A stretch of DNA of 32,135 nucleotides from positions 1 to 32,135 of the forward strand of contig NZ_KB898956.1 in NCBI RefSeq assembly GCF_000377945.1, written 5' to 3'. The notes beneath the pieces are model-generated. The model ran no database searches and was not told the origin of the DNA. It worked only from the letters and a program-made list of their open reading frames with translations. The position numbers were made by a program, and so were the translations under genes. Origin of the DNA: Thioalkalivibrio sulfidiphilus (lineage in GTDB: Bacteria; Pseudomonadota; Gammaproteobacteria; Ectothiorhodospirales; Ectothiorhodospiraceae). Of this stretch, positions 1 through 32,135 are shown one piece after another (position 1 is the stretch's first letter; each line of letters starts with the position of its first letter).

Positions 1-228
1 CACCCCGTTGGCGTAGGCATACGTCAGCACCTTCACCATCATCGCCGGATCAAACGGCTGTCGGCGCCTGCCATCGCCTTCATAGCGGGCATGAAACGCC
101 GTGAGATCCAAGGCGTCCACCGCATCGGAGACGAAGTAGGCCAAATGCTGCTCCGGAAGCCACTCCTTGAGCGACGCGGGCAACAGTAACTGCTGATCGG
201 GATTGTAGGGGCGGTAGGTCGTCGGCAT
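1..228 (-). CDS. IS1182-like transposase, N-terminal part (runs off the window)
   Basis: The minus strand reads an open frame of 76 codons from an ATG at 228 to the window edge without a stop. It begins MPTTYRPYNPDQQLLLP and continues with a region containing FHARYEGDGRRRQPF and PAMMVKVLTYAYANGV. This is the typical start of IS1182-type DDE transposases (the InsH/DUF772 N-terminal domain, which binds the element ends). The catalytic part lies outside the window, so I cannot tell whether the copy is intact. The gene reads away from the FHA gene. The outer end of the insertion sequence should lie between 229 and about 290, but with only one end visible the terminal inverted repeat and target duplication cannot be defined. 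The family call rests on recognising the sequence; IS5-like relatives share the same domain. Confidence 0.85.
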   Translation of the reverse strand, partial: MPTTYRPYNPDQQLLLPASLKEWLPEQHLAYFVSDAVDALDLTAFHARYEGDGRRRQPFDPAMMVKVLTYAYANGV

Positions 229-288
229 AGCCAATTCTAACGCTGCAGGTTTCTACCGCCCAGGCTCCTAGCCCTTCAGACGTGATTC

Positions 289-350
289 GCCCGGAGGGCC
301 GGGCTCCTGCGAGGCAGGTGTTTGCCCGGCAGGAGCCTGGCCCTCGGGGC
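289..350. terminator. Large inverted repeat downstream of the FHA gene
   Basis: Bases 289-310 and 329-350 are inverted copies of each other (20 of 22 positions pair) around an 18-base loop. The structure starts 14 bases beyond the stop of the minus-strand FHA gene, where a transcription terminator would sit. There is no clear T-run in either direction, so it may instead be a repeat element or lie near the edge of the neighbouring insertion sequence. Confidence 0.5.
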
Positions 351-364
351 GTTTATGCCTGGGA

Positions 365-865
365 TCAGGGCTGTTTGGTGCCTTCGCGGCAGAAGAAGTA
401 GATCAGGTTGTCGCCGTTCTCGTTCAGGGGGCGGCCCAGGCTGAGATAGCCCGAGCCGGTCAGGGGCCGGGACTCCTGGTGCAGGAACACCACCTCGCCG
501 TTCTGCAGGCGGATGTAGGTGCCGTTGAGGCTCTGATCGATCAGCACGAAGCCGTTGTCTTTGAAGGCGATCCGGGCATGTTCCCGGGAGACGTAGTCCT
601 GGTCCAGTACCAGGTTGCATTGCTGCCGGCGACCGAGGATGAAGGATTCGGGCCGGGGGCTCAGGTTGATGACCTGCTCGCGGTAGTGCAGCAGCAGGTT
701 CCCCAGGTGATGGTCCTGCTCGAGGATCTCGTCGATACCCAGGCGCATACGGCGTTCCACGACCCGGCGGCGGTTCTGGGTCACCCATTCCCCGGTGCTG
801 TCCCGGAAGGGATATTCAGGTCGGCGGCGCCAGTTGCGTCTCTCGCCACGTCTGCGGATATCCAT
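365..865 (-). CDS. FHA-domain protein
   Basis: A 166-residue soluble protein. FHA domains bind phosphothreonine peptides and usually act as adaptors in Ser/Thr kinase or secretion signalling. The domain fills the C-terminal half: GR at 78-79, S93-R94-E95-H96 and N114-G115-T116 are the canonical phosphopeptide-binding positions, set in the usual beta-sandwich pattern (FILGR, CNLVL, VSREHARIAF, NGTYIR). The first 50 residues are very rich in arginine and contain RRRGERRNWRRRPEYPFRDS, probably a basic or nucleic-acid/membrane-contacting leader. I chose the ATG at 865; a GTG one codon upstream (868) is also possible. The gene is divergent from gspC with about 290 bases between them, so a functional link to secretion is possible but unproven. 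No partner kinase is visible in the window. Confidence 0.85.
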   Translation of the reverse strand: MDIRRRGERRNWRRRPEYPFRDSTGEWVTQNRRRVVERRMRLGIDEILEQDHHLGNLLLHYREQVINLSPRPESFILGRRQQCNLVLDQDYVSREHARIAFKDNGFVLIDQSLNGTYIRLQNGEVVFLHQESRPLTGSGYLSLGRPLNENGDNLIYFFCREGTKQP

Positions 866-1153
866 CACTGCCAGCGCCTCGCGAGTGGGGTCGATAGCAA
901 AAGTATAACCAAGCCCGATGCAAAAACGGCATGTGTCTCACTGACTTGGTCGTCATGCCCTTGTCATCTCCTCAACCAATAATGCCCGACCCTGCTGCTT
1001 GATCGCTGCCTCCCGACTTCATGGTATTTTGAAAGCATGTGCCCGATGTGTCTGTATGTACTATAGAAACAGTCTGCGTGCGGGGAGTACACTCGGGATC
1101 ATGAGCATTGAGACACGATCTGGCCAGGACCGTGCCCGGGTGGGTTGTCGTCC

Positions 1154-2062
1154 ATGAGCCTGGCGCAGCTGCCCATGGGGCTGGCGACCCGCTTCCAGGA
1201 GCGGGTGAATGTCACGCGTCTGGCGGGCTGGGTGACCGTGTTTCTGATCCTGCTGCTGGCCTATGCCCTGGCCCGACTGACCTGGGCCCTGCTGGCGCCC
1301 GCGCCTCTGGTGTTGCCGGCGCCGATGGTGGCGCCGACCCAGGTGGCCGCGGCTGGCAGCGCCGAGTCGCCTGCGGCCTCGGCCCTGGCCCGGGTGGCGG
1401 GATTGCACCTGTTCGGCCAGGCCGAGGTGCGTGATGAGGCAGCCGTGGCGGTGCCCGTGGATACGCCGGATACGCGCCTGAATCTCAGTCTCAAGGGTGT
1501 GGTGGCCGCTACACCGGTGGAACGGGGTATCGCGCTGATCGCCGATGAACGCGGCAATGAACGGCATTACGCCGTGGGCGCGGAGTTGCCCGGCGGCGCG
1601 ACCCTGGAGCAGGTGCACGGGGACCGGGTGGTGCTGCGGCGGGCCGGACGTTTCGAACAATTGAGGTTGCCCCGGGACGCGCCCCTGTCCGGCGAGGCGC
1701 CGGCGGTCCTGGTGCCGGAGCCCATGGCTCAGCCCGGTAGTCAGCCCGGTTCGATCCCAGAGGCCACCCGTCAGCAGTGGCTTCAAGATCCGCGCACCCT
1801 GTTCGACATGGTGCAGGCCCAGCCGGTGATGCAGGATGGTTCGATCCGGGGCTTTGCCATCTCCCCGCGCCGGGACGCGCGGGCGTTCCGCCAGGCGGGT
1901 CTGCGTCCGGGGGACGTGGTCACCTCCATCAACGGCGTGACCATCGCTGGCATGACCGATCCGGCGGCGATGATGGAACAGCTGGCCGGCGCCACCGAGC
2001 TGCGGCTGGATATCGAACGCAACGGACGTCCGGAGTCCGTGGTCATACAGGTGGGACCGTGA
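1154..2062 (+). CDS. gspC: Type II secretion inner-membrane protein GspC
   Basis: GspC links the inner-membrane platform of the type II secretion system to the outer-membrane secretin and helps choose substrates. The 302-residue product has a short cytoplasmic start, one membrane helix (about residues 22-42, hydrophobic LAGWVTVFLILLLAYAL), an Ala/Pro-rich linker, the periplasmic homology region (around RLNLSLKGVVAATPVERGIA, which contacts the secretin N0 domain) and a C-terminal PDZ-like domain (about 205-300, with FRQAGLRPGDVVTSINGV). I chose the ATG at 1154; an in-frame TTG three codons upstream is an alternative, and neither has a strong ribosome site. It is the first gene of the gsp operon. 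Upstream, 869-1153 holds no gene. A TTGAAA at 1029-1034 and a TACTAT at 1059-1064 occur there, but their 24-base spacing is too wide for a normal promoter. Confidence 0.95.
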   Translation: MSLAQLPMGLATRFQERVNVTRLAGWVTVFLILLLAYALARLTWALLAPAPLVLPAPMVAPTQVAAAGSAESPAASALARVAGLHLFGQAEVRDEAAVAVPVDTPDTRLNLSLKGVVAATPVERGIALIADERGNERHYAVGAELPGGATLEQVHGDRVVLRRAGRFEQLRLPRDAPLSGEAPAVLVPEPMAQPGSQPGSIPEATRQQWLQDPRTLFDMVQAQPVMQDGSIRGFAISPRRDARAFRQAGLRPGDVVTSINGVTIAGMTDPAAMMEQLAGATELRLDIERNGRPESVVIQVGP

Positions 2063-2134
2063 CGGTCTCATCCATGCCCCGCTTCGGGGCCGACAAGGTG
2101 AGATAACGATGCATTGTTTGCGGGGAGCGGTGTG

Positions 2135-4105
2135 ATGCGCCCATGGCTTGGCCGGGTGGTGATCCTGTTGGCGCTGTGGCTGGCGCAGCCGGCACTGGCC
2201 CAGGAAAACGACACCGTGGTGCTGAACTTCAAGGAGGCCGACATCCAGGCCCTGATCAGCATGGTCTCGGAGCAGACCGGCACCAACTTCGTGGTGGATC
2301 CCCGGGTACGCGGCCGCGTCACGGTGATCTCCGGCGCGCCGGTGAAGCGCGAGGAGCTCTACCGGATCTTCCTCTCGGTGCTGCGCATCCACGGCTTTGC
2401 CGCCGTGCCCGGTGACGGCGTGGTGAAGCTGATACCCGAGGTGCAGGCCAAGCAGACCGAGGTGCCCACGGTCGCGCCGCCGCGCGTCGGTACGGGCGAT
2501 GAGTACGTCACCCGGGTGATCAAGGTGGACCACGTGGACGCCGCCCAGCTGGTGCCCATCCTGCGTCCCCTGGTGCCCCAGAGCGGCCACCTGGTGGCCT
2601 CCGCCGAATCCAACGTGCTGATTGTCTCCGACAGCGCCGCCAATGCCCAGCGCATCGCCGAGCTGGTGGCGCGCATCGACCTGGACGGCCGGGAGGACAT
2701 GGAGATGATCCCCCTGCGTCACGCCTCCGCCGCCGAGGTGGTGCGCGTGCTCACCAGCCTGCACAGCGGCGAGGGCCGCCGCGGCCAGGTGCAGATGGTG
2801 GCCGACGAGCGCACCAACAGCATCCTGCTGGGGGGCGATCCCAAGCGGCGTGTAGCCATCCGCGCCATGATCTCCCACCTGGACACGCGCATCGAGGGCG
2901 GGAACGCCCAGGTCATCTATCTGCGCTATGCCAACGCGCCGGACATGGCGGAGGTGCTCAAGGGTCTGGTCGCGGGCATGGATCTTCCGGGCGGCGAGGC
3001 CCGGGACGGCCGGGGTCCCGGCGGCGTGAACATCCAGGCCCACGAGAGCACCAACGCCCTGGTGATCAACGGCCCGCCCGACGTGGTGCGCGACCTGCGC
3101 GCCGTGATCCAGCAGCTGGACGTGCGCCGCGCCCAGGTGCTGGTGGAGGCGGTGATCGCAGAGGTCTCCTACGACAAGGTCGCCGAACTGGGCGTGCAGT
3201 GGGGCGTGGGCAACCCCAACAGCGGCGTGGGGGTGATCAATTTCAATCGCAGCGGCTCGGGCATCATCGGTGTGGCGGGTGGCATCGATGCCTTCCTGCG
3301 GGGGGCTGTGGCTACCCCGCCGAACCTCGGCGACGGCGCCTTCCTGGGCGGTATCGGAACCTCCGGCTCCACCACCATCGCCGCCCTGCTGCGCGCCCTG
3401 GCCGGGGACTCCTCCAGCAACATCCTCTCCACCCCGAGCCTCATGACGCTGGACAACGAGGAGGCCGAGATCGTGGTGGGCCAGAACGTGCCCTTCATCG
3501 CCGGCCGTTCCATCGAGCAGTCGGGCCAGGCCTTCGACACCATCCAGCGTCAGGACGTGGGCGTGAAGCTGCGCATAAAACCCCAGATCAACGAGGGCAA
3601 TTCCATCCGTCTGGAGATCGAGCAGGAGGTCTCCCAGGTGGCAGCCGGCGCAACCGCCGCCGCGGACCTGGTCACCAACAAGCGCAGCCTGCGCACCATC
3701 GTCATGGTGGACGACGGCGAGATGGTGGTGCTGGGTGGACTGATCGACGACGTGCTGGTGCAGACCCAGGACCGGGTGCCCGGCCTGGGTTCCATCCCCG
3801 GCGTGGGCCGGCTGTTTCGCTACGACACTGCGCGCAAGGAAAAGCGCAACCTGATGGTGTTCCTGCATCCGGTGATCGTGCGCGACGTCGATACCAACCA
3901 ACGGCTGACCGAGTCCAAGTATTCCTACATCCGCGCTCAGCAGCTGGACGCCCGCGAGCGGGGCGCGCTGTTCATGTCCCGAGACGTGGCGCCCGTGCTG
4001 CCCCCGTGGGAGGAACTGCTGAGCCTGCCGCCGCCCTACGAGGCCGTCAGTGCACCCGCTACGGGCAACACCATCGACGTGAGGCCACCGCCGGCCCGCC
4101 CCTGA
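2135..4105 (+). CDS. gspD: Type II secretion outer-membrane secretin GspD
   Basis: GspD forms the multimeric outer-membrane channel through which folded proteins leave the periplasm. The 656-residue product begins with a Sec signal peptide (residues 1-23, ending QPALAQ) and follows with N0 ([19 protein letters not shown]), three N1-N3 ring modules (including [19 protein letters not shown] and [20 protein letters not shown]) and the C-terminal secretin beta-barrel domain ([21 protein letters not shown], and the signature [17 protein letters not shown]). The ATG at 2135 gives a clean signal peptide and has a GGGGAG sequence just upstream; an in-frame TTG at 2114 would add seven residues without benefit. 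No pilotin gene is evident nearby. The gene lies 72 bases after gspC and 23 before gspE. Confidence 0.97.
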
Positions 4106-4128
4106 AAAGTTGCCCTGAACAGACGCAC

Positions 4129-5685
4129 ATGAGCAGTCCATCCCCAACCCTGGAGAACGCCGGCCTGACCGGCGAACTGCGCGAGGAACTGGCGGCCCAG
4201 ATCCCGGGCCCGGAGCAGGGCCTGAGTTTCGGCTTCGCCCGCCGCCACGGCGTGGTCATCCTGCAGGAGACCTTTTCACCCGGCCAGCCGGTGAGCATCG
4301 CCTGCAGGCAGGCGGTGAGCAGCCAGACCCTGGCGGAGCTGCGACGGCATCTGGGCTGTCCCCTGCGCATCGAGGCGGTCAGCGACGCGCGCTTCGACGC
4401 CCTGCTGCGGGAACGCTACGAGCGCAGCTCCAGCGACGCCATGCAGCTCATGGGCGACATGGGCGAGGAAGACCTGGACAGCGTGGCGCGCAGTCTGTCG
4501 GAGCCCGAGGACCTGCTGGAAACCGAGGATGACGCGCCCATCATCCGGCTCATCAACGCCCTGCTCACGGAGGCGGTGAAGGAAAACGCCTCGGACATCC
4601 ACATCGAGCCCTTCGAGAATCGCCTCACGGTGCGTTTCCGCGTGGACGGCGTGCTGCGCCAGGTACTGGAACCGCCCCGGGTGCTGGCGCCGCTGATCAC
4701 CTCGCGCATCAAGGTCATGGCGCGCCTGGACATCGCCGAGAAGCGTCTGCCCCAGGACGGACGCATCTCGCTCAAGGTGGCCGGTCGGGCCGTGGACGTG
4801 CGTGTCTCCACCCTGCCCTCCGGTCACGGCGAGCGGGTGGTGCTGCGTCTGCTGGACAAGCAGGCCGGGCGCCTGGACCTGGTGCAGCTGGGCATGGATG
4901 ACCGCACCCTCAAGGTGATGCAGCGCGCCATCCACCGGCCCCACGGCATCATCCTGGTCACCGGCCCCACCGGTTCCGGCAAGACCACCACCCTCTATGC
5001 GGTGCTCACCCAGTTGAACGACCGCAGCCGCAACATCCTCACCGTGGAAGACCCCATCGAGTACGATCTCGACGGCATCGGCCAGACCCAGATCAACCCC
5101 AAGGTGGAGATGACCTTCGCCCGGGGTCTGCGCGCCATCCTGCGCCAGGACCCGGACGTGGTGATGGTGGGCGAGATCCGCGACCTGGAGACGGTGCAGA
5201 TCGCCGTGCAGGCCTCGCTGACCGGTCACCTGGTGCTCTCCACCCTGCACACCAACACCGCCGTGGGTGCTATCACCCGTCTGCGGGATATGGGCGTGGA
5301 GCCCTTCCTGCTGTCCTCGACCGTCGTGGCGATCCTGGCCCAGCGCCTGGTGCGCGTGCTGTGCGAGCAGTGCAAGGAGCCCTATGCGGCCGGCGAGACC
5401 GAGTGCGAGCTGATCGGCCTGGCCAAGGAGCCGCCGCCCACCCTCTATCGCGCCGTGGGTTGTGACCACTGCAACGGCCTCGGCTACCGTGGCCGAACCG
5501 GTATCTACGAATTGGTGGAAGTGGACGATGCCCTGCGCAACCTGATCCACGACGGCGCCGGCGAGCAGCAACTGGAACGCCACGCCCGCGCCCACGGCCC
5601 CAGCATCCGCGCCGACGGCCGGCGCCGCGTCCTCGCCGGCCAGACCACGGTGGAGGAAGTGCTGCGTGTGACGAAGGAAGACTAG
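4129..5685 (+). CDS. gspE: Type II secretion ATPase GspE
   Basis: GspE is the cytoplasmic hexameric ATPase that powers pseudopilus assembly. The 518-residue product has the N1E/N2E-type N-terminal region that binds GspL (residues 1 to about 110), then the catalytic core: Walker [11 protein letters not shown] with K285, the Asp box ([18 protein letters not shown]), Walker B ([15 protein letters not shown]) and the His box ([13 protein letters not shown]). A four-cysteine zinc motif is present (C412, C415, C445, C448), as in classical GspE proteins. The ATG at 4129 is chosen because the conserved protein starts there; the open frame continues upstream only as an out-of-frame shadow of gspD. Unlike most downstream gsp junctions, there is no overlap with gspF: a 111-base repeat-rich spacer intervenes, and its first repeat unit begins on the base after the stop codon. 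Confidence 0.97.
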
Positions 5686-5786
5686 TGGCAAGTCTCAAGT
5701 GGCTAGTGGCAAGGAAACTGCTTTCGCGCACAGCGCGAAACCGTGCCTTTTGCTGTGCCTTGCCACTAGCCACTAGCCACTTGCCA
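5686..5786. repeat. Palindromic element made of 7-base repeat arrays (gspE-gspF spacer)
   Basis: Four tandem 7-base units of the form TGGCAAG/TGGCTAG occupy 5686-5713 (one unit is degenerate, TCTCAAG). Four units in the opposite orientation (CTTGCCA/CTAGCCA) occupy 5759-5786. Between them lies a perfect inner hairpin, TTTCGCGC at 5722-5729 and GCGCGAAA at 5733-5740 with a three-base loop. Transcribed, the whole element could fold into one long hairpin in the middle of the gsp messenger. The first unit abuts the gspE stop codon. There is no open frame and no terminator-type T-run. Confidence 0.85.
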
Positions 5787-5787
5787 C

Positions 5788-5815
5788 TGTATTCAAATGC
5801 CCGCATTTGAATACA
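5788..5815. promoter_or_regulatory. Perfect 13-base palindrome covering the gspF start codon
   Basis: Bases 5788-5800 and 5803-5815 are exact inverted copies (TGTATTCAAATGC and its complement) separated by two bases. The gspF ATG at 5797-5799 lies inside the left arm, and no Shine-Dalgarno sequence precedes it. If formed in RNA, the hairpin would sequester the start codon. The right arm is also coding sequence for the conserved GspF residues AFEYT. Regulatory function is inference; the palindrome itself is directly visible. Confidence 0.6.
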
Positions 5816-7011
5816 CCGCCCTGAACCCCAAAGGCCGCGAGGTCCGGGGCGTCCTGGAAGGGGACACGCCGCGCCAGGTGCGTCAGCAGCTGCGCGAGGG
5901 CGGGCTCACGCCGTTGGAGGTGGAGGAGGTCAAGAGCCGGGAAGGGCGCCGCGTGCGCATGCCGGGTCTGGGCCGTGGCATCAGCGCCATGGACCTGGCC
6001 CTGCTCACCCGCCAGCTGGCCACCCTGGTGCGTTCCGGCCTGCCCATCGAGGAGGCCCTGGGCACGGTGGCGCGCCAGAGCGAGAAGCCGCGCATTCGCA
6101 GCATGCTCATGGCGGTACGCACCCGGGTGATGGAGGGGCACACCCTGGCCCGGGGCCTGTCCGACTTCCCCCACGTGTTCCCCGACATCTACCGCACCAC
6201 CGTGGAGGCGGGCGAACAGTCCGGCCACCTGGAGGTGGTGCTGGAGCGTCTGGCCGACTACACGGAAAACCGCCAGCAGATGCGCCAGAAGATCCAGCTG
6301 GCCCTGTTCTATCCCGCCATCCTCACCGCCATGGCGCTGCTGGTGACCATCGCCCTGCTGGCCTACGTGGTGCCGGAGGTGGTGCAGGTCTTCGAGGGTA
6401 TCGGCCAGGAGCTGCCCTGGCTGACCCGCACCCTGATCGCTGTCAGTGACGGCCTGCGGGACTACGGCCTGTGGATGCTGCTCGGCCTGGTGCTGGCCGG
6501 CATGGCCGCCGGCTGGCTGCTCAAGAAGCCCGGACCGCGTACCGCCTGGCACCGGATCATCCTGCGCATGCCGCTGGCCGGGCGCATGGCCCGGGGTATG
6601 AACACCGCCCGCTTCGCCCGCACCCTGTCCATCCTCTCCGCCAGCGGCGTGTCCGTGCTGGAGGCCCTGCGCATCTCCGCCCAGGTGGTGGCCAGCCTGC
6701 CCATGCGCGATGCCATCCAGACCGTGGCCCAGCGGGTGCGCGAGGGCTCCGGCATCGGCAACGCCCTGGAGCGCACCGGCTATTTCCCGCCCATCACCGT
6801 GCATCTCATCAAGAGCGGCGAGGCCAGCGGCAGCCTGGACGCCATGCTGGAGCGCGCGGCGGTGAACCAGGAGCGGGAACTGGAATCGCGCATCGGCATG
6901 CTCATGGGCATCCTGGAGCCGGTGCTGATCCTGGTCATGGGCCTGGTGGTGCTGGTGATCGTGCTGGCCATCCTGCTGCCCATCTTCGAACTCAACCAGC
7001 TGGTGAACTGA
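5797..7011 (+). CDS. gspF: Type II secretion inner-membrane platform protein GspF
   Basis: GspF is the polytopic inner-membrane core of the secretion platform and works with GspE and GspL in pseudopilus assembly. The 404-residue product has the usual two T2SSF domains. The first is cytoplasmic (about residues 65-190, with LALLTRQLATLVRSGLPIEEAL), the second repeats it (about 270-390, with TARFARTLSILSASGVSVLEAL), and each is followed by membrane helices (near 165-195, 220-240 and 370-395). The start at 5797 matches the conserved N-terminus MPAFEYTALNPKGREVRGVL, although it lies inside a palindrome and lacks a ribosome site, which is unusual for an operon-internal gene. The next gene begins only two bases after its stop, so the lipoprotein gene is probably translated from the same messenger. 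Confidence 0.97.
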   Translation: MPAFEYTALNPKGREVRGVLEGDTPRQVRQQLREGGLTPLEVEEVKSREGRRVRMPGLGRGISAMDLALLTRQLATLVRSGLPIEEALGTVARQSEKPRIRSMLMAVRTRVMEGHTLARGLSDFPHVFPDIYRTTVEAGEQSGHLEVVLERLADYTENRQQMRQKIQLALFYPAILTAMALLVTIALLAYVVPEVVQVFEGIGQELPWLTRTLIAVSDGLRDYGLWMLLGLVLAGMAAGWLLKKPGPRTAWHRIILRMPLAGRMARGMNTARFARTLSILSASGVSVLEALRISAQVVASLPMRDAIQTVAQRVREGSGIGNALERTGYFPPITVHLIKSGEASGSLDAMLERAAVNQERELESRIGMLMGILEPVLILVMGLVVLVIVLAILLPIFELNQLVN

Positions 7012-7013
7012 AC

Positions 7014-7367
7014 ATGGATGGACGTCGTCGCGTGTTTCTGGCAGCACTGTTGGCCCTGGCCGCCTCGGGCTGCCGACTGGATGTCTCCCCTTCTGAGGAG
7101 GAGGCGCGCATCCTGCGCATCATCGTCATGCCGACTCCGGAGGGCGGCCTTGACCCAGCCTCGTCGGAGGGCCTCGACCGTCTGTCCAGGGCCGCTGGAA
7201 CGCAACTGGTCCATGTGCGTCCAATGAGCGGTGGAGGACACGTGCTGGTCACCGCCGAGCCGGTGCCCCTGTCACGGATAGAGGCCATCCTCCAGCGGCT
7301 GGCGGCCGATCCCGCCATCGCGTATGCGGAAGAAGACCGCCGCGTCACGCACCAGTCCCCGGAATAG
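7014..7367 (+). CDS. Small lipoprotein resembling a free-standing subtilase propeptide (I9-like)
   Basis: A 117-residue protein with a lipoprotein signal (LAALLALAASGC, lipobox AASGC, cysteine at about residue 20). The residue after the cysteine is Arg, not Asp, so the usual sorting rule favours the outer membrane. The remainder has the layout of a subtilase propeptide/I9 inhibitor domain and is visibly related to the propeptide of the protease encoded directly downstream: RIIVM / RIIIKV, VHVRPMSGGGHVL / VYLRAMSGGADVV and YAEEDRRV / YAEPDARV line up in the same order and spacing. It lacks a catalytic domain and ends with its own stop codon four bases before the protease ATG. Inferred role: a membrane-tethered inhibitor or folding chaperone of the neighbouring protease. 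It sits two bases after gspF, in the secretion operon. The homology to the propeptide is clear by eye; the function is a hypothesis. Confidence 0.75.
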   Translation: MDGRRRVFLAALLALAASGCRLDVSPSEEEARILRIIVMPTPEGGLDPASSEGLDRLSRAAGTQLVHVRPMSGGGHVLVTAEPVPLSRIEAILQRLAADPAIAYAEEDRRVTHQSPE

Positions 7368-7371
7368 GTCC

Positions 7372-9564
7372 ATGAAGCAAGCGCGCAAGACCTTGGGCAT
7401 CTTCGCCTTGGCGTTGATCTGCCTGGCTGTCTCGACCGTTCATGCAACCCCCACCGACCGGATCATCATCAAGGTGAGCGAGCCCATGCGTCCGGCTGTG
7501 CTGGCCGACGGCGCGCCGGCACCCCGCGCCCGTGAGCGGGTGTCGGCGTTGTCAGTCGCGGTCGGCCACGAGGTGGTCTACCTGCGCGCCATGTCCGGCG
7601 GTGCCGACGTGGTGCGGTTGCCTCGTGCCATGCCCCTGGAACAGGTGCAGGCCATGGCCGAGGCCATGGCGCGGTTGCCGGGGGTGGAGTATGCGGAGCC
7701 GGATGCGCGAGTTTTCCCAGCGCTGGAGCCGAACGACCCGCTTTATGATGATCCGAATCCGAACGCGCTTAGGCAGTGGTATTTGGATTCTCTCAACAAT
7801 GAGCCCTATGGCATCAATGCACCCGTAGCATGGGCTGAAACCACCGGTGATGCCGTGGTAGTGGCGGTAGTGGATACGGGTATTCGATTCACCCATGAAG
7901 ATCTGGTCGGTAAGGTGCTGCCGGGCTATGACTTCGTAAGCGAAGATATTAGTGGGGAATTTTTTACCGCCAATGATGGAGATGGGCGTGATCGTAATGC
8001 TACAGATCCAGGCGACTGGGTCACCGAAAGAGAGGTGTCCAGACCGGATTGCCCTGTGGATAAGGCCTACAACAGTTCCTGGCATGGAACTCATGTGGCC
8101 GGCATCATCGGGGCAGCTTCAAACAATGGGATAGGTGTGGCGGGAGTAAGTTGGGGGGCAATGGTTCTTCCGGTCAGGGGGCTGGGTAAGTGCGGCGGAT
8201 ATGTCTCAGACATTGCAGATGCAATCCGCTGGGCTGCCGGTGTGGATGATCAGGCCCTCCCACCCAATCCGTATCCCGCCAGGATTATCAATCTGAGTCT
8301 CGGCGGCGGGCAATGTACTCAAGAAGAAAGAGGCAGGACATGGCAGCGGGCCATTGATGACGCGTTAGAGCTCGATGTGTTAGTTGTCGCTGCCGCGGGC
8401 AATTCTGGCTCGAACTTGGATACAAGCCCCATGGCGCCCGCCAGTTGCAATGGCGTGCTGACTGTGGCAGCAACGGACAGAAACGGGCAAAGGGCTGTTT
8501 TCAATTTACAGCAATCGAGTAATTACGGATCAGCTGTTGATGTGGCAGCGCCTGGGATTTCGATACTTTCTACGATTGATTCAGGTACTAAATATCCATC
8601 AGCAGATGCCTACGCATTCTACTCCGGAACAAGTATGGCTGCGCCTATTGTGTCTGGCGTCGCAGCACTATTGTTGAGTCGTGCCCCTGATTTGACTCAG
8701 CAACAGCTATTCGAGTTGATCACAGATACCAATCATGTGACCCAATTTCCGGAAGGTTCCAGTTGCACGTCAGTAATTTGCGGCTCTGGCATCGTCAATG
8801 CTGCCTTGGCCGTTGCTTCGGTCACCGACGCTGAAGGGCGTCCAGGAACGCTGTTCGACTTTGCGCCGCTGGAGGGTGTCGGCAAGTCGCAGATTGTGAC
8901 CTCTGCAGAGGTGGTAGTGAACATTGCCGGGGATCCCTTGCAGATCAGCGTGCAGGGTGGAGAGTACAGTCTCGAAGGATGCGACGGAAGTTTCACCACG
9001 GCAGATGGAACTGTGTCCGATGGTGATAGTCTCTGTTTGCGTCACACAGCATCTGCCCTCCCTGATCATCCTGCCGCCACCTTGGTGACCGTAGGCAATT
9101 ACCGAGCTGCATTCGTGAGCATGACGGGTCCGGCGAACACCGATCCGGATCCGTTGACCGACTTTCTGCCCAAGGCTGGGGTTGATCCAGCTGTGTGGGT
9201 TGTCTCTGAGCCTGTGACTATCACTGGTATCGATGCTCCCGCCCGGGTGAGTGTTGTGGGTGGGCAGTACAGCCTGGGTTGTGTGACTGCGGGCTATACG
9301 ACGGAACCGGGTTATGTGGCACCTGATGGCGACATTTGTGTGCGTCACCGGTCAGCCGCTACGGGGGAGACTTTGACGGTCACCACCGTGACCGTGGGCA
9401 GCCAGAGTGCGGAATTGACGAGTACCACACGTGCCGTCAGCAGTGGTGGCGGTGGTGGTGTGCTCTCGTTCTGGCTGTTCGGAATCTTGTTTGCTTATAC
9501 GGGTCTGTGTGTTCGGCGTAGCAGAAGGTATCCCCCCGCGGCCACCCCCGCCAGCGCCCCGTAA
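7372..9564 (+). CDS. Secreted S8 subtilisin-like protease with GlyGly-CTERM sorting signal
   Basis: A 730-residue serine protease, probably a type II secretion substrate. In order: Sec signal peptide (1 to about 25, ending STVHA), an I9-like propeptide (about 26-112), an S8 catalytic domain with Asp168 (VVDTGI), His238 (WHGTHVAG), oxyanion Asn344 (AAAGNSG) and Ser421 (GTSMAAP), then two related beta-rich repeats starting near residues 494 and 598 (each containing GG-YSL and a DGD-CxRH motif), then five glycines (692-696), a hydrophobic helix (697-714) and RRSRR (715-719). The glycine run, helix and basic cluster match the GlyGly-CTERM signal cut by rhombosortases. An 11-residue Pro/Ala-rich tail after the basic cluster is unusual. 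I chose the ATG at 7372 for its signal peptide. The catalytic domain is far less GC-rich than the propeptide and neighbouring genes. The 3' end overlaps the rhombosortase gene by 70 bases on the opposite strand. Confidence 0.92.
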   Translation: MKQARKTLGIFALALICLAVSTVHATPTDRIIIKVSEPMRPAVLADGAPAPRARERVSALSVAVGHEVVYLRAMSGGADVVRLPRAMPLEQVQAMAEAMARLPGVEYAEPDARVFPALEPNDPLYDDPNPNALRQWYLDSLNNEPYGINAPVAWAETTGDAVVVAVVDTGIRFTHEDLVGKVLPGYDFVSEDISGEFFTANDGDGRDRNATDPGDWVTEREVSRPDCPVDKAYNSSWHGTHVAGIIGAASNNGIGVAGVSWGAMVLPVRGLGKCGGYVSDIADAIRWAAGVDDQALPPNPYPARIINLSLGGGQCTQEERGRTWQRAIDDALELDVLVVAAAGNSGSNLDTSPMAPASCNGVLTVAATDRNGQRAVFNLQQSSNYGSAVDVAAPGISILSTIDSGTKYPSADAYAFYSGTSMAAPIVSGVAALLLSRAPDLTQQQLFELITDTNHVTQFPEGSSCTSVICGSGIVNAALAVASVTDAEGRPGTLFDFAPLEGVGKSQIVTSAEVVVNIAGDPLQISVQGGEYSLEGCDGSFTTADGTVSDGDSLCLRHTASALPDHPAATLVTVGNYRAAFVSMTGPANTDPDPLTDFLPKAGVDPAVWVVSEPVTITGIDAPARVSVVGGQYSLGCVTAGYTTEPGYVAPDGDICVRHRSAATGETLTVTTVTVGSQSAELTSTTRAVSSGGGGGVLSFWLFGILFAYTGLCVRRSRRYPPAATPASAP

Positions 9565-10076
9565 AGATGCGCCTCCACGATCACCGCGCCGCCGATGAGT
9601 TGCGCGATGCCGGGGTCCTGGCCGGTGGACTGCTCCCAGGCGAGCTTGGCGATCAGGCCGAGCAGCAGCAGGCCCAGGCAGGGCTGGCGCTTTAAACCAG
9701 CCAGGGCGCCGGCCGCCAACAGGCCGTGCAGGATGCCGGACAGGCCCACGTACCAAGCCACCGTAGGTGAAAAGGCCAGCAGTCCCAGGTTCACGCCCGC
9801 CCCGCAGATCAGCACCGTCAGCCACCATTGTGCCGGCGAGAGGTTGCGGGCAAGGATGAACCAGATGAGGGTGAGCCCAGCTAGATTCATGGCGAGATGA
9901 ATCCAGCCCAGGTGCATGAGCTGGCCGGTGACCAGCCGCCAGGGCTGTTCCAGCCAGAGTCCCCGCTCCAGCCGCAGGGCCTCCAGGCCGCCGAAGGCCT
10001 GGGCCAGCAGGGCGGCCAGGGCCAGCGTGAGAGGCAGCGCCCAGCGTGCCAGGCGCGGTTTTGCCGGGTTGTTCAT
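9495..10076 (-). CDS. rrtA: Rhombosortase, intramembrane serine protease for GlyGly-CTERM proteins
   Basis: A 193-residue, roughly six-helix rhomboid-family protease. The catalytic pair is Ser113 in GLSGILHG and His169 in EAHLYGALAG; HLAMN (H60, N64) on an earlier helix matches the rhomboid oxyanion region. The short length without extra domains and the EAH motif fit rhombosortases, which cleave GlyGly-CTERM tails near the glycines after export and hand the protein to the type II secretion route. Its expected substrate is encoded next to it on the opposite strand, and the two genes overlap tail to tail by 70 bases (9495-9564). The overlap encodes rhombosortase residues from about 171 to the end, that is, the last helix after the catalytic His. 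The gene runs against the gsp operon and starts 62 bases from gspG on the other strand, so gspG-N probably needs a separate promoter or read-through. A general GlpG-like rhomboid is the main alternative, but context favours rhombosortase. Confidence 0.88.
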   Translation of the reverse strand: MNNPAKPRLARWALPLTLALAALLAQAFGGLEALRLERGLWLEQPWRLVTGQLMHLGWIHLAMNLAGLTLIWFILARNLSPAQWWLTVLICGAGVNLGLLAFSPTVAWYVGLSGILHGLLAAGALAGLKRQPCLGLLLLGLIAKLAWEQSTGQDPGIAQLIGGAVIVEAHLYGALAGVAAGGYLLLRRTHRPV

Positions 10077-10138
10077 GCAGCCGCCATGACAAAGTGTCAG
10101 ACTATCGAAACAGGAACGAACGAGGTAGTGATCGAATC

Positions 10139-10588
10139 ATGAACTACAGCATCGCACACAAACCCCGCCGCATGGGCGGCTTCACCCTCATCGAGGTCAT
10201 GGTGGTTGTCGTGATCCTCGGCATTCTGGCCGCCATCGTGGTGCCGCGCATCATGGACCGGCCCGACGAGGCCCGTATCGCCAAGGCGCGCAACGACATT
10301 CGCACCCTGGAACAGGCCCTGAACCTCTACCGGCTGGACAACTTCCGCTATCCCACCACCGAGCAGGGCCTGCGCGCCCTGGTGGAACGGCCAACCACGT
10401 CGCCCGAGCCTCGCAACTGGCGTGCCGGCGGCTACCTGGACCGCCTGCCCATGGATCCCTGGGGCAACCCCTACGAATACGCCCATCCCGGTCGCCATGG
10501 CGAGATCGACATCTACAGCCTCGGCGCGGACGGCCGTCCCGGTGGTGATGGCGCGGATGCCGACATCGGCAACTGGAACATCAACTGA
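10139..10588 (+). CDS. gspG: Type II secretion major pseudopilin GspG
   Basis: The major subunit of the periplasmic pseudopilus that pushes substrates through the secretin. The 149-residue precursor has a 14-residue leader ending MGG and a type IV prepilin cleavage site before FTLIEVMVVVVILGILAA, with the conserved Glu5 after cleavage. The C-terminal domain shows classic GspG features: YPTTEQGLRALV, the PMDPWGNPYEY loop and an Asp/Gly-rich calcium-binding end (IYSLGADGRPGGDG, then IGNWN). I chose the ATG at 10139 because it gives the proper short leader; GAGGT lies upstream, though somewhat far. This is the first gene of the second half of the operon, divergent from the rhombosortase gene. 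Confidence 0.97.
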   Translation: MNYSIAHKPRRMGGFTLIEVMVVVVILGILAAIVVPRIMDRPDEARIAKARNDIRTLEQALNLYRLDNFRYPTTEQGLRALVERPTTSPEPRNWRAGGYLDRLPMDPWGNPYEYAHPGRHGEIDIYSLGADGRPGGDGADADIGNWNIN

Positions 10589-10591
10589 TCC

Positions 10592-11149
10592 GTGATCCCC
10601 TTGCCCGCCCATCGGCCCGTGCTGCGCACACCGCAGCGGGGCTTCACCCTCATCGAGGTGATGGTGGTGGTGTTCATCATCGGCATCATGGCCAGCTTCG
10701 CGGTGATCAGCATGGGCGGGGGCGGGCAGGACCGGGTGGTGGAGCAGGAGGCCCGCCGGGTCACCGCACTGCTTGAACTGGTGCGCGACGAGGGCATCCT
10801 CACCGCCCGGGAACAGGCCCTGGGTTTCACCGAATACGCCTACGTGTTCTTGCGACGTTACCGGGTCGGCGACCGGACCTACGAATGGCTGCCCGTGGAG
10901 GACGATCAGACCCTGCGCCGGCGGGACCTGGAAGACTTAGGGATCTCCTTCGCCCTGTATGTGGAAGGCACCCGGGTCAGCCTGCCGCGGCAAGCCGAGA
11001 ATCCTGGCGCGCAGATCATCATCGGACCCAGCGGCGAGATGACCGCCTTCGAACTGGAGATCATCACCGAGGGGGCGCGGCAGGCCTCGTGGGTGGTGCG
11101 CGGCCTGCCCGGCGGGCGCATCGAACTGCGCCGGGGCGCTCGTACATGA
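10592..11149 (+). CDS. gspH: Type II secretion minor pseudopilin GspH
   Basis: A minor pseudopilin near the pseudopilus tip. The 185-residue precursor starts with GTG at 10592, three bases after the gspG stop, and carries a 17-residue leader ending PQRG before FTLIEVMVVVFIIGIMASF. The C-terminal beta domain (GYVFL-like AYVFLRRYRVGDRTYEW, ending in IELRRG) fits the GspH family by position and length, although the family is weakly conserved. Its stop overlaps the gspI start by four bases (ATGA), indicating translational coupling. Confidence 0.92.
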   Translation: MIPLPAHRPVLRTPQRGFTLIEVMVVVFIIGIMASFAVISMGGGGQDRVVEQEARRVTALLELVRDEGILTAREQALGFTEYAYVFLRRYRVGDRTYEWLPVEDDQTLRRRDLEDLGISFALYVEGTRVSLPRQAENPGAQIIIGPSGEMTAFELEIITEGARQASWVVRGLPGGRIELRRGART

Positions 11150-11556
11150 TCCTTTGCCCTGGCCCGAGACGCCCGCGCGGACAGCGCGGCTTCACCCTGC
11201 TGGAAGTCCTGGTGGCGGTGGTCATCCTGGCGGTGGCCATGGGCGCACTCATCAAGGTGGGCAGCGAGAATGCCGCCAACGCCGCCTACCTGCGCGACCG
11301 CACGCACGCCCACTGGGTGGGCATGAATGTGCTCACCCGCTACCGCATCGGCATGGAGCCCCGCCAGTTGGGCAGTCGGGAAGGGGCGAGCGAGATGGGC
11401 GAGCGCACCTGGTACTGGCGGGCCACCCTCAGCGAGGCCAGCGTGGACGTGGAAGGTTTCACCCTGGGCGGCCTGCTGAGGGTGGAGGTGGAGGTGCGCG
11501 ATCGGGATGACCGCGACCGGGAGCCGTTGGCCAGGGTGGTGGGGTTCATTTTATGA
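11146..11556 (+). CDS. gspI: Type II secretion minor pseudopilin GspI
   Basis: GspI nucleates the pseudopilus tip together with GspJ and GspK. The 136-residue precursor has a 15-residue leader (ending GQRG) and a prepilin helix FTLLEVLVAVVILAVAMGAL with Glu5. Its short C-terminal region containing YLRDRTHAHWVGMNVL is typical of GspI in length and sequence. The ATG at 11146 overlaps the gspH stop, and its own stop overlaps the gspJ ATG, so H-I-J-K form a tightly coupled block. Confidence 0.94.
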   Translation: MILCPGPRRPRGQRGFTLLEVLVAVVILAVAMGALIKVGSENAANAAYLRDRTHAHWVGMNVLTRYRIGMEPRQLGSREGASEMGERTWYWRATLSEASVDVEGFTLGGLLRVEVEVRDRDDRDREPLARVVGFIL

Positions 11557-12206
11557 ACCAGCGGCAAGGCGCTTCAAAGGCCAATGGGCAGGTCGGCTTT
11601 ACGCTGCTGGAGCTGCTGGTGGCCATGGCGGTGTTTGCGGTGGTGGCGATGATGGCCTACGGGGGGCTGAGCGCGGTGCTGGATTCCCGCCAGCATACGG
11701 ACCGGGCCTCGCGCAGCCTGAACGAGCTGCAGATGGCCTTCACCCTGCTGGGGCGGGACTTCGAGCAGGTGGTGGCCCGGCCGGTGCGCGATCAATTCGG
11801 CGACCCGATGGCGCCCCTGCGCTTCAGCCCCTTCAGCGATCAGCCGCGCCTGGAACTGGTGCGCGCCGGGGGTGCCTTCGGCGCCCACCGGGTGGCCTGG
11901 GAGATCCGCGAGGACCGTCTCTACCGGCTCACCTGGACGGTGCTCGACGGTGCCGATCCCGCCGAACCCCAGGGGCGGATGCCCTTGATGGGCGAGGCGA
12001 GTGCCGAGGGGGAAGAGCCCGTACAGGGCGTGCGTGCCTGGACCCTGCGTTTTCACTACGTGGATGAGACCGGCCAGTTCGCCGTGGCCGAGACCTGGCC
12101 CCTGGAGATCAATCCCCTGGCACCCGAGGCCCTGCCCCGTGCGGTGGAGCTGACGCTGGAACGCCAGGACGGCCAGCAGCTGACCCGCTGGTTCGCGCTG
12201 CCATGA
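11553..12206 (+). CDS. gspJ: Type II secretion minor pseudopilin GspJ
   Basis: A tip pseudopilin. The 217-residue precursor has a 15-residue leader (ending GQVG) followed by FTLLELLVAMAVFAVVAMMA, with the expected Glu5. Family-typical motifs are present: LSAVLDSRQHTDRASRSLNELQ, LGRDFEQVVARPVRD and the late RAVELTLERQDG strand followed by LTRWFALP. It overlaps gspI at its start and gspK at its stop by four bases each. Confidence 0.95.
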   Translation: MNQRQGASKANGQVGFTLLELLVAMAVFAVVAMMAYGGLSAVLDSRQHTDRASRSLNELQMAFTLLGRDFEQVVARPVRDQFGDPMAPLRFSPFSDQPRLELVRAGGAFGAHRVAWEIREDRLYRLTWTVLDGADPAEPQGRMPLMGEASAEGEEPVQGVRAWTLRFHYVDETGQFAVAETWPLEINPLAPEALPRAVELTLERQDGQQLTRWFALP

Positions 12207-13000
12207 GAACCGCACCGCGTCGGCAACGGGGCGTGGCCCTGATCACCGCGCTGCTGGTGGTGGTGCTGGCCACCCTGGCGGCGGTGGCCATGGTGGCACG
12301 CCAGCACCTGGACATCCGCCGCGCGGGCAACATGCTGGGCCAGGATCAGGCCTACCTCATCGCGCTGGCCGCCGAGGGCTATGCCCTGCGCCTGCTGTCC
12401 TCGGATGACCGCGACTTGCCCTGGGAGGGTTGTATCTCTCCCCCCCTGTGGGTGACCCTTGAAGAGGCGCAGATGGAGATCTGGCTCGAGGACATGCACT
12501 GCCGGTTCAACCTCAACAACCTGGCGGCGCGGGACGATGCGGCGGCCAATGGTTTCATCCGACTGCTGGAGGGTGTGCGCTCCCGGACCCCGGACCTGTC
12601 CCTGGACCCGGAGGGACTCACCGCGGCGGTGCGCGACTGGATGAATCCGGAGACCGATGATCCGTACTATCGGCTGGCGACGCCGCCGTACCTGAGCGCG
12701 AACCGCCCGATGATCGTGGCCGCGGAACTGCGCCGGGTGCAGGGCATGAACAATGAACTCTGGCAGGCCTTGTCGCCCTACGTCACCGCCCTGCCCGCCA
12801 CCGGCACCACCATGAACCTGGAGTTCGCCGAAGAGGTGCTGCAGGACGCGTTCCCGGATCGTGGCGAGGTGGTGGCCTCGCGGTTCTTCCGCCTGGGCGT
12901 GCATGCGGAACTGGGCGGGCGGCGCTTCCTGCTGTGCAGCCTGCTGGACACCGGCAACATCAGCGTGGTGTGGCGCAGCCAGTCGATGTGTGAAGATTGA
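12203..13000 (+). CDS. gspK: Type II secretion minor pseudopilin GspK
   Basis: GspK caps the pseudopilus tip. The 265-residue precursor has a 10-residue basic leader ending RQRG before VALITALLVVVLATLAAVAM; as usual in GspK, the Glu5 of other pseudopilins is absent. The large insertion domain follows, with RFNLNNLA, AAVRDWMNPETDDPYYR (the calcium/helical region) and the helix-hairpin-helix-like AELRRVQGMNNELWQALSPYVT. It is on the short side for the family, which often exceeds 300 residues, but no key block is missing. After its stop the coupled arrangement ends: 311 non-coding bases full of repeats separate it from gspL. Confidence 0.95.
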   Translation: MRTAPRRQRGVALITALLVVVLATLAAVAMVARQHLDIRRAGNMLGQDQAYLIALAAEGYALRLLSSDDRDLPWEGCISPPLWVTLEEAQMEIWLEDMHCRFNLNNLAARDDAAANGFIRLLEGVRSRTPDLSLDPEGLTAAVRDWMNPETDDPYYRLATPPYLSANRPMIVAAELRRVQGMNNELWQALSPYVTALPATGTTMNLEFAEEVLQDAFPDRGEVVASRFFRLGVHAELGGRRFLLCSLLDTGNISVVWRSQSMCED

Positions 13001-13013
13001 AGGAAGGCGCAGA

Positions 13014-13072
13014 GGCAAGATACAAGATGCAAGAGACAAGAAATCGTGGGTCGGGCTGAAGCCCGACCTACG
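13014..13072. repeat. 7-base repeat array plus GGTCGGGC hairpin (gspK-gspL spacer, first part)
   Basis: Four tandem 7-base units of the pattern NNCAAGA lie at 13014-13041, starting 13 bases after the gspK stop. They are followed by a near-perfect hairpin, 13045-13056 pairing with 13061-13072 (core GGTCGGGC/GCCCGACC, loop TGAA, one G-T pair). The same hairpin sequence occurs twice more in the gspM-gspN spacer, so it is a dispersed repeat. Confidence 0.8.
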
Positions 13073-13149
13073 AGTCTGATGGCATGGAGAAGGATGTATT
13101 GGGGATGCGTATGTCCAACATCACATGCTCGAACTTACGAAAAGCGGTC

Positions 13150-13224
13150 CTCTCACAGTGACACGGAGACACGGGGAATGCGCAATGATGGATCTTACTC
13201 CGTGTCCCCGTGCCTCCGTGAGAG
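13150..13224. repeat. Palindromic repeat with 8-base period, CTCTCAC-type (gspK-gspL spacer, second part)
   Basis: The left arm (about 13150-13176) and right arm (about 13198-13224) pair at 22 of 27 positions around a loop of about 20 bases. Within the arms the motif (G/C)ACACGG(A/G) recurs every eight bases. Two further elements of the same type lie at 26757-26830 and 26871-26936. The remainder of the gspK-gspL spacer (13073-13149 and 13225-13311) shows no gene and no clear promoter. Confidence 0.75.
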
Positions 13225-13311
13225 AATAGGTTTTCGATTCACTCGTAGCAATTCGAAGTCAGTGATCGATGTAATCATCTGGACGAGCAATATGAATCGG
13301 TGCGCATTGCC

Positions 13312-14550
13312 ATGAACCAACAGACCCTGTTGCTGCGCCTGCCCGAAGGGGACGGGGCTGCACAGTTCGTGCTGCGGGATGCCGCGGGTGCGATCCGCGA
13401 GGCGGGGCAGGATAGCCTCGCCGCTCTGGCAGAGCGCGCCAAGGGTCAGACCGTGGTGGCGCTTGCGCCCGGCCCCGAGGTCCTGCTCACCCGCGCACGG
13501 GTGCCGGCGCGCAATCCCCGCGCCCTGGCCCGGGCGCTGCCCTATGCCCTGGAAGACCAGCTGGCCGGCGACGTGGACAGCCTGCACTGCGTGCCGGGTG
13601 CGCGCCTGCCGGATGACAGCATCAGCGTGGCCGTGGTGTCCTGCAGCCAGATGGACCAGTGGCGCGAGCAGCTGCGCGAGGCCGGACTCGATCCCCGATC
13701 CCTGGTGCCGGAGACGGCGCTCCTGCCCGCCCATGGCGAGGGCTGGCTGCTGTGGCTGGAGCATGACTCGGCCTGGCTCAGCACGGGGCCGGGGGAGGGC
13801 ATGGCCCTGGACCGTGACAACGCCGCCCTGCTGGTGCGGCTGCGCCTGGAGGAGACCGACGAGGAGGCACGTCCCGCTCAGCTGGAAGTGGTGCGCCATG
13901 GCCCGGCCCGGGACACCGACCAGGGACTGGAGGCACTCGAAGGACTGACCCTGCAATGGCGCGACAGCGAGGCGACCCTGCTCGAGGAGATCGCCCGACA
14001 GCTGCCGGCCAAGCTGCCCTTCAACCTGCTCACCGGGCCCTACAGCCGGCGTGAGCAGCTGGGCCGGCTGTGGCGCCCCTGGCGCGCGGCCGCTGCGGTG
14101 CTGGCGGCCTGGGCCCTGGTCCAGGTGGCGCTGGTGGTGGTGGACATCCAGCGCATGGAGCGCGAGCGCGCCGCCCTGGACGCGCAGATGCGCGAGATCT
14201 ACGAGACAGCCGTACCCGGCGGTCGCGCCGGTGGTGACCCCCGCCGCCAGCTGGAGAGCGCCCTGGCCGGCCGAGGCCGCGAGGCGGGTGCAACCGGACC
14301 GGAGGACCTGGGCGAGATCCTGGCGCACACCGCCACGGTCCTGACCCGGCTGTCGGGGTTGAGCATCCAGAGCCTGCGCTACCGCCCCGGTCAGATGGAA
14401 CTGGACCTGCAGCTGGACAGCCTGCAGAGCCTGGACCGTCTCAAGCAGGAACTGGAGGCTGATGCGGCCTGGGCGGTGGAGATCCAGTCCGCCAGTGCCC
14501 GTGATGATGGCGTGGAAAGCCGCATCCAGATCCGGAGGGTTGGCTCATGA
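13312..14550 (+). CDS. gspL: Type II secretion assembly protein GspL
   Basis: GspL is a bitopic inner-membrane protein that recruits the ATPase GspE to the membrane and pairs with GspM. The 412-residue product has an actin-like cytoplasmic domain (residues 1 to about 240, with LARALPYALEDQLAGDVDSLH, a GspL hallmark, and FNLLTGPYSRREQLGRLW before the membrane), one membrane helix at about 257-280, and a ferredoxin-like periplasmic domain ending near QIRRVGS. I chose the ATG at 13312; a GTG four codons upstream (13300) is also possible, and neither has a good ribosome site. This is one of three gsp genes preceded by repeat elements rather than by an overlap. Its stop overlaps the gspM ATG. Confidence 0.94.
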   Translation: MNQQTLLLRLPEGDGAAQFVLRDAAGAIREAGQDSLAALAERAKGQTVVALAPGPEVLLTRARVPARNPRALARALPYALEDQLAGDVDSLHCVPGARLPDDSISVAVVSCSQMDQWREQLREAGLDPRSLVPETALLPAHGEGWLLWLEHDSAWLSTGPGEGMALDRDNAALLVRLRLEETDEEARPAQLEVVRHGPARDTDQGLEALEGLTLQWRDSEATLLEEIARQLPAKLPFNLLTGPYSRREQLGRLWRPWRAAAAVLAAWALVQVALVVVDIQRMERERAALDAQMREIYETAVPGGRAGGDPRRQLESALAGRGREAGATGPEDLGEILAHTATVLTRLSGLSIQSLRYRPGQMELDLQLDSLQSLDRLKQELEADAAWAVEIQSASARDDGVESRIQIRRVGS

Positions 14551-15023
14551 AGGCCTGGTGGGAAGGTTTGACCCAGAGGGATCGCCGCATCCTGATGGTG
14601 GGCGGAGCGCTGCTGTGCCTCCTGTTGCCCTACATGCTCATCTGGCAGCCGCTCCATGACCGTGCCGAGCGCCTGGAGCGCACCCTGGTCGCGCAGCGGG
14701 CGGACGCGAGCTGGATGCAGCAGGCCGCCGCGCAGCTGCGCGCCACGGCAGCGACAGGTCGCACCGCGACGCCCGCCGGCCAGTCCCTGCTCGGCCTGAT
14801 CGACCGCACCGTGCGCGAGGGTCAACTCGGCGGTACCGTGCGCCGCGTTCAGCCGGAGGGTGCCAACACCGTGCGCGTCTGGCTGGAGGACGCACCCTTT
14901 GATGAACTGATGATTTGGCTGGGCACCCTGGAGACCCGCCACGGCATCCGCGCCACCAGCCTGGTGGTGGATCGCCAGGCGGCACCGGGGCGTGTCAATG
15001 CGAGGCTCACCCTGGAAGGGTGA
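14547..15023 (+). CDS. gspM: Type II secretion assembly protein GspM
   Basis: GspM is a small bitopic inner-membrane partner of GspL. The 158-residue product begins with the family-typical MKAWWEGLTQRDRRILMVGG, has one membrane helix at about residues 14-33 (LMVGGALLCLLLPYMLIWQP), a coiled linker (HDRAERLERTLVAQRADASW) and a periplasmic ferredoxin-like domain (LIDRTVREGQLGG, VWLEDAPFDELMIWLGTLE). It overlaps gspL by four bases. A 7-base repeat array begins on the second base of its stop codon. Confidence 0.93.
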   Translation: MKAWWEGLTQRDRRILMVGGALLCLLLPYMLIWQPLHDRAERLERTLVAQRADASWMQQAAAQLRATAATGRTATPAGQSLLGLIDRTVREGQLGGTVRRVQPEGANTVRVWLEDAPFDELMIWLGTLETRHGIRATSLVVDRQAAPGRVNARLTLEG

Positions 15024-15132
15024 GTGGAAGTGGGAAGTGGGAAGGAAAACATGTTCGACGTGGGTCGGGCTTCAGCCCGACTTGCGGTGTGGTTCGGAGC
15101 CACCGCTGTGTCGGGCTGAAGCCCGACCCACG
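15022..15132. repeat. 7-base repeat array and inverted pair of CGTGGGTCGGGC hairpins (gspM-gspN spacer)
   Basis: Units of the form AGTGGGA recur every seven bases at 15022-15049, overlapping the gspM stop. Two copies of the hairpin sequence also found at 13045-13072 follow in opposite orientations: 15059-15081 (arms GTCGGGCT/AGCCCGAC) and 15110-15132. A short complementary pair, GCGGTG at 15084-15089 with CACCGC at 15101-15106, lies between them. The inverted-pair layout resembles REP/BIME elements. Confidence 0.8.
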
Positions 15133-15193
15133 ATTCAACACCTGTCGCCTGACACCTCCCGCCCCCCCCTTACGAACAACTGAGACATCCGAT

Positions 15194-15979
15194 TTGAAAA
15201 CCGAACGCACCCACAAGCGCCGCTGGCTGCTTTGGCTCATCATCGGGCTGCTGGCCTACGGCTTGTTTCTGCTGACCCTGCTGCCGGCGGGACTCGCTTG
15301 GGATCAGGCTCGTGCAAGGGGCATGGTGCCGGCGGGCGTGGAAGTGCAGGGCATCACGGGCACCCTGTGGAACGGCACGGCCGCGCGCGCCGTGCTGCCC
15401 GGTGGCCTGCAGGTGAACGATCTGCAGTGGCGTGCCACGTTCTCCAGCCTGCTGGCCATGCGCCTGGGCTGGGATCTGGAGGCACGACCCCAGGGTGGTC
15501 GCGTGTCCGCACACGTGGCCGTGGGGCCCGGCACGGTGGTGCTGGCGGGGGTGCGGGGTGATATGCCCGCCGCGCCGGTGGTGGCGCCCTTCATGACCTG
15601 GCCGGTGCGGGTGAACGGCCGGCTGGTGCTGGATCTGGAGCGCCTGCAGCTGGCCTACAGCGGCCAGGTGCGTGAGGCCCGCGGCGTGCTGGGCTGGATC
15701 GATGCCGCGGCCGGCATGCCCGAGCCGCTGCCCCTGGGCGATCTGCGCGCCGAGATCTCTGATACCGGCGAGGGCGGTCTGCGTCTCAGCATCCAGGACC
15801 AGGGCGGCCCGCTGATCGCCGAGGGGGTCGCCGAGATCTCCGTCGCCAGTGGCTACCGGGTGGAAGGTGTGGCCGGCACTCGCGACGGCGCCCATCCCAA
15901 CATCGGCCAGGCCCTGCGCATGATCGGCAACCCGGGGCGTGACGGGCGTGTGCCGGTGCGCTTCTCCGGCAGGCTTTAA
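15194..15979 (+). CDS. gspN: Type II secretion protein GspN
   Basis: GspN is an accessory inner-membrane type II secretion protein found in a subset of systems; its exact role is poorly defined. The 261-residue product begins KTERTHKRRWLLWLIIGLLAYG, one membrane helix at about residues 10-33, then a periplasmic region with the family pattern GLAWDQA, VEVQGITGTLWNGTAARAVLPG and VNDLQWRATFSSLLAMRLGWDL. There is no ATG in frame before this region, so I take the TTG at 15194 as the start; the open frame upstream is only a read-through of the repeat spacer. It is the last gene of the gsp cluster. The 154 bases to the next gene show no terminator. Confidence 0.88.
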   Translation: MKTERTHKRRWLLWLIIGLLAYGLFLLTLLPAGLAWDQARARGMVPAGVEVQGITGTLWNGTAARAVLPGGLQVNDLQWRATFSSLLAMRLGWDLEARPQGGRVSAHVAVGPGTVVLAGVRGDMPAAPVVAPFMTWPVRVNGRLVLDLERLQLAYSGQVREARGVLGWIDAAAGMPEPLPLGDLRAEISDTGEGGLRLSIQDQGGPLIAEGVAEISVASGYRVEGVAGTRDGAHPNIGQALRMIGNPGRDGRVPVRFSGRL

Positions 15980-16133
15980 ATCGAATCGTCACGAAAAGGA
16001 TAGATCGCCTTGTGTGACAGGATTCCCGATTCATCGAACTTCCACAGACCTTAAATCCTCACGTCGTATTCACGCCCTAGAGTTCCCGCCTGCAACCCAA
16101 CCCATCCATGGTTCAGGCAAAGGGAGCCCTACC

Positions 16134-18158
16134 GTGAACGACAAGACCGAACTGCTGCACGCCACCGACGGGGACGAGATCCCCAGCAACACCTCCAATA
16201 ATCCCCTGTTCGCCGACATCCTCGCGCGTCGTATGTCCCGCCGCGACGTGATGCGCGGCGGCATCGCCGCCGCCGTGGCCGGCGTGTTCGCCGGCACCGG
16301 CGCCAGTGCCCTGGCCGCCCCCGGTTTCCTGCCGCCCCAGGCCCAGGCCCGTGCGCCATTCGGCCTGAAGGGTGAACTGGGCTTTGAGCCAGTACCGGTG
16401 TCCATCGCCGATACCACCGTCGTGCCTCCCGGTTACACCGCCAAGCCCTTCCTGCCTTGGGGCACGCCCATCTGCGGCGATTACCCCGAGTACCTGGACG
16501 GTGGTCTGAATACCGGTGCCGACCAGGAATGTCAGATCGGCAGTCATCATGACGGCATTCACTTCTTCCCTCTCGGTGAAGGTGACGAGGCCAACCGCCA
16601 CGGTCTGATCTGCATGAACCATGAGTATATCGATCAGCCCAAGATGCACCCCAACGGTCCCACCCTGGTGGGTGGTGTGCGCGTAATCGAGGATGAGGTG
16701 CGCAAGGAGGTGGCCGCCCACGGCGTGTCCATCGTGGAAGTGCGCGAAGTGGCCCACGGCGACTGGGAAGTGGTGAAGGGCAAGTACAACCGGCGTATCA
16801 CCGCTAGCACCCCCATGAAGATCAGTGGCCCGGTGCGCGGCTCCGACCTGGTGAAGACCAAGTACAGCCCCGACGGCACCATGACCCGCGGCACCCTCAA
16901 CAACTGCGCCCATGGGTTCACCCCCTGGGGCACCTACCTCACCTGCGAGGAGAACTGGGCCGGCTACTTCGCCAACCGTACCGGTCGCCCCCGTGAGCAC
17001 GCCCGCTACGGTGTGGCCACCGGCAACAGCCGCTACCGCTGGGATACCGTCACCCACATCGACGAGTACGCCCGTTTCGACGCCTCCGTGAAGGGCAACA
17101 GCGCCACTGAGGACTACCGCAACGAACCCAACGGCCAGGGCTGGATCGTGGAGATCGATCCCTTCGATCCCACCAGCACCCCGGTCAAGCGCACCGCCCT
17201 GGGCCGCTTCGCCCACGAGGGCGTGGTGTTCGCCCCCGTGCAGAACGGCCAGCCCCTGACCTTCTATGCCGGTGACGATGCCCGCAATGAGTACATCTAC
17301 AAGTTCGTCACCGAGGCCCGCTACCAGCCCGGCCGCACCAAGGGGGATATCCTGGACAAGGGTACCCTGTACGTGGCCGTGTTCAACGATGATGGCACCG
17401 GTGAATGGCGCGCCCTGGACATCAAGGACAAGGCCTTCCGCGATGCCGCGGCCGCCGCCGGTGTGGAATTCAAGGATCAGGCCGACGTTCTGGTGAACAC
17501 CCGCTTGGCCGCTGACGTGGTGGGTGCCACCAAGATGGACCGTCCCGAGTGGGGTGCCGTGCATCCCCAGACCAACGAGGTCTATTTCACCCTGACCAAC
17601 AACTCCACCCGTGGTGGCGCAACCAACCCTGTGGATGCGGCCAACCCCCGCGCCAACAGCGCCTTCGGTCACATCATCCGCTGGCGTGAGCAGGGCAACC
17701 GCCCCTGGGCCCTGCGCTTCAACTGGGACATCTTCGTCCTGGCTGGTCCGGTGGAAGACAGCCGCAAGCTGGATGGCGAACCCCTGGACGAAACCAACAT
17801 CTTCGCCAGCCCGGATGGCCTGTGGATCGACTACAACGGTGTGATGTGGATCCAGACGGACATGGGCGGTGGTCAGCAGCGTGCGGAGCAGGATCGCTTC
17901 GGCAACAACCAGATGCTGGCGGCCAATCCCTACACCGGCGAGATCCGCCGCTTCTTCGTCGGCCCGCTGGGCCAGGAAGTGACCGGCTGTATCACCACGC
18001 CCGACAACCGCACCATGTTCATCAACATCCAGCACCCGGGCGAAGGCGGCGAGTCCTTCCCGCAGCTGGCCTCCAACTGGCCCGACGGCGGCAACGCCCG
18101 CGCTCGCTCCGCCACCGTGATCATCACCAAGGACGACGGTGGTGTGATCGGCAGCTGA
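16134..18158 (+). CDS. PhoX-family phosphatase (DUF839) with Tat signal
   Basis: A 674-residue exported protein of the PhoX type: calcium/iron-dependent alkaline phosphatases that release phosphate from organic phosphoesters in the periplasm or outside the cell. The N-terminus carries a Tat motif, SRRDVM at residues 35-40, followed by an Ala-rich hydrophobic stretch ending near residue 62, as expected for a protein folded with metal in the cytoplasm. PhoX-typical blocks follow: GLICMNHEYID, NNCAHGFTPWGTYLTCEENWAGYF, RFAHEGVVF, FYAGDDARNEYIYKFV, GTLYVAVFNDDGTGEW and IDYNGVMWIQTDMGG. The GTG at 16134 is chosen because GGGAG sits seven bases upstream and the Tat signal then lies near the start; there is no in-frame ATG close by. 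It directly follows gspN, so export through the type II system after Tat transport is possible. Some DUF839 proteins have no proven phosphatase activity, so the substrate is inferred. Confidence 0.88.
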   Translation: MNDKTELLHATDGDEIPSNTSNNPLFADILARRMSRRDVMRGGIAAAVAGVFAGTGASALAAPGFLPPQAQARAPFGLKGELGFEPVPVSIADTTVVPPGYTAKPFLPWGTPICGDYPEYLDGGLNTGADQECQIGSHHDGIHFFPLGEGDEANRHGLICMNHEYIDQPKMHPNGPTLVGGVRVIEDEVRKEVAAHGVSIVEVREVAHGDWEVVKGKYNRRITASTPMKISGPVRGSDLVKTKYSPDGTMTRGTLNNCAHGFTPWGTYLTCEENWAGYFANRTGRPREHARYGVATGNSRYRWDTVTHIDEYARFDASVKGNSATEDYRNEPNGQGWIVEIDPFDPTSTPVKRTALGRFAHEGVVFAPVQNGQPLTFYAGDDARNEYIYKFVTEARYQPGRTKGDILDKGTLYVAVFNDDGTGEWRALDIKDKAFRDAAAAAGVEFKDQADVLVNTRLAADVVGATKMDRPEWGAVHPQTNEVYFTLTNNSTRGGATNPVDAANPRANSAFGHIIRWREQGNRPWALRFNWDIFVLAGPVEDSRKLDGEPLDETNIFASPDGLWIDYNGVMWIQTDMGGGQQRAEQDRFGNNQMLAANPYTGEIRRFFVGPLGQEVTGCITTPDNRTMFINIQHPGEGGESFPQLASNWPDGGNARARSATVIITKDDGGVIGS

Positions 18159-18216
18159 TTACGGATGAAATCGAAGGGGCAGGGATGCCCGGTCTTTCCA
18201 TCTCCTCCGATTGTCT

Positions 18217-18244
18217 CGGCCCGCCTCGTGCGGGCCGTTTTTTT
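18217..18244 (+). terminator. Rho-independent terminator after the PhoX-type gene
   Basis: A perfect eight-base stem, CGGCCCGC at 18217-18224 with GCGGGCCG at 18230-18237, has a five-base loop and is followed by seven T residues (18238-18244). It begins 58 bases after the stop codon and should end transcription of this gene, and perhaps of the gsp operon upstream. Confidence 0.9.
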
Positions 18245-18270
18245 GAAGGTGCAAGGGGAATGATGCGTAG

Positions 18271-18343
18271 GCCGGATAAGGCGCAGCCGCATCCGGCTCG
18301 TGCCAAGGCCAAGGTCATTGGCGGATGCGCTGCGCTTATCCGC
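18271..18343. repeat. REP-like inverted pair
   Basis: GCCGGATAAGG...CATCCGGC at 18271-18297 and an inverted relative, GCGGATGCG...TTATCCGC at 18321-18343, each form an imperfect hairpin. Sequence and layout resemble enterobacterial REP/BIME repeats. A similar pair lies at 21541-21610, on the other side of the BamD-like/TonB receptor genes. Confidence 0.75.
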
Positions 18344-18441
18344 TCAACGTGAGTGCAGGTCAGGGTCTGGGAGTTGCAGATGAAGTCTCCAGTGGATTGC
18401 CGCTATGATGGGCCATCGTTTGAAACCGGAACGGGATCGGA

Positions 18442-19203
18442 ATGCACATTGACGGCTTGAGGGTGTATGGAAGGGTATGGCTGACGGCCATGCTGGTCAG
18501 TGTCCTGCTTGCCGGCTGCGCAACACAGGGCGTGCGTCCCGGCGATGACGATGCGGCAGCCTACCGGGCGGTCTCCGAGGCCGTGGCGGCCAGCGACTGC
18601 GGTGCCGCGCGCCAGGCCCTGCAAACCATGCAGGCGCAATTCCCGAACAGCCCTCGCCTGCCCGATGCCCGGCTGGAAACCGCCTACGCCTGCCTGAGCG
18701 GAGGCGATCTTGCCGAAGCCGAGGAACTGGTCATCACCTACCTCGAGCAGAGCCCGGGGCATGCCTCGGAGGAGTACGGCCGGTATCTGCACGCCCTGGT
18801 CGCCTATGCCCGCTGGAAGGAATTGCCAGCGGATACGCCGGCGGTACGTTCCGCAGCCCAGGCGCGCCAGGCCTTCGGTCGCATCCGGGTGCTGGTGGGC
18901 CGGTATCCACAAACGGCCTATGCCAGTGATCTGCGCATGATGCTGACGGACCTGCGTGAAGGGCTGGCGCGCCTGGAGCTGGAGGCCATCGCCACCGACC
19001 TGCAGGCAGGCCGCCACCAGGCGGTGATCTCCCGGGCCAACTACGTCCTCAACCACTACGCCGCCACCGAGTCCGCGCCCTTCGCACTGGCCGCGCTGAT
19101 CAATGCCCACCGGGCCCGGGGCGAGGAGGCGGCCGCCCGGACACACCTGTATCGACTGGAGTCGGACTGGCCGGGGCACCCGGTGCTGCAGACGCTGCAA
19201 TAG
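18442..19203 (+). CDS. BamD-like outer-membrane lipoprotein with TPR-type repeats
   Basis: A 253-residue lipoprotein: signal with lipobox LLAGC and Cys26, then an all-helical region. Several segments follow the BamD/ComL pattern: DCGAARQALQTMQAQFPNSP, GGDLAEAEELVITYLEQSPGH, the EEYGRYLHAL block, QARQAFGRIRVLVGRYPQTAY, and the late region around RHQAVISRANYVLNHYAAT. BamD is an essential part of the machine that inserts beta-barrel proteins into the outer membrane. The sequence is divergent, and the next gene encodes a beta-barrel receptor rather than other Bam parts, so this may be a second, specialised copy or simply a related lipoprotein. The ATG at 18442 follows GGGAT closely. A TATGAT at 18404-18409 could be a -10 box, but no matching -35 is seen. 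Confidence 0.65.
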   Translation: MHIDGLRVYGRVWLTAMLVSVLLAGCATQGVRPGDDDAAAYRAVSEAVAASDCGAARQALQTMQAQFPNSPRLPDARLETAYACLSGGDLAEAEELVITYLEQSPGHASEEYGRYLHALVAYARWKELPADTPAVRSAAQARQAFGRIRVLVGRYPQTAYASDLRMMLTDLREGLARLELEAIATDLQAGRHQAVISRANYVLNHYAATESAPFALAALINAHRARGEEAAARTHLYRLESDWPGHPVLQTLQ

Positions 19204-19311
19204 CCGCCGATCCGCCCCTCCCCGCGCAGGCGCTTGCCGTACACGGGGGCGGGGTCATTTGCATTCGGGCAACGGTCGGGGCAGGCTGGTCCACCGACTT
19301 TTCACCGATCC

Positions 19312-21363
19312 ATGGTCATGTTTCCACGTCCGTACCAGTCCACCCTGCTGTGCGCCGCGCTGAGCCTGCCGCTGACCCTGGCGGCCGAGACCCAGCGTCT
19401 GGAACCGCTCACTGTCACGGCCCCCCGCCTGGAACGTCCCTGGCTCGATACCCCCGCCGCCCTGAGCGTGCTGGAACGTGAAGACCTGGAGCAGGCCCGC
19501 CAGGGCCTGCAGCTGGACGAGTCCCTGGTGCGCATCCCCGGCGTCACGGCCCAGAACCGCTACAACTTCGCCCAGGATCTGCGTGTCTCCATGCGCGGCT
19601 TCGGCGCCCGATCCGCCTTCGGCATCCGCGGCGTGAAGCTGCTGGTGGACGGCATCCCCGAGACCACCACCGACGGCCAGAGCCAGGTGGATGCCATCGA
19701 CCTCACCGCTCTGGAACGCATCGAGGTGATCCGCGGCCCGTCCTCGGTGCTCCACGGCAACGCCACCGGCGGCGTACTGGACATCACCACCCGATCGGGT
19801 CCGCCCGAGACCTTCCTGCAGCCGCGCCTCGAGGCGGGCAGCGACGGCTACCGGCGCATCGGCGCGCAGGCGGGCGGGCAGGCCGAGGCCCTCGCCTGGC
19901 ACGTGAGCGGCTGGGACTTCGCCATGGACGGCTACCGGGACCACAGCGTCGCGGAGAAGCGCCTGCTGCATTCGCGCCTTGACTGGGACCTCGCTGCGGG
20001 GCACCGCCTGACGGCGCTCGCCACGTTTCTGGACGCCCCGCGTACCGATGATCCGGGTGCGCTCACCGCCACAGAAGTGGCCATGGATCGCCGCATGGCC
20101 AACCCCAATGCCCTGCGTTTCGATGCCGGGCAGTCTGTGACCCAGGAGCGCCTTGGTCTGGTCTATCGAGGTGATCTATCTGAGGGTGAGCAGATGCAGG
20201 CGCGGGTGTTTCACACCTGGCGGAACTTTGATAACCGCTTGCCTTTTGGTCCAGCGATTGGAGCCCGAGATGGCATGGTCAGTTACGACCGTGTGTTCTA
20301 CGGCGCCGGTGTCCAGTACACCCGGGAAAACCACCTGGGTAGTCTGCCCGGCCGCATGACCCTGGGGCTGGACCTGGAGCGCCAGCAGGATGACCGGCGC
20401 CGCTTCCAAAACCTGCAAGGGGTGCGTGGCGACCTGACCTTCGAGCAGCGCGAAACGGCCGAGGCCGCCGGTGTGTTTGTGCAGCAGGAGGTCGATCTCA
20501 CGGAGCGCCTGCAGACCACCCTGGGCCTGCGGCGCGATCGGGTGCGCTTCGCCGTGGACGATCAATTCCTGAACGACGGCGATGATTCGGGAAGCCGCAC
20601 GTTCCAGGAAACCAGCCAGTACGTAGGCCTGAGCTACGCCTGGCATCCGCAGCATCGCATCTACGGCGCCTTCGGCACCGCCTTCGAGACGCCCACCTTC
20701 ACCGAATATGCCAACCCGGCGGGCGGCGGCTTCAACCCCGCGATCAAGCCACAGCAGGCGCGCAACTTGGAGCTGGGCTTTAAGGGATTCGCGGGTGCGC
20801 TGCAGTACGACCTGGCCGTGTTCCGGGTGGACGTGCGTGACGAGCTGGTGCCCTACGAGCTGGAAGGCGACGGGCGCACCTACTACGAGAACGCCGGACG
20901 CACCCGGCGCCAGGGCCTAGAGGCGGGCCTGAGTTGGTTCGCCTCACCGCAGTGGACGTTCACCGGAGCGTGGACGTATTCGGATTTCACCTTCAGGGAA
21001 TTCGAGGTCAATGACGTGGACCTGGCAGGACGTGAGCTGCCCGCCATCCCCCGCCAGCAGCTGTTCCTGGAGGCCGCCTGGCGCCCGGGGCGGGACTACT
21101 ACATCCTCGACATGCTGGCCCTGGACCGCCAGTACGCGGACAACGCCAACACCGAGCGGGTGTCGGGGACGGCGATCTTCAACGCCCGCGCCGGCTGGGT
21201 GTTCCGTCAGGACGGTTGGGACGTGGAAACCTTTGTCGCAGTGAACAACCTTTTCGATCAGGGCTATTTCGCCAACATCCGGCCCAACGCGGCCTTTGGA
21301 CGCTATTACGAGCCAGCGCCGGGCAGAAACTTCTTCGTCGGCCTGCACGTGACCCGGCGCTAG
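19312..21363 (+). CDS. TonB-dependent outer-membrane receptor
   Basis: A 683-residue receptor that would import a scarce nutrient, most often a ferric siderophore, using TonB energy. Signal peptide at about 1-25, a TonB box (LEPLTVTA, residues 30-37), a plug domain with VSMRGFGARSAFGIRGVKLL, VDGIPETT and ERIEVIRGPSSVLHG-ATGGVLDI, then the 22-strand barrel. In the C-terminal region, LELGFKG and FVAVNNLFDQGYFANI are typical of FecA/iron-complex receptors. The protein ends HVTRR, without the terminal aromatic residue usual for these barrels. Start is the ATG at 19312 or 19318. It lies 108 bases after the BamD-like gene, in the same direction. No Fur box or riboswitch was recognised upstream, so the ligand cannot be named. 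Confidence 0.92.
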   Translation: MVMFPRPYQSTLLCAALSLPLTLAAETQRLEPLTVTAPRLERPWLDTPAALSVLEREDLEQARQGLQLDESLVRIPGVTAQNRYNFAQDLRVSMRGFGARSAFGIRGVKLLVDGIPETTTDGQSQVDAIDLTALERIEVIRGPSSVLHGNATGGVLDITTRSGPPETFLQPRLEAGSDGYRRIGAQAGGQAEALAWHVSGWDFAMDGYRDHSVAEKRLLHSRLDWDLAAGHRLTALATFLDAPRTDDPGALTATEVAMDRRMANPNALRFDAGQSVTQERLGLVYRGDLSEGEQMQARVFHTWRNFDNRLPFGPAIGARDGMVSYDRVFYGAGVQYTRENHLGSLPGRMTLGLDLERQQDDRRRFQNLQGVRGDLTFEQRETAEAAGVFVQQEVDLTERLQTTLGLRRDRVRFAVDDQFLNDGDDSGSRTFQETSQYVGLSYAWHPQHRIYGAFGTAFETPTFTEYANPAGGGFNPAIKPQQARNLELGFKGFAGALQYDLAVFRVDVRDELVPYELEGDGRTYYENAGRTRRQGLEAGLSWFASPQWTFTGAWTYSDFTFREFEVNDVDLAGRELPAIPRQQLFLEAAWRPGRDYYILDMLALDRQYADNANTERVSGTAIFNARAGWVFRQDGWDVETFVAVNNLFDQGYFANIRPNAAFGRYYEPAPGRNFFVGLHVTRR

Positions 21364-21372
21364 CTGTGGCGA

Positions 21373-21440
21373 GTAGGTTGGACTGAGTGCAGCGATGTCC
21401 AACAGGGCAGCAACGATGAACGCCCTGTTGGGGTTCGTGC
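21373..21440. repeat. Inverted repeat downstream of the TonB receptor
   Basis: GTAGGTTGG at 21373-21381 pairs with CCAAGCTAC-type sequence near 21427-21454, and CCAACAGGGC at 21399-21408 pairs exactly with GCCCTGTTGG at 21422-21431. It starts ten bases after the receptor stop, and could serve as a transcript-end hairpin, although no T-run follows. Coordinates are approximate for the outer arms. Confidence 0.6.
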
Positions 21441-21540
21441 CTCACCCCAAGCTACCTGATCCGCATGCGGACCGAGGTCGCGGTTGGCGGGCTCGCCTGT
21501 TCGCGGCGGGGTCGCCGCTCCTAAGCGGGTGCTGGTTTAG

Positions 21541-21610
21541 GCCGGACAAGCGCAGCGCATCCGACGAACGGTGCAGGGAAATGCCGGATGCGGCTTGTGC
21601 CTTATCCGGC
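21541..21610. repeat. REP-like inverted pair
   Basis: GCCGGACAAGCGC...GCATCCGA at 21541-21564 and the inverted copy GCCGGATGCGG...CTTATCCGGC at 21583-21610 belong to the same family as 18271-18343. The whole gap 21364-21754 contains only repeats: the hairpin at 21373, a GCGGCGGGGTCGCCGC hairpin around 21503, and this pair. I see no gene in it. Confidence 0.75.
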
Positions 21611-21754
21611 CTACGTGAGCTGCCTGAGTAGGAGGCCCGACCCCGGGCCGAACCGCCGCGCCGGGACCGGCCCCGCCCAGCCGTGATAAGCTCTCCCGCA
21701 CTCCGGGCAGCCTGCCTGACACCGATTCACCGATCACACCCGAGGAATGACCAG

Positions 21755-22234
21755 ATGTGGATTCGCAACGCTTCCCTGTCCCTGATCCTGTTGATTGCCC
21801 TGGCATGGCTGGCGGGCTGCTCGTCGCCGTCCAATGAGGAGGCCGGCGCGCAAGGCGTCTCCGGCGGCGCGGAGCAGTCCGCCGTGCAGGTGGACGATCC
21901 CGAGGTCCAGGCGGTGGTCGACGCCTGGCTGGAGCGCCTGGATGCCGGCGACCACGAGGCCACCTGGGCGATGGCGGGCAGCCTGTTCAAGGCCGAACTG
22001 ACCGCCGAACAGTGGGGCGAAGCCATGGCCGCGATGCGCGAGAACATGGGCGCCGTGACCCAGCGCCGGTTGCACGAGTACACCGTCGAGACCATCATGC
22101 CCGGCGTGCCGGAAGGCCGCTACGCGATGTTCGAATACCGTTCCGTGTTCGAGAAGCAGGACCAGGGCGCGGAGCTGGTGGTCTGCGCCCGTGAAGAGAG
22201 CGAATGGCGGGTGGTGGGCTATTTCGTGCAGTGA
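21755..22234 (+). CDS. DUF4019-family lipoprotein
   Basis: A 159-residue lipoprotein (lipobox LAGC, Cys22) with an acidic, Ala/Gly-rich linker. The DUF4019 domain covers most of the rest: VDAWLERLDAGDHEATWAMA, LFKAELTAEQWGEAMAAMRE, the TIMPGVPEGRYAMFEYRSVF strand pair and a final EWRVVGYFV. The function of the family is unknown; its fold pattern suggests a small binding domain anchored at the outer membrane. The ATG at 21755 has an AGGA eight bases upstream. The gene stands alone between repeat blocks; a 7-base repeat array begins 12 bases after its stop. Confidence 0.85.
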   Translation: MWIRNASLSLILLIALAWLAGCSSPSNEEAGAQGVSGGAEQSAVQVDDPEVQAVVDAWLERLDAGDHEATWAMAGSLFKAELTAEQWGEAMAAMRENMGAVTQRRLHEYTVETIMPGVPEGRYAMFEYRSVFEKQDQGAELVVCAREESEWRVVGYFVQ

Positions 22235-22246
22235 GGGTGTTTAATC

Positions 22247-22450
22247 GTGAGGGGTGAGGGGTGAGGAGAGAGGGGTGAGGGGTGAGGTGTCCTGAGCGCA
22301 AACCCCTTCTCCCTGATGGGGCTACCCCGAGTAAAAACCCGCTTCCCATCAGGTAGAGCGCCACCCCAAGTAAAAAATGCCCTCCCCATCAGGGGGAGGG
22401 CCAGGGTGGGGGTGGTTTCACGCCTATCTCCTAACCCCTCACCCCTCACG
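22247..22450. repeat. Composite repeat: GTGAGGG 7-base arrays enclosing direct repeats
   Basis: Six tandem 7-base units (GTGAGGG and close variants) occupy 22247-22288, and two to three inverted units (CTCACCC) occupy 22431-22450. Between them, a 17-base segment of the form GC(T/C)ACCCC(G/A)AGTAAAAA occurs at 22321-22337 and 22360-22376, each bordered by CCCATCAGG/CCTGATGGG palindromes. The block lies between two convergent genes, so it may act as a bidirectional terminator, but it has no typical T-run. Confidence 0.8.
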
Positions 22451-22454
22451 CCAT

Positions 22455-22661
22455 TCAATTCGGCGGCCCACCCGGCCCGATATCCTTGTCCTTGGCGATC
22501 AGATACACCCCGCCGGCCGCCATGGCCATCCACAGGACCAGGGACCAGGCGCCCATCATCTCCCACAGATGCCCCATGAACAGCAGCATCACGGCGGCAA
22601 GGCCCAGGATCACGTTGCCCAGGATGAAGTGAAGGCGTTTCGGGTCGTTTGGCGTCTGCAT
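22455..22661 (-). CDS. Small two-helix membrane protein of unknown function
   Basis: A 68-residue protein. After a short hydrophilic start (MQTPNDPKRLHF), two hydrophobic helices follow, roughly residues 13-32 (ILGNVILGLAAVMLLFMGHL) and 36-55 (MGAWSLVLWMAMAAGGVYLI), then a charged KDKD and a Gly/Pro tail. I do not recognise the family. The ATG at 22661 is preceded by GAAAG, and an extended -10 element lies about 30 bases upstream, supporting this as a real, separately transcribed gene. It is convergent with the DUF4019 gene and follows the c-di-GMP gene on the same strand. Confidence 0.7.
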   Translation of the reverse strand: MQTPNDPKRLHFILGNVILGLAAVMLLFMGHLWEMMGAWSLVLWMAMAAGGVYLIAKDKDIGPGGPPN

Positions 22662-22690
22662 CGACTTTCGCTGGTTAAAAATGTGACGGA

Positions 22691-22699
22691 AGTATATCA
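22691..22699 (-). promoter_or_regulatory. Extended -10 promoter element for the small membrane protein
   Basis: On the minus strand these bases read TGATATACT, that is TGn followed by TATACT, an extended -10 box. The start codon lies about 30 bases downstream. No good -35 is visible, which extended -10 promoters tolerate. Confidence 0.45.
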
Positions 22700-22743
22700 A
22701 GCCTTGAGCAACACATTTCACCCCGGCGGGCAATGACTTGTTG

Positions 22744-25700
22744 TCAGCGATATCGCTTGGGCAGCTCGGCTGAAGGCCGGTCCAGGTGATAGCCCTGGGC
22801 CATGTCCACGCCGAACTCGCGCAGCATGGCGAGTGTCTCGGCATCCTCCACGAACTCCGCCACCGTGAGCTTGTCCAGTCCCTTGGCCACGTCGATCATG
22901 GCCTTGACGAAGGCCTGGTTGTCCCGGTTGTTGGGCAGGTCTCGGATGAACATGCCGTCGATCTTGAGGATCTGCACGCCGAGGTATTTCAGGTAGGCAA
23001 AGGTGGAGAAGCCTGAGCCGAAGTCGTCGAGACCGATCAGGCAGCCGGCCTGGTGCAGGGCCTCGATGAAGCGCTGGGCGTCCTGCATCTCGGAGACAGC
23101 AGCGGTCTCGGTCAGTTCCACGATCAGGCGCCTGGGCTCCACGTCGTGGCGCTTGAGCAGGTCCTGGATGTACTGGGGCAGGCCGGGCTCGTCGAAGCTG
23201 CGCCCGGAGACGTTAACGGCCAGGGCGGGCAGGTCGGGGTGGCCAGCCAGGATCTCGATGCTCTGGCGCAGCACCCAGCGGTCGATCTCCAGGATCTGGC
23301 CGGTCTTCTCCGCCACGGGGATGAACTGACCGGGCATGATGAGGCGCTCGCCGTCGGCGGGGTCGCGCATGCGCACCAGGGTCTCCAGGTGACTCAGTGC
23401 GCCATCGGCGGTGGTGTAGATGCCCTGGAAGTGCAGTTCCAGGGTTTCCTGCTGCAGGGCCTGGTCGATGCGTCCGCGCCAGGTCATGCGCGCCATCATG
23501 GCCTCGGAATGGTTGCGGCTCGCGTCGTACAGGGACCAGGTGTTCTTGCCGTTGCCCTTGGCCTGGTACATGGCGGTGTCCGCATGGGCCACCAGGTCCT
23601 CCACGTTGTCGCCATGCTCGGGGAACAGGGCGATGCCGATGCTGGCGGTCAGGCGCAGGTTGCTGCCCCGGAACCGGAACGGGATGGCGGAGATGGCGTG
23701 GGCGATCCGCTCGGCCAGTTGCAGGGAATCGCTTGGCCCCTGGATTTCCGCGAGCAGGGCGAACTCGTCGCCGCCCAGGCGCGCGAACACCTCGCCCGAG
23801 CGGACCAGGCTCGAGACCTCGCCGGCGGCGCGCACCAGCACGGTGTCGCCGGCCCGGTGGCCGAAGCTGTCATTGATGTACTTGAACTCGTCCAGGTCGA
23901 AGTACAGCAGGGCAAAGCGGCCGTTGTTGCGCTGGGCGCTGCTGATCATGCGTTCCAGGTGTTCCTGGAAGCGATGGCGGTTGTACAGGCCGGTGAGGGC
24001 GTCGTGCTGGGCCAGGTAGATGAGCTGCTGGGCGGTCTGGCGTTCGTGTGTGATGTCCTCGTAGATCCACAGCCGGCCGATGACGCGGCCGTCAGGGTCG
24101 GCCACCGGGTAGGAGAGCTGGGTCAGCACACGGCCGTCGTAGAGGTCCACCTCGAAGCGCTCGCTGATCTCGTGGGTGTCGAGGACGTGCAGGATGTGCC
24201 TGGAGGCATGATCGGGCCGGGCGAAGCGGTGAGTGGAGTGCTCCAGGACCTCGCGGCTGGGTCGACCGATGAGTTCCACCTGCTCGCCGATGGCCCACAT
24301 GCGCCGGAAGGCCGGGTTGACGTACTCCACCTGGCCGTCACTGTCCTCGAACAGGATGCCGATGCTCATGCCCGAGAGCAGGGCCGCCATGCGGCTCTGC
24401 TCTCGCCGGGTGATGGCCAGCAGTTCCTTCTGGCGCTTTTCCGATGCCTGCAGGTCGGCGAGGGCCTTGAGCAGTGATTTTTCCTGTTCCTTGCGCTGGG
24501 TGATGTCCCGGGTGATGGCCACGTAGCGGGGGCGTTCGTCGGGGAGGGCAATGTGCTGCAGAGAGACCTCCACCTGCACGTCCCTGCCATCCCGGGTGCG
24601 GTGCAGGGTCTCGAATATCAGCCGTTCACGCTCGCCGGTGTGCAGTGCCTCGATGAAACGACGGAATCGTGGTTCGGGGTACTCCGGCTTGATGTCATAG
24701 GGATGCAGGGTGAGCAGTTCTTCCGGGCTGTGACCCATCTGCTGTGCCGCGCCCTGGTTGACGTAGATGAACTCCAGGGTCTCGGCGTCGAACATGAATA
24801 CGGCGTCCTGGGTCAGGTCCAGAGTGCGCTTGAAGGCCTCCAGGGCCGTGCGCTGACGCCGCAGGTCTTCGCTGACCTCCACCAGCTTGCTGGCGTCGAT
24901 CACGTGTCCCTGCAGGAACAGCAGGTTGCCCTGCTCGTCATAGATGCCCTGGCCGCGCTCCTGGACCCAGCGCGGTGTGCCGCTGCGTGTGATGATGCGG
25001 TAGGACAGCAGGAAGGGGCGTTTCTCGCTGAGCGCCTGCTGCACCTGTTGCCAGACCGGTCCCCTGTCCTCGGGGTGGGTCATTGAGCCCAGGGTGATCA
25101 CGTCGGGCTTCTGAAAGTCCTCGACCCGGTAGCCGCTCAGCTCCTCGACATTGCCGGCCAGGTAGACCAGGGACCAGTCCGGGTCGTTCTTGCAGCGGTA
25201 GATAAGGCCGTCGATGGTGCCGAGCACCTTGAGCAGGTCCTCGTTGCTGCTGGCGCCGGCCTGCCGCACCAGGGCCATCAGTGCGATGGCCGCGGTAATG
25301 GCGCACAGGGTACGCAGCGATTGCACGGGCAGGCCGGTGGCGGACAGGAAGTCCCACTGGGTGGGCAGCCATTGGGGCAGGCCCTGGGGCGAGACGGAGA
25401 GAAAGGGCGTCAGCAGACCATAGGCCAGCAGGGCCCCCGCCAGCGCGCCGATCCAGTAGGGTCGGTTGCGCTGGCGGCTGCTCTCGTCGATCCGCCCGGG
25501 GACGGGCTTGTGGTGCCTCAGCAGGGCGACACCCGCCAGCAGCGCGCCGGGGAAGCCGATGAAATAGCGTGCGCCGGCGGCCATGGCCTCGAGCCGCTGC
25601 TCCGCAACGAGGGTCAGGGCCAGCATGGCCAGCACGGCTGCACCGTGTACCAGGCGCGGATCCAGCCAGGGGGTGGGGTGCCGGTCCGCCATGCAGCGAC

Positions 25701-25974
25701 GGCCGAATTCCAGCAGCGGGACGTAGGAGACGATCAGCAGCAGTTGGGCGAATTGCTGCAGCCCGAGCGAGGCGCCCTCCTGCAGCCGGGCCCACTCCAC
25801 GAACTCCAGGGTGCCGTGCAGGATGCCGAAGGCCGCCAGCCAGGGCAGGTGGCGGGCAAATCCCAGGCGGGTGTCCTGGCGGGGCAGGAGGTAGGCGGTG
25901 ACACCGAGGACAAAGAAGGACAGGCCGTAGACCTGGTAGATCACGCCGAGGTGGGACTCCACCCAGCCGTTCAC
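22744..25974 (-). CDS. Membrane PAS-PAS-PAS-GGDEF-EAL cyclic-di-GMP protein
   Basis: A 1076-residue membrane signalling protein that could make and break cyclic di-GMP. About the first 240 residues form a multi-helix membrane sensor of no family I can name. PAS-type sensor domains follow: one with a PAC-like DWSLVYLAGNVEELSGY, one with LDLTQDAVFMFDAETLEFIYV, and one with GMSIGILFEDSDGQVEYVNPAF, joined by coiled coil. The cyclase domain keeps an intact GGDEF at 734-738; the inhibitory site upstream reads RSGE rather than RxxD, so product inhibition may be weak. The EAL domain has ETL in place of EAL (E864 kept), with NVSG, ELTETA, LDDFGSGFSTFAYLK, KIDG and QGYHLDRP present, so phosphodiesterase activity is plausible. 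I chose the GTG at 25974 because AAGGAG lies six bases upstream; an earlier in-frame ATG (26034) has no such site. Confidence 0.93.
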   Translation of the reverse strand: MNGWVESHLGVIYQVYGLSFFVLGVTAYLLPRQDTRLGFARHLPWLAAFGILHGTLEFVEWARLQEGASLGLQQFAQLLLIVSYVPLLEFGRRCMADRHPTPWLDPRLVHGAAVLAMLALTLVAEQRLEAMAAGARYFIGFPGALLAGVALLRHHKPVPGRIDESSRQRNRPYWIGALAGALLAYGLLTPFLSVSPQGLPQWLPTQWDFLSATGLPVQSLRTLCAITAAIALMALVRQAGASSNEDLLKVLGTIDGLIYRCKNDPDWSLVYLAGNVEELSGYRVEDFQKPDVITLGSMTHPEDRGPVWQQVQQALSEKRPFLLSYRIITRSGTPRWVQERGQGIYDEQGNLLFLQGHVIDASKLVEVSEDLRRQRTALEAFKRTLDLTQDAVFMFDAETLEFIYVNQGAAQQMGHSPEELLTLHPYDIKPEYPEPRFRRFIEALHTGERERLIFETLHRTRDGRDVQVEVSLQHIALPDERPRYVAITRDITQRKEQEKSLLKALADLQASEKRQKELLAITRREQSRMAALLSGMSIGILFEDSDGQVEYVNPAFRRMWAIGEQVELIGRPSREVLEHSTHRFARPDHASRHILHVLDTHEISERFEVDLYDGRVLTQLSYPVADPDGRVIGRLWIYEDITHERQTAQQLIYLAQHDALTGLYNRHRFQEHLERMISSAQRNNGRFALLYFDLDEFKYINDSFGHRAGDTVLVRAAGEVSSLVRSGEVFARLGGDEFALLAEIQGPSDSLQLAERIAHAISAIPFRFRGSNLRLTASIGIALFPEHGDNVEDLVAHADTAMYQAKGNGKNTWSLYDASRNHSEAMMARMTWRGRIDQALQQETLELHFQGIYTTADGALSHLETLVRMRDPADGERLIMPGQFIPVAEKTGQILEIDRWVLRQSIEILAGHPDLPALAVNVSGRSFDEPGLPQYIQDLLKRHDVEPRRLIVELTETAAVSEMQDAQRFIEALHQAGCLIGLDDFGSGFSTFAYLKYLGVQILKIDGMFIRDLPNNRDNQAFVKAMIDVAKGLDKLTVAEFVEDAETLAMLREFGVDMAQGYHLDRPSAELPKRYR

Positions 25975-26150
25975 ACGGGACTCCTTGATGACACGCAGAT
26001 GCCGCCCATGGGAATGGCGGGGCCTGCAAGGCACCGAAGATGCTTAGTCAAGGGCGTTGCGGGGCGGCGTATTGGCTTGAGGCAGTGCATAGGTGTCTCG
26101 GTCTTTGTAGGTCGAGGTTATGCCATCGCCGCAGTGAACACCAGTGCGAA

Positions 26151-26417
26151 CTAGCCTCCGTAGTCCAGCATCTCGGCGATGCGCGCGGCCCTGTCCGGGT
26201 CGATGCCATCCACCTGTGCCAGGGCGTCGGCGTCGGCGGCCAGCACCGCACGGGCGCTGCCGAAGTGCCGAAGCAGCGCCTCGGCGCGGTCCGCATCCAC
26301 GCCGGGCAGGCTGCCTAGCAGGTAGAGCTGGGCGTCGCGCCGGATGGCGGGCTTGCCCAGGCGCTCGCCAGATGCGGCGTCCTGGGCAGAGGCGAGCCCC
26401 ATCAGGTAAATGAGCAT
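26151..26417 (-). pseudogene. C-terminal HhH remnant of an ERCC4/XPF-type nuclease
   Basis: An 88-residue open frame (ATG at 26417; the frame extends upstream to a TTG at 26477). It carries two helix-hairpin-helix units, LLGSLPGVDADRAEALLRHFGS and LAQVDGIDPDRAARIAEML. The preceding stretch, MLIYLMGLASAQDA to AIRRDAQLYLLG, resembles the end of the ERCC4 nuclease domain and its linker in archaeal/bacterial XPF-like proteins. The catalytic ERKxxxD part is missing, and nothing like it lies upstream, where the frame runs into the promoter of the neighbouring gene. It is therefore most likely a 5'-truncated gene; a small stand-alone DNA-binding HhH protein is the alternative. Confidence 0.6.
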
Positions 26418-26481
26418 GCCGCTGTTGTCCGCGTCCGGGCGATGTGTGTCCGAGCACGGATTAAACCGGGTTCGCAACGCC

Positions 26482-26487
26482 TATAAT
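26482..26487 (+). promoter_or_regulatory. -10 box for the truncated cytochrome gene
   Basis: A perfect TATAAT, with a weak -35 (ATTAAA-like) about 16 bases upstream near 26460-26465. The start codon lies 44 bases downstream after a good ribosome site (AAGGAG, 26519-26524). It could still drive expression of the short reading frame. Confidence 0.55.
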
Positions 26488-26530
26488 GATTCCAATGAAC
26501 CCGCAAACACTGATGCACAAGGAGACATGC

Positions 26531-26737
26531 ATGTCCTGTTTTCGCACTTTGGCTGCCGCCCTCGCGCTGACCCTGGCCGCCGTGCCTGTCGCCTCCGCGG
26601 ACTCCGTGGAAGAGGTCACCTACCGGGAACACATCCGTCCCCTCTGGGAGAACAACTGCGCCGCCTGCCACGGCGCGGCCTCCCCCTATCTGGGGGACTT
26701 TGACGAGGACAAGGAGCGTTTTGAACTGGCGTACTGA
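26531..26737 (+). pseudogene. Truncated periplasmic c-type cytochrome (single haem site)
   Basis: A 68-residue frame starting at the ATG at 26531 (AAGGAG six bases upstream). A Sec signal peptide (residues 1 to about 23, ending VASA) is followed by VEEVTYREHIRPLWENN and a haem c site C43-A-A-C46-H47, then GAASPYLGDFDEDKERFE and an abrupt LAY stop. In related cytochromes the sequence continues for tens of residues, including the distal Met ligand, after the DFDEDK region. Here the frame ends 19 bases before a palindromic repeat element. The promoter and ribosome site look intact, so a short product could still be made. The relation to the longer family is from memory of the sequence pattern. 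Confidence 0.65.
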
Positions 26738-26756
26738 GCCATAAACCCCATGGTTT

Positions 26757-26830
26757 CTCTCACGGAGGCGCGGAGACGCGGGGAAAGCATTTATGTCTTA
26801 ACACCCTGCGTCTCTGCGTCTCCGCGAGAG
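26757..26830. repeat. CTCTCAC-type palindromic repeat with 8-base period, copy 1
   Basis: The left arm starts CTCTCACGGAGG at 26757, the right arm ends TCTCCGCGAGAG at 26830; CGCGGAGA-type units recur every eight bases within the arms. It is the same family as 13150-13224 and is followed 40 bases later by a second copy. It lies in the 348-base gap 26738-27085. Confidence 0.75.
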
Positions 26831-26870
26831 CATCATGCCTTTTGGTTTTCCCGTCTGAAAAGAACCAGTT

Positions 26871-26936
26871 CTCTCGCAGAGGCGCGGAGAAGGGCTTTTG
26901 ATCCAAATACCCCGTGTCTCCGTGGCCCCGTGAGAG
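26871..26936. repeat. CTCTCAC-type palindromic repeat with 8-base period, copy 2
   Basis: The left arm starts CTCTCGCAGAGGCG at 26871, the right arm ends GGCCCCGTGAGAG at 26936. It is in tandem with copy 1. The rest of the gap up to 27085 shows no gene; a short GCCGGCGGGC-type palindrome near 27051-27072 precedes the next ribosome site. Confidence 0.75.
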
Positions 26937-27085
26937 GGAAAGGGTTTTAGGCGGGGCACTCCCGGCGCAGGTAACTGACCTGCATCAATGGGCAACCCGG
27001 GAGGGATGTCTATACTCATTCCCAAGCCTCCCTATTCCACTGTCCCATTGACCCGCCAGGCAGCCGGCGGGCAGGAGTCAATGTC

Positions 27086-27664
27086 ATGAATGCAGCGCGT
27101 GTCCCCCTGGTGGAAATAGCCTTCCGTAACATGGATCCGTCGGCCGCCGTGGAGGACAAGGTGCGCGACCAGATCGAAAAACTCGGCCAGTTCCATGACC
27201 ACATCATGGCCTGCCGGGTGGTGGTCGAGACCGGACACCGGCATCACCACAAGGGCAACCTCTACCACGTGCGTATCGACCTGACGATTCCGGGCCACGA
27301 ACTGGTGGTCAACCGCGCCCCGAAGGAGCACCAGGCCCACGAGGATGTCTACGTGGCGATCCGGGACGCCTTCGATGCCATGCGCCGGCAGCTCCAGGAC
27401 ACGGTGCGCAAGCAGCGCGGCAAGGTGAAACAGCACGAGACGCCGCCCCATGGCGTCGTCAAGGAAATCGCCCCCATGGCCGATTACGGCCTGATCGAGA
27501 CCACGGATGGCCGGGAGATCCGTTTCACCAGCAAGAGCGTGGTGGATTATGACTTCAGCAAGCTGGAGGTGGGCGACCGGGTCTGGTTCACGGAGGTGGC
27601 CAGCGAGGACGGTCCTGCGGCCAGCACGGTGCACGTGGAAGGCAAGCATCACATCGTCGGCTGA
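27086..27664 (+). CDS. HPF/RaiA-family ribosome-associated protein with cold-shock-like C-terminal domain
   Basis: A 192-residue cytoplasmic protein. Residues 1 to about 115 form the sigma-54 modulation/HPF fold (VEIAFRNMDPSAAVEDKVRDQI, ACRVVVETGHRHHHKGNLYHV, HEDVYVAIRDAFDAMRRQL), which binds the decoding centre and silences ribosomes under stress. Residues 121 to the end resemble a cold-shock/S1-like RNA-binding domain (HGVVKEIAPMADYGLIETTDG, REIRFTSKSVV, VGDRVWFTEVASEDGPAAS). This arrangement differs from classical long HPF, whose tail is a dimerisation domain. AGGAG lies eight bases before the ATG. The next gene, a CBS protein, starts 24 bases after the stop and may be co-transcribed. Confidence 0.88.
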   Translation: MNAARVPLVEIAFRNMDPSAAVEDKVRDQIEKLGQFHDHIMACRVVVETGHRHHHKGNLYHVRIDLTIPGHELVVNRAPKEHQAHEDVYVAIRDAFDAMRRQLQDTVRKQRGKVKQHETPPHGVVKEIAPMADYGLIETTDGREIRFTSKSVVDYDFSKLEVGDRVWFTEVASEDGPAASTVHVEGKHHIVG

Positions 27665-27688
27665 GCCGGCCTCTGGAGGTTAGGGATC

Positions 27689-28138
27689 ATGAAAGTCGGA
27701 GAGTTCTGCAATCGGGACGTGGTGGTGATGCGTGGCGACGAGTCCGCGCAGGCGGCCGCGGCGCTCATGCGTGAGCACCACGTGGGAGATGTGGTACTGG
27801 TGGAGGACAGGGGTGGCGTCACCACACCGCTGGGCATCGTCACGGACCGGGACCTGGTGCTGGAGGTGATGGTGCCGGGTCTGGATGCCGCGTCGCTCGC
27901 GGTCCGTGATCTGGTCACCGCGCCGCTGGTCACGGTACGGGAGGATCAGGGCCTGTTCGATGCCCTGGAGCTGATGCGCGCCAGGGGCGTGCGCCGCCTG
28001 CCGGTGGTGAACGAGAAGGGCGCGCTGCTCGGCATCCTGGCCGTGGACGACCTGGTGGGCCTCATGGGGGAGATGCTGTCGCGGCTCTCCTCGGTGGTGA
28101 CCCGGCAGATCGTGCGGGAAGAAATGCGCAGACCCTGA
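27689..28138 (+). CDS. CBS-domain pair protein
   Basis: A 149-residue protein made almost entirely of two CBS motifs, about residues 5-65 (VGEFCNRDVVVMRGDESAQAA to LGIVTDRDLVLEVM) and 70-130 (VRDLVTAPLVTVREDQGLFDA to LLGILAVDDLVGLMGEML). Such pairs bind adenine nucleotides and act as energy sensors for partner proteins. No enzyme domain is attached, so it is a stand-alone regulator. The ATG at 27689 is preceded by GGAGG. Its position directly after the HPF-type gene suggests a stress role, which is inference. Confidence 0.9.
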   Translation: MKVGEFCNRDVVVMRGDESAQAAAALMREHHVGDVVLVEDRGGVTTPLGIVTDRDLVLEVMVPGLDAASLAVRDLVTAPLVTVREDQGLFDALELMRARGVRRLPVVNEKGALLGILAVDDLVGLMGEMLSRLSSVVTRQIVREEMRRP

Positions 28139-28300
28139 AGCGCGCGGCGCCTCTCAACAGCTTGGTGGCCCTGGGGCTGCCATCCATCTCTCCCAGCCTC
28201 CGCAGTTCGGGGTTACATCCCGGACCCGGTGTTTTCATGACCATGTCACAGTCGGCTCCTATGGTTTCTCCTTCCGCACGGTTCAGCACGGGAGATCTCC

Positions 28301-29290
28301 ATGAATGCCGTTCCAGCGCCCCACCCTCGTACGGGTGAACGGGTCCCCGAGTTCCTGTTGCCGCCGGTGGGCGGCGTGCCGACCACATTCTACGAACGCT
28401 ACTGCGGACGCCCCGCCGTGCTGCTGCTAGGCGCGGATGCCCAGGCGCTGGCCCCCTTCGCGCCCCTGGCGCAGCGGGTCGATGTGATGGGCCTTGTGCC
28501 GGGCCCGGGTGGCAAGGCGGTGGAGGCGCCCGTCCCGGCCATGGGTGACGACGGACGCCTGGCCAGAGCCCTGGATGAGCAGTACCCGAGCCAGGGGGCG
28601 GTGGCCTGGCTCCTGGATGGCACCCTGCGGCGGGTGGCCCGTGTGCCGGCGTCGCGGGCGGAGGATGTCTGCTCGCTGCTCGATGAGTTTCCGGAGTCGG
28701 TTGTTCAGGAGGCGGTGATTCGCCAGGCAACGGCGCCGGTGCTCATGCTGCCAGGGGTGCTGACACCGACGCTGTGCGAGTCGTTGATCCGGCGCCATGA
28801 TGCCGATCACTTCGACAGTGGCATGGTGCGCATGGTGGACGGACAGCCGGCCCTGGTACCCGATCATTCAGTGAAGCGGCGGCTGGATCACCGGCTCGAG
28901 GACGAGGAACTGGTGAGCCGGGTCAGTGAGCACCTGTCCCGACGTGTGTTGCCGGGCATAGCCACCGCCTTCAATTACCGGGTGACGCGCTTCGAGCCCT
29001 TCAAGGTGGTTTGCTATGAATCGGGCACTGGCGGATATTTTCGTCGACATCGGGACAACGTTACGCCGGACGCGCGGCATCGCCGCTTCGCCCTGTCCAT
29101 CAATCTCAATGAGGACTACCAGGGCGGTAGCCTGGTATTTCCGGAGTTCGGCCCCGAAGGCTATCGTCCGCCCATGGGCGGCGCCATCGTGTTCTCGGGC
29201 GGCCTGTTGCACGAGGCCACGGATGTGGTGGCCGGCCGGCGTTATGTGCTGCTGAGTTTCCTGTGGGGAGATGAGGGCGCCTCCGTTTGA
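28301..29290 (+). CDS. Redoxin-like domain fused to 2OG-Fe(II) oxygenase
   Basis: A 329-residue protein. The N-terminal region (about 1-135) resembles an AhpC/TSA redoxin (TGERVPEFLLPPVGGVPTTF, CGRPAVLLLGADAQAL, GAVAWLLDGTLRRVARVPAS) but has no peroxidatic cysteine where the family keeps it, so it is probably not a peroxidase. The C-terminal region (about 145-325) is a prolyl-4-hydroxylase-type dioxygenase: iron ligands H250 and D252 in YFRRHRDN and H304 in GGLLHEAT, with the 2OG-binding Arg in GRRYVLLSFLW ten residues on. It should hydroxylate a protein or small molecule using oxygen and 2-oxoglutarate. The ATG at 28301 has GGGAG six bases upstream. It stands alone, 162 bases after the CBS gene. 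Confidence 0.87.
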   Translation: MNAVPAPHPRTGERVPEFLLPPVGGVPTTFYERYCGRPAVLLLGADAQALAPFAPLAQRVDVMGLVPGPGGKAVEAPVPAMGDDGRLARALDEQYPSQGAVAWLLDGTLRRVARVPASRAEDVCSLLDEFPESVVQEAVIRQATAPVLMLPGVLTPTLCESLIRRHDADHFDSGMVRMVDGQPALVPDHSVKRRLDHRLEDEELVSRVSEHLSRRVLPGIATAFNYRVTRFEPFKVVCYESGTGGYFRRHRDNVTPDARHRRFALSINLNEDYQGGSLVFPEFGPEGYRPPMGGAIVFSGGLLHEATDVVAGRRYVLLSFLWGDEGASV

Positions 29291-29410
29291 CATCAGTCTC
29301 TCCCGTCGGCGGGATGCTACCACTCGTTCCCATGTCATGGTCGTGTCACATGGGCGTCATAACGTGTGCAGCCTTTGTAGACGCCCGTTGCCCCTGTCAG
29401 GAGTCCTTGC

Positions 29411-31204
29411 TTGTCGTTCACGCCTAGTCTTGATTTCATCCTGCGCGAAGGTCTTCTGACAGCGGTCTTCCAGCCGATCACCTCCCTGCGCCAGTCCAGA
29501 ATCCTTGGGTATGAAGGTCTGATCCGGGGCCCGTCCGATAGCCCGTTGCATGTGCCCGAACGTCTGCTTGGCGAGGCGGCCGCTGCCGGCCGATTGTTCG
29601 AGCTGGATGTGCTCTGCCGGCGGGTCATCATCCGCCGCTTCGGCGAACTGGGCCTTGAGGGCCTGCTGTTTCTCAATGTGAGTCCCGCCGCCTTGGTGGA
29701 TCCCCAGGCGGTGCAGGGTAGCACCCTGGCCATGGCCCGTGACGCGGGCATCGCACCCCAGCAGGTGGTCATCGAGTTGACCGAACAGCAGCCCATCGCC
29801 GATTTCGGTCTGATGTGCAAGGCGGTGGAGCATTACCGTCGCATGGGCTTCAGCATCGCCCTCGATGACCTGGGTGCGGGCTACAACAGTCTCAGGCACT
29901 GGTCCGAACTGCGCCCGGATTACGTTAAGATTGACAAGCATTTCGTGCAGAACGTGCACAATGACCCGGTCAAGCGACAGTTCATCCAGTCCATTCGCGA
30001 GATCGCTCATGGCCTGGGCACCCGAGTGATCGCCGAAGGCATCGAGACCCGCGCGGAACTAGAGACCCTGCGGGGTATGGAGATCGGCTCCGGTCAGGGG
30101 TATTACTTCGCTCGTCCGCAGGCGGATCCGCCCCGCGTGCTGGGGCAGCAGGACCTCGCATACGAGGGGCAAGCCGGTGGTCGCAGACGGCTTCCCGGGC
30201 AGACGGCGGGCGTGTTGTGCCGTCCGAATCCTTCCGTAGGCCCGGAACTGGAACTGGGTCGAGTCGTGGAGAGGTTTCAGCGGGATGCGGCTCTCAAGGC
30301 ACTGACGGTGGTGGAAGCTGAGCGGCCGGTCGGACTGGTGCGACGCCAGGACATCCTGGCGCTTTATTCCCAGCGCTTCACCCGGGAACTGCATGACCGT
30401 AGCCCGGTGCGCTACTTCATGCAGAGAGACTTCCTGGTGGCCAGTGCGGACATGCCGCTGGAAGAGCTCAGTGCCATGGTCACATCCACCGAAGACGTCG
30501 AGGACGTGTTCATCATCGTCGATGAGGCGGGACACTACCTGGGGATGGCGCGGCTGCTCGATCTTCTCAAACGCATCACAGTCCTGCAGATCAGCTACGC
30601 GCGTTACGCCAATCCGTTGACCCAGCTGCCGGGTAACGTACCGCTCAATGAATACATGGACGGGCTGCTCAACGAGGGAGTCAATTTCGTGGTGGCCTAT
30701 TGCGACCTGGATCACTTCAAGCCCTTCAACGACTACTACGGCTACGCGAGGGGGGATGAGGTCATTCGAGCATTGGGCTCCCTGCTGCTCGAAAACGTGG
30801 ACCATGTGGGTGACTTCGTCGGTCACGTGGGCGGCGATGATTTTGTGCTGGTGCTTGCAGGCGGTGATTGGGAGCAGAGATGCCGCAGATTGTTGCAGGC
30901 CTTCGACGCCATGGCCCCAGGTTTCTACGAACCGGAGGATCTGGCCAGCGGTGGCATCCGCGCCAAGGATCGGCAAGGCCGGGAAACCTTCTATCCCATG
31001 TTGAGCCTATCGATTGGCGTGGTGCCCGTATCGCCGGATCGATTCCATTCCCATCTGGACATTGCCCACACGGCCTCCGAGGCGAAACACCAGGCCAAGG
31101 CGATGGAGGGCAGCAGCCTATTCGTGGACCGGCGCAGATCGATCCTCCCCCAGCAGTCCAGGGAGACGGCGAATAACAAACTGTCTAACGCCCCACCCGC
31201 TTGA
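29411..31204 (+). CDS. EAL-CBS-GGDEF cyclic-di-GMP protein
   Basis: A 597-residue soluble protein with the domain order EAL, CBS pair, GGDEF. The EAL domain (about 1-250) has E35 in a YEGLIRG variant of the EAL motif, LNVSP, ELTE, ALDDLGAGYNSL, YVKIDK, AEGIETRAEL and GQGYYFARP, so all metal and catalytic positions appear kept. The CBS pair (about 270-395) includes VGLVRRQDILALYSQRF and a second half ending in GHYLGMARLLDLL. The cyclase domain carries GGDDF (474-478) in place of GGDEF; the DLDHFKPFNDYYGYARGDEV helix is intact, so activity cannot be excluded. I chose the TTG at 29411: AGGAG sits seven bases upstream and the protein starts where the family does. The 3' end overlaps the arsenite methyltransferase gene by 20 bases on the opposite strand. 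Confidence 0.93.
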   Translation: MSFTPSLDFILREGLLTAVFQPITSLRQSRILGYEGLIRGPSDSPLHVPERLLGEAAAAGRLFELDVLCRRVIIRRFGELGLEGLLFLNVSPAALVDPQAVQGSTLAMARDAGIAPQQVVIELTEQQPIADFGLMCKAVEHYRRMGFSIALDDLGAGYNSLRHWSELRPDYVKIDKHFVQNVHNDPVKRQFIQSIREIAHGLGTRVIAEGIETRAELETLRGMEIGSGQGYYFARPQADPPRVLGQQDLAYEGQAGGRRRLPGQTAGVLCRPNPSVGPELELGRVVERFQRDAALKALTVVEAERPVGLVRRQDILALYSQRFTRELHDRSPVRYFMQRDFLVASADMPLEELSAMVTSTEDVEDVFIIVDEAGHYLGMARLLDLLKRITVLQISYARYANPLTQLPGNVPLNEYMDGLLNEGVNFVVAYCDLDHFKPFNDYYGYARGDEVIRALGSLLLENVDHVGDFVGHVGGDDFVLVLAGGDWEQRCRRLLQAFDAMAPGFYEPEDLASGGIRAKDRQGRETFYPMLSLSIGVVPVSPDRFHSHLDIAHTASEAKHQAKAMEGSSLFVDRRRSILPQQSRETANNKLSNAPPA

Positions 31205-32000
31205 CCGCCGCGATGTGGGCGGAGAGGACATAGTCCTCGACACCGCGACCCGGGGCCCAGTCCCTGATGAATTCCCTGGACTCGTCCTTGGGCGTGATGC
31301 GGATGTCGGAAAAGCCCGCATCATCCAGCATGGCGTGCAGGTCCGCCAGCAGCGGCGCACCCGAGATGCAGCCGGCATGTAGCACTGGGTCGTTTCTCAT
31401 CTCCTCGGGCAGTTCCGTGCTGGCCACCACGTCGGAGATGGCCAGGCGTCCGCCGGGCCTGAGGATGCGGAAGGCCTCCCGGAACACCTGGGGCTTGTCG
31501 GGGGAAAGGTTGATCACGCAGTTGGAGATGATCACGTCGGCGGTGTTGTCCGCTACCGGCAGGTGCTCGATCTCGCCCAGGCGGAACTCCACGTTATTGA
31601 AGCCGCCCTTTTCTGCATTGGCGCGCGCCTTGCTCACCATGGCGGGGGTCATGTCCACGCCGATCACCTTCCCGGTCTCGCCCACCTCGGCCGATGCCAG
31701 GAAGCAGTCGAAGCCGCCGCCGCTGCCCAGGTCCACCACCACCTCGCCGGGTTTGAGGCTCGCGATGGCACGGGGGTTGCCGCAGCCAAGCCCCATGTCG
31801 GCGCCTTCGGGCACCGTAGCCAGGTCCTGTGCTGAATAACCAAGGCGGGTGGAGATCAGGGTATTGATGGCGGCGTCATCGGATACACCGCAGCAACTGG
31901 ATGCCTCGCCGCAACAGTCCCCGCTGTTGCTGGCCTCGGCGACCCTGGCATAGCTCTCGCGCACGTGCTGGCGCAGTTCGTCTGCCTTCTTCTGGCTCAT
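31185..32000 (-). CDS. arsM: Arsenite S-adenosylmethionine methyltransferase
   Basis: A 271-residue soluble methyltransferase that converts arsenite to methylated, partly volatile arsenicals, a detoxification step. The S-adenosylmethionine site is VVVDLGSGGGFDCF (about residues 87-100), followed by VIGVDMTPAMVSKA. Family cysteines are present: C161 in ISNCVINLSPDKP and C211 in HAGCISGA are the usual arsenic ligands, C73 in LGCGNP is also conserved, and two N-terminal pairs (C29-C30, C36-C37) form the CC...CC cluster seen in many bacterial ArsM. The length is typical. The ATG at 32000 has only a weak ribosome site (CAGG). No ArsR regulator or other ars gene is visible; upstream (32001-32135) holds no recognisable gene. 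The stop lies inside the end of the EAL-CBS-GGDEF gene, so the two transcripts converge. Confidence 0.93.
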   Translation of the reverse strand: MSQKKADELRQHVRESYARVAEASNSGDCCGEASSCCGVSDDAAINTLISTRLGYSAQDLATVPEGADMGLGCGNPRAIASLKPGEVVVDLGSGGGFDCFLASAEVGETGKVIGVDMTPAMVSKARANAEKGGFNNVEFRLGEIEHLPVADNTADVIISNCVINLSPDKPQVFREAFRILRPGGRLAISDVVASTELPEEMRNDPVLHAGCISGAPLLADLHAMLDDAGFSDIRITPKDESREFIRDWAPGRGVEDYVLSAHIAAVKRVGR

Positions 32001-32135
32001 GGCCTGATACCTGAGTGGCTGGGATAGGCCATTATTCTATGCCTGATTCACTTCTCCTGCAGTGACCGGCGGTGTCTAGCCCGCATATCACACCACCCTT
32101 CTACTGCGGCCGCCGATCTGCTCGCTGTGACGGGG

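Follow-up and report, generated by a model that had tools for sequence, protein, structure and literature searches.

Among the closest described counterparts of the locus analysed here is the rhombosortase/GlyGly-CTERM system (Haft and Varghese 2011), represented by VesB and RssP of Vibrio cholerae, in which an intramembrane protease of the rhombosortase family accompanies a secreted protease that ends in a glycine run, a helix and a basic cluster; the system co-occurs with the type II secretion system (T2SS). In the available text of the 2011 survey, 16 of the 21 genomes with a single target have the rhombosortase at most one gene away from it, canonical tails have 0-5 residues after the basic cluster, and no evidence is reported that rhombosortase marks a subclass of T2SS (PMC3237569). 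As for the function of the system, the excerpts available state that VesB requires its GlyGly-CTERM, rhombosortase and the T2SS (PMC6219818), and that a GlyGly-CTERM protease trapped in T2SS mutants does harm via its activity (PMC7771236).

Helper proteins encoded next to their proteases have been described as well, here again according to the portions of the papers available. The type II chaperones LipB and CpaB are tethered to the membrane by an N-terminal helix and face the periplasm, and their genes adjoin those of T2SS effectors (PMC4713064). In Aeromonas sobria, ORF2 is encoded by the gene adjoining that of ASP, a secreted S8 protease, and is described as its chaperone and temporary inhibitor, acting via its C-terminal end at the active site (PMC5638518). 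Finally, the stand-alone I9 proteins of eukaryotes (from yeast, Pleurotus and Arabidopsis, SUB1-ProM and TgMIC5) are subtilisin-propeptide-like products of separate genes and potent inhibitors, and SUB1-ProM, too, is encoded beside subtilase genes (PMC6993865).

Gene content of the locus

The window, a stretch of 32,135 nucleotides from Thioalkalivibrio sulfidiphilus, has between gspF and gspG the three genes that the first-pass annotation had placed there, encoding a lipoprotein, an S8 protease and a rhomboid protein (Table 1). For the S8 gene, the most likely start is ATG 7372, which is followed by the signal peptide, and not the first ATG of the open reading frame (7324); the rhomboid gene is convergent with the S8 gene and overlaps its 3' end. 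In the flanking T2SS cluster, profile searches placed GspC, D, E, F, G, H, I, J, K and L above the curated cut-offs, and GspM was matched weakly (47.6 bits vs a cut-off of 352). The palindrome found between the rhombosortase gene and gspG is the same in locus L032, and absent from L034 and L036, which belong to two more distant members of the genus.

Table 1. Features of the gspF-gspG region; positions are those of the window.
Feature	Position	Strand	Evidence
gspF, upstream T2SS neighbour	5797..7011	+	TIGR02120, 514.6 bits (cut-off 424)
Free subtilase propeptide made as lipoprotein, 117 aa	7014..7367	+	Homology to S8 prodomain, E 7e-11; lipobox
S8 protease with signal peptide (judged by eye), a prodomain of its own, catalytic domain, C-terminal region and Gly5-helix-RRSRR tail plus 11 residues	7372..9564	+	PF00082; triad motifs
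GlyGly-CTERM-like sorting tail, SSGGGGGVLSFWLFGILFAYTGLCVRRSRR	9439..9528	+	Sequence; architecture shared by genus members and two f86 loci
Convergent S8/rhombosortase overlap, 70 bp	9495..9564		S8 stop antisense to Leu-Tyr codons of AHLYG
Rhombosortase, 193 aa; Ser113, His117 signature, His170	9495..10076	-	TIGR03902, 149.6 bits
Head-to-head intergenic region, 62 bp, with palindrome TGACAaagTGTCA	10077..10138		Sequence
gspG, first gene of the pseudopilin half-operon gspG-gspM	10139..10588	+	TIGR01710, 204.2 bits

The rhomboid protein is a rhombosortase, as proposed at first pass: its TIGR03902 score is well beyond the cut-off of 84 bits, and a place in the GlpG group, the outcome that had been named as contradicting this identity, is ruled out by a score of 17.3 bits with the GlpG model, vs 250 required. 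It has the motifs GLSGILHG and EAHLYG, and it is the one TIGR03902 match in the genome at E 1e-3; in an alignment of 92 rhombosortases, the catalytic Ser and His are present in all sequences, and the His at +4 in 82.

Regarding the protease, it matches PF00082 with 201.4 bits, with the Asp, His and Ser motifs starting at residues 164, 238 and 419, and it ends in SSGGGGG, a helix and RRSRR, followed by 11 residues. Its designation as a GlyGly-CTERM protein stands in part: the glycine motif, helix and basic cluster (from the sequence and a rule-based check) and the signal peptide (by eye) are all present, whereas the TIGR03501 profile gave no match to the tail or its pieces even at E 10, and the 11 residues past the basic cluster exceed the canonical length. 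The orthologue from G002 (locus L034) has a tail that scores 26.7 bits with TIGR03867, the GlyGly-CTERM form of the MprA-type tail (cut-off 19.7), a likeness by tail profile alone, and 13.7 bits with TIGR03501, below the cut-off of 15.5; unlike it, the tail in the window gives no TIGR03867 match, and none of the other S8 tails scanned came up to the TIGR03501 cut-off.

Apart from its tail, which TIGR03501 misses and which runs for 11 extra residues over the rhombosortase gene, the locus differs from the described system in its position inside the T2SS cluster, head-to-head with gspG, and in its free lipoprotein propeptide, a component for which no mention was found in the available text on that system. 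The overlap recurs, with 70 bp in four genus loci and 73 bp in two loci of family f86, and in all four of these six that were examined by codon the S8 stop is antisense to the HLYG codons of the rhombosortase.

Alternatively, the S8 tail could be no more than a common membrane anchor, or have arisen by chance read-through into the overlapping rhombosortase gene, with the rhombosortase serving other proteins. The final S8 residues are indeed antisense to rhombosortase codons, TIGR03501 does not recognise the tail, and outside the genus most rhombosortases linked to gspG have no S8 neighbour. Nevertheless, we regard this explanation as improbable: the glycine run, helix and arginine cluster are kept across the genus while the remainder of the protein diverges, the G002 tail is recognised by TIGR03867, glycine-run tails with the canonical length occur in G080 at the corresponding position of the locus, and a count of further GlyGly-CTERM proteins found nothing in the genome with TIGR03501 at E 10. 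As this profile misses the S8 tail as well, the genome is likely, and not certainly, a single-target one, with the adjacency found in most genomes of that kind. The first-pass statement that enzyme and targets are usually scattered holds for many-target genomes, but not for single-target genomes, in the available text of Haft and Varghese (PMC3237569).

A relative matching T. sulfidiphilus HL-EbGr7 has the S8 tail out of frame after the G-run. HL-EbGr7 was listed in 2011 with a rhombosortase and no target (PMC3237569), and the out-of-frame tail offers an answer to this exception. Phase variation via the G-run was considered and set aside: the frame change occurs in a single genome, whose sequence was obtained by 454 plus Sanger sequencing according to the available text (PMC3072093), and the other three copies of the genus use mixed Gly codons, which leaves a sequencing error or a local mutation equally likely.

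The free propeptide and its conservation

The resemblance of the lipoprotein to a subtilase propeptide, noted at first pass, was borne out by its homology with the prodomain of the adjoining S8 protease (BLASTP 45.4 bits; score reached by none of 2000 shuffles, z 14.5). General profiles are silent about it: at E 1 neither Pfam nor NCBIfam gives a match, I9-type propeptide profiles included, and its relative in L108 has 15.8 bits to PF22148, below the cut-off of 21. In a fold search, the prosegment 1spb_P was found with probability 1.00, TM 0.66 by target and E 0.035, at rank 36, and unrelated folds that share this arrangement reach similar scores, so this search by itself does not pick out propeptides. 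The lipobox cysteine is Cys20, with 98 aa counted from it; it is invariant in the seven free propeptides aligned and was recognised by eye in four further copies. Thus, all 11 standalone copies, from six family codes, have a hydrophobic start followed by Cys, and all of them adjoin an S8 gene whose product bears a sorting-type tail at its C-terminus, although four of the eight free-propeptide genomes in one search contributed rows to the search model.

This constancy makes it very improbable that the lipoprotein is a functionless remnant of a duplicated S8 gene, a reading that agrees with its homology to the adjoining prodomain and with its fast evolution (73.5% between G000 and G004). For the pair G001/G002, the values are 92.8% for the S8 protease and 91.6% for the lipoprotein, neither of them clearly faster than gspC (92.5%).

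The free propeptide also goes with the type of tail: the Gly/helix/basic form occurs in 9 of 9 S8 proteases with an adjoining free propeptide, vs 4 of 16 without (Fisher p 4.6e-4), a comparison that omits L034 (from the genus of the window), L167 (where BLAST gave no S8 match), L176 (whose S8 gene is broken by a change of frame) and, for L163, an additional repeat-rich S8-like row, and whose rule for tails was drawn up after several of them were known, with L162 missing it by 0.01 and being counted via its JDVT-CTERM match. The lipoprotein-propeptide and S8 pair is shared by two f27 genomes, with ties to the JDVT-CTERM/MrtJ system (NF033191, NF033192); their S8 tails are of a Cys-containing type, unlike the glycine-run tail of the window. 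The JDVT-CTERM score is 35.4 bits in G217 (cut-off 27) and below the cut-off in G072 (9.3 for the whole protein, 15.6 for the tail alone), where MrtJ is encoded next door (111.3 bits, cut-off 75).

The gene order, for which a survey of relatives had been suggested, is conserved in all four genus genomes that have this T2SS and in two genomes of family f86; a fifth genus genome has neither the T2SS nor the module. In G080, gspF is followed by an S8 protease with a glycine-run tail, a lipoprotein propeptide, a second tailed S8 protease, other ORFs, and the rhombosortase head-to-head with gspG; its free propeptide has no similarity to the prodomain of the first protease (z 0.3) and a modest one to that of the second (z 5.1). 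In G139, a tailed S8 protease comes after gspF, with no free propeptide in the stretch examined.

As for its role, the lipoprotein might be a folding chaperone and not an inhibitor, a membrane-anchored steric chaperone in the manner of LipB and CpaB. In favour of this are the anchoring and adjoining genes of those chaperones, the double role described for Aeromonas ORF2 (a likeness by described role), and the homology of the lipoprotein to a domain acting in cis as a folding guide. However, the protease has its own prodomain, so it would seem to need another guide to folding less than another inhibitor; moreover, the anchor is a lipobox and not the transmembrane helix described in the available text for those chaperones. 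For these reasons, and noting that the lipoprotein also differs from LipB and CpaB in its homology to the effector's own prodomain, we consider a role as chaperone alone rather unlikely, and prefer that of an inhibitor, as for the eukaryotic I9 proteins; from these, as they are portrayed in the available text, the lipoprotein differs in being bacterial, predicted to be lipidated, and detectably homologous to the prodomain of its neighbour.

Rhombosortase and gspG in other bacteria

Outside the genus, 136 rhombosortase genomes were compared. In 45 of them the rhombosortase gene and gspG are at most 6 kb apart, far above chance: head-to-head in 43 (25 families), and with both genes in one orientation in the other two. 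This set excludes the window's own genus, has one genome (G327) below the rhombosortase cut-off, and includes fragmented assemblies, in which a true link may at times have been missed. The head-to-head spacing is 152-546 bp between profile matches (42 genomes), and the constant partner is the gspG half of the T2SS genes, often not gspC-F. We found no description of this linkage in the literature searched. Two loci differ: in G362, the 2.5 kb gap between gspF and rhombosortase has no S8 gene and instead encodes a 430-aa protein with no family match, and in G285 the rhombosortase is upstream of gspC, with gspG elsewhere in the cluster. When named genomes were scanned with the rhombosortase of the window, only seven loci came up, three of them weak matches in Verrucomicrobia-type records.

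The module is thus not the single insertion envisaged at first pass: the rhombosortase beside gspG is widespread, whereas the protease and propeptide form a second layer that is rarer, with an S8 gene between gspF and rhombosortase in 3 of the 41 linked loci outside the genus where the rhombosortase was located. In a quick tree of the 92 rhombosortases, the linked state is clustered but spread, with 12 changes vs a mean of 29.9 for shuffled states (0 of 500 shuffles as low); the starred branches force only three changes, which makes one old origin with losses indistinguishable from several gains. The window's family has 10 rhombosortases from outside the genus; not one of them is linked to gspG, and the genus rhombosortases group in the tree with eight of these; together, this disfavours a simple old origin of the linkage in this lineage.

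The linkage may reflect shared regulation only, with the sorting enzyme and the pseudopilus co-expressed and no physical link between them, a reading suggested by the close head-to-head arrangement, to which we give somewhat better than an even chance. Regulation alone, however, leaves unexplained why the gspG half is the constant partner, and of the 125 rhombosortase genomes in which gspG was matched, 80 show no linkage at the 6 kb limit. More tentatively, and on balance doubtfully, a wider proposal would make rhombosortase a regular T2SS partner in many bacteria, co-expressed and perhaps working at the pseudopilus or GspL-M side, with tail cutting coupled to pseudopilus loading; it would also hold that S8 proteases with sorting tails, pausing in the inner membrane, generally carry a lipoprotein copy of the prodomain as a safety catch, whichever intramembrane protease, rhombosortase or MrtJ, cuts them.

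A proposed route for the protease

The locus is probably a dedicated export-and-sorting unit for one S8 protease. In the scheme we propose, the signal peptide would take the protease across the inner membrane, where its C-terminal helix would hold it, and its own prodomain would fold and inhibit it first. The lipoprotein, as a free second copy of the prodomain tethered on the periplasmic side, would then cap the protease waiting in the envelope, as inhibitor and perhaps as folding helper too; the harm caused by the activity of a trapped protease gives such a tethered inhibitor a job. The rhombosortase would cleave the glycine-run tail, the new C-terminus probably being passed to a lipid, as proposed for VesB, and the T2SS would move the protease to the cell surface while the tethered cap stays behind. 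The scheme builds on the observed gene identities, lipoprotein-prodomain homology, lipoboxes, tail architecture, conserved gene order and rhombosortase-gspG linkage; we infer each of its biochemical steps, including the dependence of the protease on the T2SS and the rhombosortase. Several observations weigh against it: the failure of TIGR03501 to recognise the tail, the 11 residues after the basic cluster, the free propeptide of G080 with its missing or modest similarity to the prodomains beside it, the rarity of an S8 gene in linked loci outside the genus, the tailed S8 protease of G139 with no free propeptide in the stretch examined, and the out-of-frame tail of the HL-EbGr7-like relative.

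In conclusion, the scheme proposes how a cell survives with an active protease in its envelope. For the family at large, gene order supplies the mark of a T2SS subclass, given that a third of the sampled rhombosortase genomes have the gene for the enzyme adjacent to gspG, and the linkage points to an experimentally testable tie between tail processing and the pseudopilus.

Gene set between gspF and gspG

Profile searches found a type II secretion system (T2SS) cluster from gspC to gspM in the window, and the first-pass observation of a three-gene set between gspF and gspG was confirmed; its reading as a dedicated secretion pathway for the protease holds for the most part. The S8 (subtilase) protein had a PF00082 score of 201.4 bits and all three catalytic motifs. 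As for the rhomboid, it is a rhombosortase, as had been proposed, and not a member of the GlpG group, with 149.6 bits against TIGR03902 (cut-off 84) and 17.3 against GlpG (cut-off 250); it is the sole TIGR03902 match in the genome (E 1e-3).

Coordinates of the features in the window and in loci of other genomes
Feature	Sequence	Positions	Strand
Inverted repeat, end of gspE to before gspF	window	5684-5788	
gspF	window	end 7011	
Lipoprotein, 117 aa (free propeptide)	window	7014-7367	+
S8 protease	window	7372-9564	+
Low-G+C segment	window	7601-8800	
Rhombosortase	window	9495-10076	-
Palindrome	window	10086-10100	
gspG	window	start 10139	
gspK/gspL gap	window	13000-13299	
Run of ten Gs in S8 gene	L032 (G004)	11449-11458	
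Tailed S8, lipoprotein propeptide, rhomboid	L163	4467-7375	one strand
Lipoprotein propeptide and S8	L165	5420-7805	
Lipoprotein propeptide and S8	L162	6051-8044	
430-aa protein	L109 (G362)	7430-8722	

Regarding the S8 tail, called GlyGly-CTERM in the first-pass annotation, the architecture stood, and the profile check did not, since TIGR03501 had no match to the tail in the window. The orthologous tail of G002, another genome of the genus, was over the cut-off of TIGR03867, the tail profile for the GlyGly-CTERM form of MprA protease (26.7 bits, cut-off 19.7), and slightly under that of TIGR03501 (13.7 bits, cut-off 15.5); the S8 tails of other genomes treated below were below every tail-profile cut-off tried, with JDVT-CTERM in G217 as the sole exception. 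Haft and Varghese, in the part of their paper available, state that their own GlyGly-CTERM model was unable to recover every true member, and that canonical tails have none to five residues beyond the basic cluster (PMC3237569). The 11 extra residues past the Arg cluster are present because the 3' end of the S8 gene overlaps the rhombosortase gene, tail to tail, by 70 bp in all four loci of the genus (that of G004 counted using its out-of-frame tail) and by 73 bp in both loci of f86, a second family with the same gene order. A check of the codons in four of these loci shows the S8 stop formed by the complement of the Tyr and Leu codons in the AHLYG motif of rhombosortase, adjoining the catalytic His; this codon-level interlock was not found in the literature searched, as far as its available parts go.

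G004 is taken to be T. sulfidiphilus HL-EbGr7, listed in the available text of Haft and Varghese as one of three genomes with rhombosortase and without a recognised target, for which they suggested problems of sequencing, decay, or a target that has diverged (PMC3237569). Its S8 gene, beside the rhombosortase, ends prematurely after a run of ten Gs, and a Gly-run, a hydrophobic stretch and an NNRR tail are found behind it in a different frame, which offers an answer to this exception. The frame break may stem from an error in sequencing or from a genuine mutation, or it may act as a switch; the genome was sequenced by 454 plus Sanger, according to the part of its report available (PMC3072093).

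Conservation and divergence of protease and machine

This T2SS (gspF 88-100% identical) and the rhombosortase occur in four of the five genomes of the genus; the fifth had no rhombosortase and only distant gspF-like matches (33% and 31%). The gene order was indeed kept in relatives: all four T2SS-bearing genomes have gspF, propeptide, S8, rhombosortase (opposite strand) and gspG. Between the window's genome and G004, DNA identity was mostly 85-98% in the T2SS flanks, 92% in the S8 leader and prodomain, 75% in the lipoprotein gene and as low as 53-78%, with large gaps, in the mature S8 region, and in the rhombosortase gene it fell from 97% at the 5' end to 75% at the 3' end; protein identities were 62% (S8), 73.5% (lipoprotein), 84.8% (rhombosortase), 98.8% (gspF) and 98% (gspG). 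The G+C content of the segment listed in the table is 47-61%, versus mostly 62-74% for the T2SS genes. For the two f86 genomes, identity was 73% for lipoprotein and S8, 87% for the rhombosortase and 83-95% for those T2SS proteins that were compared, except GspJ, of which a partial stretch of 135 aa gave 72.6%; in the close pair G001/G002, the cargo-versus-machine difference was small. From these sequence comparisons, the protease looks exchanged or fast-evolving, and the machine does not.

Three other elements of the cluster can be mentioned. The inverted repeat before gspF, made of AGTGGCTAGTGGCAAG-like units, has 31-nt arms, 90% complementary and 43 nt apart; the ~300-bp gap between gspK and gspL contains two inverted repeats and has 51% G+C, versus 66-74% around it; and the palindrome TGACAaagTGTCA, between rhombosortase and gspG, is identical in G004 and is not retained in that form in G001 or G002.

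Free propeptide and rhombosortase neighbourhoods in other genomes

The lipoprotein aligns with the prodomain of the adjacent S8 (BLASTP, 45.4 bits, E 7e-11, 32% identity), a score reached by none of 2000 shuffles. Foldseek ranked the subtilisin BPN' prosegment 36th (probability 1.00), and the PCSK1 prodomain reached Z 7.5 in VIA-align; unrelated ferredoxin-like folds score equally, and the assignment as a free prodomain is based on sequence homology, not on the fold search. The lipobox Cys is invariant in all seven aligned copies, the window copy included, from three families, and residue +2 is Arg, Gln, Thr or Val, never Asp. Under the Lol rule of E. coli, a residue other than Asp at this position directs lipoproteins to the inner face of the outer membrane, which suggests this location for the lipoprotein.

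A profile built from these seven copies matched in 25 of 369 genomes (E 1e-4). Eight genomes (G000, that of the window, G080, G131, G254, G259, G349, G217 and G072), four of which had rows in the profile itself, have a standalone propeptide, which always adjoins an S8 gene; that of G080 resembles the prodomain of the second neighbouring S8 (z 5.1) and not the first (z 0.3). A Gly/helix/basic tail, assigned by a rule that was not blind, was present in 9/9 S8 genes adjoining a free propeptide versus 4/16 comparable genes without one (p 4.6e-4), or 7/7 versus 4/13 with one gene per genus (p 0.005). In G259, gspF is followed by S8 and then the propeptide, whereas its rhombosortase and gspG were met on other contigs; in G139, S8 follows gspF; and in G349, S8 and propeptide occur with a rhomboid of 38.6 bits, under the rhombosortase cut-off. 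Two f27 genomes, G217 and G072, have S8 tails of a type that contains Cys; the score is over the JDVT-CTERM cut-off of 27 in G217 (35.4) and under it in G072 (9.3; tail alone 15.6), where the gene next to S8 encodes MrtJ, the JDVT-CTERM intramembrane protease (111.3 bits, cut-off 75). L165 and L162 both have a JDVT-CTERM-type S8 tail, and MrtJ is next in L165; thus, the pair occurs with another intramembrane protease too. In L163, which lies away from the gspG-linked rhombosortase, the S8 tail is of the Gly-run type, and the rhomboid is under both the rhombosortase and GlpG cut-offs. Loci L170, L175 and L180 have S8 proteins whose Gly-run tails contain a Cys and look JDVT-like on inspection; in the stretch read, none of the three showed a free propeptide. 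Lipoprotein propeptides accompanying tailed S8 proteases were not found in the literature searched, within its available portions.

As for the rhombosortase, TIGR03902 at E 1e-18 had a match in 14 of 47 genomes from the order and in 127 of a class-wide sample of 369. Among the 136 of these genomes that are outside the genus, in which gspF and gspG were searched for, 125 had a gspG match (E 1e-35), and 45 have gspG no more than 6 kb from the rhombosortase, 43 head-to-head and two on the same strand, with profile matches at most 546 bp apart in all linked cases but one. The head-to-head cases span 25 family codes, with a chance expectation of ~0.09 cases within 1 kb; none of the 10 sampled genomes of the window's own family is linked. 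In a tree of 92 rhombosortases, the linked state is clustered yet spread. On the other side of the rhombosortase, gspF is found in 13 gspG-linked genomes outside the genus (8 kb off in G080). Four named records have the same rhombosortase/gspG order: two gammaproteobacterial MAGs, in which the enzyme lies between gspF and gspG, and UBA1844 and a Steroidobacteraceae MAG, in which it is followed by a fabD-like gene (by eye), not gspF. Local search located the rhombosortase in 28 of the other 32 linked loci, all 28 lacking gspF in the stretch read, so that the constant partner is gspG onward. In G362, the protein between gspF and rhombosortase starts like a lipobox protein (LSGC) and matched no family. 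That a rhombosortase adjoins its target in single-target genomes is already known; its frequent neighbourhood with gspG was not reported in the literature searched for the two together, in the parts available, and the 2011 paper, in its available text, did not observe rhombosortase to mark any particular T2SS subclass (PMC3237569).

Proposed path of the protease

The comparisons that follow draw on the available parts of the papers cited. Surface location of Vibrio cholerae VesB depends on GlyGly-CTERM, rhombosortase and T2SS; cleavage exposes a Gly, to which a glycerophosphoethanolamine-containing group is added (PMC6219818). The tail is functional on other passengers and requires a second export signal (PMC13393428). 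VesC, an active GlyGly-CTERM protease, is harmful to export-deficient cells (PMC7771236), which implies that a protease pausing in the inner membrane needs restraint. Stand-alone propeptides are subtilase inhibitors in eukaryotes (PMC6993865), and for Aeromonas ORF2 a double role towards an S8 protease, as chaperone and as inhibitor, has been described (PMC5638518). For the window locus, the most likely path, a proposal in each of its steps, is this: the lipoprotein, a copy of the S8 protease's own prodomain, could hold the enzyme in check in the periplasm, and its tether would keep it behind when the protease is exported.
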